Source: an uncultured Psychroserpens sp. (GTDB lineage: Bacteria; Bacteroidota; Bacteroidia; Flavobacteriales; Flavobacteriaceae). Taken from it: a DNA stretch of 64,000 nt. Location: positions 496,001 through 560,000 of the forward strand of contig CANKZZ010000002.1 in assembly GCA_947488655.1 (NCBI GenBank). The letters are read 5' to 3'. Below are positions 1 to 64,000 of the stretch, in pieces; within the stretch, counting starts at the first letter, position 1; each line of letters starts with the position of its first letter. The notes under the pieces were generated by a model. It did no database searches. It saw only the letters and a list, made by a program, of their open reading frames with translations, and was not told where the DNA came from. The position numbers were made by a program, and so were the translations under genes.

Positions 1-124
1 AAATCTTATTAAAATTGTAATACGTTTTAAATTGATGTCTTTGTTAATTTAACAAAAATTTAGACAGGCTTTATTACAAAATTAAGGTTTCAAATCTTTT
101 ATTTACTTATCTAAAAAACTAAAT

Positions 125-937
125 ATGAAAAAAGCACTACTCTTACTTTTAATACTTACTTCAATACATACGTATTCGCAAACCTTTAAGCGAGTAGAAG
201 TACAAGGAAAAATTATTGTAGAAGGCGATGATGTAGAAGGCATAACTGTTTTTAATACATCATCAAATAAAGGTGTTATTACCAATAAGGAAGGAGAATT
301 TACCATTGCAGTGGCTTTAAATGATTTTATAGAGTTTAGAGCTTTACAATATCAAAATTTTGATATGCAAATCAATGAAGCCATCTTACAATCAAAACGC
401 ATGCGTGTTTTCTTAATTGAAGAAATTAATAAATTAGATGAGATTTTAGTACTCACAAAAGGTTTAACAGGCGAGTTAAAGACAGATGTTGGTACTGTTA
501 AAACTTTTAATCCTAAGTTAGATGCACTCTATTTTGGTGTTAAAAAAAGTGATGAGTATGAGTTCACAGATGACCCAAGATCTGGCATAAAAAATGAAGC
601 CATGCACTCACAATCTACAACCATGGTTAATGGATTAAATATTGTAAATGTCGTAGACCAATTATTACTGCCACTTTTTAGATCTAAAGTTAAAGACAAG
701 GAGGCAGCTGGTGTACCAGACGTACCGGTAAGCTCTGTGAAATATTATTTTGGATCTGAGTTTATTATAGATAATTTTAAAATCCCTGCTCATCGTGTAG
801 AAGAATTTATAGACTATGTAGAGGATGATAAAGATTTTGATGTCACCCTTTTAAAATATGGTAAAGAGTTAGAATTTTTAGAATTACTCTATGAAAAAAG
901 TCAAGAATTTTTAAATGAGAGTAGTGTTAAAGATTAA
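125..937 (+). CDS. Secreted protein with carboxypeptidase-regulatory-like domain (paralog 1 of 3)
   Basis: The 270-residue product begins with a signal peptide (MKKALLLLLILTSIHTYSQ) and so is probably periplasmic or outer-membrane associated. Residues ~25-110 have the pattern of a CarboxypepD_reg-like beta-sandwich (GKIIVEGDDVEGITVFN, KGVITNKEGEF, DFIEFRALQY), as in the N-terminal extension of TonB receptors, but no plug or barrel follows. A 'LDEILVLTKGLTGELKTD' segment near residue 105 is shared with the next two genes. The C-terminal half is unlike any domain I know. The gene overlaps the next by 23 bases, so the three are probably co-transcribed and translationally coupled. The molecular function is unknown. 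Confidence 0.85.
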   Translation: MKKALLLLLILTSIHTYSQTFKRVEVQGKIIVEGDDVEGITVFNTSSNKGVITNKEGEFTIAVALNDFIEFRALQYQNFDMQINEAILQSKRMRVFLIEEINKLDEILVLTKGLTGELKTDVGTVKTFNPKLDALYFGVKKSDEYEFTDDPRSGIKNEAMHSQSTTMVNGLNIVNVVDQLLLPLFRSKVKDKEAAGVPDVPVSSVKYYFGSEFIIDNFKIPAHRVEEFIDYVEDDKDFDVTLLKYGKELEFLELLYEKSQEFLNESSVKD

Positions 938-1691
938 ACATCTTATTATTTTACTTGTTCTTATTTTTTCTTCGGAAATATCTGCTCAAACATATGAAAT
1001 AAAAGGAAAAATTATAGCTAAAGGAGATCTCGTTGGGATTCATATAATTAATAAAACAGCCAGTAAATTTACAATTTCAAATGATTTAGGAGAGTTTGTA
1101 ATTCCTGCAAAAATGCATGATACAATTTTAATTTCGGGAGTACAGTATGTGCCAAAAGAGATTGTAATTACAGATATAATTATGCAAACTAAAGCAGTTA
1201 ATGTAAACTTAGATGAGAACATTAACCAATTAGACCAGGTAGTAGTAGGTAAAATATTAACTGGTAATTTAATGACTGATATTGAAAACAGTGAATCTAA
1301 AAGAGAACTTAATTTTTACGATCTTGGTATACCAGGTTATACAGGACCACAACCAACTCAAACCGAACGACGTTTATATGAGGCGCAATCTGGAGGAGGT
1401 CTCGTACCTTTGAATCCTTTAATAAACTGGATAACTGGTCGCACAAAACGCTTAAAAGAACAAATTGAAAGAGAAGAGTTAACAATAGCAATTGCAGAGG
1501 TTAAGGCAAAATATTCTAAATTACTATTTGAAAACGAATCTTTTAGTGAAATTATGCAAAATGAATATTTCTATTTTTGTGGAGATGATTCTAATTTTAT
1601 GACGGTTTATAATGTAGGTAACCAAATTAGAACTTTACAATTTTTAAAAGATAAACTAGTAGCTTTTAAATTACATATTGAAAAAGATTAA
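915..1691 (+). CDS. Secreted protein with carboxypeptidase-regulatory-like domain (paralog 2 of 3)
   Basis: The 258-residue paralog of its neighbours has a signal peptide ending near SSEISAQ and a predicted beta-sandwich (residues ~25-105: IKGKIIAKGDLVGIHIIN, FTISNDLGEFVIPA, HDTILISGVQYVP). It then carries 'LDQVVVGKILTGNLMTDIENSESKREL' and a 'DLGIPGYTGPQPTQTERRLYEA' segment that is nearly identical in paralog 3. The ATG lies inside the end of paralog 1 (23-base overlap), and the stop lies inside the start of paralog 3. The domain suggests a periplasmic or outer-membrane structural or binding role. The function is not known. Confidence 0.85.
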   Translation: MRVVLKIKHLIILLVLIFSSEISAQTYEIKGKIIAKGDLVGIHIINKTASKFTISNDLGEFVIPAKMHDTILISGVQYVPKEIVITDIIMQTKAVNVNLDENINQLDQVVVGKILTGNLMTDIENSESKRELNFYDLGIPGYTGPQPTQTERRLYEAQSGGGLVPLNPLINWITGRTKRLKEQIEREELTIAIAEVKAKYSKLLFENESFSEIMQNEYFYFCGDDSNFMTVYNVGNQIRTLQFLKDKLVAFKLHIEKD

Positions 1692-2478
1692 AAACATAGT
1701 AGTAATACAGCTCATATTCTTGGTGAGTCTATTAAGCAATTCTCAAACAGTTGATTTAAGAGGTCAGGTCAACGCAAGTTCAGACTTGGGTAGCATTCAT
1801 ATCTTAAATATAACAGCTCAACAATTTACAATTACCAACGATAAAGGTGCATTTATTGTTCCTGCCAAATTACACGATACAATTCTAGTATCTAGTATTC
1901 AATACATACCACAAAATATAGTAGTTACTCAAACTATTTTAGACCTCGAGTTTCTCTCAATACAACTAGAAGATCGAGTTAATGAGTTAGATGAGGTTGT
2001 TGTTGGTAAAGTACTTACAGGAGATTTACTTTTAGATATAGATAACAGCGATGCAAAACGAGACATAAATTTTTATGATGTAGGTATTCCAGGATACACA
2101 GGAAAACCAAAAACTCAAAAAGAGCGAAAATTATACGAGGCAGATGCAGGTAAATCTATAGTTATTGCACCATTATTTATAGGTATAAATATTCATAAAA
2201 TACTCAATAAAATATCTGGTAGAACAAAAAAACTAAAAAATGCAGTTAAGCTAGAAGAGCAAGTAACTTGCATGAATAAAATTAAATCTGAATTTTCTAA
2301 TCTACTGTTTGCAGATTATGAAATAGAAGACCATTTAAAAAATGAGTTCTTCTATTTTGTAGCCGAAGATCCAAATTTTGAAGCGTACTGCAATGCCGAT
2401 AATGATTTTGAAACCTATCAATTTCTACTACAAAAATTATACATGAATCCTAACGATGATATCCAATCTAAAGATTAG
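1678..2478 (+). CDS. Secreted protein with carboxypeptidase-regulatory-like domain (paralog 3 of 3)
   Basis: This 266-residue paralog appears to start at a TTG codon at 1678. There is no in-frame ATG before the signal peptide (MKKIKNIVVIQLIFLVSLLSNSQ), and the TTG overlaps the end of paralog 2 by 14 bases, which fits translational coupling. The beta-sandwich region (DLGSIHILNITAQQFTITN, AFIVPAKLHDTILVSSIQYIP) and 'DVGIPGYTGKPKTQKERKLYEA' align closely with paralog 2, so these two are the more recent duplicates. No catalytic motif is visible. Confidence 0.82.
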   Translation: MKKIKNIVVIQLIFLVSLLSNSQTVDLRGQVNASSDLGSIHILNITAQQFTITNDKGAFIVPAKLHDTILVSSIQYIPQNIVVTQTILDLEFLSIQLEDRVNELDEVVVGKVLTGDLLLDIDNSDAKRDINFYDVGIPGYTGKPKTQKERKLYEADAGKSIVIAPLFIGINIHKILNKISGRTKKLKNAVKLEEQVTCMNKIKSEFSNLLFADYEIEDHLKNEFFYFVAEDPNFEAYCNADNDFETYQFLLQKLYMNPNDDIQSKD

Positions 2479-2554
2479 CTTTTTTAATTTTATTAACACT
2501 TTTTAAGAATAAATACATTCATAAAATAGCTACATTTACATCTTATTGATTGAT

Positions 2555-3055
2555 ATGAATTCTATAAAGATCACTTTATTAGCGCTTATTTTTCCGTTTT
2601 TTTTGTCTACTGCTCACAAATATTATGTGAGTGTAACACAAATAGAGTATGTCAAAAAGAAAAAATCTGTACAAATTATTACCAGAATTAATGTTGCAGA
2701 TTTAGAGCTTACCTTGCAAGAACGATTTGATAAAAGCATAACATTAACTGCAATTAATGAGAAATCTACGGTAGATGATTATATCAAAAAATACTTAAAG
2801 CAAAAATTTCAAATTAAAATTAATACAAAAGAAGTCGCATTTAATTTTGTAGGTAAAGATTATGATAACGATCAAGTTGCATGCTACCTAGAGATAGAAA
2901 ATGTAGAAGCCATTGATACTATAGAAATAACAAATACGGTTTTATTTGATTTATTTCCGAAGCAAAAAAATGTAATAAAGTCAAAAATAAATGGCACCGT
3001 AAATAACTTAATATTTACTAAAGAAGATACTAATCAATATTTAAACTATAAATAA
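2555..3055 (+). CDS. DUF6702 family secreted protein
   Basis: The product is a ~166-residue small secreted protein. The reading frame extends back to a TTG at 2546, but the ATG at 2555 gives a clean signal peptide (MNSIKITLLALIFPFFLSTAHKYY) and is preferred. The 'HKYYVSVTQIEYVKKKKSVQIITRINVADLE' opening, followed by 'YIKKYLKQKFQIKIN', matches the DUF6702 family of Bacteroidota as I remember it. That family is commonly encoded just before an M1-type peptidase, as here (20-base gap to the next gene). The function is unknown; the pairing suggests a link with the peptidase in the periplasm. Confidence 0.8.
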   Translation: MNSIKITLLALIFPFFLSTAHKYYVSVTQIEYVKKKKSVQIITRINVADLELTLQERFDKSITLTAINEKSTVDDYIKKYLKQKFQIKINTKEVAFNFVGKDYDNDQVACYLEIENVEAIDTIEITNTVLFDLFPKQKNVIKSKINGTVNNLIFTKEDTNQYLNYK

Positions 3056-3075
3056 TCAACCCTTTAATAATAGCT

Positions 3076-5370
3076 ATGAGAATACTAAAATATCTATGTT
3101 TATCAATTGCGTTTATCTCATTAAACGTTGTTGCTCAAGAGCAAGAAGAGCAAAAATCTGGTCATACTAACCAAAATAAGTTTAAACAACTTTATGATGA
3201 GTTTGCAACGCCTAATATGTTTAGAACAGGATCTGGAGCTCCAGGACCAGCATATTACCAACAGCAGGCAGATTATAAAATGGATTTAGAAATTAACGAT
3301 GAAACTGCGGTTTTAAGTGGTTATGAGACTATTACTTACACAAATAATTCGCCAGATGAGTTAAAATACCTTTGGGTGCAGTTAGATCAAAATGTAAGAA
3401 CAAAAGATTCTCCATCTAAAGATATTAATGGTAGTGTTGTTAGACCAGCACAATCTGCAGCAAGATTTGCTTCATCATTTATGAGTGAAAATTTTGATGG
3501 TGGCTTTAATATAGAAAGCGTTACAGGAACAGATGGTAAAGCACTTACACACATGATTAATCAAACAATGATGCGTGTCGAGTTACCAAAATCTATGAAA
3601 ACAGGAGATAAATTTTCTTTTAATATCAAATGGTGGTATCAAATTAATAACCACGTTACAGATGGTGGACGTTCTGGATATGAATTATTTCCTGACGGAA
3701 ATAGAAACTACGTTATAGCTCAGTTCTATCCAAGAATGGCAGTCTATAATGATGTTGAAGGTTGGCAAAATTCTCAATTTTGGGGACGAGATGAATTTGC
3801 ATTACCATTTGGTAATTTTGAAGTAAATATTACTGTTCCTTCAGATCATCTTTTAGATGGTACTGGAAAATTAATGAATAGAAAAGATGTGTTTTCTAGC
3901 GATATGATGAAACGCTACGAAAAAGCAAAAAAATCATATAAAGAGCCTGTAGTTATTTCTACACAAGCAGAAGCAGAAGCAAGAGAAAAAGGACGTTCTA
4001 AAAAGAAAAATACTTGGAAACTTTATGCAGAAAATGTGAGAGATTTTGGGTTTGCTACTTCTAGAAAATACATTTGGGATATGATGGCTGTTAAAATAGG
4101 AGACAAGGATGTTATGGCAGTATCTTTGTATTCTAAAGAAGGTAATCCGCTTTGGGAGCAGTGGTCTACAAAAGCAGTTGCCAGTACTTTAAAATCGTAC
4201 TCTCGTATGACTTTTGATTATCCTTACCATAAAGCAATTTCTGTACATGCAAGACGTCAAGGAATGGAGTACCCTATGATTTGTTGGAACTATGGACGTC
4301 CTGATGAAAACGGAAAATATGATGATCGTACAAAATATGGTATGATGAGCGTTATAATACATGAAGTTGGTCACAACTTTTTCCCTATGATTGTAAATAG
4401 TGATGAGCGTCAATGGACATGGATGGATGAAGGTTTAAATACATTTATGCAATATGTTGCAGAGCAAGATTTTGGTGAGTGGTATCCTGGTGCATTATCA
4501 ACAGGTGATGCAAAATATCCATCACGTAGAGGTCCAGCAGCAAATATTACAAGGTATATGGGTGGCAATCAAGATTACATTGCACCTATTATGACTAAAG
4601 GCTTAAATACATACCAATTTGGTAATAATGCCTACGGAAAACCAGCAACCGCATTAAATATCCTACGAGAAACTGTAATGGGTCGTGAGTTGTTCGATTA
4701 TGCTTTTAAAGAATATACACATCGCTGGATGTTTAAACACCCAACACCAGAAGATTTCTTTCGTACTATGGAAGATGCTTCGGCATTTGATTTAGATTGG
4801 TATTGGAGAGGATGGTTTTATACTACAGATTGGGTTGATATAGGTTTAAAAGATGTAAAAAAATACTATGTATCGTCTGAGCCTAACCAATATGCAAAAA
4901 ATTATGCTGAAACCAATAACCGTAATTTAGAAGATTTAAATTGGGTATATCTTGTAGAAGAGGGTAGTGATGAGTTTGATGAGAAATTACGTAAAGGAAC
5001 CTCTGCAGATAATTCTCCTACGTTAAAAGAGTATATGATGGATAATTTTACTGCAGAAGAGCGTAAAACAATGAAACAACCTAAGTATTTCTATAACATT
5101 ACTTTTGAAAAACCAGGAGGACTAGTAATGCCAATTATTGTTGAGTTTACTTACGCAGATGGTACTTCTAAGACAGAAACATATCCTGCTCAAATTTGGA
5201 GACTTAATGATAAGGAGGTAAGTAAAGCAATAGCTTCGGAAAAAGAAATTGTTTCTATTAAAATAGATCCAAAATTAGAAACTGCAGATATTGATACATC
5301 TAACAATTCTTGGCCAAAAGAAGTTAAGGAGAGTGATTTTGATAAGTTTAAAAATAAAGTAAAAGGATAA
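3076..5370 (+). CDS. M1 family zinc metallopeptidase
   Basis: This 764-residue secreted aminopeptidase-like enzyme has a signal peptide ending near NVVAQ. The gluzincin zinc site is complete: H429-E430-V-G-H433, followed 18 residues later by E452 in 'WMDEGLNTF'. Residues ~60-270 form the N-terminal beta domain typical of M1 enzymes ('YKMDLEINDETAVLSGYETITYTNNSPDELKYLWVQLDQN'). The usual GxMEN exopeptidase motif is replaced by 'ARRQGMEYPMICW' (G-M-E-Y), as in many bacteroidetal M1 members, so substrate class cannot be assigned. It is probably periplasmic or surface-bound and follows the DUF6702 gene in the same operon. A hairpin just after the stop probably ends the transcript. Confidence 0.93.
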   Translation: MRILKYLCLSIAFISLNVVAQEQEEQKSGHTNQNKFKQLYDEFATPNMFRTGSGAPGPAYYQQQADYKMDLEINDETAVLSGYETITYTNNSPDELKYLWVQLDQNVRTKDSPSKDINGSVVRPAQSAARFASSFMSENFDGGFNIESVTGTDGKALTHMINQTMMRVELPKSMKTGDKFSFNIKWWYQINNHVTDGGRSGYELFPDGNRNYVIAQFYPRMAVYNDVEGWQNSQFWGRDEFALPFGNFEVNITVPSDHLLDGTGKLMNRKDVFSSDMMKRYEKAKKSYKEPVVISTQAEAEAREKGRSKKKNTWKLYAENVRDFGFATSRKYIWDMMAVKIGDKDVMAVSLYSKEGNPLWEQWSTKAVASTLKSYSRMTFDYPYHKAISVHARRQGMEYPMICWNYGRPDENGKYDDRTKYGMMSVIIHEVGHNFFPMIVNSDERQWTWMDEGLNTFMQYVAEQDFGEWYPGALSTGDAKYPSRRGPAANITRYMGGNQDYIAPIMTKGLNTYQFGNNAYGKPATALNILRETVMGRELFDYAFKEYTHRWMFKHPTPEDFFRTMEDASAFDLDWYWRGWFYTTDWVDIGLKDVKKYYVSSEPNQYAKNYAETNNRNLEDLNWVYLVEEGSDEFDEKLRKGTSADNSPTLKEYMMDNFTAEERKTMKQPKYFYNITFEKPGGLVMPIIVEFTYADGTSKTETYPAQIWRLNDKEVSKAIASEKEIVSIKIDPKLETADIDTSNNSWPKEVKESDFDKFKNKVKG

Positions 5371-5381
5371 TATCATCCAGA

Positions 5382-5424
5382 ACTGAAAATAATAGAGCTG
5401 ATAGAAATATCGGCTCTTTTCAGT
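5382..5424 (+). terminator. Intrinsic terminator-like hairpin after the M1 peptidase
   Basis: ACTGAAAA and TTTTCAGT form the outer stem and AGAGC/GCTCT the inner stem, starting 12 bases after the peptidase stop. There is no clean T-run beyond the stem, so strength is uncertain. Confidence 0.55.
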
Positions 5425-5464
5425 ATAAATAAAAAATTATAATCACTAATAGTAAACAACTCAT

Positions 5465-5472
5465 TATATTTG
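5465..5472 (+). promoter_or_regulatory. Bacteroidota -7 box upstream of tatA
   Basis: TATATTTG matches TAnnTTTG exactly and ends four bases before the GTG start. No convincing -33 TTTG is seen at the usual distance. The mRNA leader would be almost absent. Confidence 0.5.
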
Positions 5473-5476
5473 CATC

Positions 5477-5764
5477 GTGATACAGTTAGCAACATTTTTA
5501 TTTATTGGTACACCAGAGGTGATTTTTATACTCCTCATTGTGGTGATGGTTTTTGGCGCAGATAAATTGCCAGAGATTGCTCGAGGTATGGGTAAGGGAA
5601 TGCGCATGCTTAAAGATGCGACTAGCGATATTAAAACCGAAATTACTAAAACTGCCGAAAATCAAGGAATAGATACCGATATTACAAAAGATATTAAAAA
5701 AGAAATCAATAAAGTTAAAGACGACTTAGAAGACTTTACTGGATCTGTTAAAAGAAAGCTCTAA
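5477..5764 (+). CDS. tatA: Sec-independent (twin-arginine) translocase subunit TatA/E
   Basis: The 95-residue protein has the TatA plan: a short N-terminal transmembrane helix (LATFLFIGTPEVIFILLIVVMVFG), the F-G hinge, then an amphipathic helix (ADKLPEIARGMGKGMRMLKDATSDI) and a charged tail. It forms the channel of the Tat system, which exports folded proteins across the inner membrane. The start is a GTG at 5477; no ATG precedes the membrane helix. A -7 box lies four bases upstream. tatC is not in the window. The family could equally be written TatA/TatE. Confidence 0.92.
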   Translation: MIQLATFLFIGTPEVIFILLIVVMVFGADKLPEIARGMGKGMRMLKDATSDIKTEITKTAENQGIDTDITKDIKKEINKVKDDLEDFTGSVKRKL

Positions 5765-5880
5765 TTTCCATATTCCTATTTTTTCACCCTATATATTGTA
5801 AAAATCACATTTATATGTGTGGTTTAATTTCAATAATTTAATATATTTAGAACATCATTAACCAATCTAAATCATATTAA

Positions 5881-7389
5881 ATGAAAAAAATGTACCTAAA
5901 GGTATTGTTACTTCTAGCAATTACCATAGTATCTTGTACAAAAGAAGATGCTTTAATTGAAGTAGAATCTCAAGAAATTCAATTTCCTAAAGAACCCTTA
6001 ACAGTAGAACAAATTAATAATAGAATTAGTGAAACTATAAGTGCCACCGGAGATTTTGACTGGAGTAAAGAAAATGCGCATTTTTTATGGAGCGCAGTAG
6101 TTCATGGTCAAAATGTTTTAACAGTGGGTTACGGTAATGAAAATCAGAGCTTTAGTGAGTCTAGAGATCCAGAGTTAGACGCTAAGAAAAACGCTATCAT
6201 AAACTCAGTAATTCAAACTGAGCAAATAGATAAAAGCGATTTAAAGATTGTTGAACAAGAAATACTTACAGTTATAGATCTGGGTGTTGAAAAGATTGAA
6301 ACAATTATAGCTTTAAGAAAAAATAGTGACGTTAGATATTTAGAACCAAATGGCTATAATCAATTTACCTTTAATGAGGTTATGGCTCGATCGAGTTCTG
6401 GTTGCGATAAAAATGGCGCTTATATAAATTCATCCCATTACAGTACAGTTGCTCCAAATAATGCACAGGTTTCGTGGCATTTTAATGAGCATAATATACA
6501 GCAAGCTTGGGGTTTAACTACAGGATCTGGAGTGACTATTGGTTTAATAGATACAGGAGTCTCTGCTTCACAGTCGTTATTAAATTCATCTGGTTTTAAT
6601 GATGGTTATTCATCAGGAAGGTTTGTTCAAAAATACGGTACCTTCATTGACTCTAATTGGTGGTGGTCTAGTAATTATGATGGTCCTCACGATAAATGTG
6701 GTCATGGTACTGCCATGGCATCTACAATGGCTTCTCCTAGAAATGATAATAGTATGCCAGTTGGTGTTGCTTATAATTCAAATTTAGTAGCGTATAGGGC
6801 TACAGAAGATGTACTATTAAATGATTATCATGAACGAAAGGGTGTGTCTAAAGCATTAACACAATTAGGAAATAGGAGCGATGTAAAAATAATTTCTATG
6901 TCTATAGGTTACGTTTGGTCTATTGGTAACATTAAAGATGCGGTAAAATACGCATATAGTAAAAATAAATTAATCTTTGCTGCAGGAGGAACATCAACCA
7001 GTTTTACAAATGGTTTCGGAGTTATTTTTCCTGCAACTATGAGTGAGACTGTTGCTGTAACTGGAGTTGATGATGGTACTAATTATGACCGTTGTGATAC
7101 ATGCCATAGTGGTAGTAAAATAGATTTTACTATAATAATGGAAGGAGATAACAACACAAGCAAAGCTCCTCCAGTTTTAGGGTTTTATAATGGAGATAGA
7201 CGTTACACAGGTGGTTCATCTGTTGCAACTGCTACTACTGCAGGAATTGCAGCTTTAGTTTGGTCTAGATACCCTAATTGGAGTAGAACACAAGTATTAA
7301 ATAGATTAAAGCAGTCTGCAGATTTTTACCCATACAAGAATAGTAGTTTTGGTTATGGTAATATTGATGCTTATCAAGCTGTTCAATAA
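5881..7389 (+). CDS. S8 family serine peptidase (subtilase), lipoprotein
   Basis: This 502-residue subtilisin-like protease is presumably anchored as a lipoprotein (lipobox ending at C19, TIVSC). Residues ~30-200 are a pro-region and linker. The catalytic triad is visible: D224 (GLIDTGVS), H275 (CGHGTAMAS) and S447 (GGSSVATATTAG). The segment that normally holds the oxyanion-hole Asn (AAGN) reads 'IFAAGGTSTSFTNGFGVIFPATMSETVAVTG', so a Gly stands where Asn is expected. Cysteines around the active site (DKCGHG, DRCDTCHSG) suggest disulfides. It stands alone between tatA and a histidine kinase. The likely role is extracytoplasmic proteolysis. Confidence 0.93.
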   Translation: MKKMYLKVLLLLAITIVSCTKEDALIEVESQEIQFPKEPLTVEQINNRISETISATGDFDWSKENAHFLWSAVVHGQNVLTVGYGNENQSFSESRDPELDAKKNAIINSVIQTEQIDKSDLKIVEQEILTVIDLGVEKIETIIALRKNSDVRYLEPNGYNQFTFNEVMARSSSGCDKNGAYINSSHYSTVAPNNAQVSWHFNEHNIQQAWGLTTGSGVTIGLIDTGVSASQSLLNSSGFNDGYSSGRFVQKYGTFIDSNWWWSSNYDGPHDKCGHGTAMASTMASPRNDNSMPVGVAYNSNLVAYRATEDVLLNDYHERKGVSKALTQLGNRSDVKIISMSIGYVWSIGNIKDAVKYAYSKNKLIFAAGGTSTSFTNGFGVIFPATMSETVAVTGVDDGTNYDRCDTCHSGSKIDFTIIMEGDNNTSKAPPVLGFYNGDRRYTGGSSVATATTAGIAALVWSRYPNWSRTQVLNRLKQSADFYPYKNSSFGYGNIDAYQAVQ

Positions 7390-7411
7390 TTAAATAGTAT
7401 TATAATATTGT

Positions 7412-7445
7412 AAATCCTCTTCATTTATTGAAGAGGATTTTTTAT
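7412..7445 (+). terminator. Intrinsic terminator after the subtilase
   Basis: A near-perfect 12-bp stem (AAATCCTCTTCA with TGAAGAGGATTT) with a tiny TTTAT loop is followed by a T-rich tract, 22 bases after the stop at 7389. Confidence 0.85.
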
Positions 7446-7592
7446 TTGATCTCGTTTTTAAGAAAGTCGTTTATCGGTTTTAATGTACATATTGTGAGCT
7501 TTAACCTATAAAAAAGTGTGTTTAACGATTTTATTGCTTGTGTATGAGTCATATAGATACTTTAGTAATCCCAAATTAACATAAAACTAAAT

Positions 7593-9878
7593 ATGAAAAC
7601 GAGCCTACAATTCTGTTTTCTGTTTTGTTCCCTCCTGTCATTCAGTCAAACAGAAAGAGCACTTATCAAAAAAATTGATAGTATTAATACTATTGCATTA
7701 AGTCATTATAATGATAATGATATTGCAGAATCCTTTAATTTATTTAATCAAGCTTTAAAATTATCAGATTCTATTTCAGATAATTATGGAAAATCTGTAG
7801 CTAATTTTACATTAGGTAGAATTTACTATTTCATGCATGAAACAGAAAAAGCTAAAGAGAGTTTCAAAAAAGTAATTTCTGTTTCAGAAACAACTGGAGA
7901 TAATTATTTAATGGCTAGTTCTTATTTAAATCTGGGTAAAATATTAATGAATATTGAGCCACCTACAGATGCTATAGAGTATTTTGAGAAAGCTTTATTT
8001 TATGCTAATAAAAATGATGTAAGAGATCAATTTAACAATAATCAAAAAGAGCCTATATTATTTGAAACTAGAATTAATTTATGCCAGTTGTATCTGGATA
8101 TAAATAACACAAGTCAGGCATTAAGATACTTATCAAGAGCAGAGGATAACTTGAGTAAAATTGTGGATCAAGGGTATTATACAGCAAAGTGGAAATTAGT
8201 ACAAGGAAGATATTTTGTAGCTAAAGAATATTACAGTACCGCAAGTCTCAAATTTAAGGAAGCTTCTAAATTATTAGAGAAAAGAAACTCAATTGATATA
8301 AAAGATAAAAATTCTCTTCTAAGTGAAATTTATAAAGAACTTTCTACAACTTATGATGTGTTAGAAAAAGATAGTGAAGCTTATAGTGCTTTGTTAATGC
8401 ATAATAATTATAAGGACGAATATTTTTCAGAAGAAAAATTAAAGCAAAATTTAATAATACAGTCTAAATTTTCTATCGAAAATTATAAAAATGCAGCACA
8501 GCTGGCAAACATGGATAGATTGCGTCAAATGGAGGCATCTAATACTATTAAAAATGTCAATTATATCATTTCTATTATTCTCATATTACTGTTTATTTCA
8601 TTATTAATCATCTATAAAAGTTATAGCTCTAAAAGTAAATTAAGTAAAATGCTTAAGGTTAAAAATGAGCAATTAGAAATAGCTAAAGATAATGCAGAGA
8701 AATCGTCTGAGCTTAAAAGTAATTTTATTTCTAATGTAACTCACGAGCTTAGAACACCTTTATATGGAGTTGTTGGATTAACATCATTACTCCTAAAAAA
8801 TAATGATTTAAGTGAAAAGGATAGTAAGTTTCTAAAGTCATTAAAATATTCTGGTGATTATTTATTAAACCTTGTAAATGATATTTTACAGATAGGAAAA
8901 ATTGAATCTCAAAAAATTGAACTCAAAAATGTTTCTGTTAATATTAGAGTGTTATTAGAAAACTTGGTTAATTCATTCGATTATAGATTAGAAGAAACTA
9001 ATAATCAAATACAAATTGCAGTAGATAAAAACATACCAGAATTTATAAAATGTGATAGTGTAAGGTTATCTCAAGTGCTAATAAATCTAATAGGTAATAG
9101 TATTAAATTTACCCAAGGTGGTAAAATAGATGTTAGAGTTAAGTTATTAAATATTATAGGAGATAAAGTAAGTCTACGTTTTGAAATAGAAGATAATGGT
9201 CCTGGAATACCTCTAGAAAAACAAAAAATGATTTTTGAGAACTTTTCTCAATTAGATGAGAATAGTAATACAAATTATCAAGGTACAGGCTTAGGTTTGC
9301 CCATAACAAAAAATCTTGTTGAGCTATTTGGTAGTGATTTAGAAATAGAAAGTGAAACAGATTTAGGTTCTACATTTAGTTTTAATCTAAATTTTGATAT
9401 TGATAGAACAGCAAAAGCAGAAATTATTAAAACCAAAAAAGCAATTGGAGAAGCTATTTCTTTAACTAAAAAGTGTAAAATTTTAGTTGCCGAAGATAAT
9501 AAGATCAACCAAATTGTAACTCAAAACTTATTACAACGAGAAAATTATGAGTGTGTGATTGCTAAAAATGGGCAAGAAGCATTAGATGCTCATAAAGATG
9601 TAAGTTTCGATTTAATTTTAATGGATATTAATATGCCAATTATGAATGGTAATGAAGCAACAAAAGCTATTAGGGACTTTGATACAGAAGTGCCGATTAT
9701 CGCACTAACAGCTGCAGATATTGAGCAGGTAAAGCAAGATTATAAAGCCATTGGTTATGATGATATTATAACGAAGCCTTTTGATAACTATGAGTTTTTT
9801 CAAACCATCTCACAGCACATTCAAAGAACTAAATCAATAGACAAAACTCCAGATTATAAGTTAGAAAAAGTCTCGTAG
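7593..9878 (+). CDS. TPR-containing hybrid sensor histidine kinase/response regulator
   Basis: The 761-residue product has a signal peptide (to ~FSQ19), periplasmic TPR repeats (~residues 30-290), one membrane helix (~VNYIISIILILLFISLLIIY) and a coiled-coil linker. A HisKA domain follows with phospho-acceptor H384 (THELRTPLYG), then HATPase_c with N box (NLIGNSIKFT), G1 (DNGPGIP), F box (FENFSQ) and G2 (GTGLGLP). A C-terminal receiver carries D678 (LILMDINMP). No DNA-binding output domain is fused, so signalling must go through another protein by phosphorelay or binding. The same architecture is found at 26729-28963 on the opposite strand. The stimulus is unknown. Confidence 0.93.
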   Translation: MKTSLQFCFLFCSLLSFSQTERALIKKIDSINTIALSHYNDNDIAESFNLFNQALKLSDSISDNYGKSVANFTLGRIYYFMHETEKAKESFKKVISVSETTGDNYLMASSYLNLGKILMNIEPPTDAIEYFEKALFYANKNDVRDQFNNNQKEPILFETRINLCQLYLDINNTSQALRYLSRAEDNLSKIVDQGYYTAKWKLVQGRYFVAKEYYSTASLKFKEASKLLEKRNSIDIKDKNSLLSEIYKELSTTYDVLEKDSEAYSALLMHNNYKDEYFSEEKLKQNLIIQSKFSIENYKNAAQLANMDRLRQMEASNTIKNVNYIISIILILLFISLLIIYKSYSSKSKLSKMLKVKNEQLEIAKDNAEKSSELKSNFISNVTHELRTPLYGVVGLTSLLLKNNDLSEKDSKFLKSLKYSGDYLLNLVNDILQIGKIESQKIELKNVSVNIRVLLENLVNSFDYRLEETNNQIQIAVDKNIPEFIKCDSVRLSQVLINLIGNSIKFTQGGKIDVRVKLLNIIGDKVSLRFEIEDNGPGIPLEKQKMIFENFSQLDENSNTNYQGTGLGLPITKNLVELFGSDLEIESETDLGSTFSFNLNFDIDRTAKAEIIKTKKAIGEAISLTKKCKILVAEDNKINQIVTQNLLQRENYECVIAKNGQEALDAHKDVSFDLILMDINMPIMNGNEATKAIRDFDTEVPIIALTAADIEQVKQDYKAIGYDDIITKPFDNYEFFQTISQHIQRTKSIDKTPDYKLEKVS

Positions 9879-9880
9879 TT

Positions 9881-10522
9881 TTAAATCTTTCTGCTAATTG
9901 TAAGTCCGTCTCTAATTGGTAGAACAATGGTTTCTATACGTTCATCGTTTTTTAGTAAGGTATTAAATTCTAAAACAGCTTTTGTAGAATTATCTTTCTC
10001 ATCCAAAGGTTCAATAACTTTACCATGCCATAAAACGTTGTCAGATAATATTACACCACCTTTATTTAGCTTATCTACTACTAAATTAAAGTAGTTTACA
10101 TAGTTAGGCTTATCTGCATCAATAAAAACCAAATCAAAGGTTTTATTTAGACTTGGTATTATATCCAATGCGCTACCTAAATGCTGGTGTATTTGCGAAC
10201 CAAATTTTGATTTGTCAAAATACTTTCTTTGAAAATCAATAAGTTCTTCGTTTATATCTATGGTATGAACCTCACCATCAGTCTGTAGTCCTTCGGCCAA
10301 GCACAATGTTGCATATCCTGTAAAAGTTCCTAGTTCTAGTATAGTTTTAGGTCTAATGAGTTTAGAAAGCATACTTAATACGCGACCTTGATATGGTCCA
10401 CTAAGCATAATAGGTTGCAATACCTTTTGGTATGTTTCTCTTGTAAGTTGCTGTAATAATTCTGGTTCTTGTTCAGAATGAGCAACGATATAATCATCTA
10501 ATTTTTCGGGTAAGAAATACAT
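9881..10522 (-). CDS. Class I SAM-dependent O-methyltransferase (CCoAOMT-type)
   Basis: The 213-residue cytoplasmic enzyme has the caffeoyl-CoA/catechol O-methyltransferase fold. The SAM-binding motif is 'ILELGTFTGYATLCLAEGL', the acidic strand is 'VHTIDIN' and the metal/substrate motifs are 'DLVFIDADKPNYVNYF' and 'GGVILSDNVLWHGKV'. Its length is normal for the family. It is the last gene of the minus-strand kynurenine cluster, 84 bases beyond the ACMS decarboxylase with a palindromic repeat between. It is convergent with the hybrid kinase, with only two bases between the stops. A role in kynurenine metabolism is not shown by the sequence. Confidence 0.9.
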   Translation of the reverse strand: MYFLPEKLDDYIVAHSEQEPELLQQLTRETYQKVLQPIMLSGPYQGRVLSMLSKLIRPKTILELGTFTGYATLCLAEGLQTDGEVHTIDINEELIDFQRKYFDKSKFGSQIHQHLGSALDIIPSLNKTFDLVFIDADKPNYVNYFNLVVDKLNKGGVILSDNVLWHGKVIEPLDEKDNSTKAVLEFNTLLKNDERIETIVLPIRDGLTISRKI

Positions 10523-10534
10523 AGTTCTGTATGG

Positions 10535-10597
10535 TCGAGCGCAGTCGAAACCTATTTAAAAAAATAACTTTCAAAAAGACCTCTCGACTGCGCTCGA
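10535..10597. repeat. Inverted repeat with 14-bp perfect arms (REP-like)
   Basis: Arms TCGAGCGCAGTCGA (10535-10548) and TCGACTGCGCTCGA (10584-10597) are exact reverse complements separated by 35 AT-rich bases. The arms are GC-rich against a very AT-rich background and fill the gap between the O-methyltransferase and the ACMS decarboxylase. Similar 'CGACTGCGCTCG' elements recur in flavobacterial genomes as I remember them. There is no transposase nearby. It could also act as a transcript-end hairpin. Confidence 0.75.
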
Positions 10598-10606
10598 GGA
10601 GACTTT

Positions 10607-11695
10607 TTACGATCCTAAAATACGTTTTACTAATTTATCCTTAGCTGCTTGGTCATCACCACAAAGCCATTGTATCACATTATCTTCCCAAATTGCGTCT
10701 CTATCTGTCTCAGATATGATATCACGCTCCATAGCCAAGTCTAAAATTTTTCCAGGATAAGACGATTGTTTCTCGCTCTCCATTTCGCCTAAAGGATAAG
10801 GATCATCCAGTCCCATTAACACTTGTTTTGAGCCTTGATTTCTAATAAGCAATTCTAAACCACCAGTGTCATGTACTAAAGTGTCAAAAAAGATATTTTT
10901 ATGACCAACTGCTTTTCTAGGATGGCTTTTGCCCTCAAATAAGTCTGGTCTCCCATCAAAACCTTGTATGCGACGCCCTAAATTAATTTGAGCTAATTGT
11001 CCGCCATGAGCAAAGCAAGTTCTCATATTTGGAAATTTATCTTGATAACCATTTAAGGTTAAAAAATGGTATGCATCAGCACATTGTGCAAGCATCCATA
11101 TTAAATGAAAACGCCAAGACGTGTTCTCTAGTTTTATAAATTTTTCACCATCATAAGGATGAATCTCGACCGCCAGATTATATTTATTTGCCAATTCAAA
11201 AATAGGTTCATTTTCCTCATCAAAAATACAACGCCAAGTACCAATCGTATCCATATAATGTGTTGGCAGGCATAGAAGTTGCATGCCTAACTCTTCGACA
11301 CAACGTTCAATTTCCCAACAAGCACCTCTTACAAAACCAGGATGTACAACAAAACCACAAGTAAATTTAGTAGGATTTTCTCGTTGTACTTTTGCATTAA
11401 AATCATTTTGAAACCGCAATGCTTGCTTCATTTCTTCCACACGTAAACCATTACCATATAATTGAGACAGATTGAGAACAACAGCATGGTCAATATTAAA
11501 GCGTTCCATCCATGCTAATTTTTCATTTAGAAAAAAACTAGAATCTGTAATAGGACGATTCCAATCTTTTTGGAGCATGAATTTTCGATCTTTATCTACC
11601 CAAAAAATCCCCTTATCTTGCATAAATTGCGGGATTTCCTCAGGATATGGTAATAAGTGAGAGTGACCGTTTATTCTAAGTTTGCGTTTTTCCAT
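10607..11695 (-). CDS. 2-amino-3-carboxymuconate-6-semialdehyde decarboxylase (ACMSD), amidohydrolase family
   Basis: The enzyme converts ACMS to 2-aminomuconate 6-semialdehyde and thereby diverts it from spontaneous quinolinate formation. Zinc/amidohydrolase motifs are visible: 'INGHSHLLP' near the N-terminus, 'VEIHPYDG', 'TCFAHGGQLAQINLGRR' and the metal-site Asp in 'MGLDDPYPLGEM'. The frame opens further upstream, but the ATG at 11695 (MEKRKLRINGHSH) fits the family start. The length (~362 residues) is slightly longer than the human enzyme because of an insertion near 'FIKLENTSWRFHLIW'. It follows the 3-hydroxyanthranilate dioxygenase gene, the preceding pathway step, across a 295-base repeat-bearing gap. 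Confidence 0.88.
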   Translation of the reverse strand: MEKRKLRINGHSHLLPYPEEIPQFMQDKGIFWVDKDRKFMLQKDWNRPITDSSFFLNEKLAWMERFNIDHAVVLNLSQLYGNGLRVEEMKQALRFQNDFNAKVQRENPTKFTCGFVVHPGFVRGACWEIERCVEELGMQLLCLPTHYMDTIGTWRCIFDEENEPIFELANKYNLAVEIHPYDGEKFIKLENTSWRFHLIWMLAQCADAYHFLTLNGYQDKFPNMRTCFAHGGQLAQINLGRRIQGFDGRPDLFEGKSHPRKAVGHKNIFFDTLVHDTGGLELLIRNQGSKQVLMGLDDPYPLGEMESEKQSSYPGKILDLAMERDIISETDRDAIWEDNVIQWLCGDDQAAKDKLVKRILGS

Positions 11696-11751
11696 ATGTA
11701 CGTAATTGCTAGCCTTTAAACGTAGCAATATTTAGTTTTTTATATTAATTT

Positions 11752-11972
11752 CTGTTCATTTTGCTTTGATGCAAAAAGACCTAAATAATCAAGATCAAGC
11801 CAAGGGATTTTGTAGTTTTTCAAACTTAAAACCGATTTAAAAATTCCGCGTTGAACTTTGTTCTCCTATACTCGTAACTTTTTCTCATCTATTCTTCGCC
11901 TTGACGTTCAATTCTCCGAATTAATTTGGGACATGAATTTTTATAATGCCTAACTGTTATCCCAATGTTAGT
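11752..11972. repeat. Dispersed intergenic repeat, copy 1
   Basis: The 295 bases between the ACMSD start and the dioxygenase stop contain no gene. The right part (11907-11972), which includes TTCAATTCTCCGAATT and TTTGGGACATGAA and ends in TATCCCAATGTTA, is nearly identical and in the same orientation at 17944-18007. The left part (TGTTCATTTTGCTTTGATGC) resembles 17795-17817. The middle is diverged, so the two look like old copies of one ~200-250 base element. Confidence 0.65.
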
Positions 11973-11989
11973 TTATTTTCGCTAACAGC

Positions 11990-12523
11990 TTACTCAATTT
12001 GAACCTTCTTTGGTGGTTGCATAATCTCACCACAGTTTGGGCAGCTACGTTTCTCTTTATCATTATAATAGTTATCAAAGATTTTCGGCATATCAGTTTC
12101 AATATTTTCTACTGTAAAATCCTCTTCATATAGTTTTGTTGTACAATTTTCACAAAACCATAATAACGCATCTTGTACCCCTTTTTCTCTAGGATATTCA
12201 ATTACCAAACCAACTGTATTTGCTCCTCGTTGTGGAGAATGTGGCACTTTTGGAGGTAGTAAAAATATCTCACCTTCTTTAATATCAATATCTTTTGGAG
12301 TACCATTATCAATTACTTTTAAAACAATATCACCTTCTATTTGATAGAAAAATTCTGGTGTTTCGTTGTAATGATAATCCTTTCTGCTGTTTGGTCCGCC
12401 AACGACCATCACAATAAAATCACCATCTTTCCATACTACTTTATTGCCAACAGGTGGCTTTAATAAATGTCGATTTTCTTCAATCCAAGCTTTAAAATTT
12501 ATTGGCGGAAACAATTTACTCAT
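11990..12523 (-). CDS. 3-hydroxyanthranilate 3,4-dioxygenase
   Basis: The 177-residue cupin opens the ring of 3-hydroxyanthranilate to give ACMS using Fe(II) and O2. The iron ligands of the family are visible as H51, E57 and H95 (KDYHYNETPEFFYQ, PPKVPHSPQRG). The bacterial enzyme's second, rubredoxin-like metal site is complete: C124-x2-C127 and C161-x2-C164 (CENC, CPNC). The length equals that of characterised bacterial enzymes (~174-178). It lies between the SDR and ACMSD genes in the kynurenine cluster. Symbols used elsewhere include haaO and nbaC. Confidence 0.95.
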   Translation of the reverse strand: MSKLFPPINFKAWIEENRHLLKPPVGNKVVWKDGDFIVMVVGGPNSRKDYHYNETPEFFYQIEGDIVLKVIDNGTPKDIDIKEGEIFLLPPKVPHSPQRGANTVGLVIEYPREKGVQDALLWFCENCTTKLYEEDFTVENIETDMPKIFDNYYNDKEKRSCPNCGEIMQPPKKVQIE

Positions 12524-12728
12524 AGTTTAATTTTTTGTGCGTTACCCTAAATAAGGGTCAGGCTTTTCACTAATTCTTTTTTTGTCATAAATGGAACCAA
12601 AAAAAAATGATGTCGTTACAAATCTTCAGGTTCACGAAATCAATATTCCAAAAATATTAATCTGTGAGTAATCCTTAACGCAAATTCGTCAATTCAATAA
12701 AATTAAGAATAATAAATGAATTTATAGA
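12524..12728. other. Intergenic gap with weak repeat remnant
   Basis: The 205 bases between the dioxygenase and the SDR hold no gene. TTTTTTTGTCATAAATGGAACCAAAAA (within 12578-12604) loosely resembles the left end of the dispersed repeat at 17795-17830, and ACCCT-AAATA-AGGGT at 12544-12558 is a small palindrome. No terminator or promoter is clear. Confidence 0.4.
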
Positions 12729-13511
12729 TTATAAACTCTTTGTTCTTCCTCCATCAACCGGAAGATTAATACCGTTAATATATCCAGCACGTTCGCTAGC
12801 TAGAAATGTAATAGCATCAGCCAGTTCTTCTGGTTTTGCAAAACGTTTTGCAGGCACAGCACTTTTCATAGCATTGGCAGATTCTTCTTCTGTGTTTCCA
12901 GTTTTAGCCGATTTGTTTTTAATTATTTCAGCTAAACGATCAGTTCCTGTAGCTCCAGGTAGCACGTTGTTTACTGTAATTCCAAACTGTCCTAACTCAT
13001 TTGCCAAAGTTTTACTCCAATTAGCCACTGCACCTCTAATGGTATTACTAACACCTAAACCATCTAAAGGTTGTTTAACAGATGTTGATATCACATTTAT
13101 AATACGACCAAAGCCTTCACTTTTCATAAACGGAACAACCGCTTGTGCCAACACATGATTACATTTTAAATGTTGTGTAAATGCATTTTCAAATTCGTCG
13201 ATTTCCGCAGAAAAAACAGGTCCACCTTTAGGTCCACCTGTGTTATTTACCAAAATATGAAAACCATGATTAGCTTTGATGTAAGCCACCACTTTTGTTT
13301 TTAATTCGTTTGGGTTAGAAAAATCGGCAACGATATAATCGTGGTTTCTATGTTGAGGTAACTCAGCAAGTGTTGCTTTAAGTTTCTCTTCGTTTCTTGC
13401 GATTAATGTGATTATGGTGCCCTCTTCGGCTAATGCCAAAGCAGTTGCTTTTCCTATTCCTGCTGTACTTCCGCAAACTAATGCGTGTTTATTGTTTAGT
13501 TCTAGATTCAT
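12729..13511 (-). CDS. SDR family oxidoreductase
   Basis: This 260-residue classical short-chain dehydrogenase carries 'LVCGSTAGIGKATALALAEEG' (TGxxxGIG-type NAD(P) motif), 'ILVNNTGGPKGG' (NNxG), a catalytic Ser in 'INVISTSVKQP' and a 'VDGG' C-terminal signature. The YxxxK position is unusual: the region reads 'LDGLGVSNTIRGAVANWSKTLANELG', with no Tyr four residues before a Lys. This occurs in a subset of SDRs resembling 3-oxoacyl-ACP reductases. Its position between aldehyde dehydrogenase and 3-hydroxyanthranilate dioxygenase suggests a role in the same catabolic cluster, but the substrate cannot be read from sequence. Confidence 0.88.
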   Translation of the reverse strand: MNLELNNKHALVCGSTAGIGKATALALAEEGTIITLIARNEEKLKATLAELPQHRNHDYIVADFSNPNELKTKVVAYIKANHGFHILVNNTGGPKGGPVFSAEIDEFENAFTQHLKCNHVLAQAVVPFMKSEGFGRIINVISTSVKQPLDGLGVSNTIRGAVANWSKTLANELGQFGITVNNVLPGATGTDRLAEIIKNKSAKTGNTEEESANAMKSAVPAKRFAKPEELADAITFLASERAGYINGINLPVDGGRTKSL

Positions 13512-13516
13512 AATAT

Positions 13517-13587
13517 TTCCTGCAAAGGCAGGAATCTTTTTAATTAATATTTTAGTTTCAAATGAGATGCTGAAACAAGTTCAGCAT
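13517..13587. repeat. Paired short palindromes (type B then type C)
   Basis: Palindrome B is TTCCTGC-AAAG-GCAGGAA (13517-13534). About 32 bases on is palindrome C, ATGCTGAA-ACAAG-TTCAGCAT (13567-13587). The same B+C pair, with nearly the same spacing, recurs at 17694-17765. They sit between the aldehyde dehydrogenase and SDR genes and are more GC-rich than their surroundings. Confidence 0.75.
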
Positions 13588-13598
13588 GACGTAAGGCA

Positions 13599-15038
13599 TT
13601 AATACTTTATACAAACATTCTTAGCCTCTGTAAAAAAGCGTAAGGCTTCAAAACCACCTTCGCGACCAACACCAGATGCTTTAACGCCTCCAAAAGGCGT
13701 GCGTAAATCTCGCATCATCCACGTGTTTACCCATACAATGCCTGCTTGCAGTTGATTACTCATTCGCATTGTGCGTTTTAAATCGTTGGTCCAGAGCGTT
13801 GCTGAGAGTCCGTATTTTACTTTGTTTGCCATATTTAGGACTTCATCTTCCCGAGAAAAAGGCATAATGGTAACTACTGGTCCAAAAATTTCTTCCTGGT
13901 TCACTCTACACTCATCACTTTGCACTTCTATAACAGTTGGTTCTAGATAATATCCGTTTTCATAATCTGTTATGGTTACTTCATTTCCGCCACATAAAAC
14001 AGTTCCGTTTTCCTCTTTAGCAATTTGGATGTATTCTTTTACTTTTTCTAAATGCGGTTTAGAGACTAAGGCTCCAATATTAGTATCTTTTTCAGATGGA
14101 TGACCAACTTTTAAAGCTTTCACTTTCGCTACAAAATCAGATTTAAATTTATCATAAATAGACTGTTCTACAAAAATTCGACTTCCGCAGAGACAAATCT
14201 GTCCTTGATTTGCGAATGATGAACGAACCGTAGTTTCTAACATATCATTATAATCACAATCTGCAAAAATGATATTTGGGTTTTTTCCGCCTAATTCTAA
14301 AGATAATTTTTTAAACATTGGTGCAGCTACTTTAGCAATATGAGCACCAGTTGCAGTACCACCTGTAAATGAAATTGCTTTGATATCTGGATGCTCAATA
14401 ATGGCTTGACCAGTTGAGCCACCAAGACCATGAACTATATTTAAAACGCCTTTTGGTAAACCTGCTTCGTTGCAAATCTCTCCTAAAAGGTAGGCAGTCA
14501 TTGGTGTGACTTCACTAGGTTTTGCGACGACGCAGTTTCCTGCTGCGAGTGCAGGAGCAATTTTCCAGGTGAATAAGTAGAGTGGAAGATTCCAAGGTGA
14601 AATACAACCTACAACTCCAATGGGTTGACGTAAGGTGTAATTTATGGCTTGTTGGCCAACGCTTTCATGAGATTCACTGGCAAATTGAGTAATTGCATTT
14701 CCGAAGAAACGAAAATTACTTGCAGCTCTTGGGATATCAACCGCTTTTGCTAAAGAGATTGGTTTACCATTATCTTTACTTTCGGCTTCTGCAAAACGTT
14801 GTAAGTTGGCTTCCAGTAATTCGGAAATTTTAATGAGAATTCTACTGCGTTCATCTAAAGTAGTTTGAGACCAACTAGGAAATGCAGATTTTGCTGCGAT
14901 ATATGCATTTTCAACATCCTCACTGGTAGAGTCTGGGATTTGTCCGTAGATTTTACCGTTTGAAGGGTTATAATTGTCTATCCAATTGTCTTTAGTTGGA
15001 TTAAGGAAATTTCCGTTGATATAGTTTTGAATGTTCAT
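13599..15038 (-). CDS. Aldehyde dehydrogenase, probable 2-aminomuconic 6-semialdehyde dehydrogenase
   Basis: The ~479-residue NAD-dependent ALDH has the conserved 'SPWNLPLYLFTWKIAPALAAGNCVVAKPSEVTP' segment, 'SFTGGTATG', the general-base Glu in 'LSLELGGKNPN', the nucleophile Cys in 'NQGQICLCGSRIF' and 'EEIFGPVV'. The frame opens at 15065, but the ATG at 15038 (MNIQNYINGNFL) gives the usual family N-terminus. Family resemblance (ALDH8-like) and position beside ACMSD, 3-HAO and aminomuconate deaminase point to oxidation of 2-aminomuconate semialdehyde to 2-aminomuconate. That specificity is inference from context. Confidence 0.9.
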   Translation of the reverse strand: MNIQNYINGNFLNPTKDNWIDNYNPSNGKIYGQIPDSTSEDVENAYIAAKSAFPSWSQTTLDERSRILIKISELLEANLQRFAEAESKDNGKPISLAKAVDIPRAASNFRFFGNAITQFASESHESVGQQAINYTLRQPIGVVGCISPWNLPLYLFTWKIAPALAAGNCVVAKPSEVTPMTAYLLGEICNEAGLPKGVLNIVHGLGGSTGQAIIEHPDIKAISFTGGTATGAHIAKVAAPMFKKLSLELGGKNPNIIFADCDYNDMLETTVRSSFANQGQICLCGSRIFVEQSIYDKFKSDFVAKVKALKVGHPSEKDTNIGALVSKPHLEKVKEYIQIAKEENGTVLCGGNEVTITDYENGYYLEPTVIEVQSDECRVNQEEIFGPVVTIMPFSREDEVLNMANKVKYGLSATLWTNDLKRTMRMSNQLQAGIVWVNTWMMRDLRTPFGGVKASGVGREGGFEALRFFTEAKNVCIKY

Positions 15039-15101
15039 ATTAGAACTTTTATTACTTGACGACAAGTTAAAGGTTATTTAATGTAATTCTTAATTTAATG
15101 T

Positions 15102-15827
15102 TTACTGAGTTTTATCATAATTTATTTCTTCTAAATAAGACTCTATTGCATTTTTTAATGTTTCAGCTTCATTGATGTTACTTGTATTGAAGTCTATATA
15201 ATCTTCGTAAAATATTTTTTGATAGGACAATATATTCTTAAATTTCACTTCTGTTAACAGTTGTTTTGCTACACTAGGTTCAACACCATTTTTTTTAATA
15301 GGGATATTTTCTAAAATGTAAGGATCAATATTATTGCTTACAAAACCATCATGCCAACTTGTATATTCTTCCATGTCTGGTAATGTGTATTCGTAAAACT
15401 GATTTATTTTTTTAATCAAGTCTTTATTGTCAATAAGCTGTAGCTGTTTATTTTCTTTTATTAATTCAAAAACTTTCGAAAACGATTTGGAGTTTAAATC
15501 TAGGGCAAAATAATTGAGTATAAATTTTAGATCATTTTCACTTTCAGAATTATCTAAAATTCTCTGTAATCCATCTACGCGATTTTGGAAATTATTTTTT
15601 TCTGTGGTCATAAATTGAATATTTTCATTCAGTTCATTCACCATAGCATAAATTGAGTTGTGTAAATCGAGTTTAGTTTTTCTATTTTCGTTCCAGTTAT
15701 TGATTTGAAGTGCCATCAGAATTCCAATAATGACAAGAATAATTTCTCCAATTGCGTATTTAAAGTATTTGCTCATTTTGTTGTCTTCGATTAAAGATTT
15801 ACGAACATGTCTAAATAATTTAATCAT
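15102..15827 (-). CDS. DUF6090 family membrane protein (copy 1)
   Basis: The 241-residue product has the DUF6090 opening (MIKLFRHVRKSLIEDNKMSKYFKYAIGEIILVIIGILMALQINNWNENRK), a single transmembrane helix (~residues 24-44) with a short cytoplasmic N-terminus and a large helical, presumably periplasmic, C-terminal domain. It lies beside a paralog at 15873-16613, both between the aldehyde dehydrogenase and the aminomuconate deaminase. The function is unknown; such genes occur as tandem sets in Flavobacteriaceae. Confidence 0.87.
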   Translation of the reverse strand: MIKLFRHVRKSLIEDNKMSKYFKYAIGEIILVIIGILMALQINNWNENRKTKLDLHNSIYAMVNELNENIQFMTTEKNNFQNRVDGLQRILDNSESENDLKFILNYFALDLNSKSFSKVFELIKENKQLQLIDNKDLIKKINQFYEYTLPDMEEYTSWHDGFVSNNIDPYILENIPIKKNGVEPSVAKQLLTEVKFKNILSYQKIFYEDYIDFNTSNINEAETLKNAIESYLEEINYDKTQ

Positions 15828-15872
15828 TATATAAAGAGTTGAGTGAATTTCTATTGATGTAGTTTTTTATGT

Positions 15873-16613
15873 TCACTTTGCTAAATAGTTTTCTATGTCT
15901 TTTTTTAATTGCTCTGCTTCAGTGGTAACTCTATTTAGGGTTTCTAGATAAGGCAAGTTTACACCCAGAAAGGTTTTTAATGATTGTATGTATTCTTTGT
16001 CTTTTTTTAAAGCATCAAAATCATTGGGTACTAATTTGTCTACAGAATTCTCATCAAAAACTAATGTGAATTTTTTTCTGTAATAGTCTAACATATAGCT
16101 GTAGAAATCTAAATGTATTTCTTGAAAACCACCTTTTGTATCATTAATAGATGAGGTATGGAATTTTCCAATTGCTGAGCGAAGTCCTGGGTTTTCAACA
16201 AGATCAGTTCCAATAGATACTAAAGATTGGTAACCACTGGTTTTAAAATCAATCTCATCGTATGCGTTAGAAGCTCTAAAAAGATACGCTAGAGAATCAT
16301 GATAAGGTTTATCTGTTTCTAAAACATTAATTAATGTTTGAATAGAATTTATTGTTCTTTTTAAATTGTTTGTTCTTGTATTAACTACTCTATCTAAATC
16401 TTCTAAAGTGTACTCTAAATCTGAAATTATCTCTGTTAAAATTTGTTGCTCTTTTTCTCTTGTTTTTTTAGTTTCATTCCAGTTATTAAACTGCAATGCC
16501 ATTGCAATCCCAATAAATACAAGAATAATTTCTCCAATAGCATAAAGTAGGTATTTACTGAATTTGTTTTCAGAAAGTAGTGATTTACGAATATGTCTGA
16601 AGAATTTAATCAT
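15873..16613 (-). CDS. DUF6090 family membrane protein (copy 2)
   Basis: The 246-residue paralog of the preceding gene has the same N-terminal block (MIKFFRHIRKSLLSENKFSKYLLYAIGEIILVFIGIAMALQFNNWNE) and one membrane helix, followed by a mostly helical domain that diverges strongly from copy 1. The two upstream regions also look alike (a TTTATGTTCA segment before each start), which fits a local tandem duplication. No catalytic motif is seen and no link to kynurenine breakdown is evident. Confidence 0.87.
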   Translation of the reverse strand: MIKFFRHIRKSLLSENKFSKYLLYAIGEIILVFIGIAMALQFNNWNETKKTREKEQQILTEIISDLEYTLEDLDRVVNTRTNNLKRTINSIQTLINVLETDKPYHDSLAYLFRASNAYDEIDFKTSGYQSLVSIGTDLVENPGLRSAIGKFHTSSINDTKGGFQEIHLDFYSYMLDYYRKKFTLVFDENSVDKLVPNDFDALKKDKEYIQSLKTFLGVNLPYLETLNRVTTEAEQLKKDIENYLAK

Positions 16614-16663
16614 TATTAAATGAGTTGAATGAAACTCTATTGATGTCGTTTTTTATGTTCATG

Positions 16664-17299
16664 TTATAGAGGTACACAAGGATTAATCAATAAGATGTTT
16701 TCTTCTAGGAGTTGTTGTTTTTTCAATTTGATATAATTCCAAAACACAGATTTCTCCGCGTTAGACATTGTTGTTAACTCTAAATATTTTTGATAAATCT
16801 CTTTTTTGTGATTACTTAATTGAGAATTAGATTGCCAAGTGAGAAGTACGTACGAACAGTTTTCTGAAACCTCCATATTATAAATTAGTGTAGAGGTAGG
16901 ATTGCGTAATTCTACAATGTTAAATTCTTCTTCAGTTAATTCAATAAGTCTGTCCTGCGGAGAAAAATCTAAATAATCACCTATAAAAATTCTATCTATA
17001 TTATTGAGGTTTACCGTTTTTTTAAATTCGTTTGTTGTAAAATCTATAGTAGTGTTCTCAAGATTTATTGAACTTATATAAGTGTAAATTTCTATACTTT
17101 CTTTTTTTATAAACGATTTGAATTGGTTACCTCTATGAATAGATTTATCAAATGAATCGTACGTGTTATGATAGTAATATCCATGAATAGTTTCGCCTGT
17201 ATTAGAAATAAGTACTAGATTAAAACGATAGGCATCACCAGCATCAGCGAAGGACATGCTAGAGATTAGAAAGGTTATAATTAGTATTACTTTTTTCAT
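16664..17299 (-). CDS. Hypothetical secreted protein
   Basis: The 211-residue product has a signal peptide (MKKVILIITFLISSMSFA) and a mature region rich in beta-strand patterns (YRFNLVLISNTGETIHGYYYH, NLNNIDRIFIGDYLDFSPQDRLIELTEEEF), ending in a helical tail with 'CVPL'. I do not recognise the family. It begins one base after the stop of the aminomuconate deaminase, so it is probably translated from the same message. The probable location is the periplasm. Confidence 0.75.
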   Translation of the reverse strand: MKKVILIITFLISSMSFADAGDAYRFNLVLISNTGETIHGYYYHNTYDSFDKSIHRGNQFKSFIKKESIEIYTYISSINLENTTIDFTTNEFKKTVNLNNIDRIFIGDYLDFSPQDRLIELTEEEFNIVELRNPTSTLIYNMEVSENCSYVLLTWQSNSQLSNHKKEIYQKYLELTTMSNAEKSVFWNYIKLKKQQLLEENILLINPCVPL

Positions 17300-17734
17300 T
17301 TACTGTTTCTTATAAGCCATCACCTTAATTTCAACTACCAAATCTGGATGTGGTAATTGGTGTACTGCAACTGTAGTTCTGGTAGGTCCAGTTTCTTTTT
17401 CAAAAAACTCAGCATATGCTTTATTGTAACCAGCAAAATCATTCATGTTTACTAAAAAAGAAGTCACATCTACGACGTCTTTTATACTTGCTCCAACTTT
17501 TTTAAGATTGGTATCGATATTTTTCAAAACTTCTCGAGTTTGTACTTCAGCATTAAGACGTTTGGTTCCCATCTCGTCAATGATGTCAACGCCTGCAATG
17601 GTGTTGTCTGCTCTACGAGAACTTGTGCCTGAAACGAAAATGAAATCGCCAACTTGTTTGACGTGTGGATAGGCTCCTCTTGGTGTTACGTTAGTTCCTG
17701 CGGAAGCAGGAACCTCTTTATTCTTATTATCCAT
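17300..17734 (-). CDS. RidA-family 2-aminomuconate deaminase
   Basis: The ~144-residue YjgF/YER057c/UK114 fold protein has '[25 protein letters not shown]', '[32 protein letters not shown]', '[26 protein letters not shown]' and '[26 protein letters not shown]', including the conserved Arg of the family. The resemblance to bacterial 2-aminomuconate deaminases (AmnD/NbaF) is strong, and it releases ammonia from 2-aminomuconate. Two start codons are possible (17746 and 17734). The first overlaps a palindromic repeat, so 17734 is preferred. The N-terminal [10 protein letters not shown] residues are encoded by a second palindromic repeat (17694-17713) and look like acquired sequence. Confidence 0.88.
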
Positions 17735-17770
17735 ATTTTCTGTCATCCTGAACTTGATTCAGGATCTCAT
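17694..17770. repeat. Paired short palindromes (type B then type C), overlapping the deaminase 5' end
   Basis: Palindrome B is GTTCCTGC-GGAA-GCAGGAAC (17694-17713) with perfect 8-bp arms, lying inside the deaminase reading frame. Palindrome C is ATCCTGAA-CTTGA-TTCAGGAT (17745-17765) inside a longer GTCATCC...GGATCTCAT element (17742-17770). It matches the pair at 13517-13587, with C inverted relative to that copy. Confidence 0.78.
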
Positions 17771-17789
17771 TATTTGATTAATATTTTTT

Positions 17790-18010
17790 TTCTCTTGTTC
17801 ATTTTTGTCTTGATACAAAAACGAACCCAAAAAATCATACTGAAATGTGGAAATTGCTAAAGCATCATTCACTTTCGGAATTACGTGCTTAAAGCTTTGC
17901 TTTGCATCTTCATTCCTTCCTTCATTATTTCTGCATTTCAGGATTCAATTCTCCGAATTGATTTGGGACATGAACTTTTACTAAGTTTTATGTCTATCCC
18001 AATGTTATTT
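17790..18010. repeat. Dispersed intergenic repeat, copy 2
   Basis: The 323 bases between the deaminase and kmo contain no gene. Its left end (TTGTTCATTTTTGTCTTGATAC, from 17794) and right end (TTCAATTCTCCGAATT, TTTGGGACATGAA, TATCCCAATGTTA, 17944-18007) match copy 1 at 11752-11972. The rest of the gap is palindrome C to the left and the 7-base tandem repeat to the right. Confidence 0.65.
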
Positions 18011-18020
18011 TTCATTTTTA

Positions 18021-18073
18021 CTAAATACTAAATACTAAATACTAAATACTAAATACTAAATACTAAATACTAA
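18021..18073. repeat. Heptanucleotide tandem repeat (CTAAATA x ~7.6) abutting kmo
   Basis: Seven perfect CTAAATA units (18021-18069) plus a partial CTAA. On the coding strand of kmo the unit reads TATTTAG, and the stop codon TAG of kmo (18070-18072) is the edge of the array. Because 7 is not a multiple of 3, the array places stops in every frame after kmo. Confidence 0.9.
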
Positions 18074-19473
18074 CGCAATCCTGCAATTTTATCATCTTTT
18101 AAAATATCTTGAGTCATTGCAGTTACTTTGTCTAAAATGTCTTTTATATCATCTTCAGTAGAAATCACTCCATCTGCTAACATATTTAATATAGCTTTAT
18201 CTTGTGCTCTTCCTCTTAGCATAGCTTCTCTGTAACCTATATCTTCATTAAAGGTAACTAAACTATATTTTGAGGAGTAGTCTTCAGGAAATTCCTTTTC
18301 TAAAGCCATTTCTATTTTTCGTTTTTCCTGAAAAATAGCTTGACCAACGTGATCTTTCATTTCATGAAAATTATCTATTGCTAAATCTGCAATGGCGTCT
18401 GTATCTTTCTTTCTCGTTTTTTCATAGGCTGTAAAAATGGTTTCCCAATTTGCATCTTTATGCGCATCTAAAACTTGATCAAACTCTACCACATCTTCAA
18501 AAGATGCGTTCATCCCTTGTCCGTAAAATGGCACAATTGCGTGCGCAGAATCTCCCATTAACAACGTATTTCCCTTATAATGCCAAGGTGAACATTTTAC
18601 TGTGCCTAAAGGAGCTGTTGGGTTTTCAAAAAAGTCTTCAACTAAATTAGGCATCAACTCTAAAGCATCAGGAAATTCTTTTTGGAAAAACTCGGTTACG
18701 ATTTCTGGAGTTGTAAGGTTATTGAAATTATACTCTCCCTCATCATAACTTAAAAATAAGGTGACTGTAAAACTGCCATCTAAATTAGGGAGTGCAATAA
18801 CCATAAAATCACCTCTTGGCCAAATGTGTAATGCATTTTTATAGGTTTTGTAGTCTCCAGTTTTTGAAGGTAAAATAGAGAGTTCCTTATAACCATGAGT
18901 TAAATATTCTTGAGAAAAACTAAATAAAAATTTCTTGCCTAGATAATAACTTTTGCGCAGCGCAGAGCCTGCACCATCTGTTGCGATGATACAATCGGCA
19001 TCTTCTATAAATTCATCCTTTGTTATGTAATCTTGAAAATGTGCTGTCGTATTTTCAAAATCTACCGACTTACATTTTTTATTAAAATAGATTTTAACAT
19101 TATCATGTTTCTCAGCTTCGGTTAATAATAAACTATTGAGTTCGCCTCTAGAAATTGAGTTAATATATTCATAATCGCGACCGCTATAATTTGATAAAAA
19201 CGTATTGCCCTCTCTATCGTGAAGCATTCTCCCATTCATAGGTATACAAAGTTCATTGACTTTTTGTTCTAAACCAACGAGTTTAATTGCTTTATTACCA
19301 CGATCTGAAAACGCTAAATTTATGGATCTTCCTGCTGAAATATCTGTTTTACGTAAATCAGGACGCATTTCATACACTGTGACATTATAACCTCTCTGGC
19401 CTAATCTCAAAGCGAGAAGGCTACCGCAGAGACCTGCGCCTATGATTAATATATTTTGTTTTGTGGTATTCAT
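18070..19473 (-). CDS. kmo: Kynurenine 3-monooxygenase (FAD-dependent)
   Basis: The 467-residue group A flavoprotein hydroxylase converts L-kynurenine to 3-hydroxykynurenine using NADPH and O2. The Rossmann FAD motif is 'NILIIGAGLCGSLLALRLGQRGYNVTVYEMRPD'. The second FAD motif is 'GNTLLMGDSAHAIVPFYGQGMNASFEDV', and the DG-type motif is 'DCIIATDGAGSALRK'. Length and the C-terminal 'YSLVTFNEDIGYREAMLRGRAQD' fit KMO. A short lipoprotein gene (three-base gap) and kynU lie upstream on the same strand. The stop codon touches a heptanucleotide repeat array. Confidence 0.95.
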   Translation of the reverse strand: MNTTKQNILIIGAGLCGSLLALRLGQRGYNVTVYEMRPDLRKTDISAGRSINLAFSDRGNKAIKLVGLEQKVNELCIPMNGRMLHDREGNTFLSNYSGRDYEYINSISRGELNSLLLTEAEKHDNVKIYFNKKCKSVDFENTTAHFQDYITKDEFIEDADCIIATDGAGSALRKSYYLGKKFLFSFSQEYLTHGYKELSILPSKTGDYKTYKNALHIWPRGDFMVIALPNLDGSFTVTLFLSYDEGEYNFNNLTTPEIVTEFFQKEFPDALELMPNLVEDFFENPTAPLGTVKCSPWHYKGNTLLMGDSAHAIVPFYGQGMNASFEDVVEFDQVLDAHKDANWETIFTAYEKTRKKDTDAIADLAIDNFHEMKDHVGQAIFQEKRKIEMALEKEFPEDYSSKYSLVTFNEDIGYREAMLRGRAQDKAILNMLADGVISTEDDIKDILDKVTAMTQDILKDDKIAGLR

Positions 19474-19476
19474 ATG

Positions 19477-19893
19477 TTAAAGTTGTAAAGCGTATAAATA
19501 ATTAGTGTTTGAGGTACTATTTCTAAATAAAAGCATGTTGTTTGTTGCGCTTTCATAAATTGAGTACTGTTCAAAATCTTTTGATACAAACCATTTAGGT
19601 TTTTCATCAGCGAAACCTAAATCTAACATAGGATTAGTAGTTTCTTTAAAGCGATAACGTTCTAATAACAACGAATTAATGATGTCATGAGATGCTTTGA
19701 ATTCGGCATATAATTCAAATTCGTATGACCAATGTGCCGATTTCCAAAATCTGGTGTTGATAACCTGTATTTGTTCTGGAGGATCTTCTCCAAAAACCTT
19801 ATACCAAGTCTCTGGATCATTTTCAAAAGTACCTGCTCCACAATTAAAAAATGTGATAGCAACCAAAATTATAATGTGAACCTTTTTAATCAT
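19477..19893 (-). CDS. Hypothetical lipoprotein between kynU and kmo
   Basis: The 138-residue product has a lipoprotein signal (MIKKVHIIILVAITFFNCG, Cys18) and a mature part starting 'GTFENDPETWYKVFGEDPPEQIQVINTRFWKSAHWSYEFELYAEF'. It is a small alpha/beta protein I cannot place in a family. It overlaps the end of kynU by 8 bases and ends three bases before kmo begins, so it is certainly in that operon. Why an envelope lipoprotein should be co-expressed with cytoplasmic kynurenine enzymes is unclear. Confidence 0.8.
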   Translation of the reverse strand: MIKKVHIIILVAITFFNCGAGTFENDPETWYKVFGEDPPEQIQVINTRFWKSAHWSYEFELYAEFKASHDIINSLLLERYRFKETTNPMLDLGFADEKPKWFVSKDFEQYSIYESATNNMLLFRNSTSNTNYLYALQL

Positions 19894-21157
19894 TTAAAAT
19901 TAATTTCAATCGCTCTACCAACTCAAAAACATCCATAAATGAATTATAAAGTGGGACAGGAGCGCATCTAATAACATCTGGTTCTCTCCAGTCTGTTATA
20001 ATGCCAGCTTTAGTAAGTTTATCATGTAAGCTCTTATCTGCATTTTTAACTTGTATAGAGAGTTGGCATCCACGTTCTTTAGGATTGCTTGGTGTTATGA
20101 TTTTTATATCTGAGTTGTTTAACGTGTTTATTAAAAACTCAAAGTAGCCCGTTAGTTTTTCAGACTTTTCACAAAGTTTGTCAAATCCAGCCTCAGCAAA
20201 TACATCTAAAGAAGCACGAATTGCTGCCATTGATAAAATTGGCGGATTTGATAATTGCCAACCTTCGGCTCCTGGTAATTGATCAAACTCATCACGCATT
20301 CTGAAACGTGTTTTCTTGTTGTGTGACCACCAACCTGTAAATCTGTTAAGGTCTTTATTGTGTGCATGACGCTCGTGAACAAAAGCACCAGATAAACTTC
20401 CTGGTCCAGAGTTTAAATATTTGTAACTACACCATACTGCAAAATCTGCTCCACTGTCATGAAGATTGAGTTTAACGTTGCCTGCACCATGAGCGCAATC
20501 AAAACCAACCATACAACCATATTTGTGACCAAGTGTGGCAATACGCTTTAAATCAAAAAACTGACCAGTATAATAATTAACGCCTCCAATCATTACAAGT
20601 GCTATCTCATTGCCATGCTGCTCCATTATGGTCTCTAAATCTTCATAATTAGCTAATTCTTCACCTTCGCGAGCTTTCCAAAGAATTAAACCATCCTTAT
20701 CATCATAACCATGATGGCGTAGTTGCGATTCTACTGCATATTTATCACTCGGAAAAGCATCTGCCTCAATTAAAATTTTATAGCGTTTAGATGTTGGTTT
20801 GTAAAAACTCACCATCATAAAATGAAGATTTGCTGTTAGTGAATTCATCACCACAACTTCTAGAGGTTTTGCGCCAACAATAGTTGCCATTGACTCTGTC
20901 AAAAATTCATGATAATGTAACCAAGGGTTTTTTCCATGAGTATGACCATCTACGCCTAGATTTGCCCAATCTTCTAATTCTTGATTTATATAGTCTTTTG
21001 TAATTTTTGGTTGTAAGCCCAATGAGTTTCCTGTCATATAGATGAGTTCTTCTCCTTTGGCATTTTTAGGCATATGAAATTGTTCTCTATATGCTTGTAG
21101 TTTATCATTTTGGTCTAGTTGCAATGCATACTCACGACCTGATTTATAATTAGACAA
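19886..21157 (-). CDS. kynU: Kynureninase
   Basis: The 423-residue PLP enzyme of the aminotransferase class V fold cleaves kynurenine or 3-hydroxykynurenine to (3-hydroxy)anthranilate and alanine. The PLP lysine is K246 in 'FAVWCSYKYLNSGPGSLSGAFVHERH'. The substrate/PLP contacts 'NSLTANLHFMM', 'EADAFPSDKYAVESQ' and 'VGFDCAHGAGNV' are those of KynU. The length is typical. It is the first gene of the minus-strand kynurenine run, followed with an 8-base overlap by a lipoprotein and then kmo. No recognisable promoter box was found in the upstream 280 bases. Confidence 0.96.
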   Translation of the reverse strand: MSNYKSGREYALQLDQNDKLQAYREQFHMPKNAKGEELIYMTGNSLGLQPKITKDYINQELEDWANLGVDGHTHGKNPWLHYHEFLTESMATIVGAKPLEVVVMNSLTANLHFMMVSFYKPTSKRYKILIEADAFPSDKYAVESQLRHHGYDDKDGLILWKAREGEELANYEDLETIMEQHGNEIALVMIGGVNYYTGQFFDLKRIATLGHKYGCMVGFDCAHGAGNVKLNLHDSGADFAVWCSYKYLNSGPGSLSGAFVHERHAHNKDLNRFTGWWSHNKKTRFRMRDEFDQLPGAEGWQLSNPPILSMAAIRASLDVFAEAGFDKLCEKSEKLTGYFEFLINTLNNSDIKIITPSNPKERGCQLSIQVKNADKSLHDKLTKAGIITDWREPDVIRCAPVPLYNSFMDVFELVERLKLILND

Positions 21158-21281
21158 TGTATTGTATTTTTTAGTTGATTGATTACTCTAAAATTTAGAA
21201 TAGGTGTATAAAAATAAGGATTATTAACGAGGAATTAAAGTGATAAAAGCTGGATTTTTATATAAGGTAAGTAGAAAAAAT

Positions 21282-21313
21282 AAAGCGCTTCAACTAAGTA
21301 GATGAAGCGCTTT
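21282..21313 (-). terminator. Intrinsic terminator after the 21438-22130 lipoprotein
   Basis: The 11-bp stem AAAGCGCTTCA/TGAAGCGCTTT has a 10-base loop. On the minus strand it is followed by TATTTTTTCT, so it terminates the leftward transcript before kynU. Confidence 0.8.
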
Positions 21314-21437
21314 GAATATATATAGGCGCATAATGCGGAATATTAATATACTTTATATACGTCTATATGTCGGCAGTTGGATGTTAACTTTGCAAAAACA
21401 TCTCATTTTATCATTTTTTTAGGATTTTAAAATCGGG

Positions 21438-22130
21438 CTATTTAACCGTTATGTTAGAAAAATAGAGATTAAAACTACCATCTGCTGTTTTGTGCTCAGT
21501 AGCAATTTTTACACCCATAAAATCTTTGTAATTTTCAAAAGTGGTGACCATTGATGGCTCTTTACTGTTACCTTTTCTAAATACCCATTCTTTAATTAAA
21601 AAATCTTCATTATAAAAAATATCATAAGCATCTCCAGGTGTATAACCTACGTCATTAGAATAGGTTAGAGTTATTTTATTCATTTCTTCTTTAGAAATTG
21701 GTGCAGCTTCTTTTACAGGCTCAGAAAAAGTTGTGCCATCATCCCAAACCAATTGATATGGTACAAATAGCCAAAATTTATCGTTAACAAATCCTTGATC
21801 TACTTTAATAAAGTTTGGTTGTAAATTTTCACTCCTTGTATACATTGTAATGGAGTCTTTACTAATTTTAGACACAACATAATTGTTTTTAGGTTGCCAC
21901 ATCCAAGCACGCTCAAAATGATTTTCTCCTCTATCTACATTAAATGTAAATTCGATTTGATTAATATTCGCCCAATTGTCAAAGCCATGTGCTTGTGCTA
22001 TTTTTTCAGGTATGGTTAGCTCTTTTTTTTCTTCGGAAATTGTTTTACTTTCAATTTTAGTCTCTTTTGTTTCTGTTTTACAAGCTATCATAACTGTAAC
22101 TAAACAAAATAATGGTAGTAATCGTTTCAT
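21438..22130 (-). CDS. Hypothetical lipoprotein
   Basis: The 230-residue product has a lipoprotein signal (lipobox ending at Cys17, VMIACK), a short charged linker (TKETKIESKTISEEKKEL) and a mature domain starting 'IPEKIAQAHGFDNWANINQIEFTFNVDRGENHFERAWMWQPKNNYVV'. The extended beta pattern (FTFNV, KNNYVV, DSITMYT, FWLFVP, KEWVFRKG) recalls LolA/LppX-like half-barrel proteins, but this is only a fold-level guess. It is a stand-alone gene with its own -7 box and terminator. Confidence 0.8.
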   Translation of the reverse strand: MKRLLPLFCLVTVMIACKTETKETKIESKTISEEKKELTIPEKIAQAHGFDNWANINQIEFTFNVDRGENHFERAWMWQPKNNYVVSKISKDSITMYTRSENLQPNFIKVDQGFVNDKFWLFVPYQLVWDDGTTFSEPVKEAAPISKEEMNKITLTYSNDVGYTPGDAYDIFYNEDFLIKEWVFRKGNSKEPSMVTTFENYKDFMGVKIATEHKTADGSFNLYFSNITVK

Positions 22131-22141
22131 GTTTTTTTTAG

Positions 22142-22149
22142 CAAAGGTA
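22142..22149 (-). promoter_or_regulatory. Bacteroidota -7 box for the 21438-22130 lipoprotein
   Basis: On the minus strand the sequence reads TACCTTTG, an exact TAnnTTTG, 11 bases before the ATG. No clear -33 TTTG is seen. Confidence 0.5.
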
Positions 22150-22206
22150 TGAAAGTGTTAACGTTTCCGAAGTTATTATTACATTAGAGCTTTAAAATTT
22201 TAAACG

Positions 22207-23001
22207 ATGAACGAAAATCTTTTTGAAGTTAATAGACAAACCTGGAATGAAAAGGTTAAAATTCATGCTAAAAGTGACATGTATGATTTAGAAGCTTTTA
22301 AAAGCGGAAAGTCATCACTTATGCTTTATGAATTAAAAGCCCTTGGTAATGTTGAAGGTAAATCAATGTTGCATTTACAGTGTCATTTTGGTCAAGATAC
22401 ATTAAGTTGGAGTAGGTTAGGTGCACAGTGTGTTGGCGTTGATTTAAGTGACGAAGGAATTACTTTGGCTAAATCTTTAAATGAGGAGTTAAAGCTTGAT
22501 GCATCATTTGTGTGTTGCAATGTATTAGATACATCAAAATATATAAAAGACACTTTTGATATTGTTTTTACAAGTTATGGAGTTATTGGTTGGTTACCAG
22601 ATTTAAAACCTTGGGGAAAAATGATTGCTGAGCGCTTAAAAAAAGGAGGTGTTTTTTACATGGCAGAGTTTCATCCTATTGTTTGGATGTTTGATTATCT
22701 AGATGGTAAGGCAATTATGAAATATGGTTATATGCAGGATGACTTTATTTACGAAGAGTATGAAGGAACGTATGCTAATGAAGAATCAAAGATGATAAGT
22801 AAAGAGTATGGTTGGAACCACGGTTTAAGTGAGGTTGTTAATGCTTTAATTGATGCTGGATTACAAATAGATTATTTAAATGAATTTGATGAAAGTCCAT
22901 ATAACGTATTGCCAGATCTTGAAGAAACAAAATCTGGCAATTATGTGACAAAGGATAAGTTATACCCTCTTATTTTTGAAATTAAAGCTACTAAACTTTA
23001 G
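22207..23001 (+). CDS. Class I SAM-dependent methyltransferase
   Basis: The 264-residue cytoplasmic methyltransferase has motif I 'SMLHLQCHFGQDTLSWSRLGA', the acidic residue of motif II in 'CVGVDLSDEGITLAKSL', and motif IV 'FDIVFTSYGVIGWLPDLKPWGKMIAERLKKGGVFYMAEFHP'. The substrate cannot be inferred. The gene stands alone on the plus strand and its last four bases overlap the end of msrA, with which it is convergent. Confidence 0.9.
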   Translation: MNENLFEVNRQTWNEKVKIHAKSDMYDLEAFKSGKSSLMLYELKALGNVEGKSMLHLQCHFGQDTLSWSRLGAQCVGVDLSDEGITLAKSLNEELKLDASFVCCNVLDTSKYIKDTFDIVFTSYGVIGWLPDLKPWGKMIAERLKKGGVFYMAEFHPIVWMFDYLDGKAIMKYGYMQDDFIYEEYEGTYANEESKMISKEYGWNHGLSEVVNALIDAGLQIDYLNEFDESPYNVLPDLEETKSGNYVTKDKLYPLIFEIKATKL

Positions 23002-23657
23002 TGACTGTCTTTTACAACTTCTGGCATTTTTGCTTTAAATCTATTTAATCTAGGTACAGATACATTTCTTATATATCCTTGATTTGGATGTAAACGTTCG
23101 TAATCCTGGTGGTAGTCTTCACCTACCCAAAATTTTTGAAACGGATAAACTTCTGCAGCTATAGTAGCATTTAATTTTTTGGCTAAAGCAGCCTTTTTAG
23201 TTTCTATTATCTTTTTTTGAGCATCATTTTGATAAAAAATGATAGATCTGTATTGATATCCTTTATCTGGTCCTTGACCATTTACTTGCGTTGGGTCTTG
23301 AGAAGCAAAGTATACATCTACTAAGGTTTCAAAACTTACAATTTTTGGATCATAAATAATTTCTACAGCTTCAGCATGGTCTTTTATACGACCATAGCTA
23401 TTAGACTCATAGGTAGGGTTTTTTGTGTGTCCTCCTGCATAACCACTAATAGACTCCTCAACACCTTTAACGCTTTCAAAGATAGCCTCTACACACCAAA
23501 AACAACCACTTGCAAAGTATGCTTTGGCTTTACCATTGTCTAGAGGTACTTCTATTGGATCTGCATTAATAACTGCCTGTTGTTTGTCATTTGTTTGAGC
23601 ATTGTTTTGACAACTAAATAGTAAAACAATGGCTAGAGTTGATAAAAAATTTTTCAT
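22998..23657 (-). CDS. msrA: Peptide-methionine (S)-S-oxide reductase, lipoprotein form
   Basis: The 219-residue enzyme reduces methionine-S-sulfoxide in damaged proteins. The catalytic Cys is C52 in 'ASGCFWCVEAIFESVKGVEESISGYAGG', with the substrate motif 'GEDYHQDYERLHPNQGY' near the C-terminus. The N-terminal 'LAIVLLFSCQNN' is a lipobox (C16), so this MsrA is exported and anchored, suggesting repair of periplasmic or envelope proteins. The length equals that of an MsrA core plus the leader. It is transcribed leftward and convergent with the methyltransferase gene. Confidence 0.95.
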   Translation of the reverse strand: MKNFLSTLAIVLLFSCQNNAQTNDKQQAVINADPIEVPLDNGKAKAYFASGCFWCVEAIFESVKGVEESISGYAGGHTKNPTYESNSYGRIKDHAEAVEIIYDPKIVSFETLVDVYFASQDPTQVNGQGPDKGYQYRSIIFYQNDAQKKIIETKKAALAKKLNATIAAEVYPFQKFWVGEDYHQDYERLHPNQGYIRNVSVPRLNRFKAKMPEVVKDSH

Positions 23658-23734
23658 AGGTTCTTTTTCTTTTTATATAAGTCGGTTAAAATTACTAAAC
23701 CTTAAATTATATATGTGAAAGTTTTATTAAAATA

Positions 23735-23767
23735 AAAAAGCCTTTATCAAATTGATAAAGGCTTTTT
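23735..23767 (-). terminator. Intrinsic terminator (bidirectional shape)
   Basis: The near-perfect palindrome AAAAAGCCTTTATCAA...TTGATAAAGGCTTTTT lies 20 bases beyond the stop of the 23787-24566 gene. Flanking A- and T-runs suit termination in either direction. Confidence 0.85.
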
Positions 23768-23786
23768 AATATAAATTGTAAATGGA

Positions 23787-24566
23787 TTAAAGTTTTGCAA
23801 ACATTTTTTCCATTTTAGCTTTTTCTTCTTCTGCTAATTGTGCATCAACAAGAATTCTACCACTATGCTCATCTGTAATTACTTTTTTACGTGAACCAAT
23901 TTCTACTTGAATTTGAGGTGGTATTGTAAAGAAAGAACCACCAGATGCACCTCTTTCAATAGGTACAACAGCTAATCCGTTTTTTACATTGTTTCTTATG
24001 CGTAAATACGCTTTAACTAAACGCTCATCTAATTTCTTTTGGAAATCTTCAGATTTTTTAATTAGAGCTTCTTCTTCTTTTTGAGTTTCTGCTAAAATAT
24101 CATCTAACTCACTACGCTTATGCTTTAAGTGTGTTTTACGATCTTTAAGACGTGCTTTAGTTTCATCAATCACAACTTTTTTCTGATCGATTTGAGCCTT
24201 AAATTCTTTAATATGCTTCTCTGCTAATTGAATTTCTAATTCTTGAAACTCAACTTCTTTAGTTAAAGAATTGAACTCTCTGTTATTTCTAACATTTTTT
24301 TGCTGCTCGCTATATTTCTTAATCAAAGCTTTCGCTTCTTCCATTAAGTTCTTTTTAGATTTAATTTGATCATCAATTAAATCAAGATTAGTAGCTAGTT
24401 TTTCAAGTCTTGTATTTAAACCTTCTACTTCATCTTCTAAATCTTGAACTTCAAGAGGAAGTTCTCCTCTAACATTTCTTATTTCATCTATTCTAGAGTC
24501 GATTAATTGTAAATCATACAATGCTCTTAATCTATCTTCTACAGATGTTTCAGCTTTTTTTGCCAT
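23787..24566 (-). CDS. Coiled-coil protein of the C4-type zinc-ribbon family, with zinc site lost
   Basis: The 259-residue cytoplasmic protein is mostly long coiled coil (residues ~10-185), with a terminal small domain as in the CT398/DUF164 zinc-ribbon family. In that family the C-terminal domain carries two CxxC pairs. Here the aligned positions are S208-x2-S211 ('ASGGSFFTIPPQ') and D232-x2-S235 ('DEHSGRIL'), so all four cysteines are gone while the surrounding pattern is kept. It follows the Nif3-like gene by two bases and shares its promoter. Relatives have been linked to secretion and flagellar or RNA functions in other phyla; the role here is unknown. Confidence 0.9.
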   Translation of the reverse strand: MAKKAETSVEDRLRALYDLQLIDSRIDEIRNVRGELPLEVQDLEDEVEGLNTRLEKLATNLDLIDDQIKSKKNLMEEAKALIKKYSEQQKNVRNNREFNSLTKEVEFQELEIQLAEKHIKEFKAQIDQKKVVIDETKARLKDRKTHLKHKRSELDDILAETQKEEEALIKKSEDFQKKLDERLVKAYLRIRNNVKNGLAVVPIERGASGGSFFTIPPQIQVEIGSRKKVITDEHSGRILVDAQLAEEEKAKMEKMFAKL

Positions 24567-24568
24567 AA

Positions 24569-25663
24569 TTATAAATACTTTACCGGATTTGTATTTGTCG
24601 TTGATAAAACGACTGCAAAATTAGTGATTTTTTTTGAGAGATACTCTACTAAAAAGTTTTTTGTGAATTGTTCGCTCTCATAATGCCCAATATCTGCTAA
24701 CAAAATATCGTTTTCCGCAGAAAAGAAATCATGATATTTTAGGTCTGCAGTTATTAAAATGTCGGCTCCAGCTCGTTTAGCTGCCGATATAGCAAAGCTT
24801 CCAGAGCCTCCAAGAACAGCAACTTTTTTAGTACTGTTATTTAAAATTTTTGAATATTTTATGCAAGACACATTCATTTTGTCTTTAACAAAAGCTAAAA
24901 ATTTTAATGTGTCTTGTTGCTTTTGAAGCTCACCAATCATTCCCATACCAATATTTTGGTTGTAATTGTCTAATGTTGTCACTTCAAAAGCGACTTCTTC
25001 ATAAGGATGATTTTTAAATAGTGTTTGCAATAATTTAGATTCTAAATGAGCATTAAAAGTTACTGTAATTTGCACCTCTTCTTCTTTGTGAACTTCTCCT
25101 ATTTTGCCAATTGTTGGGTTAGAATTTTCATTACCTCTGTAAGTCCCTATACCTTCTAAATTAAAACTACAGTTATCATAATTACCAATATTACCAGCAC
25201 CTGCTCTAAAAAGTTGGGATCTTAGAGAGTTCGCGTTTTTTAGAGGTACATAGGTTGTTAATTTTTTGATGGTTCCTTTTTGAGGTATTAAAATTGATTT
25301 ATTTACCAATCCTAACGTGTTGCAAATTATGTCATTAACACCGTTAATAGAGTTGTCTAAAGCAGTGTGTATTGCATAAATTGCAATATCATTTTTAATA
25401 GCTTTAAGAACTGTTTTTTCTACATAGTTTTTTCCTGTAAGCGATTTTAAGCCTTTAAAAATTATAGGATGAAAACTTACAATGAGATTGCAATTATTCT
25501 CAATCGCTTCATCAACAACAGTTTCTATCGTGTCTAATGTTACTAATACGCCTGAGAGTTTATTATTTCTATTACCTACTAACAATCCAACATTATCAAA
25601 ATCCTCGGCATAATGCAAGGGAGCTAAAGCTTCTAGGTGATTTATAACGTCTTGAACTATCAT
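24569..25663 (-). CDS. Nif3-like dinuclear metal centre hexameric protein
   Basis: The 364-residue NIF3/YbgI family protein has 'FDNVGLLVGN', metal-ligand motifs 'VSFHPIIFKGLKSLTG' and 'AIYAIHTALDNS', and the C-terminal 'LITADLKYHDFFSAEN' and 'LADIGHYESEQF'. An inserted middle domain (residues ~130-240, 'KLTTYVPLKNANSLRSQLFRAGAGNIGNYDNCSF') corresponds to the PII-like domain of the long form of the family. The biochemical role is not established (it has been suggested to be related to GTP cyclohydrolase I type 2). It is the first gene of a two-gene leftward operon, divergent from lpxK. Confidence 0.93.
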   Translation of the reverse strand: MIVQDVINHLEALAPLHYAEDFDNVGLLVGNRNNKLSGVLVTLDTIETVVDEAIENNCNLIVSFHPIIFKGLKSLTGKNYVEKTVLKAIKNDIAIYAIHTALDNSINGVNDIICNTLGLVNKSILIPQKGTIKKLTTYVPLKNANSLRSQLFRAGAGNIGNYDNCSFNLEGIGTYRGNENSNPTIGKIGEVHKEEEVQITVTFNAHLESKLLQTLFKNHPYEEVAFEVTTLDNYNQNIGMGMIGELQKQQDTLKFLAFVKDKMNVSCIKYSKILNNSTKKVAVLGGSGSFAISAAKRAGADILITADLKYHDFFSAENDILLADIGHYESEQFTKNFLVEYLSKKITNFAVVLSTTNTNPVKYL

Positions 25664-25688
25664 ATAATTTTTGTGTTGCGTTTAAAAA

Positions 25689-25696
25689 CAAATATA
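25689..25696 (-). promoter_or_regulatory. Bacteroidota -7 box for the Nif3-like operon
   Basis: On the minus strand the sequence reads TATATTTG (TAnnTTTG), 25 bases before the Nif3-like ATG. It overlaps the divergent lpxK control region (52 bases between the two starts). Confidence 0.55.
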
Positions 25697-25702
25697 AAAT
25701 AT

Positions 25703-25710
25703 TAACTTCG
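25703..25710 (+). promoter_or_regulatory. Possible -7 box for lpxK
   Basis: TAACTTCG differs by one base from TAnnTTTG and lies five bases before the lpxK ATG, with a TTG at 25676-25678 as a possible -33 element. Confidence 0.4.
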
Positions 25711-25715
25711 TTCTA

Positions 25716-26732
25716 ATGAAGCTACTTAGAAAAATACTTTTACCCATTGTGCCTATTTACTATTTCGTTACCTGGTTACGAAATAAATGCTATGATATGG
25801 GTCTAAAATCTTCAAAATCATATAAAACTGCTGTAATTTGTGTTGGCAATCTTAGTACAGGTGGTACAGGTAAGACGCCAACTATTGAGTATTTAATTAG
25901 GCTATTGAGTAAACATTATGAAATTGCAACTCTAAGTAGAGGCTACAAGCGAGAAACTCAAGGTTTTATTATCGCAAATGAGAAGGCAACAGCTAAAACT
26001 ATAGGTGATGAACCTTATCAATTTTATCATAAATTTAAAGATGTAGTTGTTAGCGTTGATGCAAATAGACAAAACGGGATTGAAAAACTTATGGCTTTAA
26101 AACAGCCAGAGGTGATACTCTTAGACGACGCTTTTCAGCATAGGAAAGTGAAAGCTGGATTAAATATTTTATTAACCTCGTATAATAATTTGTATTGTGA
26201 TGATATTGTTTTACCAACAGGAAATTTGAGAGAGCCAAGAGCAGGAGCTAAACGAGCAGATTTAATTTTAGTAACAAAATGCCCTAATACCTTATCATCT
26301 TCGGAAATGGAAAGTATTAAGAAAAAGCTTAATCCTTTAAAAGAGCAAAAGATTTATTTTAGTTCAATTGCGTATGATGATGTTGTTAAGAATAGCACTA
26401 ATAATTTAGGATTAGATTTATTAGAAGGAAAAAAAATAAGCTTAGTAACTGGGATTGCTAACCCACAACCTTTGGTAGATTATTTAACCTTTAAGTCTAT
26501 TAATTTTGAGCATCTAAGATATAGTGATCATCACGTATTTACAAATGCTGAAATTGATGAACTGAAACAAAAGGAATTTATTTTAACTACAGAAAAAGAT
26601 TTTGTGAGATTAAAAGATGATTTTAGGTCCCAAACAAGTAAGTTGTGGTACTTGCCTATTAGTTTCAAAATTAATGATGAAAGTGAATTTGATACGCAAA
26701 TACTTTCTTTTGTAAAGTCATTTTACGCCTAA
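25716..26732 (+). CDS. lpxK: Tetraacyldisaccharide 4'-kinase
   Basis: The 338-residue inner-membrane enzyme phosphorylates the 4' position of the lipid A disaccharide precursor. An N-terminal hydrophobic segment (LLPIVPIYYFVTWL) anchors it. The Walker A motif is 'VGNLSTGGTGKTPTIEYL', 'VILLDDAFQHRKVKAGLNILL' is the signature LpxK motif with its conserved DDxxQH, and 'LLPTGNLREPRAGAKRADLILVTKC' is present. The length is normal. It overlaps the end of the convergent hybrid kinase by four bases. Other lipid A genes are not in the window. Confidence 0.96.
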   Translation: MKLLRKILLPIVPIYYFVTWLRNKCYDMGLKSSKSYKTAVICVGNLSTGGTGKTPTIEYLIRLLSKHYEIATLSRGYKRETQGFIIANEKATAKTIGDEPYQFYHKFKDVVVSVDANRQNGIEKLMALKQPEVILLDDAFQHRKVKAGLNILLTSYNNLYCDDIVLPTGNLREPRAGAKRADLILVTKCPNTLSSSEMESIKKKLNPLKEQKIYFSSIAYDDVVKNSTNNLGLDLLEGKKISLVTGIANPQPLVDYLTFKSINFEHLRYSDHHVFTNAEIDELKQKEFILTTEKDFVRLKDDFRSQTSKLWYLPISFKINDESEFDTQILSFVKSFYA

Positions 26733-28963
26733 TGTGATGCTAAGGAGTTTTGATTGCTAGATAGAACCTCGTATAGTTTTTTCTCAAAGTCTTCTTGTTT
26801 AAATGGCTTAGAAATAATATCATCAAAACCAGCTTCATCAAACTCATGCATTTTATCTTCTAAAGTCACAGCGGTTAGTGCAAAAATTGTAAGCTCCTTA
26901 TCAAAGGTTCTAATAATTTTTGTAGCCTCTAAACCACTAATTCCTGGCATATGAATATCCATTAAAACAACATTGTAATTGTTTTCTTTAACCTTTTCTA
27001 CTGCAGCTTCACCATTATCTACAATGTCACATTGTAAGTTCATCTTATTAAGAATCTTTTTGGTAATCATCTGGTTAATCTTATTGTCCTCGACAATTAA
27101 GATTTTAATGTTATTAATGTCCAATTTGCTAATGTTTTTAGTGTAATCTTCCTTTTCGATTTTAACAGTTTCTGGAGCGTAGGTTAATGGGATTTCGAAG
27201 AAGAATGTTGTTCCTTTTCCGAGTTCACTTTTTAAGTATATTTTACCTTTTAATATTTCAATAAGACCTTTTACGATAGAGAGACCTAAGCCTGTTCCAC
27301 CATACTTTCTATTGATTTGTATAGAGCCTTGGGAGAAGCTCTCAAACATATTATCTTGCTTTTCTTTAGAAATACCAATACCATTATCTTCTATTTCAAA
27401 TCTAAGGGTATGATCGTTTCCATTATTAGCTATGCTATATACTCTAACCCAAATATCACCATCTTTTGTAAACTTAATAGAGTTGCCAATTAAGTTTATT
27501 AGTATTTGAGAAATCTTGAGATTATCACCAATAAAAGTTTGTGGTAAATCTGATTGATAACTGTAATGCATTTTGGTATTATTATCTAATGCCGAGTTGT
27601 TTAATGCAGAACATACATTTTCTACTTTTGTTTTAAGATTAAATAGTACAGGATCTAATTCTACTTTATTTGCTTCAATTTTATTTATTTGAAGTATATC
27701 ATTAATAAAAGTCAATAAATAATCACCCGAAAACTTTAAAGATTTTAGATGTGGAATTTGTTTTTCATTTGGCTCTTCTTCTAAAAGCATATTGGTTAAA
27801 CCTGTAACTGCATACAGAGGTGTTCTTAATTCGTGTGTTACTGTAGATAAGAAATTAGCCTTTGTCTTAGACGCCAATTCTGCTCTTTTCATTGCTTCTA
27901 TTAAATCATCATTTTTTTCTTGAAGCATGTTGTTAGACTTAAGTCTAATATTATTGTTTTTATAGAGCGCAAGTGTGAGCAGAGATAAAATAGTTATAAG
28001 CGCAATACTTAATATTGTAGTTATTTTTGCCAAATTACTATCTGACTCTTGTTTCTCAACTTGTTTTTTTAGTTTTTTAAATTCTTCAGCATTAAAAGCC
28101 TCAATATAATCTGTTTGACCTTGTCCTGGTGATATAACTGCGCGTTCTAAAGTTAGTATAGAATCTGAAATTCTTGAATGTTTTTGTAGATAGTTATGTG
28201 CTTGCTTATAATCCTTATTATTTTCATAAATAGCACTTAAACTTAAATATGCCTCATCAATATTGTCTATTTGATTGTTTGATTGTGCGACTTCTAATCC
28301 TTCTAAAGCAGATGAAATTGCTTGTTCACTATTGCCTAATTTTGACAATGCTTTGCTATTGTAAATTAAGGCTTTTGAGAGCGTGTGTGATTGGTTGTTT
28401 TTTTTAGCTAAAACAATTGTTTTCTCAAATAATGACTTTGCAGTTTTGTAATCGTTTAATTTAAGATGCACCTTACCTTCATTAAGAGTAATTTCTGGGA
28501 TTTTAACATCTAAATCGTTTTCCTTAAAGAGCGTTTTGGCAGAGTTTAAATATCCTAATGCATCATTATACTCTTCTTTGCCTGCGTGCAAAGCTCCTTT
28601 AATACTGTAAGTGACAGCAAGATTTTGGTTGTCTTCTATATCTCTTTGAATTTCTGCAGCTTTAATTAGAGAAGCTAAAGATTTATCAAATTCATTTATA
28701 GTAAATTCTAGTTCGCCAATTTTAGAATAGATAATTCCTTGACTTTTCCTGTTATTTGATTTTTTTGCTAGAGCTAACGCCTCTTCAAGATTTTCTTTAG
28801 CGTTAAAATAATCACCTCTTTTTATATCAAATTCAGATTGTATGATGGTGTTATCAATACGAAGATTAATTACATCAATATCTTCAATATCATTGTCTTG
28901 CGCTATTAAAACACTCGTAAATAATATGCAAAAAGCAAGTATGTAATATTTTATTTGGGACAT
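26729..28963 (-). CDS. TPR-containing hybrid sensor histidine kinase/response regulator
   Basis: The ~744-residue product has a signal peptide (MSQIKYYILAFCILFTSVLIAQ), a TPR array (~residues 40-270), a membrane helix (TTILSIALITILSLLTLALY) and a coiled-coil linker. A HisKA domain follows with H377 (THELRTPLYAVTGL), then HATPase_c (NLIGNSIKFT, DNGIGIS, FESFSQ, GTGLGLSI) and a receiver with D669 (VVLMDIHMPGISG). The frame opens at 28978, but a -7 box at 28984-28991 would put transcription start at or inside that codon, so the ATG at 28963 is preferred. The domain order equals that of the kinase at 7593-9878. No output domain is fused. Confidence 0.92.
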   Translation of the reverse strand: MSQIKYYILAFCILFTSVLIAQDNDIEDIDVINLRIDNTIIQSEFDIKRGDYFNAKENLEEALALAKKSNNRKSQGIIYSKIGELEFTINEFDKSLASLIKAAEIQRDIEDNQNLAVTYSIKGALHAGKEEYNDALGYLNSAKTLFKENDLDVKIPEITLNEGKVHLKLNDYKTAKSLFEKTIVLAKKNNQSHTLSKALIYNSKALSKLGNSEQAISSALEGLEVAQSNNQIDNIDEAYLSLSAIYENNKDYKQAHNYLQKHSRISDSILTLERAVISPGQGQTDYIEAFNAEEFKKLKKQVEKQESDSNLAKITTILSIALITILSLLTLALYKNNNIRLKSNNMLQEKNDDLIEAMKRAELASKTKANFLSTVTHELRTPLYAVTGLTNMLLEEEPNEKQIPHLKSLKFSGDYLLTFINDILQINKIEANKVELDPVLFNLKTKVENVCSALNNSALDNNTKMHYSYQSDLPQTFIGDNLKISQILINLIGNSIKFTKDGDIWVRVYSIANNGNDHTLRFEIEDNGIGISKEKQDNMFESFSQGSIQINRKYGGTGLGLSIVKGLIEILKGKIYLKSELGKGTTFFFEIPLTYAPETVKIEKEDYTKNISKLDINNIKILIVEDNKINQMITKKILNKMNLQCDIVDNGEAAVEKVKENNYNVVLMDIHMPGISGLEATKIIRTFDKELTIFALTAVTLEDKMHEFDEAGFDDIISKPFKQEDFEKKLYEVLSSNQNSLASH

Positions 28964-28983
28964 ATTAGCCACTTTCATTTGGA

Positions 28984-28991
28984 CAAATATA
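28984..28991 (-). promoter_or_regulatory. Bacteroidota -7 box for the hybrid kinase
   Basis: On the minus strand the sequence reads TATATTTG (exact TAnnTTTG). Its closeness to 28978 argues for the downstream start codon at 28963. Confidence 0.5.
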
Positions 28992-29013
28992 AATATTTAT
29001 TCGACAAAATACA

Positions 29014-30009
29014 CTATTTCATCGATAAATTGCATATTAAATCTAAAACCCTACTAGAATAGCCTGTTTCATTATCATACCAGCCAACTATTTTAACCAT
29101 ATTGCCAATAACAGATGTCATTTGAGAATCAAAAATACAAGAGTGTGAATTGCCCACAATATCTATAGACACAATTGGGTCTTCGGTATACTCTAAAATA
29201 TTTTTTAAGTAGGTGTTAGCAGCATGTTTAAAAGCATTATTAATATCTTCTATAGAAACTGTACGTTCTACATTAAAAGTAATGTCTGTAAGTGAGCCAT
29301 TTGCAACAGGAACTCTAATGCCACAACCACCTATAACATTTGCTAATTCTGGAAAAATCTTGGTTAGTGCTTTTGCAGCACCTGTTGTTGTAGGTACTAT
29401 AGACTGTCCTGCAGCTCTAGCCCGACGTAAGTCTTTATGTGGCTGGTCGTGTAAACTTTGATCTGTGGTGTAAGAATGTATTGTTGTAATATAGGCTTGT
29501 TTAACACCACATAGTTTATTTATTACAGAGATCATTGGTGCTGCATTATTTGTAGTACACGACGCGTTAGATAGAATCTTTTCGGTACCATCAATATCGT
29601 CTTCATTAACGCCTAACACAACTGTTTTTATATCATCTTCATATGGAGGTACAGATAGTATTACTCGTTTTGCTCCATTTGTTATGTGATGATTTAATTC
29701 TTTTATAGTTTTAAACTTTCCGGTAGATTCTATAACAAAGTCAGGACTATATGGCGACCAATCAATTAAACTTGGATGATTATGGTTTAATAGTTTTATT
29801 GGTCTTTTGTTGAGTATGATAGTGTCTTCCAAAGAAGAAATTTCATGTTTTGAAACACCATGAATACTATCATATTTTAATAAGTGACTTAACGTTCTAG
29901 CATCTGCTAAATCATTGATAGCGACTACTTGAATGTCTTCTCTATCTTGTATAAGCCTAAAAACACGACGACCAATGCGTCCAAAGCCATTTATTGCAAC
30001 CCGAATCAT
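29014..30009 (-). CDS. gap: Glyceraldehyde-3-phosphate dehydrogenase, type I
   Basis: The 331-residue enzyme oxidises glyceraldehyde 3-phosphate with NAD(P) and phosphate, or works in reverse. The dinucleotide motif is 'VAINGFGRIGRRVFR', the catalytic Cys is C151 in 'SNASCTTNNAAP', and 'ITTIHSYTTDQSLHDQPHKDLRRARAA' and 'VGWYDNETGYSSRVLDL' are present. It overlaps the lipA stop by one base (TAATG) and is therefore coupled to lipA. Flavobacteria often carry two gap genes, so this may be the secondary copy; the window cannot decide. Confidence 0.95.
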   Translation of the reverse strand: MIRVAINGFGRIGRRVFRLIQDREDIQVVAINDLADARTLSHLLKYDSIHGVSKHEISSLEDTIILNKRPIKLLNHNHPSLIDWSPYSPDFVIESTGKFKTIKELNHHITNGAKRVILSVPPYEDDIKTVVLGVNEDDIDGTEKILSNASCTTNNAAPMISVINKLCGVKQAYITTIHSYTTDQSLHDQPHKDLRRARAAGQSIVPTTTGAAKALTKIFPELANVIGGCGIRVPVANGSLTDITFNVERTVSIEDINNAFKHAANTYLKNILEYTEDPIVSIDIVGNSHSCIFDSQMTSVIGNMVKIVGWYDNETGYSSRVLDLICNLSMK

Positions 30010-30887
30010 TAATTAATATGTTTTTGTGCTTTATAAGAAGATCTCACTAAAGCACTACTTTCTACATGACGAAATCCTAGATTAAGTCCAATCTCTTTAT
30101 ATTCGTCAAATTGATCTGGTTGTATAAAATGATTGACAGGTAAATGTTTTTTTGATGGCTGTAGGTATTGACCAATTGTAACTACATCTACATCATTTGC
30201 TCTTAAATCATGCAGTGTTTCTATAACTTCTTCTCTAGTTTCACCTAAACCTAACATTATACCAGATTTGGTTCTGCGTTGACCTTGTTGTTTTAAATAT
30301 TTTAAAACACCAAGACTTCTGTCATATTTAGCTTGTATACGTACTTCTCGAGTTAATCGTCTTACAGTTTCTATATTATGTGAAACAACCTCTGGAGCTA
30401 CATCGATAATTCTATCAATATGTTGCTCTAGACCTTGAAAATCTGGAATTAAAGTTTCTAATGTAGTTTCAGGATTCATGCGCCTTACAGCTTTTACTGT
30501 TTCGCTCCACATGATACTTCCCATATCTTTAAGATCATCCCTATCTACACTGGTTATAACTGCATGTTTAATACCCATTATTTTAATTGAGCGTGCCACT
30601 TTTTCTGGTTCGTCCCAATCTACAGTTTCTGGACGACCGGTTTTTACACCACAAAAGCCACAAGAGCGTGTACACACATTTCCTAATATCATAAATGTGG
30701 CAGTACCTTCTCCCCAACATTCGCCCATATTTGGACAGCTTCCAGATGTACAAATTGTATTTAATTTGTATTTATCTACGAGACCTCTTAATTCTGTATA
30801 TTTTTTTCCTGTTGGTAATTTAACCCTTAACCATTTTGGTTTTGGTTGACGCGCAACTACAGGTTTTGATGTTATATTTGTATCCAT
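30009..30887 (-). CDS. lipA: Lipoyl synthase
   Basis: The 292-residue radical-SAM enzyme inserts two sulfurs into protein-bound octanoyl groups. Both iron-sulfur cluster motifs are present: the auxiliary cluster '[13 protein letters not shown]' (C-x4-C-x5-C) and the radical-SAM cluster 'CTRSCGFC' (C-x3-C-x2-C). The C-terminal '[10 protein letters not shown]' supplies the RSSY motif. The length is normal. It is the promoter-proximal partner of gap, with a one-base overlap. A -7 box is found 19 bases upstream. Confidence 0.97.
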
Positions 30888-30906
30888 CTATAAATTTTAT
30901 AGACTA

Positions 30907-30914
30907 CAAAGATA
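30907..30914 (-). promoter_or_regulatory. Bacteroidota -7 box for lipA-gap
   Basis: On the minus strand the sequence reads TATCTTTG (exact TAnnTTTG), 19 bases before the lipA ATG and just past the end of the Nramp-like gene. Confidence 0.55.
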
Positions 30915-30926
30915 CAAAGTATAAAG

Positions 30927-32156
30927 TTAATTTGGGGTATATAGAAGAGTGAGATACCAGAAGCTAAATCCTATTAAAAATATGATGCCTAACCAGCTTA
31001 ATATATGAAGTTTTAAGCTAGGTCTCCATTGTTTTGGAGTATGATGGCTACTAATTAATTTATAGTTGATTATAGCATAAAATGGAGCGGTTAGAAATGA
31101 TAATACTGTTGCAATTTTAATAAGCAATATCATATCAGACTTAAAAAAAAGAAAAATTAGTATGGTGCCTAAAATTAAAATTGAAATCCAAACTAAATAA
31201 GGTTTCTTAATTATATTGCCAAATAATAGGGTAGTTGTTTTTGCCATGGCTCTTGGTGACGCATCTAATGTTGTTAGAGTAGTGCTAAACATGGTTGTAA
31301 AAGCAGCAATTGCGATTAGTATGTAAGACCAATTACCAAGATTTTTAGTGTACATAAGAATGAGTTGGTTAGAAAATTCTCCAGCTTTGCTACTAAAAAC
31401 CTCACCACTATTATACATAACTAATGCACCTAATGATAAAAAGCCTAAACCTAATATAATAGTTGTAAAATAACCAACATTAAAATCAAATAGTGTAGAT
31501 TTTACAGTATAATCTTTTTGATTTTTTTGCTTTTCAATAGCCCAAATAGAGTGCCAGATTGAAATATCTAAAGGTGCAGGCATCCATCCCATAAAGGCTA
31601 TTAGAAAACCAAATTCTAATGCATTAGGAAACGCTTGAGTTATAGAGGGTGCAGAGCTACTACCATGAAAAGCATAAGCCACAGCAATAAGCGTGCTTAT
31701 TGTAAGTGTGATAATTATAAATTTCATGAGTTTATCTAAAAATGCGTACCTACCAATTATTAAAATACCAAAGCAAGTAGATAAAATTATAATGGTCCAA
31801 ATTTCTATTGGTATATCAAAATAAATATCAAAAATAGATTTTGCTAATCCTGCTGTAACAATTGTAACAGCAGTTTGTATAGTAAACATTGTTGCAAAAG
31901 TTAAAATGAAATATGCAATTAAGACACCTTTGCCTAATTTTTTGTAGCCATCTAAAAGGGTTTCTCCTGTTGCCATAGCGTACCGAGGCCCAAACTGAAA
32001 AAATGGATATTTAAAGATATTTACTAATAGTAAAGCCCAAATTAAGCCGAAACCAAAATCTGCACCAGCTCTTGTAGATTGTACGAGATGTGAAACTCCA
32101 ATTGCTGCACCTGCAAATAATAAACCTGGACCTATTTTTTTTAGACTAAGAGTCAT
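30927..32156 (-). CDS. Nramp-related integral membrane transporter
   Basis: The 409-residue product has about 11 predicted membrane helices and overall similarity to Nramp/MntH carriers. The first helix reads 'IGPGLLFAGAAIGVSHLVQSTRAGADFG'. The Asp-Pro-Gly-Asn metal motif expected there is absent (AIGVSH instead), and the helix 6 region 'FMGWMPAPLDISIW' has A-P-L rather than A-x-x-M-P-H. The substrate may therefore not be Mn or Fe. It overlaps the ECF sigma gene by one base and is the last gene of the leftward sequence 67-aa protein, GT2, sigma factor, transporter. Confidence 0.85.
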   Translation of the reverse strand: MTLSLKKIGPGLLFAGAAIGVSHLVQSTRAGADFGFGLIWALLLVNIFKYPFFQFGPRYAMATGETLLDGYKKLGKGVLIAYFILTFATMFTIQTAVTIVTAGLAKSIFDIYFDIPIEIWTIIILSTCFGILIIGRYAFLDKLMKFIIITLTISTLIAVAYAFHGSSSAPSITQAFPNALEFGFLIAFMGWMPAPLDISIWHSIWAIEKQKNQKDYTVKSTLFDFNVGYFTTIILGLGFLSLGALVMYNSGEVFSSKAGEFSNQLILMYTKNLGNWSYILIAIAAFTTMFSTTLTTLDASPRAMAKTTTLLFGNIIKKPYLVWISILILGTILIFLFFKSDMILLIKIATVLSFLTAPFYAIINYKLISSHHTPKQWRPSLKLHILSWLGIIFLIGFSFWYLTLLYTPN

Positions 32157-32704
32157 TATTCTTTTTTTATAATAGCAGCTAATAGTTTTTTAGCACGTAA
32201 AAGTTTAACCTTTACATTATTCATAGATTCATTAAGATGCTCTGAAATCTCTTTATAGCTTAACTCTTGAAAATATCTCAAATTAATAACCTCTTGATAA
32301 TGTGGTTTTAATTTTTTGATATCTCTTAATAATTTTGCCAAATTTTGCTCGGTTATTATTTTATCTTCAGGTGATGGAGACTCATCAATAATAGAGAAGT
32401 AGTCATCCTCTTCATCTGCATTAGATTGACTTGTAATTGTTGATTTTTGTTTTCTAACTAAGTCTATATGAATGTTTTTAGAAATCGTTACTAACCAAGT
32501 TTTAAATTCATACATATCGTTATAAGTATGAATTTTGTCAAATGCTCTTGAGAAGGTTTGTATCGTAATGTCTTCCGCATCATTTTCATTTTCGGTACGT
32601 TTTAATTGAAATCCGTAAACTGTGTTCCAAAACTTGTCTAATAAAAAATTAAAAGCGATTTGATCATTTTGTTTAGCCTTTTCTATCGCGTCTTTTACTT
32701 CCAA
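32156..32704 (-). CDS. ECF-type RNA polymerase sigma factor
   Basis: The 182-residue sigma-70 family ECF factor has region 2 'LLDKFWNTVYGFQLKRTENENDAEDITIQTFSRAFDKIHTYNDMYEFKTWLVTISKNIHIDLVRK' and region 4 'LKPHYQEVINLRYFQELSYKEISEHLNESMNNVKVKLLRAKKLL'. No anti-sigma gene is adjacent. It overlaps the glycosyltransferase gene by 10 bases upstream and the transporter by one base downstream, so it seems to be expressed as part of this operon. Target promoters are unknown. Confidence 0.92.
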   Translation of the reverse strand: MEVKDAIEKAKQNDQIAFNFLLDKFWNTVYGFQLKRTENENDAEDITIQTFSRAFDKIHTYNDMYEFKTWLVTISKNIHIDLVRKQKSTITSQSNADEEDDYFSIIDESPSPEDKIITEQNLAKLLRDIKKLKPHYQEVINLRYFQELSYKEISEHLNESMNNVKVKLLRAKKLLAAIIKKE

Positions 32705-33807
32705 TGGTTGGGTTTTGATGAGAGATTTTTGATAAATATAAAGAATTGAATTGCAATTAAAAACATTTCTAAGATGGGAATGAAAATAATTAAGCTTTTT
32801 TCATTAAGCTTTGTAGAGGCAATAAAAAGTGATATGTACTGAATTAAAAAACGAAGTAATACCAAACCTAAAACTAATTGCCAATGATATAAAAACGACA
32901 GTAATACGAGCGCTAAAACCCAAAACATAATTTGAGAAAAATAAAATAATGCAAGTAAAATTTTATGTTTTAATTTATAATGTGATGCAGTGCTAATGTG
33001 CCTTCTCTTTTGTAAAATCCAAGATTTAAATGATGTCTTCGGAATTGACTCCGTAAAACTATTTTTTGAAATACAAATTGCAGTATTTGTTGAAGTAGCA
33101 ATTTGATTTACAAATAAATCATCATCTCCAGATTTGATGTTCATGTGACTCATAAACCCATTAGCTTCAAAAAAAAGCTCTTTTTTATACGCTAGATTTC
33201 TACCAACAGCCATATACGGAATGCCTATTTTTGCATATGAAAAGTATTGTACAGCAGTCATAAAGGTCTCAAATCTAATGAGTAGATTAAGAAACGAGCC
33301 TTTGATTTTTTGATAAGGACTATAACCTAAAACAAGAGCTTTTTTTGAGTCAAACTGTGAGCTCATTTCACTTATCCAGTGTTTAGAAACTGGCTTACAA
33401 TCTGCATCTGTAAATAATAATGTATCGTATTTTGCAGCTTTAATTCCTAGGGTAAGAGCGTATTTTTTATTACCCCAAAATTTTTCAACAGGCTTTACAT
33501 TTACAATTTTTACATTGTCGTTATCTTTTTTGAAAGCGTCCATGACTTTCAAAGTTTTATCTGAAGAGCTATCGTTTATAAGTACAATCTCAAACGCAGG
33601 ATATAATTGATTTGCTATTAAAGGTAGATTTTCCTTTAAATTTTTAGCCTCATTCTTTGCACATATTATTACAGAGACTGGTTTATTAGAATATGTTGAT
33701 TTTGTTTGTTTAAGTGTGGCAAATTTTCCGAAGATAAAACCATAGAAAATTATTTGAATGCCAACAATTACTATTAAAGTGTAGAATAGTACTTCAAAAA
33801 TGTACAT
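32695..33807 (-). CDS. Family 2 glycosyltransferase, membrane-bound
   Basis: The 370-residue enzyme has one N-terminal helix and two or three C-terminal helices flanking a GT-A domain. 'KPVSVIICAKNEAKNLKENLPLIANQLYPAFEIVLINDSSSDKT' binds the nucleotide sugar, 'LFTDADCKPVS' gives the DxD motif, 'SGDDDLFVNQIA' the catalytic acidic residues and 'LQKRRHIST' the QxxRW-like motif of processive GT2 enzymes (His replaces Trp). It probably builds an envelope or exopolysaccharide glycan. The acceptor is unknown. It follows the 67-residue protein by six bases. Confidence 0.92.
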   Translation of the reverse strand: MYIFEVLFYTLIVIVGIQIIFYGFIFGKFATLKQTKSTYSNKPVSVIICAKNEAKNLKENLPLIANQLYPAFEIVLINDSSSDKTLKVMDAFKKDNDNVKIVNVKPVEKFWGNKKYALTLGIKAAKYDTLLFTDADCKPVSKHWISEMSSQFDSKKALVLGYSPYQKIKGSFLNLLIRFETFMTAVQYFSYAKIGIPYMAVGRNLAYKKELFFEANGFMSHMNIKSGDDDLFVNQIATSTNTAICISKNSFTESIPKTSFKSWILQKRRHISTASHYKLKHKILLALFYFSQIMFWVLALVLLSFLYHWQLVLGLVLLRFLIQYISLFIASTKLNEKSLIIFIPILEMFLIAIQFFIFIKNLSSKPNHWK

Positions 33808-33813
33808 TAACTT

Positions 33814-34017
33814 TTACGAGTGTTGAGGTTCATTGCAGTTTTCAAACTGGTCTGGCGATTTTCCGCAAAAACCACAAGCGTCACCTTCTTGATTAAGCAT
33901 AGGGTTTTGGCTTGCACAAGTACCTGCAAATTTACCATCTTTTTTTGCCCAAATTTTAATAGCTATACCTGCAACTCCTAAACCTAGAAGTACTAAAGTG
34001 ATAAGAAATAGTTTCAT
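33814..34017 (-). CDS. Small membrane-anchored cysteine-rich protein
   Basis: The 67-residue product has one N-terminal helix (MKLFLITLVLLGLGVAGIAIKIWAKKDGKFAGTCAS) followed by 'DACGFCGKSPDQFENCNEP', so the tail has four Cys in a C-x13-C-x2-C-x8-C-like spacing. It resembles the short 'membrane or secreted protein' entries conserved in Flavobacteriaceae. The cysteines suggest a metal site or redox pair. It heads the operon that continues with GT2, sigma factor and transporter, and has a good promoter box 17 bases upstream. Confidence 0.82.
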   Translation of the reverse strand: MKLFLITLVLLGLGVAGIAIKIWAKKDGKFAGTCASQNPMLNQEGDACGFCGKSPDQFENCNEPQHS

Positions 34018-34033
34018 TTTAATTTATTTTATG

Positions 34034-34070
34034 CAAAGATACAGATTTTGGATGTTTTAATAAAGCCAAA
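34034..34070 (-). promoter_or_regulatory. Promoter of the 67-aa protein / GT2 / sigma / transporter operon
   Basis: On the minus strand a TTTG (34067-34070) is followed after 25 bases by TATCTTTG (34034-34041). The -7 box ends 16 bases before the ATG. The spacing is a little longer than usual. Confidence 0.5.
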
Positions 34071-34104
34071 TTAACTTGATATTGAAGTAACTCAAAAAGA
34101 TAAA

Positions 34105-34140
34105 AAAAAGCCACTTTTAAAATTTTAAAAGTGGCTTTTT
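34105..34140 (-). terminator. Intrinsic terminator after the anti-sigma factor
   Basis: A perfect 36-base palindrome of AAAAAGCCACTTTTAA and its complement lies 19 bases beyond the anti-sigma stop. A- and T-runs on both sides allow bidirectional use. Confidence 0.88.
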
Positions 34141-34158
34141 GATTAAAAATAAGTGTTG

Positions 34159-34959
34159 TTAATTATTTTTAGTTTTTAATTCTATTTCTGCAACAGCCTC
34201 TTCACTAGCATCATCTGCACTGTTTTTGTTAGATCCTATTCTAAGACTTAATCCAAGGGCATTTTCCATATAAGGTAAAGTTTGCATTTTCTTATCTGAT
34301 GGGTCTAAAATACCTAGACTAACAAATTTATCTTCAATTTGAGCATAGATTTCAACAAATTCATCTTTCTCTAAATGTGGTAAAGACACCACATCTATCA
34401 TAGATGTTTTTTCTACTGCATTAATATAGGCTACAGTTTTCAAGTTTTTTGCTCTAGCATTTCCTCTTAAGACATATTTCTCAGTCTCAGGATTATTAAG
34501 TTTCATAAACTGACGCATAACGTCATCTAATTTTTGATTATTGATATCAATATCACTTCTAAGGTCAAAAATTTCGTCTACAACAACTTGATTTTCTTCT
34601 AGTAGCGCTTGGTTTTGTTCGTACATAGTATATGCAGTGCCAGCAAAAAGTAACGCTACAATACTTGCAGCAATACTGTACCAAGGTGTTTTACGTCGTG
34701 TTGTTTCTAATTGAACAACTGGTGTTTCTTTCTCTTCAATTTCATTTAAGATATTATCTAAAATAAATTTAGGAGCTTCTACAGCATCAGCTTTGGCCAA
34801 TATTTGAAGATGATTTTGCAATCTCAAAAATTCGCTTTCTACTTCTGGGTAGGTGTCAATGTAGTGTTCTACTTGCAGGCTTTCTGAAGCAGAGGTTTCA
34901 TCTAGTATATACTTATCAAGTAAACCAGACTGAAAAAAAGTATGTATTTTTTTTTCCAT
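34159..34959 (-). CDS. Anti-sigma factor with RskA-like C-terminal domain
   Basis: The 266-residue single-pass membrane protein has an N-terminal cytoplasmic anti-sigma region (~residues 1-90), a membrane helix (WYSIAASIVALLFAGTAYTMY), a coiled coil (QALLEENQVVVDEIFDLRSDIDINNQKLDDVMRQ) and an RskA-type beta domain ('AYINAVEKTSMIDVVSLPHLEKDEFVEIYAQIEDKFVSLGIL'). It presumably holds the ECF sigma factor encoded immediately upstream (one-base gap) and releases it on regulated proteolysis. No zinc-binding HxxxCxxC motif is present in the N-terminal region. Confidence 0.9.
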   Translation of the reverse strand: MEKKIHTFFQSGLLDKYILDETSASESLQVEHYIDTYPEVESEFLRLQNHLQILAKADAVEAPKFILDNILNEIEEKETPVVQLETTRRKTPWYSIAASIVALLFAGTAYTMYEQNQALLEENQVVVDEIFDLRSDIDINNQKLDDVMRQFMKLNNPETEKYVLRGNARAKNLKTVAYINAVEKTSMIDVVSLPHLEKDEFVEIYAQIEDKFVSLGILDPSDKKMQTLPYMENALGLSLRIGSNKNSADDASEEAVAEIELKTKNN

Positions 34960-34960
34960 T

Positions 34961-35500
34961 TTAATTTATTTCTGGATCATAGACTTTTTTAAGTTCTCGT
35001 AATCCTATTTTTAATCTAGACTTTATAGTACCTAACGGAATTTCTAACTCATCACTAGCTTCTTGTTGGGTCATACCTTCAAAAAACAAAGCTTTTAGTA
35101 CAATTTGGTACTTATCATCTAATCTTGCAACATGCTCTTTTAAATCCAAGACATCTTGGTTTAAATTTGCTGTTGGTAAGATATATACGTTTGATTTATC
35201 AATTTGGACTTCTTTCTCAAATCTATTATTAAAACTTCTTAATTTATCTATAGCAGTATTTTTTGCAATGCGATATAACCAGGTAAATAATTTAGCTTTT
35301 TTTGAGTCGTATTTTTTTGCGTTTTTCCAAACTTTTATAAATGTTTCTTGAAGTGCGTCTTGGGCTATTTCTTCGTTAATAGTTACCTTTAAAATAACTC
35401 CATAAAGACTGTCTGCATAATTTTCATAAAGAAGATTTAGCGCTTTTTTATCACCTTTTGCAAGTAATCCTACTATTTGTTTTTCAATTGGAGTGCTCAA
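34961..35500 (-). CDS. ECF-type RNA polymerase sigma factor (SigK-like)
   Basis: This 179-residue ECF sigma factor has region 2 'LLYENYADSLYGVILKVTINEEIAQDALQETFIKVWKNAKKYDSKKAKLFTWLYRIAKNTAIDKLRS' and region 4 'LDDKYQIVLKALFFEGMTQQEASDELEIPLGTIKSRLKIGLRELKKVY'. It is encoded one base ahead of its membrane anti-sigma factor, a standard regulated pair. A -7 box about 85 bases upstream may drive the operon. The signal and regulon cannot be read here. Confidence 0.95.
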   Translation of the reverse strand: MSTPIEKQIVGLLAKGDKKALNLLYENYADSLYGVILKVTINEEIAQDALQETFIKVWKNAKKYDSKKAKLFTWLYRIAKNTAIDKLRSFNNRFEKEVQIDKSNVYILPTANLNQDVLDLKEHVARLDDKYQIVLKALFFEGMTQQEASDELEIPLGTIKSRLKIGLRELKKVYDPEIN

Positions 35501-35585
35501 AAAAATTGGTATTTAAAAAATATTTAAAAAATATGTATTTCAAAACGTCTAAAACTAGATTTCAACCGTATATAAAACAAGATAG

Positions 35586-35593
35586 CAAAATTA
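35586..35593 (-). promoter_or_regulatory. Possible -7 box of the sigma/anti-sigma operon
   Basis: On the minus strand the sequence reads TAATTTTG (exact TAnnTTTG), with TTTT near the -33 position. The leader would be about 80 bases. The rest of the gap 35501-35712 shows nothing else. Confidence 0.45.
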
Positions 35594-35712
35594 GTAAAAT
35601 AATACTAAAACGGTATTTAATCCATACACATATAATTTCTGTGGAATAGAATTTTTTTCTTCCAAAAGGAAAATTGATTAATAGCATTTTCAAGACTATT
35701 CTGTAGTAAAAT

Positions 35713-35740
35713 AAGCCTCATTAATTTGAGGCTTTTTTTT
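35713..35740. terminator. Hairpin with T-run at the 3' end of murB
   Basis: AAGCCTCA/TGAGGCTT with a six-base loop and T8 on the plus strand. It lies directly after the murB stop (35739) read leftward, where it is followed by ATTTTACTAC, so it may also serve murB. Confidence 0.7.
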
Positions 35741-36752
35741 ATACGATATTTACTTCGGCTTCAATATTAATCCCAAAAATTCTAGAAACTGTTTCTTGAA
35801 TTAATTGAGATAGTTTTAAAATGTCATTTCCTGATGCACCACCATAATTAACCAACACTAAAGCTTGTTTTTTATGTACACCATAATTTTTAAAGGTTTT
35901 TCCTTTAAAGCCAGCTTGTTCTATTAACCAACCTGCAGGTATTTTTATTTGTGTTTGAGACACTGTATAATGAGGCATATCTGGGAAATTAGCTTGTAAC
36001 TTTAAAAAATCATCTTTGTCTATAACCGGATTTTTAAAAAAGCTACCAGAATTACCAATCTCTTTAGGATCTGGTAATTTGCTTTGACGTATAGAAATTA
36101 CTGCTTTAGAAACATCCTGTATTGTAGGTTGCTCTATATTCATGTTTTCTAACTCTGAGGTAATGGCACCATAATTTGTATTTAAATTATGTTGTTTTGC
36201 AGTTAAATTAAAAATGACGCTCGTAATAATATATTTGCCTTTAGCGTGTTGTTTAAAAATAGAATTTCTATAACCAAAATCACAAGCATCTTTAGTAAAG
36301 TTTTCTACCTCTAATGTGTCTAAATTAAGCGCATTACAAGAACTAAATACATCTTTTAACTCTACACCATAGGCACCAATATTTTGTATAGGACTTGTGC
36401 CTACATTACCAGGAATTAAAGAGAGATTTTCTAAACCTCCAAAATTTTTATCTAAAGTCCATAGAACAAATTCGTGCCAATTTTCGCCAGCTTTGGCTTC
36501 TATTTTAACGTCATTGTTGGTTTGTGAAAGTATGTTTTTTCCCTTTAGATTTAAATGTATAACTAGTGCATCTATATCTTTTGTGAGTAGCATATTGCTT
36601 CCTCCTCCAAGAATAAATTTCTTCGGAAATTTTTCCGAAGTAAAAATCGTTCTTAACTCATCAACCGTATTGACAGAGACAAAGTGTTTTGCCTTAACAT
36701 CAATACCAAATGTATTATATGGTTTTAAAGATATGTTGTTTTGAATTTGCAC
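35739..36752 (-). CDS. murB: UDP-N-acetylmuramate dehydrogenase
   Basis: The 337-residue FAD enzyme reduces UDP-GlcNAc-enolpyruvate to UDP-MurNAc in peptidoglycan synthesis. 'SLKPYNTFGIDVKAKHFVSV' is the usual N-terminus, 'KFILGGGSNMLLT' binds FAD, 'GLENLSLIPGNVGTSPIQNIGAYGVELKD' is the MurB signature, and 'DFGYRNSIFK' and 'GNSGSFFKNPVI' carry catalytic residues (Tyr/Arg, Ser). The length matches the type I E. coli form. It starts one base inside the upstream aminotransferase stop. An inverted TTTCCGAAG pair lies at 36621-36640. Confidence 0.97.
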   Translation of the reverse strand: MQIQNNISLKPYNTFGIDVKAKHFVSVNTVDELRTIFTSEKFPKKFILGGGSNMLLTKDIDALVIHLNLKGKNILSQTNNDVKIEAKAGENWHEFVLWTLDKNFGGLENLSLIPGNVGTSPIQNIGAYGVELKDVFSSCNALNLDTLEVENFTKDACDFGYRNSIFKQHAKGKYIITSVIFNLTAKQHNLNTNYGAITSELENMNIEQPTIQDVSKAVISIRQSKLPDPKEIGNSGSFFKNPVIDKDDFLKLQANFPDMPHYTVSQTQIKIPAGWLIEQAGFKGKTFKNYGVHKKQALVLVNYGGASGNDILKLSQLIQETVSRIFGINIEAEVNIV

Positions 36753-37942
36753 TAGTCTTTATAAACTTTTAACGCTTCTTTTATAATGTTCACTGCTTTT
36801 TTTAAACTATCTGTATTTAAAACATATGCAATTCTAATTTGGTTTAAACCAACACCTGGTGTGCTGTAAAAACCTGCTGCAGGAGCTACCATTACAGTTT
36901 CTCCATTAATATCAAAAGATTCTAAGAGCCATTGTGCAAAAGCATCACTATTTTTAATTGGTAATTGCGCAATACAATAAAAAGCACCTTTTGGATTGGC
37001 TACTTGTACACCATCTATTTTATTTAATTCTTCAATTAAAACGTTACGTCTTTCTACATACTCTTCAATAACATCATCAAAATAACTTTGAGGCGTCTCT
37101 AACGCAGCTTCGCTAGCAATTTGTGCTAAAGTTGGCGGACTTAATCTGGCTTGCGCAAACTTTAAAGCAGTTTTAATAACCTCTTTATTTTTTGATACAA
37201 GACAGCCAATACGTGCTCCACACATACTGTAACGTTTAGAAACTGAGTCTATAATTATTGCATAATCCTCTAAGCCTTCTTCTTGCAAAATTGAATAATG
37301 AGTCGCGCCATCGTAAGCAAATTCTCTATAAACTTCATCTGCAATTAAAAATAGATCGTGTTTTTTTACGATGTTAGCTAATTTTTTTATTTCTTCTTCG
37401 GAATATAAATAACCTGTTGGATTACCAGGATTACAAATAAGTATAGCTTTAGTTTTTGGAGTAATTAACTTCTCAAATTCTTCTATTGGAGGTAATGCAA
37501 AATTATTCTCAATTTTTGAAATCACAGGTACTACTTTAACACCAGAAGCTGTAGAGAAACCATTGTAATTTGCATAAAACGGTTCTGGTATTATAACCTC
37601 ATCATCAATATCCATGACACTACCAAAAGCAAATAAAAGAGCTTCACTACCTCCTGTGGTAACTATGATATCATCATGATTAACGTGGATGTCATTCTTA
37701 GCATAATAATTCGCTATTTTAGTTCTGTAACCTTCAGAACCTTCAGATCTTGTATAGGCCAAAATATCTAAGGAGTGTACTTTTACAGCATCTAAAGCTA
37801 TTTGAGGTGTTTTAATATCTGGTTGTCCTATATTTAAATGATAAACTGTTTTTCCCTGTTTATATGCATTCTCTGCAAAAGGCACAAGTTTACGTATAGG
37901 AGACTCTGGCATTGAAACTCCTTTCTTAGAAATTTTTGGCAT
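36752..37942 (-). CDS. Class I/II pyridoxal-phosphate aminotransferase
   Basis: The 396-residue fold type I aminotransferase has 'YHLNIGQPDIKTPQIALDAV', 'TTGGSEALLFAF', 'ILICNPGNPTGYLYSEEE', 'IADEVYREFAYDG' and the PLP lysine in 'IIDSVSKRYSMCGARIGCLVS', and ends with the Arg motif 'NQIRIAYVLN'. It is aspartate/aromatic-aminotransferase-like. The SKRYSMCGARIG active-site variant with Cys is common in Bacteroidota. The amino acid substrate is not clear. It is coupled to murB by a one-base overlap. Confidence 0.92.
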   Translation of the reverse strand: MPKISKKGVSMPESPIRKLVPFAENAYKQGKTVYHLNIGQPDIKTPQIALDAVKVHSLDILAYTRSEGSEGYRTKIANYYAKNDIHVNHDDIIVTTGGSEALLFAFGSVMDIDDEVIIPEPFYANYNGFSTASGVKVVPVISKIENNFALPPIEEFEKLITPKTKAILICNPGNPTGYLYSEEEIKKLANIVKKHDLFLIADEVYREFAYDGATHYSILQEEGLEDYAIIIDSVSKRYSMCGARIGCLVSKNKEVIKTALKFAQARLSPPTLAQIASEAALETPQSYFDDVIEEYVERRNVLIEELNKIDGVQVANPKGAFYCIAQLPIKNSDAFAQWLLESFDINGETVMVAPAAGFYSTPGVGLNQIRIAYVLNTDSLKKAVNIIKEALKVYKD

Positions 37943-38051
37943 AACTGTAAGTTTAGTTGGTAAAGTTCTGAAAAATAATCTTAAATTTTATTTAAAACTA
38001 TGGTAAAAAACAAACTATGAAATAAAGATTTGTAACTTGGTATTCAATCAT

Positions 38052-39407
38052 ATGATTTTTAATAGAAAAATAGGCGCTTTTACCTTACTCTTTTTTTTGA
38101 GTATAACGATCTTTTATGGGCAAGGTAAGTTTGTCTTACCAAGTAAACAACAAGATAAGATAAAGTTTAAGCTCATTAATAATCTTATCGTTTTACCAAT
38201 AGAAATCAATGGTGTAGAGTTGTCATTTTTATTAGATACTGGTGTTAGTAAACCTATTTTATTCAATATCACTAATACAGACTCTCTCCAAATGAACAAC
38301 GTTGAGACAATCTTTTTACGAGGCTTGGGAGCAGGAGAAACGGTAAAAGCATTAAGATCTAGAAATAATTTTTTAAAGGTAGGAAGTGCAGTTAATGTTA
38401 ATCAAGAACTTTATGTTGTTTTTGATCAAGAAATTAATTTTACGCCTAGATTAGGCGTTCCTGTACACGGAATTATCGGTTACAGTTTGTTTAAAGATTT
38501 TGTAGTAGAAATTAACTATAAAAGCAAGTATATTAAATTAAATAAGCGAGAAAGCTATGTGTTTAAGTCTTGTAGAAAATGCCAAACTTACAATCTCTCT
38601 TTTCACAATAACAAACCATATATTGATGGAGAAGTTACTTTAGGTGAAAAAACGTTACCTGTAAAGTTGTTGATAGATACTGGAAGCAGTGATGCGCTAT
38701 GGTTATTTGAGGATAGTGATCACGGTATTACTGCAGAGAACAACAATTATTTTCAAGATTTTTTGGGAAGAGGACTCAGTGGGAACGTTCATGGTAAACG
38801 CTCAAAAATTAGTGCTTTTAAACTCAAAGATTTTATTTTAAAAGATGTTAATGCAGCTTTTCCAGACTCTATAGCTATTAAGCATGCAAAGCGTATAGAG
38901 AATAGAAACGGAAGTTTGTCTGCAGAAATTTTAAGGCGTTTTAACGTCATTTTCGATTATGAAAATGCTAAGCTTATACTTAAAAAAAACAGTAATTATA
39001 AAGATGAGTTTCGTTACAATAGAAGTGGTATTGTTTTAGAGCAACGAGGTTTTAGAGTGGTAAAGGAGATTGTCAATAAAAAAAGTATAGATAATTATGG
39101 GCGCTCAAACGATGATAATATTGTAATTAAAACAGCGCAGTTTTATCGCATGGGTTTAAAGCCAGCATATACTATTATTGAGGTTAGAAAAGGGTCTCCT
39201 GCAGAAAAGGTTGGTTTACTCCCAAATGACATTATTCTAACCATAAATGGCAAGCAAACGCATGAGTTAAAGTTGCAAGAAGTTAATCGCTATTTTAGAG
39301 AAAAAATAGGTAAAACGATTAAACTTAAAATAGAAAGAGATACTAATTTAATTAGTGTAGAGTTTAAATTAGAAGACGTATTTAAAAAAAAAGAACTCCC
39401 TAATTAA
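38052..39407 (+). CDS. Secreted aspartyl protease-like protein with PDZ domain
   Basis: The ~451-residue product has a signal peptide (MIFNRKIGAFTLLFFLSITIFYGQ). The frame opens at a TTG at 38037, but the ATG at 38052 is preferred. Two retropepsin-like active-site motifs are seen, 'LSFLLDTGVSKPILF' (~residue 65) and 'VKLLIDTGSSDALWLF' (~residue 215), so two aspartyl half-domains pair within one chain. A C-terminal PDZ follows ('VRKGSPAEKVGLLPNDIILTINGKQTHEL'). The location is periplasmic or envelope. The last codons (KKKELPN) lie inside the terminator stem. Confidence 0.9.
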   Translation: MIFNRKIGAFTLLFFLSITIFYGQGKFVLPSKQQDKIKFKLINNLIVLPIEINGVELSFLLDTGVSKPILFNITNTDSLQMNNVETIFLRGLGAGETVKALRSRNNFLKVGSAVNVNQELYVVFDQEINFTPRLGVPVHGIIGYSLFKDFVVEINYKSKYIKLNKRESYVFKSCRKCQTYNLSFHNNKPYIDGEVTLGEKTLPVKLLIDTGSSDALWLFEDSDHGITAENNNYFQDFLGRGLSGNVHGKRSKISAFKLKDFILKDVNAAFPDSIAIKHAKRIENRNGSLSAEILRRFNVIFDYENAKLILKKNSNYKDEFRYNRSGIVLEQRGFRVVKEIVNKKSIDNYGRSNDDNIVIKTAQFYRMGLKPAYTIIEVRKGSPAEKVGLLPNDIILTINGKQTHELKLQEVNRYFREKIGKTIKLKIERDTNLISVEFKLEDVFKKKELPN

Positions 39408-39419
39408 GGAGTTCTTTTT
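39388..39419. terminator. Bidirectional terminator between PDZ protease and DUF1573 gene
   Basis: The stem AAAAAGAACTCC/GGAGTTCTTTTT has a small loop containing the TAA stop of the plus-strand gene. The convergent DUF1573 gene ends 24 bases to the right. Confidence 0.85.
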
Positions 39420-39442
39420 CTAATATTATTAAGGTAAGAAGC

Positions 39443-39871
39443 CTATTGCTCCATTACGCTTTTTTCAGTTTTTTCTAAAACGTTCGTTTTACTTGGGTCT
39501 ACTACTAAACCTTTTATCTTTAAAGCAACAGTAGGAGTCTCTGCATTAGAAGTTACAGTAATTGTTTTTCTAATTGGGTTAACTCTATTCGTGTCATACT
39601 TTACTTCAATTTTTCCAGTTTCTCCTGGTAAAATAGGACCTTCTGGTTTTTTTGGTACAGTACAACCACACGTTGACTTTACATTTGATATAATTAAAGG
39701 AGCAGTTCCTGTATTTGTAAATTCAAATACTCTAACACCATCAGAACCTTTTTCAATGGTACCGTAATCAATTACATCTGTTTTAAATTCTATTTTTGCT
39801 ATTTTTTCTTGAGCTATTGCTCCAAAACTAATAAAAGCTACAAATAAAATTGCTACTATTTTTTTCATCAT
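39443..39871 (-). CDS. DUF1573 domain-containing secreted protein
   Basis: The 142-residue product has a signal peptide (to ~GAIAQ) and one DUF1573 immunoglobulin-like domain: 'IEFKTDVIDYGTIEKGSDGVRVFEFTNTGTAPLIISNVKSTCGCTVP' with the typical CGC motif, then 'PILPGETGKIEVKYDTNRVNPIRKTITVTSNAETPTVALKIKG'. Such proteins are abundant in the Bacteroidota periplasm and outer membrane; no enzymatic role is known. It has one of the clearest promoters in the window. Confidence 0.93.
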   Translation of the reverse strand: MMKKIVAILFVAFISFGAIAQEKIAKIEFKTDVIDYGTIEKGSDGVRVFEFTNTGTAPLIISNVKSTCGCTVPKKPEGPILPGETGKIEVKYDTNRVNPIRKTITVTSNAETPTVALKIKGLVVDPSKTNVLEKTEKSVMEQ

Positions 39872-39893
39872 TTTAATTTTAAATTGATACTAT

Positions 39894-39924
39894 CAAAGCT
39901 ACTTACTTTTTACCATACTGCAAA
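39894..39924 (-). promoter_or_regulatory. Promoter of the DUF1573 gene
   Basis: On the minus strand TTTG (39921-39924) is followed after 19 bases by TAGCTTTG (39894-39901). Both elements match the sigma-ABfr consensus with standard spacing, 22 bases before the ATG. Confidence 0.75.
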
Positions 39925-39993
39925 ATAAATTAGTCGTATGACGTTTAAATTAACATTAATTAGGATTTAACTTGTCATTATTTCATGTATTCA

Positions 39994-40024
39994 TTTCGCT
40001 AAAAAGGAAATATAAGTACTTTTG
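39994..40024 (+). promoter_or_regulatory. Promoter of valS
   Basis: A TTTC -33-like element (39994-39997), 19 bases and TACTTTTG (40017-40024) precede the valS ATG at 40055, leaving a leader of roughly 25 bases. Confidence 0.6.
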
Positions 40025-40054
40025 TAAGTTATAAAGCAAAAACAATACCAAAGC

Positions 40055-42685
40055 ATGGAAATTCCATCAAAATATTCAGCACAAGCAGTAGAAAACAAAT
40101 GGTACGACTACTGGATGTCACATAATTATTTTCATTCTACACCAGATGAAAGAGAACCATATACTATTGTAATTCCGCCACCAAACGTAACTGGAGTTTT
40201 ACATATGGGTCATATGTTAAATAATACGATACAAGATGTATTAATTCGTCGTGCAAGGTTACAAGGAAAAAACGCCTGTTGGGTTCCTGGTACAGACCAC
40301 GCATCTATTGCAACAGAGGCTAAGGTAGTAGCAAAGTTAAAAGCTCAAGGCATTGATAAAAACGATTTATCCCGTGAAGAATTTTTGGAACATGCATGGG
40401 AATGGACAGAAGAGTATGGAGGTGTTATTTTAGAACAATTAAAAAAATTAGGATGCTCTTGTGATTGGGATCGTACAAAGTTTACGATGGATGATGATAT
40501 GAGTGAGGCTGTCATTAAGGTGTTTGTAGATTTGCACAACAAAGGGTTAATTTACAGAGGGTATCGCATGGTAAATTGGGATCCCGAAGCTAAAACCACC
40601 TTGTCTGATGAAGAAGTTGTTCATGTTGAGCAGCAAGGTTTGCTTTATTACTTAGCATATAAAATCGAAGGTAGTGATGAGAAATTAACCATTGCAACTA
40701 CAAGACCAGAAACTATATTTGGAGATACAGCTATTTGTATTAATCCAGATGATGAAAGATTTACACATCTTAAAGGTAAAAAAGCTATTGTTCCTCTCTG
40801 CGGAAGAGTTATTCCAATAATTGAAGACGAATATGTTGATTTAGAATTTGGAACAGGTTGTTTAAAAGTAACGCCTGCACATGATGAAAACGATAAAGTT
40901 CTAGGTGATAAACACAATCTAGAAGTAATTGACATTTTTAATGATGATGCGACTTTAAATAGCTTTGGTATGCACTTTGAAGGTCAAGACCGTTTTGTTG
41001 TTAGAAAAGCGATTGCCAAAGAATTAGAGAATACTGGTGTTTTGGTTAAAACCGAAAATCATTTAAATAAAGTAGGAACATCAGAGCGCACAAAAGCTGT
41101 TATTGAGCCTAGATTAAGTGATCAATGGTTTCTTAAAATGGAAGAACTTGCTAAGCCTGCAATTGATGCTGTGTTAAAAACTGGTGAGGTAAAACTGTTT
41201 CCGAAGAAATTTGAAAACACTTATAGACATTGGATGGAGAATATTCGCGATTGGAATATCTCACGTCAATTGCTCTGGGGACAACAAATTCCTGCGTATT
41301 TCTATGGTGATGGTAAAGAAGATTATGTTGTAGCACAAAATATTGATGACGCTGTAAAACTTGCAAGAGTAAAAGCTAACAACAAAGAGTTGACTGCTCA
41401 TAGTTTGAGACAAGATACAGATGCATTAGATACATGGTTTAGTTCATGGTTATGGCCAATGAGTGTTTTTGATGGTATTAGAAATCCAGAAAATGAAGAA
41501 ATTAAGTACTACTATCCAACAAACGATTTGGTGACAGGTCCAGATATTTTATTCTTTTGGGTAGCACGTATGATTGTTGCTGGTTATGAGTATAAAGACG
41601 AAAGACCTTTTGAGAATGTGTATCTCACAGGATTAGTTAGAGATAAGCAAAGACGAAAAATGTCTAAGTCTTTAGGTAACTCTCCAGATGCTTTAAAATT
41701 AATTGAGCAATATTCTGCCGATGGTGTTCGTGTTGGTTTATTGTTAAGTTCGGCAGCAGGAAATGACTTAATGTTTGATGAAGCCCTTTGTCAACAAGGT
41801 AAAGGTTTTTCTAATAAAATTTGGAATGCTTTTAAGCTAACAACACTTTGGGATGTGGCAGATATAGAGCAACCCAATTCTAGTAAAATAGCTATAGAGT
41901 GGTATGAAGCAAGATTTCAATCTGTGCTTCTAGAAATAGAAGATCATTTTAGTAAATATAGATTGAGTGATGCTTTGATGGCAATTTATAAATTAATCTA
42001 TGATGATTTTTGTGGTTGGATGTTAGAGATGGTTAAGCCAGCTTATCAACAGCCTATCGATGCCAAAACATATAATCAGGTGATGTCTATTTTTGAAGAG
42101 AATTTAAAAATAATTCATCCTTTTATGCCATTTTTAACTGAAGATATTTGGCAGTATATTAAAGAACGTTCTCCAGAAGAAGCTTTAATAATTGCAGAGT
42201 GGCCAAAAGCTAAGCCAATAAATAAAACACTAATTACAGAGTTTGATTTTGCTGCAGAAGTTATTACAGGTATAAGAAACATTAGAACACAAAAAAATAT
42301 TGCAATGAAAGATGCAATAGGTTTTGCGGTAGTAAATAATGAGAAAGTATCAACTACTTTTGATGAGGTAATTGCTAAACTAGGTAATTTAGACAAGTTT
42401 GAGTATGTAACACAAACTGTTGAAGGTGCTTTAACATATCGTGTAAAATCAAACGAATACTTCATTCCAATGGAAGGCAGTATAGATGTAGAGGCAGAGA
42501 TTATAAAGTTAACAGAGGAGTTAAATTATACTCAAGGATTCTTAAAATCTGTACAGAAGAAACTTTCTAATGAGCGTTTCGTTGCAGGTGCGCCTGAGCA
42601 AGTTGTTGCTAGTGAAAAGAAAAAAGAGGCAGATGCTTTAGCTAAAATAGAGACTATAAAATCTAGCTTAGCAAGTTTACAGTAG
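40055..42685 (+). CDS. valS: Valine--tRNA ligase
   Basis: The 876-residue class I aminoacyl-tRNA synthetase charges tRNA-Val. The HIGH motif is '[15 protein letters not shown]', the CP1 editing domain contains '[20 protein letters not shown]' and '[21 protein letters not shown]', and the KMSKS loop is '[15 protein letters not shown]'. An anticodon-binding helical domain follows from ~residue 620 and a C-terminal coiled coil from ~820 ('[42 protein letters not shown]'), the typical ValRS tail. It is monocistronic, with a promoter upstream and a terminator after it. Confidence 0.98.
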
Positions 42686-42704
42686 GTAAATTACAGTATA
42701 GATT

Positions 42705-42740
42705 AAAAGCTTCAAAATTTATTTTTTGAAGCTTTTTTTT
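42705..42740 (+). terminator. Intrinsic terminator after valS
   Basis: The stem AAAAGCTTCAAAA/TTTTTTGAAGCTTTT is followed by a long T-run, 19 bases after the stop. Confidence 0.88.
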
Positions 42741-42866
42741 TGTTCATATTACTTTTGAAATGCGTTAATAATGAAATCGATTATAGCAATCAATTACATC
42801 AATAAATAGGAAATTACGAAGGTATTATTTGATACAAAATTTATATTAATTTAAATTGAAATGATT

Positions 42867-43547
42867 ATGAAAACGATACAGAAATTTACAATGTTTACCG
42901 CCTTAGCTGTGTTTACAGTTTTTTCTTGTAATGAAAATAATAAGAAAGATACGGTAATTGAAGAGTCTGATATGAATAAAGAAATGAAAACAGACACTAT
43001 GAATAGCGATGATGAGTCAATGACTGATTCTAAAAAAGTTAGAGCTAAAAACTATACCATGAAAGATGGAAACCGTTTTAGTTATAACACAGATGATAGA
43101 GGTGTACTTTCGGTTACAGATTGGAATGATTATAACTCAGTAAGTTATAACATGTATGATTTAGAAACTAATGATTATAATATGGTTAGTTTTAATAAGG
43201 CTAATTTAGATTCTAGCATAGCAAACCTAGGTAATACAATACCAAGTTGGTTAAAAACTGAAGAAGTTATGGAGGATGTTGCCGATGTGCAAAAAGAGTA
43301 CAAAGAGTTAATGGCAGAAAAAAATGCTTCAGAAAAAGAACAGAAAGAAAATCTTGAAGAACTTAGAGAAAAATTTGATGACCTAAGAGAAGAACTTAAT
43401 GAGACTATTGATGAGTACGTTAAAATAAATGAAGAAGCCATTGAAGAATTTAATGAAGAAATTAAAGATGGAGATTGGGAAGATGCTTGGGAAGAATACA
43501 ATGAAGAGATTAAAAAACTAGATAAAATAGTAGAAGATAAATCTTAA
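42867..43547 (+). CDS. Hypothetical acidic coiled-coil lipoprotein
   Basis: The ~226-residue product has a lipobox at Cys21 (MKTIQKFTMFTALAVFTVFSC). An ATG two codons earlier (42861) is an alternative start. The mature protein is strongly acidic: a Met/Asp/Ser-rich linker (residues ~30-55), a small tyrosine-rich beta region ('NRFSYNTDDRGVLSVTDWNDYNSVSYNMYDLETNDYNMVSF'), and a long charged helix from ~140 to the end, dominated by Glu and Lys. I recognise no family. It is monocistronic and convergent with the rod-shape operon. Confidence 0.8.
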   Translation: MKTIQKFTMFTALAVFTVFSCNENNKKDTVIEESDMNKEMKTDTMNSDDESMTDSKKVRAKNYTMKDGNRFSYNTDDRGVLSVTDWNDYNSVSYNMYDLETNDYNMVSFNKANLDSSIANLGNTIPSWLKTEEVMEDVADVQKEYKELMAEKNASEKEQKENLEELREKFDDLREELNETIDEYVKINEEAIEEFNEEIKDGDWEDAWEEYNEEIKKLDKIVEDKS

Positions 43548-43570
43548 TAATTATTTATCAAACAAATGTA

Positions 43571-43600
43571 GGGGTCAGATTAATAATCTGTCCCTTTTTT
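43571..43600 (+). terminator. Intrinsic terminator after the acidic lipoprotein
   Basis: The stem GGGTCAGATTA/TAATCTGTCCC (one T-T mismatch) is followed by TTTTTTTAT on the plus strand, between two convergent genes. Confidence 0.82.
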
Positions 43601-43603
43601 TAT

Positions 43604-44887
43604 TTACCATTCATTAATTTTATTACTATCTAACTTAATAAAAATAAAGAGCAAAATAGTAAATCCCCAAAGCCCTGAGCCACCATAACTAAAAAAGGGT
43701 AGAGGTATTCCAACGGTAGGTATAAGACCCATTACCATACCTATGTTTATCGTAAAATGCGTAAATAATATAGCAGCAACACCATAGCCATAAATACGAC
43801 TAAATTGTGATTTTTGCGACTCTGCAAGAAAAAGGACTCGTATTATTAATGCCATAAATAAAATCACGACCAAAGTGCTTCCTAAAAACCCCCATTCTTC
43901 GCCAACAGTACTAAAGATATAATCGGTTTCTTGTTCTGGCACAAATTTTCCTGTTGTCCTTGTGCCTTGCATAAAACCTTTACCTGTTAAGCCTCCAGAA
44001 CTAATAGCTTGCTCAGATTGGATGAGGTTATAGGCTTCCTCCTTTTTCATTTTTTCAAGTTTAATAGGGTCCTTTTCCAATCGTAACCATAAACTAATTC
44101 TATTTTGTTGATGCGGTTTTAAAACATGATCATAAAACATACGAACGCCTGCCGAAAAAGAGACACAAACCAATAATATTATAATAGATTGAAAAATAGA
44201 TACGCGTTTTTTTCTTCGGAAAAAGTAAATACAACAAATTACTATAGCAGCAACTATTGCAGTAATTAGAATTCCAAATTTTAAAGCCAATACAGCTAAA
44301 ACGATGGCAGTTATAGCTATAACTAAATATATTTGCTGAAGTCCCTCACGGTAAAACACAAAGAAAAATGATGCATAAACAATTGTGCTTCCAGCATCGT
44401 TTTGTAATAATATGAGAATAGCAGGTAAAAAGATAATACCAACAGCTTTTAATTGATCTTTGATGGTATTCATATCTGTTTGTAAATCGCTCATATATTT
44501 AGCAAGCGCTAAGGCTGTAGCAAATTTTGCAAACTCACTGGGTTGTATAGTCATGCTACCAATTCCGTACCAGGAGCGCGCACCATTTACATCCTTACCA
44601 AAAAGAAATAGACCAACAAGCGCGAGCATAGCAATAATATAAATTACACTGGCAAAACGTTCATAGAATTTTGCTTCTATAGACAGTATTAACGTGATGA
44701 GAACAAATGTTAAACCAATAAACACAGCATGTTTGCCATATAATTGACTCATGTCAAAATAACTAATTATCTCACCTTCGTGAGAAGCAGACATAATGTT
44801 TAACCACCCAAAACCTACGAGCAGTAAAAACAAGACTATAGTAATCCAATCAAAACCAAAACCTCTATGCTGTTCTCTACTATGCAT
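43604..44887 (-). CDS. rodA: Rod shape-determining SEDS glycosyltransferase
   Basis: The 427-residue SEDS protein has about ten membrane helices and polymerises lipid II in the elongasome with its partner PBP2, encoded just upstream (two-base gap). Recognisable features are 'GARSWYGIGSMTIQPSEFAKFATALALAKY', 'LLQNDAGSTIVYASFFFVFYREG', 'SEQAISSGGLTGKGFMQGTRTTGKFVPEQETDYIFSTVGEEWGFLG' and 'GIPLPFFSYGGSGLWGF'. It is slightly longer than E. coli RodA owing to a loop around 'HVLKPHQQNRISLWLRLEKDPIKLEKMKKEEAYN', a usual Bacteroidota feature. It is the last gene of mreB-mreC-mreD-mrdA-rodA. Confidence 0.97.
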   Translation of the reverse strand: MHSREQHRGFGFDWITIVLFLLLVGFGWLNIMSASHEGEIISYFDMSQLYGKHAVFIGLTFVLITLILSIEAKFYERFASVIYIIAMLALVGLFLFGKDVNGARSWYGIGSMTIQPSEFAKFATALALAKYMSDLQTDMNTIKDQLKAVGIIFLPAILILLQNDAGSTIVYASFFFVFYREGLQQIYLVIAITAIVLAVLALKFGILITAIVAAIVICCIYFFRRKKRVSIFQSIIILLVCVSFSAGVRMFYDHVLKPHQQNRISLWLRLEKDPIKLEKMKKEEAYNLIQSEQAISSGGLTGKGFMQGTRTTGKFVPEQETDYIFSTVGEEWGFLGSTLVVILFMALIIRVLFLAESQKSQFSRIYGYGVAAILFTHFTINIGMVMGLIPTVGIPLPFFSYGGSGLWGFTILLFIFIKLDSNKINEW

Positions 44888-44889
44888 TA

Positions 44890-46842
44890 TTATAATTTAG
44901 GTTTATTGGTATTTACGTTGATAGAATTATTTAAATCATCATCTTTTGGAGCTTCTACTTTATCTACCAATTGAAGTGTCGTTTCTCCATTTATTTTAAA
45001 TGGTTCACCAGAGTATGGTTTTGCATACTCGTTTTCTAAACTGTGTGTGAGAATCCAGTGTTCCATATCAGTTCTGGTAATTTCTCCTTTAATATATTTT
45101 TCGATCATCAAACTCGCCATTCTGCCAGCAAACCTGCTTCCCCAATATCCATTTTCAACAAAAACTGCTATTGCAATTTTAGGGTTATCTTTTGGAGCGA
45201 ATGCCACAAAAATAGAATGATCTGTTAATTGTGTTTTTACACTATCAATTTTTACAAAATTCTCTGCGGTTCCTGTTTTTCCGCAGATATCAATTCCAGG
45301 AATGCGAAGCGTTGCAGCAGTTCCTTTATTGTAAACATCAAACATACCTTGAACTACGGGTTCAAAATGATGTCTGTCTATAGTTGTTTCTCTGCGTGTA
45401 GTAAATTTGCTAGGTATGGTATCTCCTTCTATTTCTTTAATAATGTGTGGCGTGTAGTAATAACCACGATTACCAATAGCTGCAGCCATATTTGCTAATT
45501 GTATTGGCGTAGCTTCAACTTCACCTTGACCAATAGCATTAGATACAATGTAGGTTGAGCCCCAACGATTGTCTCCATAGGCTCTATCATAATAATTACC
45601 ATCTGGAATTCTACCTTTTTGCCCTACAGGTAAGTCGTAGCCAAGGTAGTCTCCTAGGCCAAAGCTTTTAGCATGATCAGCCCAAGTATTCATCCCGTTT
45701 CCTGCATCTGGATATTTATCTATTATTTTACGATAAGCAGTTACAAAATAGGCATTGCAGGATTGTGCAATACCAGCATTCATATCTACAGGGCTTTTAT
45801 GATGATGGCAGCCAGTTAAACGTCTGCTACCATAATAATATCCCATTCGGCAAGTCACCTTTTCCTGAGGTGTAATTACACCCTCTTGCAAACCAATTAG
45901 TGCGTTAATAACTTTAAAAGGTGAGCCTGGAGCATATTGTGCCTGTAAACCTCTGTCAAATAGTGGTTTTGCTATACTATCTCTATACAGTTTTGTGAAA
46001 TTTTTAGAACGATCTCGACCTACTAATAAATTAGGATTGTAACTTGGTCCTGATACTAAGGCTAGTATTTCTCCATTAGTTGGATCAATTGCGACAATAC
46101 CACCTCTTTTATTGGTCATTAATAATTCTCCATATTTTTGAAGTTCAGAATCTATGGTGATTTTAATGTCTTTTCCTGGTTGAGGTAGAGTGTCAAAAGA
46201 TCCATTTTTATAAGGACCTATAATTTTATTAAATCTATCTTTTTGGCTAAATTTAATACCTTTTACACCTCTTAAAACATCTTCATAAGACAGCTCAATA
46301 CCTTGTTTTCCTATAAGATCTCCTAATGTATAGTATGGTTGTTTTTCTATGGTGCGACGATTTACCTCTCCTAAATCTCCTAAGACATTAGCACCAATGG
46401 TAGTTTGGTAATCGCGTAATGATCTTTTTTGAATATAAAAACCATCAAATTTTCGCATTTTCTCCTGTAATACTGCATAATCTTTTTTAGACAATTGAGG
46501 TACAAAAGGAGATGGTAATCGAGGAGAATAGCTTTTTGCTCTGTTATATTTTTTTATAAAATCTTCTTTTGTGATTTTTAAAAGCTTACAAAATTCTAAT
46601 GTGTCTAATGGCTCAACTTCTCTCGGAATAATCATTACATCGTAAGAAGGTTGATTGGCAACTAAAAGTTTTCCGTTACGGTCATAAACGTAACCACGTT
46701 TTGGGTAATTATATTCCTTTTTTATAGCACTGTCCTCAAAAAGACTGTAGGCTTCTTTTTTATAAATCTGCAAATAAAATAAGCGAGAAATAAATAAGAG
46801 ACCTACTATAATAACTGTAAATAAAAGTAGAATTTTTCTCAT
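44890..46842 (-). CDS. mrdA: Penicillin-binding protein 2 (peptidoglycan transpeptidase)
   Basis: The 650-residue class B PBP has one N-terminal membrane helix and a PBP dimerisation domain (~residues 40-210). In the transpeptidase domain, nucleophile S307 lies in SPFK (the SxxK motif), followed by 'AQSCNAYFVTAY' (SxN) and 'DICGKTGTAENF' (KTG). It cross-links peptidoglycan during lateral growth with RodA. A four-base overlap with mreD and a two-base gap to rodA show tight coupling. The C-terminal ~40 residues (EAPKDDDLNNSINVNTNKPKL) form a polar tail. Confidence 0.97.
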   Translation of the reverse strand: MRKILLLFTVIIVGLLFISRLFYLQIYKKEAYSLFEDSAIKKEYNYPKRGYVYDRNGKLLVANQPSYDVMIIPREVEPLDTLEFCKLLKITKEDFIKKYNRAKSYSPRLPSPFVPQLSKKDYAVLQEKMRKFDGFYIQKRSLRDYQTTIGANVLGDLGEVNRRTIEKQPYYTLGDLIGKQGIELSYEDVLRGVKGIKFSQKDRFNKIIGPYKNGSFDTLPQPGKDIKITIDSELQKYGELLMTNKRGGIVAIDPTNGEILALVSGPSYNPNLLVGRDRSKNFTKLYRDSIAKPLFDRGLQAQYAPGSPFKVINALIGLQEGVITPQEKVTCRMGYYYGSRRLTGCHHHKSPVDMNAGIAQSCNAYFVTAYRKIIDKYPDAGNGMNTWADHAKSFGLGDYLGYDLPVGQKGRIPDGNYYDRAYGDNRWGSTYIVSNAIGQGEVEATPIQLANMAAAIGNRGYYYTPHIIKEIEGDTIPSKFTTRRETTIDRHHFEPVVQGMFDVYNKGTAATLRIPGIDICGKTGTAENFVKIDSVKTQLTDHSIFVAFAPKDNPKIAIAVFVENGYWGSRFAGRMASLMIEKYIKGEITRTDMEHWILTHSLENEYAKPYSGEPFKINGETTLQLVDKVEAPKDDDLNNSINVNTNKPKL

Positions 46843-47348
46843 CGCTGTTTGTTACTAAAAAGTATAGAAATTAGGGCACAGAGTATTATAGTGAAAATAC
46901 TAGAGAATAACGTTTTTTGTAAGATTAAAAGTATATTAGAAATGTTAAAAATTTCGAGTAAAAACATTATAAAATGATGTATCAAAATTAATATGGTGAA
47001 ATAGATAATTCTATTCCCAAATTCTGTATTATGAAATTTAATAGTTTGATGTTCATATACCATACCAAATGCAAATTTTAAAACTGGTGGTCTTATAAAT
47101 GCTATGGTTACGCAGGCAGCTGCGTGCACACCTCCAGAATTTGAAAATATATCTACAAATAAGCCTAACATAAAACTTAAAAAGATAAATAGAGTACGAT
47201 TATTATTAATTGGGAATAAAAGAATAAATAGAATATATGGATATGGGTTTATAGTACCCATAAAATTAATATTGTTAAATATTAATACCTGTACTAGAAT
47301 AAGTACTAAAAACCTAATGATGCTATTTATGCTAAAACTATTCATCAA
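46839..47348 (-). CDS. mreD: Rod shape-determining protein MreD
   Basis: The 169-residue inner-membrane protein has about five or six helices (IIRFLVLILVQVLIFNNI, YILFILLFPI, LFIFLSFMLGLFVDIFSN, IIYFTILILIHHFIMFLLEIF, FTIILCALISILF). 'GLFVDIFSNSGGVHAAACVTIAFIRP' is the characteristic MreD segment. It connects MreC to the cytoplasmic elongasome. It overlaps mreC by 11 bases and mrdA by four. Weak conservation is usual for MreD; position makes the call secure. Confidence 0.94.
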   Translation of the reverse strand: MMNSFSINSIIRFLVLILVQVLIFNNINFMGTINPYPYILFILLFPINNNRTLFIFLSFMLGLFVDIFSNSGGVHAAACVTIAFIRPPVLKFAFGMVYEHQTIKFHNTEFGNRIIYFTILILIHHFIMFLLEIFNISNILLILQKTLFSSIFTIILCALISILFSNKQR

Positions 47349-48168
47349 CTGGGTTTTCTAAAAGTTTAATTTCTTCAGAGTCTAAATTTTCTATGATATA
47401 AACATGAGAGAGGTTTGTCATATCATTAAACAATTTTACTTGTATCGTGTAAGTATCACCACTAATATCTAAATCAAATGATTCAATAGTGCCAATTGGT
47501 ACACCTTTAGGGAATATAGTTGATTGCCCACCAGTAATAATAGTGTCACCATCTTTAACTGGAGCAAATTTTGAAATATCTGTTAATTGTACAGTTGTAG
47601 CAGGAGATTTACCATCCCATTTTAATGAGCCTATATGGTTAGAGGCTTTTAATTGTGCATTTATTCTACTTTTAGTATTTAAAATTGATAAAACTCTGGA
47701 ATATCCATTTGATGTATTATCAATTATACCCACAATTCCTCTAGAGGTTATAACTCCAAGGTCTTCTTTAATGTCATCTTTTTCTCCTTTATTTAAGGTG
47801 AGATAATTTTTTGATGATGCGTAATTGTTGTTAATAACCTTTGCAGATTGAATTCTATAACGACCATTGTATGAAACACTGTCTATAGACGATGTAATAG
47901 AGCTTATAGAATCACTAAAATTAAAAATTTGCGAGCGCAACTTTCTATTTTCTTCTACTAACAATTCATTTTGATCATTGAGGTCAAAATAATCTGAAAT
48001 ACCACTGGCACTTTCATAAATACCGCCAGTTAAAAAATTAGCTGAGTTTATAAATTTACTTCTATGATATGAGTGTGATTGTATGGTTAAGCCTAACGAT
48101 ATAATAAATAGCAATAGAAACAAAAGGAACGTTTTGTTTCTAATGACAAAATTTATGATTTGTTGCAT
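47338..48168 (-). CDS. mreC: Rod shape-determining protein MreC
   Basis: The 276-residue bitopic protein has one N-terminal helix (FLLFLLLFIISLGLTI), a coiled coil (NDQNELLVEENRKLRSQIFNF) and a beta-rich periplasmic domain with 'KNYLTLNKGEKDDIKEDLGVITSRGIVGIIDNTSNGYSRVLSILNTKSRINAQLK' and 'GDTIITGGQSTIFPKGVPIGTI', the MreC hallmark. It scaffolds PBP2-RodA in the periplasm. It lies 19 bases after mreB and overlaps mreD. Confidence 0.97.
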   Translation of the reverse strand: MQQIINFVIRNKTFLLFLLLFIISLGLTIQSHSYHRSKFINSANFLTGGIYESASGISDYFDLNDQNELLVEENRKLRSQIFNFSDSISSITSSIDSVSYNGRYRIQSAKVINNNYASSKNYLTLNKGEKDDIKEDLGVITSRGIVGIIDNTSNGYSRVLSILNTKSRINAQLKASNHIGSLKWDGKSPATTVQLTDISKFAPVKDGDTIITGGQSTIFPKGVPIGTIESFDLDISGDTYTIQVKLFNDMTNLSHVYIIENLDSEEIKLLENPVDE

Positions 48169-48187
48169 GCTATGTTGTTAATCTGGT

Positions 48188-49216
48188 TTATTTAATCAAT
48201 ACACTTTTAAATTTAGCTAAATTTTTAAGTGCGATTCCTGTACCGCGAACAACTGCTCTCAAAGGATCTTCTGCTATGTAAACAGGTAAGTCTGTTTTTT
48301 GAGATAAACGTTTATCTAAGCCTCTTAACATAGATCCACCACCTGCTAAATAAATACCAGTATTATAAATATCTGCAGCAAGTTCTGGAGGTGTTTGTGA
48401 TAAGGTTTCCATCACAGAATCTTCAATTCTTAAAATAGATTTGTCTAATGCTTTTGCAATTTCTCTAAATGAAATTTGTACTTGTTTCGGTTTTCCTGTT
48501 AACAAATCACGTCCTTGAACGCTCATTTCTTCTGGTGGCATATCTAAATCTTCGGTAGCAGCACCAATTTGAATTTTTATCTTTTCCGCAGTACGATCAC
48601 CAACATATAAATTATGTTGTGTACGCATGTAATAAATGATATCATTTGTAAATACGTCTCCTGCAACTTTGACCGATTTGTCGCAAACAATACCACCAAG
48701 AGCAATAACAGCAATTTCTGTTGTACCACCACCAATATCAACAATCATATTACCTTTTGGTTGCATAATGTCAATACCTATACCAATAGCAGCTGCCATT
48801 GGCTCATGTATAAGATAAACTTCTTTACCATTAACACGCTCACATGATTCTTTTACAGCACGCATTTCTACCTCAGTAATTCCAGATGGAATACAAACCA
48901 CCATTCGTAAAGCAGGAGTAAATAATTTCTTTTTTAAAGCAGGTATGTTTTTAATAAACATACTTATCATTTGCTCAGAAGCATCAAAATCGGCAATAAC
49001 ACCATCTTTTAGAGGTCTAATTGTTTTAATGTTTTCATGCGTTTTACCTTGCATCATGTTGGCTTCTTTACCAACTGCTATTATTTTTCCAGAAATTCTA
49101 TCTCTTGCAACTATTGACGGACTATCAACTACAACCTTGTCATTGTGTATAATTAGTGTATTTGCGGTTCCTAAATCTATTGCTATTTCTTCGGTTAAGA
49201 AATCAAAAAATCCCAT
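48188..49216 (-). CDS. mreB: Rod shape-determining actin homolog MreB
   Basis: The 342-residue bacterial actin guides lateral wall synthesis. The ATP-binding phosphate 1 motif is 'EIAIDLGTANTLI', phosphate 2 is 'NMIVDIGGGTTEIAVIALGG', and 'IYLAGGGSMLRGLDKRLSQ' is the adenosine motif. An N-terminal 'MGFFDFL' gives a membrane-contact patch. The length is typical. It is the first gene of the rod-shape operon. The 240 bases upstream (to purH) show no clear promoter box and no gene. Confidence 0.98.
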   Translation of the reverse strand: MGFFDFLTEEIAIDLGTANTLIIHNDKVVVDSPSIVARDRISGKIIAVGKEANMMQGKTHENIKTIRPLKDGVIADFDASEQMISMFIKNIPALKKKLFTPALRMVVCIPSGITEVEMRAVKESCERVNGKEVYLIHEPMAAAIGIGIDIMQPKGNMIVDIGGGTTEIAVIALGGIVCDKSVKVAGDVFTNDIIYYMRTQHNLYVGDRTAEKIKIQIGAATEDLDMPPEEMSVQGRDLLTGKPKQVQISFREIAKALDKSILRIEDSVMETLSQTPPELAADIYNTGIYLAGGGSMLRGLDKRLSQKTDLPVYIAEDPLRAVVRGTGIALKNLAKFKSVLIK

Positions 49217-49456
49217 GCGTTGTTGTAATATTATTAGGGTGTTATTGTATTCAGTTTTTGACGTGTTGTAAAAATAGTAAAACTTACTAGATATTTACGG
49301 TTTATTTCAATTTCAATTTATATGAAAATAAGGTAATTGACTTTTAGTAGTTAAACGTTTGGTTTTTGGTTTTGGATGTTTTACTTCTACAATTACATCA
49401 AGCTTTTATTTTAATTCTTTTTTACTTCGGAAATGTAACAATCACAAAGCAATTAG

Positions 49457-50989
49457 TTAGTGCTTAAAATGACGTGTACCAGTCATTACCATTGCCACAT
49501 TATTCTTATTACAATAATCTATTGTTAATTGATCTTTTATAGATCCACCTGGTTGTATTACAGCAGTTATACCTGCATTATCTGCAATTTCTACACAATC
49601 TGGAAATGGGAAAAACGCATCACTCGCCATCACTGCACCTTTTAATTCAAAATTAAAAGACTTTGCTTTATGAATGGCTTGATTAAGCGCGTCTACACGA
49701 CTTGTTTGTCCTGTTCCACTCGCACATAATTGTTTGTTCTTTACTAGAACTATAGTGTTAGATTTAGTATGCTTACAAATTTTAGACGCGAAAATTAAAT
49801 CTTCTAGTTCACTTTGTGTAGGTTTAGTATTGGTGGCTTGCGTTAAATCTTCTTGGCGGTCTGTTTTATTATTTCTGTCTTGAACTAAAATTCCGTTTAG
49901 GCAAGTTCGTACAGTGGTTTGAGGAAATTCTACGTCGTGTAATACTAAAAGTATTCTGTTTTTCTTTCCTTTTAAAATCTCTAAAGCCTCTTCAGAAAAA
50001 GAAGGTGCTATGACCACTTCACAAAACAATGTGTGAATTTCTTCAGCAGTCGCCTTGTCAATTTCTGTATTAGAAATTAAAACACCTCCAAAGGCAGATA
50101 CAGGGTCTCCAGCTAATGCATCTACATATGCTTGATGGATTGTTTCGCGTTGTGCAAACCCACAAGCGTTATTATGTTTAAGGATGGCAAAAGCAGGAGC
50201 CTCGCCTTTAAATTCGTTTATTAAATTCACAGCTGCATCAACATCTAAGAGGTTGTTATAACTTAATTCTTTTCCGTGGAGCTTAGTGAATAAGTCATCA
50301 AAATTTCCGAAGAAAAAACCACGTTGATGAGGGTTTTCTCCATAGCGCAACACTTGACCTTTAGTTTCGCTAATTTTTAAAGATGCAATACTGTGATCTG
50401 CATTGAAATAGTTAAATATTGCCGAGTCATAGTGCGAGGACACATTAAAGGCTTTGGCAGCAAATTGCTTTCTATCAGCTTCAGAAGTTTCACCGTTTTT
50501 CGATTTTAAGAGTTCTAAAAACTCAGAATAGTCATCAACAGATGACACGCATATTACATCTGCATAGTTTTTTGCTGCTGCACGAATTAAAGAAATACCT
50601 CCAATATCAATCTTTTCAATTATATCCTGGTTGGCAGCACCAGAAGCTACAGTTTTTTCAAAAGGGTATAGATCTACAATTACGAGGTCTATTTGAGGGA
50701 TATCAAAATCTACCATTTCGGCAACATCTCCATCATGGTTTTGTCTATTTAAAATACCTCCAAAAACCTTTGGATGTAATGTTTTTACGCGACCACCAAG
50801 TATAGAAGGATATGATGTAACATCCTCAACAGGCACTACATTGATACCTAGGTCCTTGATAAATTTCTCTGTGCCACCTGTAGAGTAAATGGTAACATTT
50901 TGTGCGTCAAGTTGTTTAACGATAGGTGCTAATCCGTCTTTACTAAAAACCGATATTAATGCAGATTTGATTGTTTTGTTGTTGCTCAT
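49457..50989 (-). CDS. purH: Bifunctional AICAR formyltransferase / IMP cyclohydrolase
   Basis: The 510-residue enzyme catalyses the last two steps of de novo IMP synthesis. The N-terminal IMP cyclohydrolase (MGS-like) domain has 'ALISVFSKDGLAPIVKQLDAQNVTIYSTGGTEKFI', 'GGRVKTLHPKVFGGIL' and 'IDIGGISLIRAAAKNY'. The transformylase domain (~residues 200-510) has 'KHNNACGFAQRE', 'DPVSAFGGVLISN' and 'SDAFFPFPDCVEIADNAGITAVIQPGGSIKDQ'. The length is typical. It stands alone upstream of mreB, with a -7 box and an unusual A/C-rich leader. Confidence 0.98.
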   Translation of the reverse strand: MSNNKTIKSALISVFSKDGLAPIVKQLDAQNVTIYSTGGTEKFIKDLGINVVPVEDVTSYPSILGGRVKTLHPKVFGGILNRQNHDGDVAEMVDFDIPQIDLVIVDLYPFEKTVASGAANQDIIEKIDIGGISLIRAAAKNYADVICVSSVDDYSEFLELLKSKNGETSEADRKQFAAKAFNVSSHYDSAIFNYFNADHSIASLKISETKGQVLRYGENPHQRGFFFGNFDDLFTKLHGKELSYNNLLDVDAAVNLINEFKGEAPAFAILKHNNACGFAQRETIHQAYVDALAGDPVSAFGGVLISNTEIDKATAEEIHTLFCEVVIAPSFSEEALEILKGKKNRILLVLHDVEFPQTTVRTCLNGILVQDRNNKTDRQEDLTQATNTKPTQSELEDLIFASKICKHTKSNTIVLVKNKQLCASGTGQTSRVDALNQAIHKAKSFNFELKGAVMASDAFFPFPDCVEIADNAGITAVIQPGGSIKDQLTIDYCNKNNVAMVMTGTRHFKH

Positions 50990-51045
50990 TGTTGTGTAGT
51001 TGTAGTTGTGTTGTGAATTTTTGTTGTTTTGTAAAAATTAAAGGG

Positions 51046-51053
51046 CAAAAATA
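51046..51053 (-). promoter_or_regulatory. Possible -7 box of purH
   Basis: On the minus strand the sequence reads TATTTTTG (exact TAnnTTTG). The leader of about 50 bases after it is nearly free of G and made of ACAA/CAAC repeats (50990-51030), which should be unstructured. Confidence 0.5.
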
Positions 51054-51176
51054 CATAATATCAAAGCCTTATTTAAGTTGATTATGTAGTTTGTTTCAAA
51101 TTTTTGTAACAATAAATTGTTGAAAACGTCCTATATTTATATTTCTAGTAAGAAACTGGAAAAATAAACCAACTTT

Positions 51177-52424
51177 ATGCTTGTTTATCTTAGATTATTT
51201 AAAGAGAGTTTCTCGTTTGCTATCAACGCATTACGCAATAATAAACTGCGTACTTTTTTGTCGCTTTTAGGAATTACAATTGGTATCTTTTCTATAATTG
51301 CAGTATTAGCAGCAGTAGACTCTTTAGATAAAAGTATTAAAGACCAATTAAGTGGTTTAGATAAAAATACAATGTATTTAACAAAGTATTCTTTTGGACC
51401 AACCGATGTGCCTCGTTGGCAACGTGACAATTTCCCACAAACAGAGCATGACGACTATGAATTTATAGAACGCAACGTGCCAGATATAGACGCTATAGCT
51501 TATGTTATTTTTGGCAGTAGCCAAAATATAAAATTTGAGGGTAATACCGTGTCTGGTGTAAATATTACACCAGTTTCTAGTGGTATCTATGATATAGAAG
51601 GTTTAAAATTAGATGATGGTCGTTTTTATAGCGAGGCAGAGTCTAACTCTGGAGCTAATGTTATGGTAGTTGGTAGTGGTACAGCAACAAATCTTTTTGG
51701 GACTACTAACCCAATAGGGAAATCTGTTAGAGCTTACGGAAGAAAAATGACGGTTATTGGTGTACTTAAAAAAATGGGTAATGGATTAGGTGACTCTCCC
51801 GATGAGAAAGCATTTGTACCAGCAAATTTTGTAAGGCGTTTTCAAAATGGTGGTGCAGAAGGCTTACCAGGAGCAATAATTATAAAACCAGAAAAAGATA
51901 TAGATGTTGGCGCCTTTGAAGCAATTTTAAAACAAAAATATCGTGCTTTTAGAGGTTTAAAAGCAGATGAGCCAGATAACTTTTTTGTTAATAAAATTTC
52001 TGGATTACAAGATGCTATAGACGGAATTATATCAGGATTAAATTTTGCAGGTTGGATTATTAGTGGCTTTTCTCTATTGGTTGGAGGTTTTGGAATTGCA
52101 AATATTATGTTTGTTAGTGTGCGAGAGCGTACTAACCTAATTGGGATTCAAAAGTCGTTAGGAGCCAAAAATAAATTTATCTTATTTCAATTTCTTTTTG
52201 AAGCTGTAATATTATCTGTTCTGGGAGGATTAATTGGTATTGTGCTCGTTTGGTTAATATCATTGATAGCTAATGCTATGTTAGATTTTGAGTTTGTATT
52301 GTCCTTTTTTAATGTTTTCTTAGGTTTTGGACTTTCTACACTTATAGGTCTAATATCTGGAATTATTCCTGCAATTTCGGCAGCCAGATTAGATCCTGTT
52401 GAGGCAATTAGAACAGGGATGTAA
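51177..52424 (+). CDS. MacB-like ABC transporter permease
   Basis: The 415-residue protein has the MacB/FtsX permease layout: an N-terminal helix (FLSLLGITIGIFSIIAVLAAVDSL), a periplasmic MacB_PCD domain (~residues 50-270, including 'GRFYSEAESNSGANVMVVGSGTATNLFG' and 'GKSVRAYGRKMTVIGVL'), and three C-terminal helices of the FtsX type ('FGIANIMFVSVRERTNLIGIQKSLGAKNKFILFQFLFEAVILS', ending 'GIIPAISAARLDPVEAIRTGM'). No ATPase gene is adjacent, so its partner must be encoded elsewhere. The substrate is unknown; it is possibly an efflux or lipoprotein-handling system. Confidence 0.93.
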   Translation: MLVYLRLFKESFSFAINALRNNKLRTFLSLLGITIGIFSIIAVLAAVDSLDKSIKDQLSGLDKNTMYLTKYSFGPTDVPRWQRDNFPQTEHDDYEFIERNVPDIDAIAYVIFGSSQNIKFEGNTVSGVNITPVSSGIYDIEGLKLDDGRFYSEAESNSGANVMVVGSGTATNLFGTTNPIGKSVRAYGRKMTVIGVLKKMGNGLGDSPDEKAFVPANFVRRFQNGGAEGLPGAIIIKPEKDIDVGAFEAILKQKYRAFRGLKADEPDNFFVNKISGLQDAIDGIISGLNFAGWIISGFSLLVGGFGIANIMFVSVRERTNLIGIQKSLGAKNKFILFQFLFEAVILSVLGGLIGIVLVWLISLIANAMLDFEFVLSFFNVFLGFGLSTLIGLISGIIPAISAARLDPVEAIRTGM

Positions 52425-52430
52425 AATGCT

Positions 52431-52886
52431 TTAGATAATTGTAGCAACTTGCTCACATACAAACTCTAAAAAGCGTTCATCGTCTTGAGTAAATGGATCT
52501 GGAGTATTAGAGTCTATATCAATTTGTCCTATATTTTCTCCATTAACAAATATTGGGATTACAATTTCGGCTTTTACCGTAATGCTACAAGCTATATAGT
52601 TGTCTTGTGCAGCAACATCTGGTACTACGAAATTTTTATTAGAAACCGCAACTTGACCACAAATACCTTTTCCGAAGGGAATAATAGTATGATCTGTAGG
52701 TTCTCCAACGTAAGGGCCTAATTTAAGTTCGTTCTTATCTCCATTTTTAAAATAAAAACCTACCCAATTATAGTAATCTATATGGTTTTCAAGAAGTTTA
52801 CATATCGTTAATAAGCGTTCATCAACAGTTTTATTAGTGTCTGCTACTATCGTTGAAACTTGAGGTTTTAAGGTTTTAAAATTCAT
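52431..52886 (-). CDS. GAF domain protein, probable free methionine-(R)-sulfoxide reductase
   Basis: This 151-residue single GAF-domain protein resembles fRMsr (MsrC). 'YYNWVGFYFKNGDKNELKLGPYVGEPTDHTIIPFGKGICGQVAVSNKNFVVPDVAAQDNYIACS' contains the two cysteines expected from the fRMsr active-site loop (GKGICG, YIACS). The third position, usually Asp after the second Cys, is Ser. 'EIVIPIFVNGENIGQIDIDS' is conserved. It is convergent with the MacB-like permease (six-base gap). A pure ligand-binding GAF role cannot be excluded. Confidence 0.85.
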   Translation of the reverse strand: MNFKTLKPQVSTIVADTNKTVDERLLTICKLLENHIDYYNWVGFYFKNGDKNELKLGPYVGEPTDHTIIPFGKGICGQVAVSNKNFVVPDVAAQDNYIACSITVKAEIVIPIFVNGENIGQIDIDSNTPDPFTQDDERFLEFVCEQVATII

Positions 52887-52975
52887 AGGATTTAAAAATT
52901 TTGGTAAAAGTATTTAAAAAGTGCTATTTCTAGATTGATTTTGTATAATTTTAACTGAAGTAATCTATATTTTTT

Positions 52976-53527
52976 TTGAAAGCACTTTTTTTTAAATACA
53001 AATCTGTCGTAAAATTTATATTAACCTTTCTAACGGTTTATGTGGTTTTAACGATGGGATATAAATTGTATTTAGATTTTTCTGACGGAAGTAAATATTA
53101 TCCAGATTATCTCACTCATCTCGTAGCAAAACAAAGCGAAGCTGTAATTACTGCTATTGGTTATGATGCTAAAGTTGTGCCTCATCCCAATGAGCCATCA
53201 ATGAAATTATTAGTTAATTCTAAATTTGTTGCTAGAGTAGTAGAGGGTTGTAACTCTATAAGCGTCATCATTTTATTTGTATCGTTTATAATAGCATTTG
53301 CAGGTGAGTTTAAACCTACCTTTATTTATATATTATCTGGTAGTGTACTTATATATGTAGTTAATTTAGCACGTATTGCAATTTTATCTATTGGTTTATA
53401 TAATTACCCATGGCGACGAGATATTTTACATACTGTGATTTTTCCTTTAATTATTTATGGTATGGTTTTTTTATTATGGATGTTTTGGGTTAATCGGTTT
53501 TCTAAAAATAAAAGACATAATGCGTAA
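52976..53527 (+). CDS. xrtF: Exosortase F (XrtF)
   Basis: The 183-residue polytopic membrane cysteine protease/transpeptidase belongs to the exosortase/archaeosortase superfamily. The conserved Cys, Arg and His are visible as C92 ('RVVEGCNSISVIILFV'), R133 ('VVNLARIAILSIGLYNYP') and H152 ('RRDILHTVIFPLIIYG'). The start is a TTG at 52976; the next Met is inside the first helix. The following gene encodes its standard partner, with an 8-base overlap. The family sorts proteins with C-terminal signals, but I see no tripartite C-terminal target in this window. Confidence 0.92.
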   Translation: MKALFFKYKSVVKFILTFLTVYVVLTMGYKLYLDFSDGSKYYPDYLTHLVAKQSEAVITAIGYDAKVVPHPNEPSMKLLVNSKFVARVVEGCNSISVIILFVSFIIAFAGEFKPTFIYILSGSVLIYVVNLARIAILSIGLYNYPWRRDILHTVIFPLIIYGMVFLLWMFWVNRFSKNKRHNA

Positions 53528-53948
53528 TCCTATAACTTATATATTACTATTAGTTTTGTTTGGGCTGCTCGTTTTAATTAGGGCTTTTGAAAACGAATTA
53601 TTTTATGATCCATACCTTTTGTTTTTTAAAAGCGATTATCTACATATTGATTCTCCACGACGTGAGATTTTAAAATTATCACTATATACAACATGGCGTT
53701 ATATTTTAAATTCTAGTATTTCTTTAGGCATTATTTACTTGTTTTTTAAGGATAGATCTATTGTAAAATTCTCATTTATTATATTTTGTATTGCCTATAT
53801 CGTACTCATACTTTTTTACCTATATTTTGTAGTTAATCCAAGGCAAGAAGATTATTACTTGTTTTTTAATTTTAGACGATTTTTGATTCAGCCAATATTG
53901 TTACTACTCTTGGTGCCTGCATTTTTTTATTATAAGCTTAAGCAATAA
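53520..53948 (+). CDS. Exosortase F system-associated membrane protein
   Basis: The ~142-residue product has about four membrane helices (ITYILLLVLFGLLVLIRAF, YILNSSISLGIIYLFF, FSFIIFCIAYIVLILFYLYFVV, FLIQPILLLLLVPAFFYY). The frame extends back to 53457, but the ATG at 53520 (MRNPITY) gives the family N-terminus and an 8-base overlap with xrtF. 'ENELFYDPYLLFFKSDYLH' and 'NFRRFLIQPILLLLL' are typical of the XrtF-associated protein found next to XrtF in Flavobacteria. The function is unknown. Confidence 0.88.
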   Translation: MRNPITYILLLVLFGLLVLIRAFENELFYDPYLLFFKSDYLHIDSPRREILKLSLYTTWRYILNSSISLGIIYLFFKDRSIVKFSFIIFCIAYIVLILFYLYFVVNPRQEDYYLFFNFRRFLIQPILLLLLVPAFFYYKLKQ

Positions 53949-53994
53949 ACTGTTAATCAATCTATAATTGTTTTAGTGTTATTTTCTTTTTTTT

Positions 53995-54002
53995 AACTTT
54001 GC
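53995..54002 (+). promoter_or_regulatory. -7 box of the cysteine-rich metal operon
   Basis: TAACTTTG (exact TAnnTTTG) ends three bases before the ATG at 54006, with TTGTTTT (53969-53975) near the -33 position. The transcript would be leaderless or nearly so. Confidence 0.6.
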
Positions 54003-54005
54003 ATT

Positions 54006-54419
54006 ATGTTAACACAAATCTTGCATAAAACATTTTCTTTTATGATGGCAGTTTTACTGTTATTATCTACGGTATCATTTACGGTAGAAAAGCATTTTTG
54101 TGGAGATGTGTTAATTGATGTTGCAGTATTTAGTACAATTGAGAAATGTGCATCAGATGCTATTGATATAGACGAAGATCATGTTACAAAAAAGACGTGT
54201 TGTAAAGATACATTAGACGTAGTTGAAGGTCAAACTCAATTAACAGTAAAAAAGTTTGATGATTTAGACTTAGATCAACAGCAATTTTTTATTTCTTACA
54301 TATACGCATATAATGGTCTGTTTACAGTCTTAAAAAAACAGACAATACCTCACCAATATTATTTATCTCCACAACTTATAGCAGATATTCATTTGCTTGA
54401 TCAAGTGTTTTTAATTTGA
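54006..54419 (+). CDS. HYC_CC_PP family secreted protein
   Basis: This 137-residue product has a signal-like N-terminal helix (FSFMMAVLLLLSTVSFTV) directly followed by 'EKHFCGD' (H30-x-C32) and later 'KKTCCKD' (C65-C66), the H-[YF]-C and CC motifs that give the family its name. The terminal PP motif is reduced to 'YLSPQ'. The family is found in Bacteroidota close to TonB receptors and heavy-metal-associated proteins, as here. Paired cysteines and the N-terminal His suggest metal binding in the periplasm. It opens a four-gene operon. Confidence 0.88.
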   Translation: MLTQILHKTFSFMMAVLLLLSTVSFTVEKHFCGDVLIDVAVFSTIEKCASDAIDIDEDHVTKKTCCKDTLDVVEGQTQLTVKKFDDLDLDQQQFFISYIYAYNGLFTVLKKQTIPHQYYLSPQLIADIHLLDQVFLI

Positions 54420-54487
54420 TTTTTATTTATTTCTAAGATTTTTTAGAGACCAATTATGGTCCTATTAATAATTTTAAAATATATAAA

Positions 54488-55219
54488 ATGATACACACAT
54501 ATACAGTTACAGGCATGACCTGTAATGGCTGTAAGGCTTCAGTTGAAAAAGCTTTAAATACCTTAAAAAATGTTGAGGTAGTCTCAATAGATTTAGAAAC
54601 AGCAGAGGTTAAACTCGATTTAACTGCAGATGTTTCTACTGAAATTTTAAAACAAGCGTTACCGTCTAAATATTCTCTTTCTGTTAAAGAAAGCAAACCC
54701 TTGTCTAATACATTTTCCGAAGAGAATACAGATAACAACAACGAGTTAAGACAGTTGTTTCCCCTATTTCTAATTTTTGGCTATCTACTAGCTGCTTCTA
54801 TTTTAATTAATTTCAACATGTTTAATCTAGAGAATTTTATGCTAGATTTTATGGGATTGTTTTACATCGTTTTTAGCTTTTTTAAATTTTTAGATTTAAA
54901 TGGGTTTAAAGAAAGTTTTAAAATGTATGATCCATTAGCTAACAAGCAGCCAGCCTATGGTTGGGTTTACCCATTTATCGAGCTGTTATTAGGTGTAATG
55001 TTTTTAATGCGTGTACAGCTACCATTAGCTTTAATTGCTACAATTATAATTTTAGGAATTACCACTTTTGGTGTTACAAAAACCTTATTAAATAAAAAAT
55101 CAATACAATGCGCTTGTTTAGGTACTGCTTTAAAACTTCCAATGACAAAAGCGACATTTATTGAAAATAGTATTATGATAATCATGGCGATTATTATGCT
55201 ATTTAAAACCTACAATTAA
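54488..55219 (+). CDS. HMA domain fused to MauE/DoxX-like redox membrane protein
   Basis: The 243-residue fusion has, at residues 1-70, a heavy-metal-associated domain with 'GMTCNGCKASVEKALNTL' (CxxC) and then a linker to ~residue 85. The rest is a MauE-like four-helix membrane domain ('FLIFGYLLAASILINF', 'DFMGLFYIVFSFFKFLDLNGF', 'YPFIELLLGVMFLMRV', 'IATIIILGITTFGVTKTLL'). That domain has C208-x-C210 in 'IQCACLGTALKLPMTKATFIENSIMI', the usual redox Cys site of the family. It could pass a metal or electrons at the inner membrane. It lies one base before the TonB receptor gene. Confidence 0.9.
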   Translation: MIHTYTVTGMTCNGCKASVEKALNTLKNVEVVSIDLETAEVKLDLTADVSTEILKQALPSKYSLSVKESKPLSNTFSEENTDNNNELRQLFPLFLIFGYLLAASILINFNMFNLENFMLDFMGLFYIVFSFFKFLDLNGFKESFKMYDPLANKQPAYGWVYPFIELLLGVMFLMRVQLPLALIATIIILGITTFGVTKTLLNKKSIQCACLGTALKLPMTKATFIENSIMIIMAIIMLFKTYN

Positions 55220-55220
55220 A

Positions 55221-57461
55221 ATGAAAAAAATAATATATATAATTGTATTGTTACCATTAATCATGTTTTCTCAAGATAAAATCGATGGTATAATTACAGA
55301 AAAAATAGATGGAAATAAAACGTTTCCGTTGGCAGGAGCCAATGTGTTTTGGTTAGACACATCGGTAGGAGCTGTAACAGATATTGATGGAAAATTTAGT
55401 ATACCTTACCAACCAAGTTATACAAAGTTAATCATTAGTTATGTGGGCTTTAAAACAGATACCTTAACTATCACTAAACCAAAATTTATTAGGCATTTAC
55501 TCGAGGCAACAAGTGATTTGGATGAAATTACACTTACTGCTAGAAAACGTGCAACTACGAGATCTTACATGAGTTCTCAAAATATAATGACGATAAGTAG
55601 TGATGAGTTATTAAAAGCTGCATGCTGTAACTTGTCTGAAAGTTTTGAAACCAACCCGTCAATAGATGTTAATTTTTCTGATGCGGTCACAGGAACTCGT
55701 CAAATTAAAATGCTGGGATTAACAAGTAAGTATATTTTAATAACAACAGAAAATATACCGTCTATTCGTGGCGCATCGCAAGCTTATGGTTTAAGTTTTA
55801 TACCAGGCACATGGGTAGAGAGTATCCAAATTACAAAAGGAGCAGGAAGCGTTGTTAACGGATTTGAGAGTATTGCAGGACAAATTAATGCAGAGCTTCA
55901 AAAACCATCTAAAGATAACAAGTTCTTCTTAAATTTATATGGAGCAAGTAATCAACGCTTAGAGTTAAATACAAATTTTAATACTAAAGTAAGTGATAAA
56001 TGGAGTACAGGTTTTTATATACACGGTAATACACATCAAGAAAAACATGATGTAAATGATGATGGCTTTTTGGACATGCCACTATATAATCAAATTAATG
56101 TAATGAACCGCTGGCAATATACTAATCCAGAAAAAGGTTTGGTTAGTTTTATTAATGTACGTTATTTAAATGACCAAAAACAATCTGGAGAATTAAATTT
56201 TAATCCAGATACAGACCGTTTAACAACTAATGCTTGGGGAAGTGAGATTGACACAGAGCGTTTTGAGGTTTCAGCAAAATTAGGGTATGTAAATCCAGAA
56301 ATTCCTTGGCAAAGCTTAGGTGTGCAGTTTGCATTTAGTAATCATAATCAAGATTCATATTTTGGTTTAAATCAATATGATATAAATCATAATAGTATAT
56401 ATTCTAATGTTATTTACAACTCTATTATTAGTGATTCTAGGCATAAAATTAAAACAGGTTTAGGATTTACTTATGACCATTATGATGAGTTTGCTTTAGG
56501 TAATGATTTTGAGCGTAGTGAACGCTCTGCAGGTGCATTTTTTGAGTATGCGTACGATAATCTAGATAAGCTTACTATAACTGCAGGTTTACGTTTTGAT
56601 ACTCATAATTTATTGGGCGAGTTTATTACACCAAGATTGCATGCACGTTATACGCCTTGGGAGAAATCTGCATTTAGAGCATCTATTGGTAGAGGAAAAC
56701 GTAGTGCTAATATTTTTGCCGAAAATCAAAACATTTTTGCCACATCTAGATCTATTAATATTCTAGATACTAATGGTAGCATTTATGGGTTAGATCCAGA
56801 AATTGCATGGAATTATGGTGTATCGTATCTTCAAGGTTTTAATCTCTTCGGAAGAAAAGGAGACGTTACTTTTGATTATTACAGAACAGATTTTGAAAAC
56901 CAAGTTGTTGTCGATTGGGAAAACCCTCAAGAAGTCAATTTTTACAATCTAGAAGGCGATAGTTTTGCTAATAGTTTTCAGGTTGAATTAAATTATAATG
57001 TGTTTGAACAGTTTGATTTAAGGACTGCTTATAAGTATTATGATGTGCAAACCCAATATTTAACTGGTAAACTTGCAAAACCATTAATTCCTAAGCATCG
57101 TTTCTTTGCAAATGCATCTTATGAAACGCCTATTAATGATGATAAGTTGTCTCAATGGAAATTTGATGTGACCTATAATTGGTTAAGTGAGCAACGATTT
57201 TCATCAACAAGTACAAATCCTGAAGGTTTTAGACTTTCCGAAGAATCGCCAACCGTAGGTACTGTAAATTTGCAAGTAACTAAAGTATTCTCTCCTAAGT
57301 TTGAAGTATATTTGGGAGGAGAGAACGTCACAAACGTAAGACAAGATAATCCTATTTTGGGTGCAGATGATCCTTTTGGCTCAAATTTTGATACTACATT
57401 TGTATATGGGCCAATTTTTGGGAGCATGTATTATGCAGGTTTACGATATAAAATAAAGTAA
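55221..57461 (+). CDS. TonB-dependent receptor with CarboxypepD_reg-like N-terminal domain
   Basis: The 746-residue outer-membrane receptor has a signal peptide (IIYIIVLLPLIMFSQ), a CarboxypepD_reg-like domain (~residues 25-95), a plug (~100-220, ending 'GAGSVVNGFESIAGQINAELQKP') and a 22-strand-type barrel to the terminal 'MYYAGLRYKIK'. The plug contains an unusual adjacent cysteine pair, C135-C136, in 'ELLKAACCNLSESFETNPSIDVNF'. The flanking genes all carry paired cysteines or HMA domains, which argues for a metal or metal-complex substrate. There is no SusD partner. Confidence 0.94.
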   Translation: MKKIIYIIVLLPLIMFSQDKIDGIITEKIDGNKTFPLAGANVFWLDTSVGAVTDIDGKFSIPYQPSYTKLIISYVGFKTDTLTITKPKFIRHLLEATSDLDEITLTARKRATTRSYMSSQNIMTISSDELLKAACCNLSESFETNPSIDVNFSDAVTGTRQIKMLGLTSKYILITTENIPSIRGASQAYGLSFIPGTWVESIQITKGAGSVVNGFESIAGQINAELQKPSKDNKFFLNLYGASNQRLELNTNFNTKVSDKWSTGFYIHGNTHQEKHDVNDDGFLDMPLYNQINVMNRWQYTNPEKGLVSFINVRYLNDQKQSGELNFNPDTDRLTTNAWGSEIDTERFEVSAKLGYVNPEIPWQSLGVQFAFSNHNQDSYFGLNQYDINHNSIYSNVIYNSIISDSRHKIKTGLGFTYDHYDEFALGNDFERSERSAGAFFEYAYDNLDKLTITAGLRFDTHNLLGEFITPRLHARYTPWEKSAFRASIGRGKRSANIFAENQNIFATSRSINILDTNGSIYGLDPEIAWNYGVSYLQGFNLFGRKGDVTFDYYRTDFENQVVVDWENPQEVNFYNLEGDSFANSFQVELNYNVFEQFDLRTAYKYYDVQTQYLTGKLAKPLIPKHRFFANASYETPINDDKLSQWKFDVTYNWLSEQRFSSTSTNPEGFRLSEESPTVGTVNLQVTKVFSPKFEVYLGGENVTNVRQDNPILGADDPFGSNFDTTFVYGPIFGSMYYAGLRYKIK

Positions 57462-57480
57462 TAACAATAAATTAAATATT

Positions 57481-57852
57481 ATGAGATTAATAAATAAAAC
57501 AAAAAGCGCGCTACTAATTGTAATGATGTTAGTAACAACGATAACTTTTGCGCAAAATAAAAATGAGAGAGCTTCTATAGAAGTTGACGGTGTTTGTTTA
57601 ATGTGTAAAGATCGTATTGAGAAGGCAGCAATTAGGACGAAAGGCGTAAAATCTGCAATATGGAATGTAGATACACACGAACTCAAACTAATTTACGATG
57701 CTCGTAAAACAAATTTAGATTCTATTAGTAAAAAAGTAGCTTCTGTAGGTCATGATACCAAGATAATAAAAGCGACAGATGAAGCTTATAATTCTGTTCA
57801 TCCTTGTTGTAAATATAGAGATGAAGAAATAATTGGAGATCATAAAAACTAA
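57481..57852 (+). CDS. Periplasmic heavy-metal-associated (HMA) protein
   Basis: The 123-residue product has a signal peptide (to ~FAQ25) and an HMA fold whose metal loop is 'VDGVCLMCKDRIEKAAI' (C39-x2-C42), with a second cysteine pair at the C-terminus (HPCCKYRD, C109-C110). It is probably a soluble periplasmic metallochaperone. It follows the TonB receptor by 19 bases and closes the operon before a terminator. Confidence 0.88.
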   Translation: MRLINKTKSALLIVMMLVTTITFAQNKNERASIEVDGVCLMCKDRIEKAAIRTKGVKSAIWNVDTHELKLIYDARKTNLDSISKKVASVGHDTKIIKATDEAYNSVHPCCKYRDEEIIGDHKN

Positions 57853-57863
57853 AGATGATGAAT

Positions 57864-57892
57864 AAGCCTAAATTTTAATTTAGGCTTTTTTT
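57864..57892 (+). terminator. Intrinsic terminator of the metal operon
   Basis: AAGCCTAAAT/ATTTAGGCTT (10-bp stem, four-base loop) is followed by TTTTTTT, 11 bases after the HMA gene stop. Confidence 0.88.
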
Positions 57893-57965
57893 ATACCTTA
57901 ATTCTACGCAACCTTTTTATCCATAGAAAGACTATAGGTAAAGACGTTTAATTAAAAATATATAC

Positions 57966-58865
57966 ATGATGAAAAATTACTCAAAATTACTTATTTTACT
58001 TTTAATATCAATTGTTATAAGCGCATGCGATGACGAATCTATGAATAATCCTGTAGAAGATTCGAGTGATTTAGTTGAAATACAAGAAACATTAAATGGA
58101 GCCACAACTGCAAATTATATTATCAATAATGATTTAAATACCCAAATAATGTATGCTGGTGGTAATTACAATAATCAGCAATTTACTGATGGGCTAATGA
58201 CATCGTCAGATTTTTATGATGCAAATAACAATTTAACAGGACGACAAAAATTTCAATACGATGCGTCTAAAAGATTAATAAGTAAATCTAATTATGAGGT
58301 TGAAGGAGCGTCTTTTGTTTTAAATAGTGAAATAAACTTTGTCTATACTGTAAATGAAATTTCTTCAACGCAAATCAATTATAATATTGATGGGACAATT
58401 TCATCTACCTATCAGCCTAACATTTTTACACTCAACTCAAATAATGAAATTATAAAATTTGAAGATTTCAATTTTGGGGGTTTTTGGGAGGCAACTTATA
58501 CTAATGGCAATTTAGCTACGATAAATGTTAATGGTTATGGTAATAAGGATGGTATTGGTACTTTTTCTTACACGAATCAAATAGCTGCAAACGCATATCA
58601 AAAAGAAAAATTTAGATTTGGGCCACAATGGAAAATAAACATTATGTTGCATAATCAGGTTGGTGGTTTTTCTTTCAAACAATTAGCCGAATTGGGATCA
58701 AATTTTCTTTCGGGTTATTCTCATGTGGCATCAGACGGAAGTAATGTAGTTTCTTTAACTGTAGATTATGAGTTTGATAGTCAACAGAGACTTATCACGC
58801 AAACTAAAAATAAATTATTTTATACATCTCCAACTAATTACGTCATAACCTATACATATGAATAA
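57966..58865 (+). CDS. Hypothetical lipoprotein
   Basis: The 299-residue product has a lipobox at Cys21 (LLISIVISACDDES) and an Asp-rich linker. The mature part resembles YD-repeat-like or DUF4595-like beta strands ('DANNNLTGRQKFQYDASKRLISKSNYEVEG', 'NSNNEIIKFEDFNF', 'EFDSQQRLITQTKNKLFYTSPTNYVITYTYE'). It is probably surface or periplasmic. I cannot assign a function. It is a single gene with a terminator. Confidence 0.8.
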   Translation: MMKNYSKLLILLLISIVISACDDESMNNPVEDSSDLVEIQETLNGATTANYIINNDLNTQIMYAGGNYNNQQFTDGLMTSSDFYDANNNLTGRQKFQYDASKRLISKSNYEVEGASFVLNSEINFVYTVNEISSTQINYNIDGTISSTYQPNIFTLNSNNEIIKFEDFNFGGFWEATYTNGNLATINVNGYGNKDGIGTFSYTNQIAANAYQKEKFRFGPQWKINIMLHNQVGGFSFKQLAELGSNFLSGYSHVASDGSNVVSLTVDYEFDSQQRLITQTKNKLFYTSPTNYVITYTYE

Positions 58866-59227
58866 TAGTGTTATTTAAATATAATCTAATAGTATAGATT
58901 TAAACTTTATAATAGACTCTAAAAAAGACCTTTGAAATATATCAAAGGTCTTTTTTGTGTTAACATACTCTATTTAAAATAACTTGATTACTAGAAGATT
59001 AACGTTTTTGGTTCTTAATATTAACACATTCAATACGATTAGTAGGAAAAGACTTTAATAATCAGACGCTTAAACGAAAAAATACGCATTTTAAAGTTTT
59101 TTTAGATTTTTCTCAGTAAGATTGTAATGCCCTATAGTCTAATAGATTGCAATTTTTATCGGTTGCTTTTATTTTTTTAACTAAGCTTATTAAAAATAAG
59201 CTTTTACATAAATTTAGTTATATCATT
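58866..59227 (+). other. Intergenic region and possible leader of the T9SS protein gene
   Basis: The gap of 362 bases has no gene. It holds the terminator at 58921-58956 and then AT-rich sequence without a clear promoter box. A perfect 9-bp inverted repeat AAGCTTATT-AAA-AATAAGCTT (59183-59203) lies 24 bases before the ATG at 59228. It could be an attenuator-like or mRNA-stabilising leader hairpin. Confidence 0.5.
58921..58956 (+). terminator. Intrinsic terminator after the 57966 lipoprotein
   Basis: The 15-bp perfect stem AAAAAAGACCTTTGA/TCAAAGGTCTTTTTT has a six-base loop. Confidence 0.9.
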
Positions 59228-62200
59228 ATGAACTCAATCTCTAAGACCTACTTAGCTTTAATTTTAACAATTTCATTTGCGTCCTATTCTCAAAGTCCGG
59301 GAAATATACCCATAGGTTTACAACTATGGCTAAAAGCAGATCAAGGTGTAACAGTAACTGGTTCTAATGTAAATTCTTGGACAGATCAATCATTAAATGG
59401 TTTTGTTGGAGTTTCTCAAGGGGCTTTAGATGCACAATTAGTTACTAATGGACTTAACAACAATCCTGTTCTAAATTTTAATGGTAGCAATTTTTATAAT
59501 TATGGTTCGCCAGTTTTATTAGATATTTCTCCAGGATTACAACCAATGTCAATACTATCTGTAGTTAAGTCTAACAATGCAAATGGAGGCACTGTAATTG
59601 CAAAAGGAAATAATACCACAAGAAATTTTCAGCAATGGTTTGATGATACGCATAGAGTAGCAAATTACACATTAGGTAAAAGTCCTTTAGCTGGAGGTAG
59701 AAAATCAGGCACATTCCATGTACGTAATGAAGCCAAATTAAATACTGGTCTTGTATCTATATTACCAGATCCAATGTTAAAATTAACATCTTACGTTAAT
59801 GGTTTGGTTGATGCGTCTCACTTAAATGATGGAACAGGATTGGGTAGTACTAGTGCTACAGACGTTTTAGTAGGAGCAAGAAGAAATATTGCTAATACAG
59901 GATCTGCACAGCAATTTCATGGAGACATTGCAGAAATAATCGTTTACAATAGAGAACTTACAATTTTAGAGTTGCAGCAGGTAGAATCATATTTAGCGCT
60001 TAAATACGGTATTACCTTAGGAGCAAATGATGAACTTTGGGACTCTAATACGAGTACAAGTTCTACCTTAGCATATTCTGGTACTAGCAGTAATTACTAT
60101 GATTCTCAAGGTGCCATTATCTGGCAAGGTGCTAGTAATTCTGGTTTTGGACATAATGTAATTGGTATAGGTAGGGATGACTTATCTGGACTATTTCAAA
60201 CTAAATCTACCAGTTCTAGTGTTACTACAGAGAGTATTTTAACTATAGAAGGAGAGATTGGAAGTTTTAGTTCTGACCACAGTTTATTAGTAATTGGAAG
60301 TAATGGAGCTTCAACGTCTCTAACTACCACAGGTGCTCCGGAGAGAACATCATCAACTATGAGTAGATTATGGAAAGTGAACGAGCTATTAACTGAAACA
60401 GGTTTAATAAAATTAGAATTTGATTTATCTACAACAACTATTACAGATGCAGAAGCTTCAAATTTAGATTTATATGTTGCAGATGATGCGAGTTTAAGTA
60501 ATTATAAAAACTATCCAGGATCATATAATGCAGCAACAAAAATATTGACTTACAACTTAATTAACTTAGATGATGGTCAGTTTTTTACCTTGGCAACTCC
60601 AAATGTTTTTGTTGGTTCATTTTCACTTCTTTTTGACGGTGTAGACGATGTTATTGACACAGGCTTAGATTTAAGTGGTTTGCCAGAAGTAACAATAATG
60701 TGTTGGATAAAACGAACAAATGACACCGAGTTATTACAAACAGGTATTATTGGCCAGCCAGGAGTTTTTGGTTTATCTGTATTAGGAGATGATTTAAGTG
60801 TTGATTTTGCGGGTAATATTATTGGAGGTTTAAATTTAACTCAAACGAGTATTGGTAACGATGCCCAAACATGGCATCATATAGCGTCAACATTTAAAAA
60901 CGGAACTGTAAAAATGTATTTTGATGGAGATTTAGTAGATACTGTTGTTGATGTGTTAGGTAACTCTGTTCTTGGATTAGCAACTGCTGCAACTTTCAAT
61001 ATCGGAGGAAATGTAACTTCATTATTAGGAGGCGATAATTTTGATGGAGAAATTGATGAAGTAAGAGTATTTACTAAGGCATTAGAAGATGAGCAGATAC
61101 AGCAAATGGTATATCAAGAAATCCAAGATGTTGCTGGCAATGTTGTAGGAAGTGTTATTCCAAAAGAGGTAAAAGATCATACTACTAATTCTACTGTAGA
61201 TTGGTCTAGTCTTAATTTATACTATACTTTAAATGTATTAAGAGGTAATTGTATTGTAGATGGATCAGATAATTTAGTCAATGGTTTTGCACAAAATATT
61301 TCTTCAAGTTCTATCTTAACTCAAACAGCTCCAATGCCATATATATCGTCTAACGATGGTAATTGGACAGATGCAACAACATGGGAGCATGGAAGTGCTT
61401 GGGATATAGTAAACCTACCAAACAAAGATTGGTCTATTGTGCATATCAAAGACAGTGTAACAACTGCAGCATCTCATAAACATTTAGGCTTAATTATAGA
61501 TGACAATAAGCACTTAGTTGTAGAGGGAACAAATGAGATTAGTAATACATGGTATTTACAACTTAACGGTACTTTAGATTTAAAAGAAGATTCTCAATTA
61601 GTACAAACAAATTTAAGTGACCTTGACATAACGAGTGCTGGTAAAATTTTAAGAAGACAAGAAGGGACTTCAAATATGCATCGTTATAATTATTGGAGTT
61701 CTCCAGTTGGTGCACAAAATACGACGTCAAATAATAACGATTTTAGTTTATCAATGCTTAAAGATGGCGATGGTGATATCCAATTTGTAAATACGTATGA
61801 TGTAACACCAACAACTCCAGCTACATTGAGTACCAGGTGGCTTTATACTTATGCAAACGGTTTAACCTATTATGATTGGCAAGCATTCAGCGAAACTACT
61901 AATTTGCCTGCAGGAACCGGTTATACGCAAAAAGGACCAGGATTAGCAGGTGCAGAGCATCAATATATATTTTCGGGAAAACCTAATAATGGAGAAATTT
62001 TAATTAATGTGCTAGATGTAGGAGGAGCTGGCTCTGAACCAGATGTATCAAAAACAGATTATCTATTTGGCAATCCTTATCCGTCTGCTATAGACGCACA
62101 CCAATTTATAGACGATAATGCAGGCGTTTGTGATGGTGTTATTTATTTATGGGAACAATGGTCTGGAGATAGTCATATACTTAATGAGTATGATGGTGGC

Positions 62201-63148
62201 TATGCAATGCTAAATAAAGCAACAAAGGTAAGAGCATATCAATTTACAGGAATATCTGGAGATAATACTGGCTCGCAAGATGGCACAAAATTACCAACTC
62301 GATTTTTGCCAGTTGGTCAAGGTTTCATGACAGAAATTATTGCAGACGGAACCATTAAATTTAACAATGCTCAAAGAATTTTTAAACAAGAAGCGTTAAA
62401 TGAGTCTGTCTTTTTTAGAGCAGGAGAAGAGGTTGCGCAAAACGATAATGAGTATAATGCAGATGAGTTAAGCGTTATAAAACTTCAACTACAAATAAGT
62501 AATGGCAACATAAGAGAAATAGCATTAGCCTTTGGTAATATGACTACAGATGCGTATGACTACGGTTATGATGCAAAATTAGGAGTATTTAATTCAAATG
62601 ATATTGCAACAACATTAGATGGAGATAAATTTGCAATTCAATCCTATTCTCAAATAACACCAGAAAAAGAAATAGATTTAGTTTTAAATACAGATGGCAC
62701 TTTAAATTACACTATTCAAATTTCAGCGTTAGAGAATATTGAGCCTAATCAAAATATATATTTATTTGATGCTTATCAAAATCTATACATAAATTTAAAA
62801 AATACTAATTATAGTTTTTCTTCGGAAATATCTGGTGAAGTAACTAATCGATTTAAAATTGTTTTTTCGGCAAATGAAACCCTTTCTATAGCCAATCAAT
62901 CAAATAGTTCTCCTATAATTTATCTAGATTATCAAACGAATAAACTGCATGGTAGTGGTTTAACCGAAAATGTAGATGAAGTTGGTGTAACTAACATTTT
63001 AGGACAGAGCGTTAAAAAATTTAGTGACTTAACTGCTCAACAACTTAAAAATGGATTAATATTAGATAATCTTAGTTCTGGTATGTATAACGTAGATGTC
63101 AAAACCAAAAGCAATGCAATAATTTCAAAAAAAATAATCATTAATTAA
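59228..63148 (+). CDS. Large secreted LamG-domain protein with T9SS type A sorting domain
   Basis: The ~1306-residue product: the frame opens at a TTG at 59147, but the ATG at 59228 gives a good signal peptide (MNSISKTYLALILTISFASYSQ). Residues ~25-260 are a lectin-like DUF8202-type domain ('GLQLWLKADQGVTVTGSNVNSWTDQS', 'GDIAEIIVYNRELTILELQQVESYLALKYGITLG'). A LamG/concanavalin jellyroll follows at ~465-620 ('SLLFDGVDDVIDTGLDLS', 'WHHIASTFKNGTVKMYFDG', 'GEIDEVRVFTKAL'), then long beta-rich repeats. The last ~70 residues form a type A sorting domain ('VDEVGVTNILGQSVKKF', 'GMYNVDVKTKSNAIISKKIIIN'), so it is exported by type IX secretion and surface-attached or released. It is probably an adhesin. 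Confidence 0.9.
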   Translation: MNSISKTYLALILTISFASYSQSPGNIPIGLQLWLKADQGVTVTGSNVNSWTDQSLNGFVGVSQGALDAQLVTNGLNNNPVLNFNGSNFYNYGSPVLLDISPGLQPMSILSVVKSNNANGGTVIAKGNNTTRNFQQWFDDTHRVANYTLGKSPLAGGRKSGTFHVRNEAKLNTGLVSILPDPMLKLTSYVNGLVDASHLNDGTGLGSTSATDVLVGARRNIANTGSAQQFHGDIAEIIVYNRELTILELQQVESYLALKYGITLGANDELWDSNTSTSSTLAYSGTSSNYYDSQGAIIWQGASNSGFGHNVIGIGRDDLSGLFQTKSTSSSVTTESILTIEGEIGSFSSDHSLLVIGSNGASTSLTTTGAPERTSSTMSRLWKVNELLTETGLIKLEFDLSTTTITDAEASNLDLYVADDASLSNYKNYPGSYNAATKILTYNLINLDDGQFFTLATPNVFVGSFSLLFDGVDDVIDTGLDLSGLPEVTIMCWIKRTNDTELLQTGIIGQPGVFGLSVLGDDLSVDFAGNIIGGLNLTQTSIGNDAQTWHHIASTFKNGTVKMYFDGDLVDTVVDVLGNSVLGLATAATFNIGGNVTSLLGGDNFDGEIDEVRVFTKALEDEQIQQMVYQEIQDVAGNVVGSVIPKEVKDHTTNSTVDWSSLNLYYTLNVLRGNCIVDGSDNLVNGFAQNISSSSILTQTAPMPYISSNDGNWTDATTWEHGSAWDIVNLPNKDWSIVHIKDSVTTAASHKHLGLIIDDNKHLVVEGTNEISNTWYLQLNGTLDLKEDSQLVQTNLSDLDITSAGKILRRQEGTSNMHRYNYWSSPVGAQNTTSNNNDFSLSMLKDGDGDIQFVNTYDVTPTTPATLSTRWLYTYANGLTYYDWQAFSETTNLPAGTGYTQKGPGLAGAEHQYIFSGKPNNGEILINVLDVGGAGSEPDVSKTDYLFGNPYPSAIDAHQFIDDNAGVCDGVIYLWEQWSGDSHILNEYDGGYAMLNKATKVRAYQFTGISGDNTGSQDGTKLPTRFLPVGQGFMTEIIADGTIKFNNAQRIFKQEALNESVFFRAGEEVAQNDNEYNADELSVIKLQLQISNGNIREIALAFGNMTTDAYDYGYDAKLGVFNSNDIATTLDGDKFAIQSYSQITPEKEIDLVLNTDGTLNYTIQISALENIEPNQNIYLFDAYQNLYINLKNTNYSFSSEISGEVTNRFKIVFSANETLSIANQSNSSPIIYLDYQTNKLHGSGLTENVDEVGVTNILGQSVKKFSDLTAQQLKNGLILDNLSSGMYNVDVKTKSNAIISKKIIIN

Positions 63149-63152
63149 TATA

Positions 63153-63185
63153 AAAAATGCCTTTGATATCATCAAAGGCATTTTT
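63153..63185. terminator. Bidirectional terminator between the T9SS protein and groL
   Basis: AAAAATGCCTTTGAT/ATCAAAGGCATTTTT with a three-base loop sits between convergent genes, five bases after the plus-strand stop. Confidence 0.88.
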
Positions 63186-63232
63186 AAATTTTTATTAGCT
63201 CTAAACAAAGAGCAGGTAAATAGTGATTACCA

Positions 63233-64000
63233 TTACATCATGCCTGGCATTCCGCCACCCATTGGAGGCATTCCACCACCAGCAGATTCTTCTTTAATAT
63301 CAACTAACGCACACTCTGTAGTTAAAATCATACCAGAAACAGAGGCAGCATTTTCTAATGCAATACGTGTCACTTTTTTAGGATCTATAATACCTGCTTT
63401 TAGCATATCAACATAAGTTTCTGTCTTAGCATCAAAACCAAAATCTTTTTTGCCTTCTAAAACTTTATTAATTACTACAGAGCCTTCTCCACCAGCATTC
63501 TCAACAATAGTTCTAAGTGGAGCTTCAATTGCTCTAGCAACAATTTGTATACCTGTAGTTTCATCAAGATTATCTGTAGTAATCTTTTCTAAATTCTTTT
63601 TGGCTCTAACCAAAGCAACTCCACCACCAGCAACAATACCTTCTTCTACAGCAGCTCTAGTTGCATGTAACGCATCATCAACACGGTCTTTTTTCTCTTT
63701 CATTTCTACTTCACTAGCTGCACCAACGTAAAGTACTGCAACACCTCCAGCTAATTTAGCTAAACGTTCTTGTAGTTTTTCTTTATCATAATCGCTAGTT
63801 GTGGTATCAATTTGCGCTTTAATTTGATTAACTCTTGCTTTAATATCTGAAGATTTTCCAGATCCATTAACAATAGTAGTGTTGTCTTTATCAATCATCA
63901 CAGACTCTGCTGTACCTAACATTGTTAAATCTGCATTTTCTAATGAGAATCCTCTTTCTTCAGAAATTACTACACCACCAGTTAAAATAGCGATATCCTC
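63233..64000 (-). CDS. groL: Chaperonin GroEL, C-terminal part (runs off the window)
   Basis: The visible 255 residues are the C-terminal portion of the ~545-residue 60-kDa chaperonin. Translation from the window edge reads '[29 protein letters not shown]', then '[61 protein letters not shown]', which belong to the apical, intermediate and equatorial domains. The C-terminal '[15 protein letters not shown]' Gly-Met tail is diagnostic. The first half, and presumably groS upstream of it, lie beyond position 64000. Confidence 0.98.

Follow-up and report, generated by a model that had tools for sequence, protein, structure and literature searches.

A four-gene operon of an uncultured Psychroserpens sp. 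likely encodes a copper-handling TonB-dependent transport system that is found in many Bacteroidota, and it most likely represents an undescribed route for copper across the outer membrane. The operon is situated in a stretch of 64,000 nucleotides, which is called the window in the following. The analysis directly shows a conserved gene set with invariant cysteines, fusions of HMA domains to the receptor and copper-related gene neighbours.

Gene organization and cysteine inventory

All four genes are located on the forward strand and are separated by gaps of 68, 1 and 19 bases. The first gene (54006..54419) encodes a HYC_CC_PP protein of 137 amino acids with an N-terminal hydrophobic segment, an HFC motif (residues 30-32), C48 and a CC pair (65-66), which belongs to this family according to the model NF047658 (114.5 bits, curated cut-off 28); its AlphaFold2 model (pTM 0.32) was used for no claim. 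The second gene (54488..55219) codes for a fusion protein of 243 amino acids, HMA-MauE, in which both Pfam domains score above their cut-offs (HMA 42.9 bits, cut-off 24.8; MauE 65.3 bits) and a CopA-like HMA domain (C12xxC15) is followed by about five membrane segments with a CxC at residues 208-210. The third gene (55221..57461) encodes a receptor of 746 amino acids comprising CarboxypepD_reg-like, plug and barrel domains (Pfam); the order of plug (PF07715, 35.9 bits, cut-off 23.9) and barrel (PF00593, 84 bits, cut-off 27) assigns it to the TonB-dependent receptor superfamily, and its plug carries the vicinal cysteine pair C135-C136 (AACCNLSESFET, codons 55623..55628 on the forward strand). 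The last gene (57481..57852) encodes a periplasmic HMA protein of 123 amino acids (Pfam HMA 28 bits, cut-off 24.8) with a signal peptide-like N-terminus, a CxMC motif (39-42) and a CCxY motif (109-110). Having an HMA domain with CxxC, both HMA-MauE (C12xxC15) and the HMA protein (C39xxC42) qualify as HMA metallochaperones, and both stay below the CopZ equivalog cut-off of 91 bits (best scores 42.4 and 27 bits, respectively).

The original prediction of four consecutive genes with paired cysteines was thus confirmed, since all open reading frames, cysteine pairs and family names were recovered. Moreover, the cysteine pattern is more than chance, because each of the 14 cysteines of the operon is invariant in its alignment. 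This applies to C32, C48, C65 and C66 of HYC_CC_PP (52 sequences), to C12, C15, C208 and C210 of HMA-MauE (18 sequences), to C135 and C136 as the only cysteines of the receptor (alignments of 49 and 13 receptors), and to C39, C42, C109 and C110 of the HMA protein (26 sequences).

A Bacteroidota-type -7 promoter box, TAACTTTG, was read from the sequence at 53994..54001 on the forward strand; it corresponds to the consensus TAnnTTTG of this box. As the box ends four bases ahead of the HYC_CC_PP start codon, transcription of the operon probably starts from a promoter of its own, independently of the exosortase genes. TAnnTTTG was found within about 60 bases upstream of 65 of the 96 HYC genes at receptor loci. 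A GTTAA-containing element likewise precedes 65 of these 96 genes, compared to 179 of 1101 controls that were not promoter-matched. The motif derived by EM exceeded its threshold, which 55 of the 1101 controls (5%) pass by construction, in 19/36 training upstreams, in 9/51 from exosortase contexts and in 5/19 of HYC genes away from receptors, giving a hint that the upstream motif might be shared with the latter. In exosortase contexts, the upstream element and the stop codon of the preceding gene may overlap.

As had been proposed, no regulator gene was seen beside the operon when the list of open reading frames between 50000 and 62000 was inspected, and the search of the own genome for HMA domains found no HMA-bearing P-type ATPase in the window. 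An open frame of 838 amino acids with an HMA domain, CopA-like by appearance, and a Cus-type island are situated ahead of the window on this contig, at a distance of about 150-175 kb from its start.

The cysteine pair in the receptor plug

The receptor family was delimited by score, with members at 487 bits or more and other receptors at 369 bits or less; 40 of the 50 places above this boundary (the window being among the other ten) and 20 of the 53 below it were taken, the 40 diverse loci including one split receptor. The plug CC is present in 149 of 150 family sequences, and the remaining one is truncated before the site. These comprise 80 named loci that do not count for CC conservation, because they were retrieved with patterns including KAACCNLS. 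Among the 70 sequences retrieved without a CC pattern (69 distinct, the window's own included), all 70 have the pair; they were found with the window receptor or the A1 profile as query, of which the CC is a part. In an alignment of 147 distinct receptor sequences, no further column with an occupancy of 80% or more contains above 10% cysteine. None of the 20 nearest other receptors examined has the plug CC. The original prediction was to fall if the plug cysteines varied among receptors of the same gene context. This objection fails, because the pair is retained and co-occurs with HYC_CC_PP and HMA genes.

With regard to the position of the pair, a significant alignment to the structure 9gbc places it just ahead of a helix, which in turn is followed by the ligand-facing loops; the plug match to 5fr8 was not significant (i-Evalue 13). 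The placement rests on this alignment, because in the AlphaFold2 model of the receptor the plug reaches pLDDT values of 21-39 in blocks (residues 101-230), and the model was used for no claim. As a guess, the Ton box might be the segment around LDEITLTA. Given its place ahead of this helix, the pair probably serves as an exit station on the periplasmic side rather than as the site of first contact; a periplasmic location is further suggested by the HMA domains fused to the N-terminus of the receptor. The earlier suggestion that the pair lies where the substrate first meets the plug is therefore not upheld; it is also opposed by OprC, whose plug ligand Cys143 is situated about 70 residues downstream of the Ton box according to excerpts of PMC8610252.

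Gene neighbourhood in other Bacteroidota

At 39 of the 40 diverse loci the receptor has a HYC-like or HMA gene beside it or is fused to HMA. A HYC-like gene lies within 1.2 kb of the receptor in 37 loci (26 by profile alone), and HMA adjoins or is fused to the receptor in 26, being undetected in the other 14. Among 20 control receptor loci, a HYC or HMA neighbour was found in none by profile and in one by a looser rule. Four receptors (L028, L029/L149, L153 and L158) are fused to HMA at the N-terminus, the L029/L149 fusion with two copies, and no separate HMA gene was found in the stretches of these loci. On a tree of 60 rows, the fusions require a minimum of three changes. L043 was left out of the count; there, the HMA of an HMA-MauE gene continues into the receptor frame, and a signal-like segment is found internally. 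Genes for DUF326/Csp1-like and DUF3347 proteins are also among the neighbours. At L173/L175 and in Haliscomenobacter, the HMA-like neighbour, judged by eye, has no CxxC and the receptor CC is retained. Three of four plasmid records were examined.

A link of the receptor to heme-copper oxidases was considered and dropped; the test had no power, because COX1 occurs in 189 of 198 genomes. The CC receptor, a HYC-like gene and HMA are all present in Parabacteroides distasonis, where the HMA protein keeps the CxxC and is missing the second CC. This species is an anaerobe, which speaks against a purely oxidase-linked supply.

HMA-MauE is an accessory protein that is replaced by a copper P-type ATPase in some relatives. 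In a set of 110 loci, in 30 of which the flanks are limited to 1.5 kb, HMA-MauE was found in 48 and is missing from 62, and it never occurs together with the ATPase found in five loci, which in four loci immediately precedes the receptor. Among the 40 diverse loci, HMA-MauE is found once. The charges of the protein most likely put its CxC on the cytoplasmic side, which gives no support to a periplasm-facing thiol of an inner-membrane transporter. HMA-MauE was therefore rejected as the fixed inner-membrane partner, and the initially envisaged relay across both membranes is not supported in this form. Accordingly, co-conservation with the plug CC was borne out for HYC_CC_PP and HMA genes but not for HMA-MauE.

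HYC_CC_PP was likewise rejected as receptor-specific, because it occurs also in genomes without the CC receptor and before CusA-like genes. By hand count, 33 of the 50 genomes having the CC receptor contain it, versus 26 of the 148 that lack this receptor. Twenty HYC loci were picked as lying away from receptors, one of which (L221) has no HYC by profile and was dropped; at 14 of the remaining 19, this genome included, HYC_CC_PP directly precedes a CusA-like RND gene. All 14 pumps have methionine at three positions aligned with the functional methionines of CusA, and the same positions are His, Ile and Glu in the second RND protein of this genome's island. HYC_CC_PP is probably an exported, membrane-anchored and cysteine-rich partner; as it also accompanies Cus-type copper efflux, it probably buffers or passes on periplasmic copper. 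The name HYC_CC_PP occurs in no paper of the open literature searched.

The metal and alternative explanations

The original prediction had named a thiophilic metal of the copper, zinc or mercury class. The gene neighbours support copper, and no zinc or mercury model exceeds its own cut-off in the operon. The ATPases typed from two relatives fit the copper model TIGR01511 best (604.6 and 581.5 bits versus 397); both exceed the cut-off of the cadmium model as well, with lower scores, and fall short of that for CopA equivalogs. The swap with copper ATPases and the position of HYC_CC_PP before CusA-like pumps with the three CusA methionines make copper the best-supported metal, and we infer that copper is most likely bound and imported. 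Another thiophilic metal, such as zinc, mercury or silver, or a metal-free substrate as cargo of the receptor is a reading to which we give little credence. HMA domains are also known from proteins for Zn/Cd and for Hg, there are matches below threshold to the MerTP and ZntA models, silver is indistinguishable from copper here, and the ATPase directly before this genome's second HYC gene is of the zinc/cadmium type (508 versus 313.5 bits, and below the copper cut-off). However, the latter is situated outside the window and was the only protein of this type met, the typed ATPases of receptor loci favour copper, and all 14 RND proteins beside HYC keep the CusA methionines. It also appears improbable that the cysteine pairs and MauE serve envelope electron or disulfide exchange, with metal being secondary. 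MauE/DoxX-type proteins are often named redox-associated, and a MauE protein without HMA in the same genome carries a similar CxC (CxCFG), but the GMTCxxC HMA domains and the exchange for copper-type ATPases point to copper, the receptor CC stays where HMA-MauE is missing, and no thioredoxin-like cluster was among the operon clusters typed.

A copper-tolerance module is a further, rather unlikely explanation. Receptor, HMA and HYC proteins would then be made under copper excess, and the receptor would import another cargo, with iron and copper-binding compounds as examples, which would serve to protect the cell or to replenish its periplasmic cuproproteins. HYC and HMA proteins are indeed shared with Cus-type efflux operons, and the GTTAA element is enriched before the HYC genes of receptor loci, with the derived motif reappearing before some HYC genes elsewhere. 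Moreover, a precedent exists in CciT of Caulobacter, an iron-importing receptor that is required for copper resistance according to parts of the text of PMC12004943. However, the motif evidence is weak in view of its threshold, and the receptor itself has an invariant cysteine pair and occurs in fusion with a metal-binding thiol domain, in keeping with the metal as its own cargo. Furthermore, a CusA-like RND gene was found in only one of the 40 diverse receptor stretches (L169) and an ATPase at 5 of the 80 named loci, hence most receptor operons examined are situated outside efflux islands.

Comparison with known systems

OprC/NosA of Pseudomonas is similar in being a TonB receptor proposed for copper and in using a plug cysteine to handle the metal. 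Its site consists of a plug CxxxM and a barrel HxM according to excerpts of PMC8610252, whereas a pattern check found neither motif in the operon receptor, in which the CC is situated earlier in the plug and HMA and HYC partners are present. CrtA of Bordetella and Pseudomonas is likewise a TonB receptor for copper encoded in a conserved operon. According to parts of PMC12914433, it has no conserved cysteine and is followed by a PepSY_TM gene in more than 75% of loci; in contrast, the operon receptor has two invariant cysteines, and its partners match HYC, HMA-MauE and HMA models rather than PepSY_TM. The Cus-type efflux operons of Bacteroidota share HYC_CC_PP, DUF3347 proteins and an HMA protein with CxMC...CCxY, the latter seen in this genome, but the receptor operon in the window is without RND pump and has a TonB receptor as outer-membrane protein. 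MerT/MerP and MerTP also combine a periplasmic HMA protein with an inner-membrane protein having a CxC loop. The membrane part of the operon protein is, however, MauE with no predicted periplasm-facing cysteine pair and a copper context, and models containing MerT match only its HMA part, not a MerT membrane domain, and stay below their cut-offs (MerTP_fusion 34.3 versus 180 bits). The nearest other Bacteroidota TonB receptors by profile score carry a plug CxxC (DCAVCGTNNIRINGMEG), with a cysteine pair in 17 of 20 examined; their pair is placed elsewhere in the plug, and neither HMA nor HYC was detected by profile at these 20 loci.

No description of the receptor family or operon was found in the open literature searched, nor one of outer-membrane copper passage in Bacteroidota beyond an OprC-like proposal for Bizionia argentinensis. 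The latter comes from a copper-gene survey of 2024, which in the parts available (PMC11213822) names an OprC-like receptor and states that the OprC motif is missing from the other receptors. Excerpts of a Riemerella ZntR paper (PMC11960050) give many receptors by locus tag.

Proposed mechanism and significance

Collectively, we propose that the receptor would import copper, either free or as a chelate, energized by TonB. The metal might leave through the plug past the vicinal cysteine pair on the periplasmic side, where the periplasmic HMA chaperone (CxxC, CCxY) would take it over by thiol exchange and HYC_CC_PP would buffer it or pass it on. HMA-MauE could act as an optional, cytoplasm-facing copper-thiol protein of the inner membrane, in place of a copper-type ATPase. 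That the metal hand-off is built into the receptor plug is possible, and is put forward here tentatively; in a bolder variant, the same plug relay may run outwards. To our knowledge, no TonB receptor with such a plug hand-off has been described.

The operon would add a new variant of TonB-dependent copper transport, and its context points to a possible function of HYC_CC_PP. With its invariant cysteine pair in the plug and its natural chaperone fusions, the widespread receptor family represents a directly testable candidate for a copper route. If true, it would show how a TonB receptor hands a toxic metal straight to a chaperone.

Results

The genes for HYC_CC_PP (54006-54419), HMA-MauE (54488-55219), the TonB-dependent receptor (55221-57461) and a periplasmic HMA protein (57481-57852) lie tightly spaced on the same strand, and the family names given to them by the original prediction were upheld by Pfam and NCBIfam. 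We take them to form a single operon under its own putative promoter, because a -7-type box, TAACTTTG, is found at 53994-54001, four bases upstream of the HYC_CC_PP start. Exosortase XrtF and an associated membrane protein are encoded immediately 5' of the operon (52976-53948), and 47 of 80 named loci have an XrtF gene of this cluster near the receptor. Upstream of HYC genes, a GTTAA-containing element is conserved at about -50 to -60, including some genes that directly precede CusA-like genes; it is enriched at receptor loci (65/96 versus 179/1101 controls) and also precedes 5 of 19 HYC genes located away from receptors.

As predicted, paired cysteines mark all four proteins, and all 14 of their cysteines are invariant in alignments of 52 HYC, 18 HMA-MauE, 49 and 13 receptor and 26 HMA sequences. 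The plug pair C135-C136 comprises the only two cysteines of the window receptor. It occurs in 149 of 150 family members, the sole exception ending before the site; however, 80 of these were fetched by patterns including KAACCNLS and are unfit for counting its conservation, hence the fairer count is 70/70 (69 distinct) among receptors found by whole-protein or profile search, the window's own included. At the family position the pair is absent from all 20 receptors read from below the score gap that bounds the family, 17 of which have a CxxC further along the plug, not sharing the place of the pair. Such CxxC-plug receptors occur in loci L186-L202 (e.g. DCAVCGTNNIRINGMEGP, NCNVCNTGDIHINGLEGP), some near a regulator-like gene of 217-220 aa and thioredoxin-like genes, as judged by eye. 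L173, L175 and L236 encode variant receptors that contain ACCDLAGCF and have a nearby HMA-like gene without CxxC, and an in-frame stop splits the CC receptor gene of L179 (G181:C2).

Among 110 mostly Flavobacteriaceae loci, 30 of them with flanks of only 1.5 kb, the HMA gene is present in 103, HYC in 96 and HMA-MauE in 48. Phylum-wide, an HYC-like gene lies no more than 1.2 kb from the receptor in 37 of 40 diverse loci, 26 being detected by profile and the remainder through a criterion selecting small, exported, Cys-rich upstream proteins, which 73 of 851 same-size ORFs pass. HMA is beside or fused to the receptor in 26, and HYC-like and/or HMA occur in 39, while 20 control receptor loci gave none by profile and one by the looser rule. 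The expected co-conservation of the plug cysteines with this gene context was thus borne out. Related receptors were found in four plasmid-collection records; the three that were read, from Parabacteroides distasonis, Bernardetia and Haliscomenobacter, have the plug CC. An HYC-like and an HMA gene adjoin the receptor in the first two; Haliscomenobacter has, upstream of the receptor, an HMA-like gene without CxxC and, at a greater distance downstream, a CusA/CzcA gene. The P. distasonis record (L234, NZ_OY725762.1) is labelled plasmid, but its metH, ftsK and smpB look chromosomal.

In four distinct receptors (L028, L029/L149, L153, L158) the HMA protein with CxxC and CCxY forms the N-terminal part, once as two tandem copies and once with a long His-rich linker, and these stretches revealed no stand-alone HMA gene. 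A 60-row tree requires three or more changes to explain where the fused state occurs. Fusion partners usually function together and the N-terminus of a TonB receptor is periplasmic, hence the HMA is expected to act on the periplasmic side of the plug. L043 (Olleya) looks like a MauE deletion: the HMA of HMA-MauE reads through in frame to the receptor, and a signal-like segment lies inside the product.

The receptor structure model failed in the plug, and the CC was placed by alignment. It aligns just before the helix leading to the ligand-facing loops in 9gbc (significant) and likewise in 5fr8 (a match that is not significant). In solved receptors this helix is on the periplasmic side. The OprC plug cysteine, to which copper arriving from outside binds (PMC8610252), is some 70 residues beyond the Ton box, whereas the window pair lies about 30 residues past a Ton box whose position is a guess. 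From the alignment and this shorter distance we infer that the CC would serve as an exit station at the periplasmic face, and not, as originally proposed, where substrate first meets the plug.

With membrane segments taken from a hydropathy plot, the CxC loop of HMA-MauE (197-220) averages 4.2 K+R versus 0.7 D+E in 18 sequences, K+R is 0.6 in loop 108-116 and 0.1 in loop 177, and loop 136-157 is neutral (2.6 versus 2.8). This charge distribution makes a cytoplasmic location of both HMA and CxC most likely, leaving no cysteine on the periplasmic side. A similar motif, CGCFG, occurs in a MauE protein without HMA in the same genome. In our view HMA-MauE is an accessory copper-thiol protein and no proof of an inner-membrane relay; the relay arm assigned to it does not fit a gene found in only 48 of 110 loci with a probably cytoplasmic CxC.

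Discussion

The proposal of a thiophilic metal can be narrowed: copper is the best reading from the ATPase, RND, HMA and neighbour-gene findings taken together, silver being indistinguishable from it here, and zinc and mercury are not favoured. A P-type ATPase immediately precedes the receptor in four loci, where other loci have HMA-MauE, and lies one gene further off in a fifth; HMA-MauE and ATPase never co-occur in the 110 loci. The two typed ATPases (L070, L101) score 604.6 and 581.5 bits on the copper model TIGR01511 (cut-off 397), pass the cadmium model with lower scores and miss the cut-off of the CopA equivalog. Across 71 residues, the N-terminal HMA of the L070 ATPase shares 38% identity with that of HMA-MauE. 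DUF326/Csp1-like (below the cut-off of the Csp1 model itself) and DUF3347 proteins are encoded near some receptors. Of 19 loci read away from receptors, 14 have HYC_CC_PP directly 5' of a CusA-like RND gene, and three more have a split one within three genes. The HYC-linked RND protein of the window's own genome passes the CusA/CzcA model and aligns best with solved CusA; a copper_res_A-like oxidase, below its model cut-off, follows two genes later. At three positions aligned with the copper-relaying methionines of CusA, all 14 HYC-linked RND proteins have Met, versus His, Ile and Glu in the island's other RND protein. The zinc/cadmium-type ATPase before the island's HYC gene counts against copper. 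This metal island (L206 = G000:C2:321000-338000, L229, L232) contains HYC_CC_PP, the CusA-like RND, oxidase and DUF3347-type protein, that ATPase, the second RND, a CopA-looking ATPase and CusB-like and HMA genes. A CusB-like DUF3347-type gene in this part of the contig is followed by one for an HMA protein with the CxMC...CCKY pattern.

Copper tolerance is a live rival to import, since the HYC and HMA types occur in Cus-type operons too and the GTTAA element of receptor-locus HYC genes recurs at some HYC genes elsewhere. However, TonB receptors are importers and most receptor operons read lie outside efflux islands, hence import is favoured. A CusA-like RND gene was found in one of the 40 diverse receptor stretches.

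Of the copper receptors described so far, OprC and CrtA come closest. The motif of OprC is missing from the window receptor, which differs from CrtA (PMC12914433) in cysteines and partner genes. No paper on this receptor family was found in the open-access literature searched, and we call the system a previously undescribed form of TonB-dependent copper transport.
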